6,982 bases of DNA from Thiolapillus brandeum (GTDB taxonomy: Bacteria > Pseudomonadota > Gammaproteobacteria > Chromatiales > Chromatiaceae), in assembly GCA_011051425.1 (NCBI GenBank), contig DRLF01000346.1, forward strand, positions 1 to 6,982. The letters run 5' to 3'. Position numbers and translations under genes: made by a program. Each line of letters opens with the position of its first letter. Position 1 is the first letter of the stretch. The notes under the pieces were generated by a model. It saw only the letters and a list, made by a program, of their open reading frames with translations, did not search any database and had not been told where the DNA came from. Shown piece by piece: positions 1-6,982 of this stretch.

Positions 1-613
1 GCTTGGCATAGACCACCGTGGGATCTTCATCGGTCCAGTCAGACAGCATGACCACGTAGTCACGGTCATAGGTGAACGGTTCAGGCTCGATAGGATCCAC
101 GATGATGGGACCGTACAGCCCGGTCTGCTCCTGAAAGCCGGAATGGCTGTGATACCAGTAGGTTCCGCTCTGCACCAGCTTGAAGCGGTATTCATGAGTG
201 GTTCCCGGTGCGATGCCCGGAAAACCGTCGGATATGTTGGGTACACCGTCCATGCGGCTGGGCAGTATGATGCCATGCCAGTGTATGGAACTGCTCTCGG
301 GCAGGTTGTTCTTCACCCGCAAGGTGACAGTGTCGCCTTCCTTCCAGCGCAGAACAGGCGCAGGCAGTGAACCGTTGACGGTCGTGGCAATGCGCGGCGT
401 CCCCGTAAAATTGACCGCTTGCTCGGCGATGGTCAGATCAAAGTCCGTACCCGTGAGGGTGGGTATCTTCTGCTGCTGATCAGTATTGGCCCAGAGGGCA
501 CGGGAGGTCAGCCCCATGCTGGCGGCAACACCACCCATGGCCATGCCCTGGACGAAGCGCCGGCGTGACAGGGACAGACCTGCCCCCGGAATAGCTGTTT
601 TCTTGTTTCTCAT
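1..613 (-). CDS. copA: CopA-type multicopper oxidase, copper resistance (N-terminal 204 residues, cut by window edge)
   Basis: Periplasmic multicopper oxidase of the CopA/PcoA family, which protects against copper, probably by oxidising Cu(I) and binding copper. The visible part begins with a twin-arginine signal (SRRRFVQGM, residues 16-24) and a short hydrophobic stretch ending near ALWA (39-42), so it is expected to be exported folded through Tat. The first cupredoxin domain follows: HWHG at 111-114 and YWYHSH at 152-157 are the first two of the four copper-ligand motifs of this superfamily. The remaining HxH motifs and any Met-rich segment lie outside the window. The start is the ATG at 613, preceded by GAGGAAT (621-627). 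It lies 97 bp downstream of the CopL-like gene on the same strand, so the two probably form an operon. The family call is strong; the exact subfamily rests on the Tat motif and the neighbour. Confidence 0.93.
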   Translation of the reverse strand, partial: MRNKKTAIPGAGLSLSRRRFVQGMAMGGVAASMGLTSRALWANTDQQQKIPTLTGTDFDLTIAEQAVNFTGTPRIATTVNGSLPAPVLRWKEGDTVTLRVKNNLPESSSIHWHGIILPSRMDGVPNISDGFPGIAPGTTHEYRFKLVQSGTYWYHSHSGFQEQTGLYGPIIVDPIEPEPFTYDRDYVVMLSDWTDEDPTVVYAK

Positions 614-673
614 GTAGTTGATTCCTCTGCATTTCAGATACGCCAGGCGCACTGAAGAACATTTTCTTTCGGG

Positions 674-700
674 AAAAAGGATTAACTCCGGACGGAGTTA
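674..700 (-). terminator. Hairpin plus T-run between copL-like gene and copA (possible attenuator)
   Basis: Positions 683-700 hold a perfect inverted repeat (arms TAACTCCG/CGGAGTTA with 2 bases between; as RNA about 7 bp with a 4-base loop). Read on the minus strand it is followed four bases later by five T (674-678). This is the layout of an intrinsic terminator, but the stem is short. Placed inside a probable operon it could lower copA expression relative to the upstream gene rather than end the transcript. It could instead be a protein-binding palindrome. Confidence 0.4.
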
Positions 701-710
701 CAGCAGGGAA

Positions 711-1088
711 TCAGGCCCGTGGGGGGCGGAAGAGTGAAAAAAGCGTGGCATTGCTGATCCGGGACTCCAGTCCCGCAAGTCGGACGGCTGCCACAGAGGG
801 TAAAGTCAGGGAAGTATCCGGGAGAAGCACGGCCGCCAGCGTACAGGAAACACAATGGTCGACACTGCATGAGCTGCCGCTGCAGCAGCTGTCCTGTTCA
901 CACTGATCACAGTCCTGCGCCATATCCGGCATCCGATCATGATCAGCATTCACCGGGGTCATGGACATGTCCGACAGAGCGCCGTGCTGATGCCCTCCGG
1001 TTTCAGCCGCAAACGCACCCTGCAGCGGCAGCAATCCCAGAAGCAGGGAAAGCAGAACGGCAATAATTTTTTGCTGAAGGATACGCAT
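711..1088 (-). CDS. copL: CopL-like exported Cys/His/Met-rich small protein
   Basis: A 125-residue exported protein. Residues 1-27 form a Sec-type signal peptide (hydrophobic core IIAVLLSLLLGLL, cleavage near AFA-A). The mature part has His33, His35, His50, His78, Met41, Met43, Met53 and Met56 and a cluster of seven Cys (60, 63, 68, 69, 74, 79, 82), clearly able to bind a soft metal such as Cu(I). It ends in FRPPRA, and RPP-type tails are, as I recall, common among small exported proteins found in copper operons. In Xanthomonas the short protein CopL lies upstream of copAB and is needed for copper-induced expression; the position here, directly upstream of copA, is the same. The name rests on context, size and composition, not on a recognised domain. 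No Shine-Dalgarno precedes the ATG at 1088, an in-frame TGA lies 24 bases upstream, and no better start is visible. Confidence 0.7.
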   Translation of the reverse strand: MRILQQKIIAVLLSLLLGLLPLQGAFAAETGGHQHGALSDMSMTPVNADHDRMPDMAQDCDQCEQDSCCSGSSCSVDHCVSCTLAAVLLPDTSLTLPSVAAVRLAGLESRISNATLFSLFRPPRA

Positions 1089-1096
1089 GGGTTCAA

Positions 1097-1125
1097 ACGA
1101 TAATGAATTTCATTTAACCCGTCAA
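1097..1125 (-). promoter_or_regulatory. Candidate sigma-70 promoter of the copL-copA unit with palindrome in the spacer
   Basis: On the minus strand TTGACG (1120-1125) and TATCGT (1097-1102) are separated by 17 bases. A perfect palindrome AATGAA-T-TTCATT (1102-1114, as read on plus) fills much of the spacer and could be an operator. Transcription would begin around 1090, only one or two bases ahead of the ATG at 1088, giving a nearly leaderless mRNA. This fits the missing ribosome binding site but also makes the promoter call uncertain. The site lies in the 70-bp gap after the response regulator gene, which shows no terminator, so readthrough is possible too. Confidence 0.4.
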
Positions 1126-1158
1126 CAATTATCACATCCGATTTGCCGGTTTGCCAGC

Positions 1159-2508
1159 TCAGCCCAGATCATATTTGCCTATCAGCCGGTATACATGACG
1201 CTCGCTGATGCCCATGACCTGTGCCACCGTAGCCCGGTGACCCGCATGTTTCTCCAGCAACATCTTCAGGTAAGAGGCTTCCAGCTCTTCCAGAGTGGGG
1301 CTTGAACCGGAAGGGAGATCGAGCTGGAAACCGGCGGGATCCTGCTTGCAGGCACCAAAGGTCAAATGCTGGCTGCGGATGATTTTCTTGTCCCTGGAAA
1401 GGATGATGGCCCGCTCCACAACGTTCTTCAGTTCCCTGACGTTTCCCGGCCAGTCATAGGCAATGAGCTTGCGCATGGCCTCCTTGGTGACGCTTTTCTT
1501 CACCCGCATGGAAAAGTCATGGTTGCGGATGAAATGTTCCACCAGGAAGGGGATATCTTCACGGCGTTCCCTGAGGGGCGGCGTATAAATGGTGAAGGCT
1601 TCCAGCCGGTAGTACAGATCTGCCCTGAATTCACCGTTTTCAGACATCTTCTTCAGGTTCCTGTTGGTAGCCGCGACGATGCGCACATCCGAACTGAGAT
1701 CCTTGGTGCCCCCCACCCTGCGGAACTGGCCCGTTTCCAGTACACGCAGCAGTTTGGCCTGTATCGCCGGCGGGATTTCACCGATCTCATCCAGAAACAG
1801 GGTACCGCCTGCAGCACCTTCGATCCGGCCCTGCTTCTTTTTATCGGCACCAGTGAAGGCGCCTTTTTCGTGACCGAACAGCTCGGACTCGAACAGGCTT
1901 TCCTGCAGCGTACAGCAATCCACTGCCACGAAATTGCGCTTTGTGCGGTGACTCTGATCATGGATGGCCCGTGCCACCAGCTCCTTGCCGGAACCGCTCT
2001 CTCCCAGCACCAGCACGGTCATATCGCTGTCCGCTACCGCATTGATCAGTTCTTTTACCTGATCCAGCGCTTTGCTCTGGCCGATCATGAAACGCTGCGA
2101 ATCCGCCTGTGCAGCCAGTCGCGCCTTGCAAAACTGATGATCGGCCTTCAAGGCGGCGGTATTCAGCACGCGCCGGACCGTAAGCGCCAGTTCATCCGGG
2201 CTGACCGGTTTGCTCAGATAATCGGCCGCGCCGGCCTGAATGGCTTCCACGGCATTCTTCACGGTGCCATAGGCTGTCAGCACGATCACGGGATGGAATT
2301 CCGCCAGGGCCGGCAGCTCTGCCAGACAGTCTCCATCCGGCAGCCGCATGTCTGAAATAATCAGGTCGGGTTCGTATTTTTTCAGATAGTCGCGGGCATC
2401 ACCCAGGCTTCCCATGCCAGCCACCTCATAACCCATACCTTCCAGTTGCCGCGCGATCATGCGGTTCAGCAGGGCATCGTCTTCAATCACCAGGATACGC
2501 GTCTTCAT
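1159..2508 (-). CDS. NtrC-family sigma-54-dependent response regulator
   Basis: A 449-residue DNA-binding response regulator that, once phosphorylated, activates transcription by sigma-54 RNA polymerase. Receiver domain (1-115): acidic pocket Glu9-Asp10-Asp11, phosphoacceptor Asp53 (in SDMRLPDG), Thr78 and Lys100. AAA+ domain (about 140-380): Walker A GESGSGKE at 169-176, the sigma-54 contact loop GAFTGA at 216-221, Walker B GGTLFLDE at 234-241, and an arginine-finger region (FRADLYYRL) further on. The C-terminus (about 405-449) is a Fis-type helix-turn-helix (RATVAQVMGISERHVYRLI). All key residues are present and the length is typical. Its ATG overlaps the stop of the kinase gene by four bases (ATGA), so the two are translationally coupled and form a cognate pair. 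Likely targets are the two sigma-54 promoters at 4521 and 5687. It belongs to the NtrC/ZraR/AtoC group; I cannot assign a specific ortholog. Confidence 0.95.
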   Translation of the reverse strand: MKTRILVIEDDALLNRMIARQLEGMGYEVAGMGSLGDARDYLKKYEPDLIISDMRLPDGDCLAELPALAEFHPVIVLTAYGTVKNAVEAIQAGAADYLSKPVSPDELALTVRRVLNTAALKADHQFCKARLAAQADSQRFMIGQSKALDQVKELINAVADSDMTVLVLGESGSGKELVARAIHDQSHRTKRNFVAVDCCTLQESLFESELFGHEKGAFTGADKKKQGRIEGAAGGTLFLDEIGEIPPAIQAKLLRVLETGQFRRVGGTKDLSSDVRIVAATNRNLKKMSENGEFRADLYYRLEAFTIYTPPLRERREDIPFLVEHFIRNHDFSMRVKKSVTKEAMRKLIAYDWPGNVRELKNVVERAIILSRDKKIIRSQHLTFGACKQDPAGFQLDLPSGSSPTLEELEASYLKMLLEKHAGHRATVAQVMGISERHVYRLIGKYDLG

Positions 2509-4358
2509 AATCCTGGCACTTCCGGGTCAGCTTCGGGGATTACCACGGTAAAGCAACTTCCCTGTCCCTGTGTACTGGAAGCACTCAGCACACCGCCACA
2601 GTTCTCGACGATGGTCCTGGAGATCGCCAAACCCAGACCAGTGCCGCTGACGCCATCCGCACGCCGGCTGAAGAAGGGCATGAAGATATAGGGAAGCTCA
2701 TCTTCGGGGATACCCACACCGGAATCTGTAAACGTCAGAACAACCTCATGACCGGTCAGCTTGCCGGCAATGGTCAGCCGGCCGCCATCCGGCATGGCAT
2801 GGAAAGCATTCTGCACCAGATTGAGTGTCAGCATGCGCATCTCACTGCCGCTGGCGATGACACGCAAAGGCTGATCAGGAAAATCCCTGACAAGTTCGAT
2901 ACCCGACTGCTCCGCATCCCATTTCAGCAGGGTCAGGGTATCGTCCACCACCTCCTCCATATCCACCAGCTCTTTTTGCTCCATGGGCGCAGCACTGAGA
3001 CGCAACAGGCGATCCGTGATGTTGATGCACTGATCCATCTCCTGTTCGACCACGGAGAGATAGTCCGACACCTCTTCCGACTGTCCCTCACGGTCGACGC
3101 TCTGCAGCAGGGAATGCAGGGCCAGCTTCATGGAACTGAGGGGATTGTAGATTTCATGGGCCACCCCTGCGGCAAGCCTTCCCAGTTCCGACAGTCGCTG
3201 CTCATGGGTGAAGCGCACCTGCTGGCTGAGATCACGAATGGATTCGACGACCAGGGTAATCTCCTGTCCACCTCTCATGATACGCATGGGTGCTGCATAG
3301 ATTTCCACATCAAGAGTATCTTCACCGTCATGACAATGATGGTGGATAACTTTCAGCGGCTTCGGGTCCTTGCGGATTTCTTCTACCGGACAGGTCAGCA
3401 GATCCACCGGACAGGGTGAGTCCAGGTTGTGTGCGACACGGTAGCATTTCTCACCCGAACAGGCCTCGTCCGGCCACTGGACCTGTTCGCAGAATGTCCG
3501 GTTGACCAGCAGCATGTTGTAGTCATCGTCAATGATGCGCACGCCATCCGGTATGGCATCCACCAACGCCTGCAGGAAGGCATGGCTCTCTTCCAGTTCA
3601 AGCGTATGGCGCTGCAGACTTTCGGCCATTTGATTGAAACTGTTCCCCAGGCTGGCCAGTTCATCCTCACCGCGGGTCGGCACGCGGGAATCCAGCTTGC
3701 CACTGGCCAGTTCATCACTCGCCGCATTCAGCGCTGCCACGGGTTTGAGTATGAACCGGCGGATGAACCACCAGCCACCCAGCAGATTGATCACGACGAT
3801 CAGCGATCCGGCGCCCATCAGCACCAGGGTGGTGTCACGCGCCTGGTGGCGCATGGAAGTGGCATCGTAGTCCACCAGCAGGATGCCGTTTACCGGATGC
3901 TTTTCCAGTGGCCCGTGACAAACCTGACAGGGGGGTTTGTTATGCACAGGATTGACGCTGCGCAACACTTCCCTGCCGGTTTCGTCCTTCATGAATCGCG
4001 TTTGGGCTTCCAGGCCTTCGATGAACTCCTTGCCGATGATCTTTCCCTCAAGATCGGGACGGCTGGCAAAACGTACCTTTCCCTGGGGATTCACGATCAT
4101 CACTGCGCTGACATTTTCCTGTTCTCCCAAATGCCGGACGATGGTGATCAGGCCATCGATATCACGCTTGAGCATGGCATTTTCCAGGGAAGTCTGCAGC
4201 AAACGGTTGACGTCGTGAGCCGCCTGGGCCTTCTCCTGCTCCAGCTTGTTTTGATAGAAACCCAGAAACAGCGCAAGAAACACCACCGAACTGATCAGAA
4301 AACCTGCGATGGTCGCGATGGTGAACCTGTGATTCAGGCTTTTTCCGAACCAGGTCAT
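2505..4358 (-). CDS. Membrane sensor histidine kinase with periplasmic heme c motif and Cys-rich PAS domain
   Basis: A 617-residue kinase, partner of the downstream NtrC-type regulator. In order: TM1 (about 12-34); a periplasmic sensor domain (35-177) with one CxxCH (CQVCH, 144-148), the covalent c-type heme attachment motif; TM2 (about 178-199); HAMP (about 200-255); PAS (about 258-378); HisKA with phosphoacceptor His401 in HEIYNPL; and a HATPase with N box (LNLVQNAFHAM, 513-523), G1 (DSGVGIPE, 546-553) and G2 (GTGLGLAI, 573-580). The cytoplasmic PAS carries Cys290, 300, 305, 316, 323 and 342 plus His310, His339-341 and His343, a possible second metal or redox site. Heme c in periplasmic sensor domains is known from Geobacter chemoreceptors (GSU0582, GSU0935), so redox or ligand sensing is a fair inference. 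A TTG start at 4424 would add 22 residues, but the ATG at 4358 has a strong ribosome binding site and gives a normal N-terminus. Confidence 0.93.
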   Translation of the reverse strand: MTWFGKSLNHRFTIATIAGFLISSVVFLALFLGFYQNKLEQEKAQAAHDVNRLLQTSLENAMLKRDIDGLITIVRHLGEQENVSAVMIVNPQGKVRFASRPDLEGKIIGKEFIEGLEAQTRFMKDETGREVLRSVNPVHNKPPCQVCHGPLEKHPVNGILLVDYDATSMRHQARDTTLVLMGAGSLIVVINLLGGWWFIRRFILKPVAALNAASDELASGKLDSRVPTRGEDELASLGNSFNQMAESLQRHTLELEESHAFLQALVDAIPDGVRIIDDDYNMLLVNRTFCEQVQWPDEACSGEKCYRVAHNLDSPCPVDLLTCPVEEIRKDPKPLKVIHHHCHDGEDTLDVEIYAAPMRIMRGGQEITLVVESIRDLSQQVRFTHEQRLSELGRLAAGVAHEIYNPLSSMKLALHSLLQSVDREGQSEEVSDYLSVVEQEMDQCINITDRLLRLSAAPMEQKELVDMEEVVDDTLTLLKWDAEQSGIELVRDFPDQPLRVIASGSEMRMLTLNLVQNAFHAMPDGGRLTIAGKLTGHEVVLTFTDSGVGIPEDELPYIFMPFFSRRADGVSGTGLGLAISRTIVENCGGVLSASSTQGQGSCFTVVIPEADPEVPGL

Positions 4359-4367
4359 GCCTGCAAT

Positions 4368-4375
4368 CCCTCCTT
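4368..4375 (-). promoter_or_regulatory. Ribosome binding site that fixes the kinase start
   Basis: Read on the minus strand this is AAGGAGGG, nine bases before the ATG at 4358. It is a near-ideal Shine-Dalgarno and selects this ATG over the in-frame TTG at 4424, whose first bases fall inside the regulatory palindrome at 4418-4432. Confidence 0.85.
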
Positions 4376-4417
4376 CTAGAATACAACGCCATTCTACTGC
4401 TGACAGAAAATAAATCT

Positions 4418-4432
4418 CTGACAATTTGTCAT
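4418..4432 (+). promoter_or_regulatory. Regulator box 1 (CTGACAAWWWGTCAT), probable enhancer site of the NtrC-type regulator
   Basis: CTGACAATTTGTCAT, whose core TGACA-N3-TGTCA is a perfect palindrome. It is one of three copies in the window, all in the same orientation and found only in the two intergenic regions ahead of sigma-54 promoters. Its centre is 97 bp upstream of the -24 GG at 4522, the usual distance for an NtrC-type upstream activating site. It also lies about 60 bp upstream of the divergent kinase start, so it could mediate autoregulation. It resembles the E. coli CusR box (TGACAANNTTGTCA) but the half-sites are one base closer. That the neighbouring regulator binds it is inference. 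Confidence 0.7.
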
Positions 4433-4520
4433 GTTGCCATACAGGCCGCCCACCCTAGGCACAGCGGATACGAAATAAAACATCTGCCTACACAAGGCTG
4501 TGGCCGCTGTTTGTCGATAT

Positions 4521-4536
4521 TGGCGTGGCTCTTGCT
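4521..4536 (+). promoter_or_regulatory. Sigma-54 (-24/-12) promoter of the 4583 gene
   Basis: TGGCGTG-GCTC-TTGCT matches the sigma-54 consensus TGGCACG-N4-TTGCW, with GG at 4522-4523 and GC at 4534-4535 in correct spacing. Transcription would start near 4547, giving a leader of about 36 bases. The element closely resembles the second sigma-54 promoter at 5687; both continue into TTGCTTTA. Confidence 0.8.
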
Positions 4537-4582
4537 TTAGCTCCTGAACGTAATCAATCGATCTTTATTGCAAGGTGGCGAC

Positions 4583-5332
4583 ATGAAAAAATTATCAGCA
4601 ACCCTGCTGGCGACAACGCTGGCTGTCTTCTGGGGAAGCATCAATGCACAGGTAACGGTTTCCAGTTTTGAAAAAACGCTGGAAACTCCTCAGACAAATG
4701 CATCCACAGACCAGAAACTGGATACAGCAGATCTGACCCGCAAACTCGAGGCGGCAGGCTGGCATGTACTGGAAGAGGAAAACGGCAATCTGATCGTTAC
4801 GCGCAAAGCCGGCGATAAGAATGATGCGGCATCGGGCGCAAAACAATGGCAGGACATCGAACAGCAGCTGCAAGAGACAGGATGGACCACGCGCCGTGAT
4901 GCAGATGGCTCTCTGATTCTCATTCCACCGGCAATACCCGCTCCCGAAGCACCGGCAGCGAAAACCGGGCAGACAGGCTCCTTTGAGGACATGCAGCAAA
5001 AACTCCGGGATGCCGGCTGGGAGGTGACCAATACAGCTGACGGCAGTATTCTCCTTTACCCCCCCGCCAGCAAAGTCACCAACAAGCCCAGGGCCTGCCC
5101 GGGACTGCCGCAGACTGCGGGTGTCTCACTGCCCGTGGACAGCTGGCAGAAGGCGCACAGCATTGCCACAGACTGGCTGAATCACCAATCCGGTTATAAC
5201 GCCACAGTGGGCAAAATAAGAAAAATCCTGAATGTCTACATCGTCAGCATCGTGGCTGACCGGACACCTCATACACTGATTCAGCAGATTGCCATCCGCA
5301 ATAGTGATGGTGCCGTCATCGTCTTGAACTGA
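4583..5332 (+). CDS. Exported protein with three GW/DGSLILxPP repeats and PepSY-like C-terminus, function unknown
   Basis: A 249-residue protein I do not recognise. Residues 1-22 are a Sec signal peptide (cleavage near INA-Q), so it acts in the periplasm or outside. It contains three copies of a roughly 25-residue unit at 51-73, 92-116 and 137-161: an amphipathic helix (LxxKLxxAGW-like, GW at 59-60, 100-101 and 145-146), then a turn and a strand (DGSLILIPP, DGSILLYPP; ENGNLIV in the degenerate first copy). Ala/Pro- and Lys-rich linkers separate them. The tail (about 186-249; VGKIRKILNVYIVSIVADR ending DGAVIVLN) resembles a PepSY domain in pattern, a weak call. There is one Cys (172). The start is the ATG at 4583 with AAGGTGG seven or so bases upstream; an in-frame TTG at 4568 lacks such support. 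It has its own sigma-54 promoter and is divergent from the kinase, suggesting that it is a target or an accessory of that system. Confidence 0.85.
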   Translation: MKKLSATLLATTLAVFWGSINAQVTVSSFEKTLETPQTNASTDQKLDTADLTRKLEAAGWHVLEEENGNLIVTRKAGDKNDAASGAKQWQDIEQQLQETGWTTRRDADGSLILIPPAIPAPEAPAAKTGQTGSFEDMQQKLRDAGWEVTNTADGSILLYPPASKVTNKPRACPGLPQTAGVSLPVDSWQKAHSIATDWLNHQSGYNATVGKIRKILNVYIVSIVADRTPHTLIQQIAIRNSDGAVIVLN

Positions 5333-5372
5333 CAGGATACTGAAAAAGTCCATCCATGGCCTTTTCAACAGC

Positions 5373-5401
5373 GGAAACCGAAAAGTGCGCTTGCGGTTTC
5401 C
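5373..5401 (+). terminator. Hairpin downstream of the 4583 gene, probable weak terminator
   Basis: Arms GGAAACCG (5373-5380) and CGGTTTCC (5394-5401) pair perfectly, and the loop can pair further (AAG with CTT). A pyrimidine-rich TTCATTTCC follows instead of a clean T-run. It lies 40 bases after the stop at 5332. A second, imperfect stem (5342-5366, GAAAAAGTCCAT against ATGGCCTTTTC) precedes it. Together they probably end the transcript. Confidence 0.45.
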
Positions 5402-5448
5402 TTCATTTCCGGCTGTCTGGAAACTGCTCCGGCTTCCAGGCAGCCCAT

Positions 5449-5463
5449 CTGACAAATTGTCAT
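5449..5463 (+). promoter_or_regulatory. Regulator box 2 (distal)
   Basis: CTGACAAATTGTCAT, with the perfect 13-base palindrome TGACA-AAT-TGTCA; its core is the reverse complement of box 1's core. It is centred about 232 bp upstream of the -24 element at 5688 and 137 bp (close to 13 helical turns) upstream of box 3, so the two would lie on the same DNA face. A distal enhancer site or a site for cooperative binding is plausible. Confidence 0.65.
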
Positions 5464-5585
5464 TTCTGCAGAAATTCCCTTGCATTTCTCCCATAAACAG
5501 CTGTTTTACCGAATATTGTCCTCTTACATGAGAAACCGTTCACATTAAGACTTCCTCTGACTTGGGGCAGAAGCGCAGATCACCC

Positions 5586-5600
5586 CTGACAAAAAGTCAT
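5586..5600 (+). promoter_or_regulatory. Regulator box 3 (proximal)
   Basis: CTGACAAAAAGTCAT. The outer arms TGAC/GTCA are kept, while the centre is AAAAA instead of a symmetric sequence. It is centred 95 bp upstream of the -24 GG at 5688-5689, almost the same distance as box 1 from its promoter (97 bp). This conserved spacing is the main argument that the boxes are activator sites. Confidence 0.65.
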
Positions 5601-5656
5601 GTTTAAACCAACCGCCGGTTCGACGTCATACCGGGAAGTTATTTTTTAAGCAGCTA

Positions 5657-5669
5657 AATCAACATGTTG
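5657..5669 (+). promoter_or_regulatory. IHF binding site between box 3 and the sigma-54 promoter
   Basis: AATCAACATGTTG matches the IHF consensus WATCAANNNNTTR at every defined position, with an A/T tract (ATTTTTTAA, 5641-5649) just upstream as in many strong IHF sites. It sits in the interval where IHF bends DNA to bring an NtrC-type activator to sigma-54 polymerase. I see no equally good match in front of the other promoter. Confidence 0.6.
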
Positions 5670-5686
5670 CAATACTACAGCCAGTT

Positions 5687-5702
5687 TGGCACAGGCTTTG
5701 CT
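5687..5702 (+). promoter_or_regulatory. Sigma-54 (-24/-12) promoter of the 5741 gene and probably the genes after it
   Basis: TGGCACA-GGCT-TTGCT departs from the sigma-54 consensus at one base only. GG is at 5688-5689 and GC at 5700-5701. The start of transcription is expected near 5713, about 28 bases before the ATG at 5741. Confidence 0.85.
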
Positions 5703-5740
5703 TTATCACAGCACACAATCTACAGCGGGCAAGTCATGAG

Positions 5741-6037
5741 ATGAAAAACACCATTATTCCGATAACCCTTTCAGGTCTTTTCGTGCTTTCCACTGCGGCC
5801 ACGGGTGCAGACCCGGCCTACCCCATTGCGGGTACCGCACCTTACCAGCGGCCGGCTGGCGCACCTGTCATCGAATGGGTGCAACACGACCGCGCCTGGT
5901 TCGAGCATGCCCTGACAGGCATTCAACGTCCCTACCCGCGCAGTCTCTATTTCCTGGACAACCAGGGAAACTGGTACACGCCATTTACCCGTCCAGGCAT
6001 GACCCCACCCTATGACTTGCGTGGGTGGCATCAATGA
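5741..6037 (+). CDS. Small exported protein of unknown function
   Basis: A 98-residue protein that I cannot assign to a named family. Residues 1-23 are a Sec signal peptide (ITLSGLFVLSTAATGA), leaving about 75 mature residues. These are rich in Pro, Tyr, Trp and other aromatics and end in a distinctive segment, FLDNQGNWYTPFTRPGMTPPYDLRGW split over residues about 71-96. There is no Cys, and only three His remain in the mature part. The composition suggests a small compact or surface-associated protein. It is the first gene after the strong sigma-54 promoter at 5687 and is followed after 101 bp by the Met-X-Gly repeat gene on the same strand. The ribosome binding site is poor; a two-codon ORF ending in ATGA at the start codon may matter for initiation. 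The gene is well supported by promoter, signal peptide and frame; its role is unknown. Confidence 0.8.
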   Translation: MKNTIIPITLSGLFVLSTAATGADPAYPIAGTAPYQRPAGAPVIEWVQHDRAWFEHALTGIQRPYPRSLYFLDNQGNWYTPFTRPGMTPPYDLRGWHQ

Positions 6038-6057
6038 ATTCAGGAAGCCGTGACCAA

Positions 6058-6086
6058 TTGAACCAAAGGTCGGGGCTACCTAAATA
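6058..6086 (+). promoter_or_regulatory. Weak candidate sigma-70 promoter of the repeat-protein gene
   Basis: TTGAAC (6058-6063) and TAAATA (6081-6086) are 17 bases apart. The match is mediocre. If used, transcription would begin near 6093, at the foot of the hairpin at 6090-6113. No sigma-54 element or regulator box precedes this gene, so the alternative is readthrough from the promoter at 5687. Confidence 0.25.
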
Positions 6087-6089
6087 TGT

Positions 6090-6113
6090 CTGACCGGGAC
6101 GATCCCGAGTCAG
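6090..6113 (+). promoter_or_regulatory. Hairpin in the leader of the repeat-protein gene
   Basis: CTGAC-CGGGA / TCCCG-A-GTCAG form a 10-bp GC-rich stem with one bulged A and a CGA loop. No T-run follows, so it is not a terminator. It ends 12 bases before a strong Shine-Dalgarno (AGGAGG, 6126-6131). Such hairpins often stabilise the 5' end of abundant or processed mRNAs. The outer TGAC/GTCA also resembles widely spaced regulator half-sites, but the spacing is wrong. Confidence 0.5.
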
Positions 6114-6138
6114 TGTAATCCCAACAGGAGGAAAAAAC

Positions 6139-6690
6139 ATGAAAATGCGAATGCGTAACTTAGGCAAGCAAATCAAAAAAATCATCGGTGTAGCTGCCGT
6201 TATTGGCGCGGTAAGCGCAGTACCTGCTAGCGCCAGTATGTACGGCATGTCCGGTATGTCTGGCATGAACGGCATGGGTGGCATGTCTGGTATGGGTGGC
6301 ATGTCCGGCATGGGTGGCATGTCCGGTATGGGTGGCATGAGCGGTATGTCTGGTATGTCCGGCATGGGCGGCATGTCTGGTATGTCTGGTATGTCCGGCA
6401 TGGGCGGCATGTCTGGTATGTCCGGCATGGGCGGCATGTCTGGCATGGGTGGCATGAGCGGTATGTCAGGCATGGGCGGCATGTCCGGCATGTCCGGCTA
6501 CTTCAAGATCACGCCGCAAGGCCAGATCTTCTTCTATCCCGCAACTGGCATGAGTGGCATGTCCGGCATGAGTGGCATGTCCGGCATGGGAGGCATGAGC
6601 GGTATGTCTGGAATGGACGGAATGTCCGGTATGTCTGGAATGGACGGCATGAGCGGAATGTCCGGGATGGACGGCATGTCAGGTAACTGA
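6139..6690 (+). CDS. Exported Met-X-Gly tripeptide-repeat protein
   Basis: A 183-residue low-complexity protein not matching any family I can name. Residues 1-33 look like a Sec signal peptide with a long basic start (MKMRMRNLGKQIKK) and cleavage near PASA-S. The rest is almost only Met-X-Gly: 29 triplets at 34-120, then a short non-repetitive segment YFKITPQGQIFFYPAT (121-136), then 15 triplets at 138-182. X is mostly Ser or Gly. In the second block Asp appears every nine residues (160, 169, 178). There is no Cys or His. Gly every third residue recalls collagen-like geometry but without Pro; the dense Met could bind Cu(I) or be oxidised, which fits the heme/copper surroundings but is inference. 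It has a strong ribosome binding site (AGGAGG, seven bases before the ATG) and a leader hairpin, suggesting abundant synthesis. It may be co-transcribed with the 5741 gene. Confidence 0.88.
   Translation: MKMRMRNLGKQIKKIIGVAAVIGAVSAVPASASMYGMSGMSGMNGMGGMSGMGGMSGMGGMSGMGGMSGMSGMSGMGGMSGMSGMSGMGGMSGMSGMGGMSGMGGMSGMSGMGGMSGMSGYFKITPQGQIFFYPATGMSGMSGMSGMSGMGGMSGMSGMDGMSGMSGMDGMSGMSGMDGMSGN
6238..6498 (+). repeat. Coding tandem repeat block 1 (29 Met-X-Gly codon triplets)
   Basis: A 9-base coding period throughout. A 27-base unit encoding MSGMSGMGG is identical at the base level at 6346-6372, 6382-6408 and 6409-6435, evidence of recent internal duplication. Elsewhere Ser codons vary (TCT, TCC, TCA, AGC), so the array as a whole is older and its amino-acid pattern is kept by selection. 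Confidence 0.95.
6550..6684 (+). repeat. Coding tandem repeat block 2 (15 triplets, MSGMSGMDG super-repeat)
   Basis: The same 9-base period as block 1, but from residue 153 on it forms three consecutive 9-residue units MSGMSGMDG. These carry an acidic residue absent from block 1, and GGA glycine codons, which block 1 lacks. The two blocks have therefore diverged. Confidence 0.92.
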
Positions 6691-6701
6691 CCCACTCTTT
6701 C

Positions 6702-6736
6702 AAAAAAACGGCGGCGGCGCGTTTTGCGCCGTTGCC
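6702..6736. terminator. Strong GC hairpin after the repeat-protein gene
   Basis: Arms GGCGGCGGCGC (6710-6720) and GCGCCGTTGCC (6726-6736) pair over 11 bp with two G-U wobbles and the loop GTTTT. On the plus strand no T-run follows; instead seven A precede it (6702-6708), so a classical intrinsic terminator is formed only for minus-strand transcription. For the plus-strand mRNA it may act as a 3' stabiliser or partial terminator that separates the level of the repeat protein from the next gene. Confidence 0.5.
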
Positions 6737-6773
6737 ACCAGTACCAGTTTGCCAGCCAACCGGGGACAATAAA

Positions 6774-6982
6774 ATGCAAAAGCTTCGTACTCTTTTCAAC
6801 TTGCTTCTTTTTGCGATAGTACCGCTGTTCTTTTTCTATGCGGCTGCTCTGGTCACGGCTTATTTGTATACAGGTTCGCCTGGCGCACCAAAACCGCAGG
6901 CAACCATGATTGCGTCGGTGCAAAACTTGGTTTCCGACAATGGGGTCGCAATCGCGCCTCCTCCCGCCCAACCGTCACAGCC
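6774..6982 (+). CDS. Membrane-anchored protein of unknown function (N-terminal 69 residues, cut by window edge)
   Basis: The reading frame is open from ATG 6774 to the window end. The N-terminus MQKLRTLFN is followed by a long hydrophobic segment (about 9-32, LLLFAIVPLFFFYAAALVTAYLY), more like a membrane anchor than a cleaved signal. A Pro/Ala/Gln-rich stretch follows (SPGAPKPQA and, at the edge, APPPAQPSQP), typical of a linker to a periplasmic domain. GGGGA (6762-6766) lies seven bases upstream as a ribosome binding site. It follows the repeat-protein gene by 83 bp on the same strand, with the hairpin at 6710-6736 between. No domain is visible in the part present. Confidence 0.72.
   Translation, partial: MQKLRTLFNLLLFAIVPLFFFYAAALVTAYLYTGSPGAPKPQATMIASVQNLVSDNGVAIAPPPAQPSQ

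Follow-up and report, generated by a model that had tools for sequence, protein, structure and literature searches.

A palindromic box, TGACA-N3-TGTCA, recurs at conserved distances from two sigma-54-type -24/-12 sites, beside genes for a CxxCH-containing sensor histidine kinase and an NtrC-type activator, in the 6,982-nucleotide stretch of DNA analyzed here (the window). The window is the entire contig C346 of a Thiolapillus brandeum MAG (2.74 Mb, 84% complete). Comparison with relatives supports the sigma-54 regulon proposed in the initial annotation, and we hold with good confidence that the boxes, the NtrC-type regulator, and sigma-54 promoters control EXP as well as P98, MSGM, and a DmsA-like complex. 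The same annotation had pictured a self-contained system that ends in exported proteins of unknown function, which proved too narrow: in relatives, the operon behind P2 runs on into a DmsA-like molybdoenzyme complex, and extra box-plus-promoter sites precede further Met-rich protein genes. Carriers of the module are sulfur bacteria, clam and tubeworm symbionts among them. In the open-licence literature, we found no paper describing the TGACA-N3-TGTCA box, the regulon, or the MSGM protein, which is no proof of absence; a scan of viral contigs returned no relative.

Boxes and sigma-54-type sites in the window

The features of the window are the following.

2-1088: CopA-type multicopper oxidase gene and CopL-like gene, beside the regulator gene
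1159..2508, minus strand: NtrC-type response regulator with a receiver, a sigma-54 AAA+ domain with GAFTGA, and a Fis-type HTH (Pfam PF00072, PF00158, PF25601, PF02954)
2505..4358, minus strand: sensor histidine kinase with an N-terminal segment carrying CQVCH, HAMP, PAS, HisKA, and HATPase (Pfam)
4418..4432, no strand: box 1, core TGACAATTTGTCA at 4419-4431, a perfect palindrome
4521..4536, plus strand: P1, sigma-54-type -24/-12 site TGGCGTGGCTCTTGCT (pattern scan)
4583..5332, plus strand: EXP, 249 aa, with repeated AGW..DGS(L/I)xL..P units (62 matches including itself; alignment A1)
5449..5463, no strand: box 2, core TGACAAATTGTCA at 5450-5462, a perfect palindrome
5586..5600, no strand: box 3, core TGACAAAAAGTCA at 5587-5599, with an imperfect right half-site
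5687..5702, plus strand: P2, sigma-54-type -24/-12 site TGGCACAGGCTTTGCT (pattern scan)
5741..6037, plus strand: P98, a small protein and the first gene behind P2 (220 matches including itself; same place in relatives)
6139..6690, plus strand: MSGM, a Met/Gly/Ser repeat protein (translation, composition)
6774-6980: P69, the start of an ORF whose N-terminus looks membrane-like; it directly follows MSGM and runs off the contig

All three boxes of the initial annotation were located by search, and reading confirmed their identity at 12 of 15 positions. The box-centre-to-GG distances given there (97 and 95 bp) are correct, and both -24/-12 sites were found as described. The remark that the boxes always share one orientation is empty for the cores of boxes 1 and 2, because these are perfect TGACA-N3-TGTCA palindromes and a shared orientation is thus uninformative. 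The core of box 3 has a single broken half-site position. Measured from the core start, box 1 is 102 bp upstream of the -24 TGGC of P1, and box 3 is 100 bp upstream of that of P2; box 2 precedes box 3 by 137 bp.

At up to 3 mismatches, the window holds five box matches, two of the sites counting once per strand, where 0.85 would be expected; none of 200 shuffled windows reached five. Between 4358 and 6982, there are no sigma-70 promoter-like sites (shuffle mean, 2.7) and four terminator-like sites (mean, 2.3). Within its own genome, TGACAANNNGTCA occurs three times forward and twice in reverse, and the reversed-pattern control three and four times; every exact TGACAANNNGTCA site falls inside the window. 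Because the own-genome count (5) does not exceed the control (7), box-plus-promoter patterns and relatives were used instead.

The N-terminus of EXP is signal-peptide-like by eye, and P98 is likely exported, also judged by eye. An EXP profile matched in 46 of 194 family genomes. A structure of EXP predicted with AlphaFold has a mean pLDDT of 70 and a pTM of 0.40; compared with the PDB, it returned nothing at E <= 0.001, the best hit being a weak one to the YpeB C-terminal domain (E = 0.02).

Conservation and spacing of the box

A scan of named genomes yielded 16 loci, from Sedimenticola MAGs, from the symbionts of Bathyaustriella, Lucinoma, and Taylorina, and from other Gammaproteobacteria; additional relatives supplied further loci. 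Every 5+N+5 inverted repeat in the kinase-EXP interval was then counted over 38 loci, namely, those with a kinase gene, the window included, which are kin by descent and not independent. A fixed 330 bp served as the interval whenever EXP had no match or lay beyond the contig. Five loci were omitted as kinase-less (L004, L019, L064, L111, and L113), and weak kinase, regulator, and dmsA matches (<30-35% identity) were filtered out. Loci already represented (e.g., L058, L060, L062, and L070) were counted once, and L010 and L013 are separate loci from the same genome. TGACA-N3-TGTCA was present in 33 of the 38 intervals, and the best unrelated palindrome in 4; CTGAC-N5 (18/38) and GACAA-N1 (17/38) overlap TGACA-N3-TGTCA and represent the same type of site. 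A perfect box is absent from the interval in L017, L018, L114, L123, and L124. No box was found in a scan of the whole L114 stretch, and in L124 a perfect box sits between EXP and P98 (11938-11950). Before EXP in L124, the halves occur in swapped order (TGTCA-ATT-TGACA).

The check proposed in the initial annotation comes out in its favor. The box is conserved between the kinase and the first target gene in relatives, and its combination with a promoter is not scattered: a scan of 210 family genomes retrieved 48 box-plus-promoter sites in 40 of them. A box followed by TGGC-N7-TTGC at a gap of 80-110 bp occurs at 23 sites in 15 genomes, and at a gap of 45-75 bp at 25 sites in 25 genomes, with the limit that the latter search was not blind, some short-spacing loci being known beforehand. 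The reversed pattern with TGGC-N7-TTGC gave 0 sites in either gap range among the 210 genomes. The short-gap site is carried by 21 of the 22 genomes of one genus (g8).

The nearest matched gene behind the 48 sites is EXP in 38 cases, P98 in 6, and an MSGM-like gene in 3, with 1 contig end. EXP accounts for all 25 sites of the 45-75 bp class; in the 80-110 bp class, the numbers are 13 EXP, 6 P98, 3 MSGM-like, and 1 contig end. For these assignments, the distance from site to gene was measured up to the matched portion and ranged from 48 to 574 bp, which leaves room for an unmatched small ORF in between. Two of the MSGM-like sites (genomes G060 and G197) are on stretches without a matched kinase, regulator, EXP, or P98, and the third (G116) adjoins a regulator gene. 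A DmsA-like gene is present in 37 of the 40 genomes with a box-plus-promoter site; those without one (G116, G134, and G190) are 72-89% complete.

Spacing from core start to TGGC falls into two main classes, with the search ranges setting the bounds of these distances. In the 80-110 bp class, 17 of 23 sites lie at 100-104 bp, 5 at 110-113 bp, and 1, a P2, at 122 bp; in the 45-75 bp class, 24 of 25 lie at 69-72 bp and 1 at 88 bp. The main classes therefore differ by about three helical turns. When no range limit was imposed, P1 distances that break the rule were 88, 156, 238, 278, and 309 bp.

Two boxes precede P2 in 16 loci, the window included, which were picked because two boxes were visible. 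Boxes 2 and 3 of these loci are separated by 132-147 bp, with 12 of the 16 at 134-138 bp. A perfect distal box is paired with a proximal box broken in its right half-site in 10 of the 16; the proximal box of L071 is broken in the left half-site. A P2 with a sigma-54-type site and no perfect box before it was found in L107-L110, L117-L122, and L125. NtrC-type hexamers work by DNA looping, and we infer that the two-box arrangement is what looping by such a hexamer would require.

Some boxes have no sigma-54-type site at a fitting distance (L005 at 2194, L059, L063, L066-L068, L073-L076, and L105) and were excluded from the count of regulon members. Separately, an additional box-plus-promoter site beside a thioredoxin/NHL-repeat-like gene, recognized by eye, was seen in three genomes of one genus (L111:2979-4595, L112:4743-6305, and L087:3-1481); the L087 contig stops just past the promoter.

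The sensor-regulator pair and assignment of the box

The regulator belongs to the NtrC family by its receiver, Sigma54_activat, and Fis-type HTH domains, all above Pfam cutoffs, and the GAFTGA reported by the initial annotation is present in its translation. It scores below the curated cutoffs of AtoC, NtrC, and ZraR. Like the NtrBC, ZraSR, and AtoSC types, the system combines a receiver, a GAFTGA AAA+ domain, and a Fis HTH with palindromes placed ~70-120 bp before -24/-12 sites. It differs from them in its CxxCH sensor, its TGACA-N3-TGTCA box, and its targets, a DmsA-like complex with a Met-rich partner.

The CQVCH motif in the N-terminal segment of the kinase, at residue 144, is its only CxxCH and a candidate c-type heme site; reading of the sequence places it on the periplasmic part. 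One CxxCH per kinase was found in all 38 kinases examined, the window included. Against PF21563 (Mcp40H-20_sensor), which we take to be a heme-sensor domain, the kinase scores 25.8 bits, with the cutoff at 27. The sigma factor gene rpoN was not found in this MAG (84% complete) and is present in 14 of 15 genomes of the genus, i.e., in all 14 others searched.

We propose that the adjacent NtrC-type regulator likely uses TGACA-N3-TGTCA as its operator. The CxxCH kinase would bind a c-type heme, sense a redox or ligand signal on the periplasmic side, and phosphorylate the regulator. The latter would bind in helical register, occupying one box at P1 and, at P2, the perfect distal box plus a proximal one that is often weaker; looping of the DNA would carry its AAA+ ring to the sigma-54 RNA polymerase. 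P1 would drive EXP, and P2 would drive P98, MSGM, and, going by relatives, probably the DmsA-like molybdoenzyme and cytochromes. The output would likely be a periplasmic complex of the sulfoxide-reductase type, fed by a multiheme cytochrome and made with a Met-rich partner.

Alternatively, the box may belong to another, possibly global regulator, with the adjacent NtrC-type protein working elsewhere or at other sequences. Such an assignment would accommodate the five loci that lack a perfect box and yet encode an orthologous regulator (58-63% identical, with an HTH of similar look), as well as the boxes without a matching promoter elsewhere in the genus. However, a box used by a global regulator should also turn up at further sigma-54 sites, whereas for 47 of the 48 box-plus-promoter sites the nearest matched gene is EXP, P98, or MSGM-like (the other meets a contig end). 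The box also occupies the very interval that separates the regulator operon from its neighbor. We consider it very unlikely that the box serves a different regulator.

The operon behind P2 and its methionine-rich protein

In relatives, the P2 operon continues with genes for a multiheme cytochrome, the DmsA-like molybdoenzyme, an Fe-S subunit, and a chaperone. EXP or P98 occurs together with the cytochrome gene cytM on 17 of 29 stretches examined. On all 17, an MSGM-type ORF lies between EXP/P98 and cytM, and cytM is followed by dmsA, dmsB, and torD; a monoheme cytochrome was matched on 11 of them and a ferredoxin on 16.

The operon genes of L057 were identified via NCBIfam and Pfam. Its DmsA-like protein has DmsA/YnfE as its best NCBIfam match (TIGR02166; 623.6 bits against a cutoff of 777.7) and is thus treated as a relative and not filed as a curated member; the DmsB-like protein likewise scores under the TIGR02951 cutoff. 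Because the Tat-signal match is also below its cutoff, a periplasmic location of the enzyme is rated only as likely. The best solved relatives are DMSO reductases. When the own-genome copy was aligned to Rhodobacter DMSO reductase, the position of the Ser that serves as Mo ligand in DMSO reductases matched, as did the SY of the SYGW motif. In passages of PMC7402097, SYGW is given as a sulfoxide-reductase motif and Rhodobacter DorA is described as reducing protein-bound MetO. The enzyme here, which shares the aligned Ser and SY with DorA-type DMSO reductases, has AG in place of the GW of DorA and comes with an Fe-S subunit and cytochromes.

In the Thiolapillus MAG, the cytM-dmsA operon is on contig C409; its cytM has five CxxCH motifs, and its dmsA is 93% identical to that of genome G077. 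The window contig stops short of a dmsA operon, breaking off behind MSGM once a further ORF has begun, and C409 opens with a short stretch (...MSGMSGWK-stop) followed by cytM. Because MSGM in the window has a different end and a further ORF begins behind it, C346 and C409 cannot simply be called neighbors. A cytochrome gene occupies the place of P69 in relatives; thus, the MSGM gene of the window may be an additional one.

Several genomes have two dmsA copies. In G194, a second copy (77%) lies directly behind a sigma-54-type site, divergent from EXP (L064). Second cytM-dmsA pairs were also seen some kilobases behind the first (L110:1-1462 and L122:18528-20000), with a dmsA 70-71% identical to that of L057 over the part present. 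At L109:1156-4883, <2 kb from the regulator gene, a TGGC-N7-TTGC site precedes separate Fe-S, NrfD-like, and multiheme-cytochrome-like ORFs, as judged by eye.

MSGM contains 47 Met and 59 Gly in 183 aa, with zero Cys and zero His, and its N-terminus is signal-peptide-like by eye. Its distribution was followed with a DNA pattern for M-S-G-M-x-G-M-S-G-M-x-G-M, and that of the DmsA-like enzyme at a cutoff of E <= 1e-100. Each was found in 63 of the 210 family genomes, with no reversed-pattern matches for MSGM; 59 genomes have both, 4 have the enzyme alone (G014, G067, G133, and G180), and 4 have MSGM alone (G054, G055, G116, and G121). In the window's genus, 6 genomes have both, 9 have neither, and none has one alone. 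A class sample of 323 Gammaproteobacteria gave 15 genomes for each and 14 for both, across ten families, the singles being G239 (enzyme only) and G449 (repeat only); the reversed control pattern matched in G422 and G488. Fisher tests gave 3.6e-42 (210 genomes) and 1.9e-22 (323 genomes), values that treat genomes as independent though they are not. The co-occurrence counts mark the enzyme and the Met-rich protein as a pair that is widespread and extends beyond the box-controlled module.

What this pair does may be read in more than one way. Small-molecule respiration (of DMSO, TMAO, or selenate), with the Met-rich protein as a structural, assembly, or electron-transfer accessory and not a substrate, is to us a quite plausible function, close to an even prospect, and it is compatible with the proposed regulon. 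The database matches to DmsA/YnfE and to solved DMSO reductases favor it, and the authors of a lucinid symbiont study took a similar gene as a possible DMSO respiration route. It leaves unexplained, however, why a partner that is about one-quarter Met (47/183) co-occurs with the enzyme in ten families, and no DmsC-type membrane anchor was recognized in any ORF of L057 as far as the end of the locus. The enterobacterial DmsABC and YnfEFGH DMSO-selenate reductases share with the complex the catalytic (TIGR02166) and Fe-S (TIGR02951) subunits and a TorD/DmsD-like chaperone; here, by contrast, scores are below curated cutoffs, no DmsC was recognized, and multiheme and monoheme cytochromes are encoded. 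E. coli dms is under Fnr/NarL control, whereas sigma-54 control is predicted here.

A copper-response module would instead have the Met-rich repeats bind Cu(I), with CopA and CopL in the same response. Met-rich motifs are known copper ligands, and CopA- and CopL-like genes adjoin the regulator in the window. Yet CopA adjoins the regulator in 7 of the 38 kinase loci, all of the window's genus (L009 and L072 are not judgeable, their contigs stopping within the regulator), no box is listed at cop genes, and MSGM tracks the molybdoenzyme. A role in copper response appears improbable to us.

More tentatively, and as a possibility we would rate as rather unlikely, the pair may constitute an undescribed periplasmic methionine redox cycle, in which MSGM would be a reservoir of oxidizable Met and the DmsA-like enzyme, fed by the pentaheme cytochrome, would reduce its MetO, under heme-c kinase/NtrC-type/sigma-54 control via TGACA-N3-TGTCA, in free-living and symbiotic sulfur oxidizers. 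A related known system is MrpX-YedYZ (SigF/NrsF) of perchlorate reducers, for which passages of PMC4623255 describe an exported protein rich in Met and, as its partner, a molybdoenzyme with the chemistry of a sulfoxide reductase. Like that periplasmic methionine cycle, the present system has a Met-rich protein encoded with a reductase, with export here judged by eye. Unlike it, the enzyme here is of the DMSO reductase family instead of YedY, the repeats are long and regular Gly-Met repeats, and a two-component sigma-54 system is predicted instead of a sigma/anti-sigma pair (SigF/NrsF). The same passages cover PcrPSR, a histidine-kinase system that controls perchlorate reductase, and mention Sedimenticola versions. 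PcrPSR resembles the present case as a histidine-kinase system adjoining an operon for a DMSO reductase family enzyme and differs in the enzyme.

Genes with similar annotations have been reported from lucinid symbionts. They are reported as highly expressed during the upwelling season in clades of Thiodiazotropha (PMC12172469, Table 1), and a divergent soxY is reported near genes annotated as DMSO reductases (PMC11237559). No work on the control of the DMSO-reductase-like genes of lucinid symbionts was found in the open-licence literature. The enzymes of the lucinid papers may be either the box-controlled copies or the second copies seen in several genomes. For such genes, our finding proposes an operator, a regulator, and a sensor, and it predicts which genes would be coexpressed. 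Through co-occurrence in ten families, it also ties the DmsA-like enzyme to a Met-rich protein.
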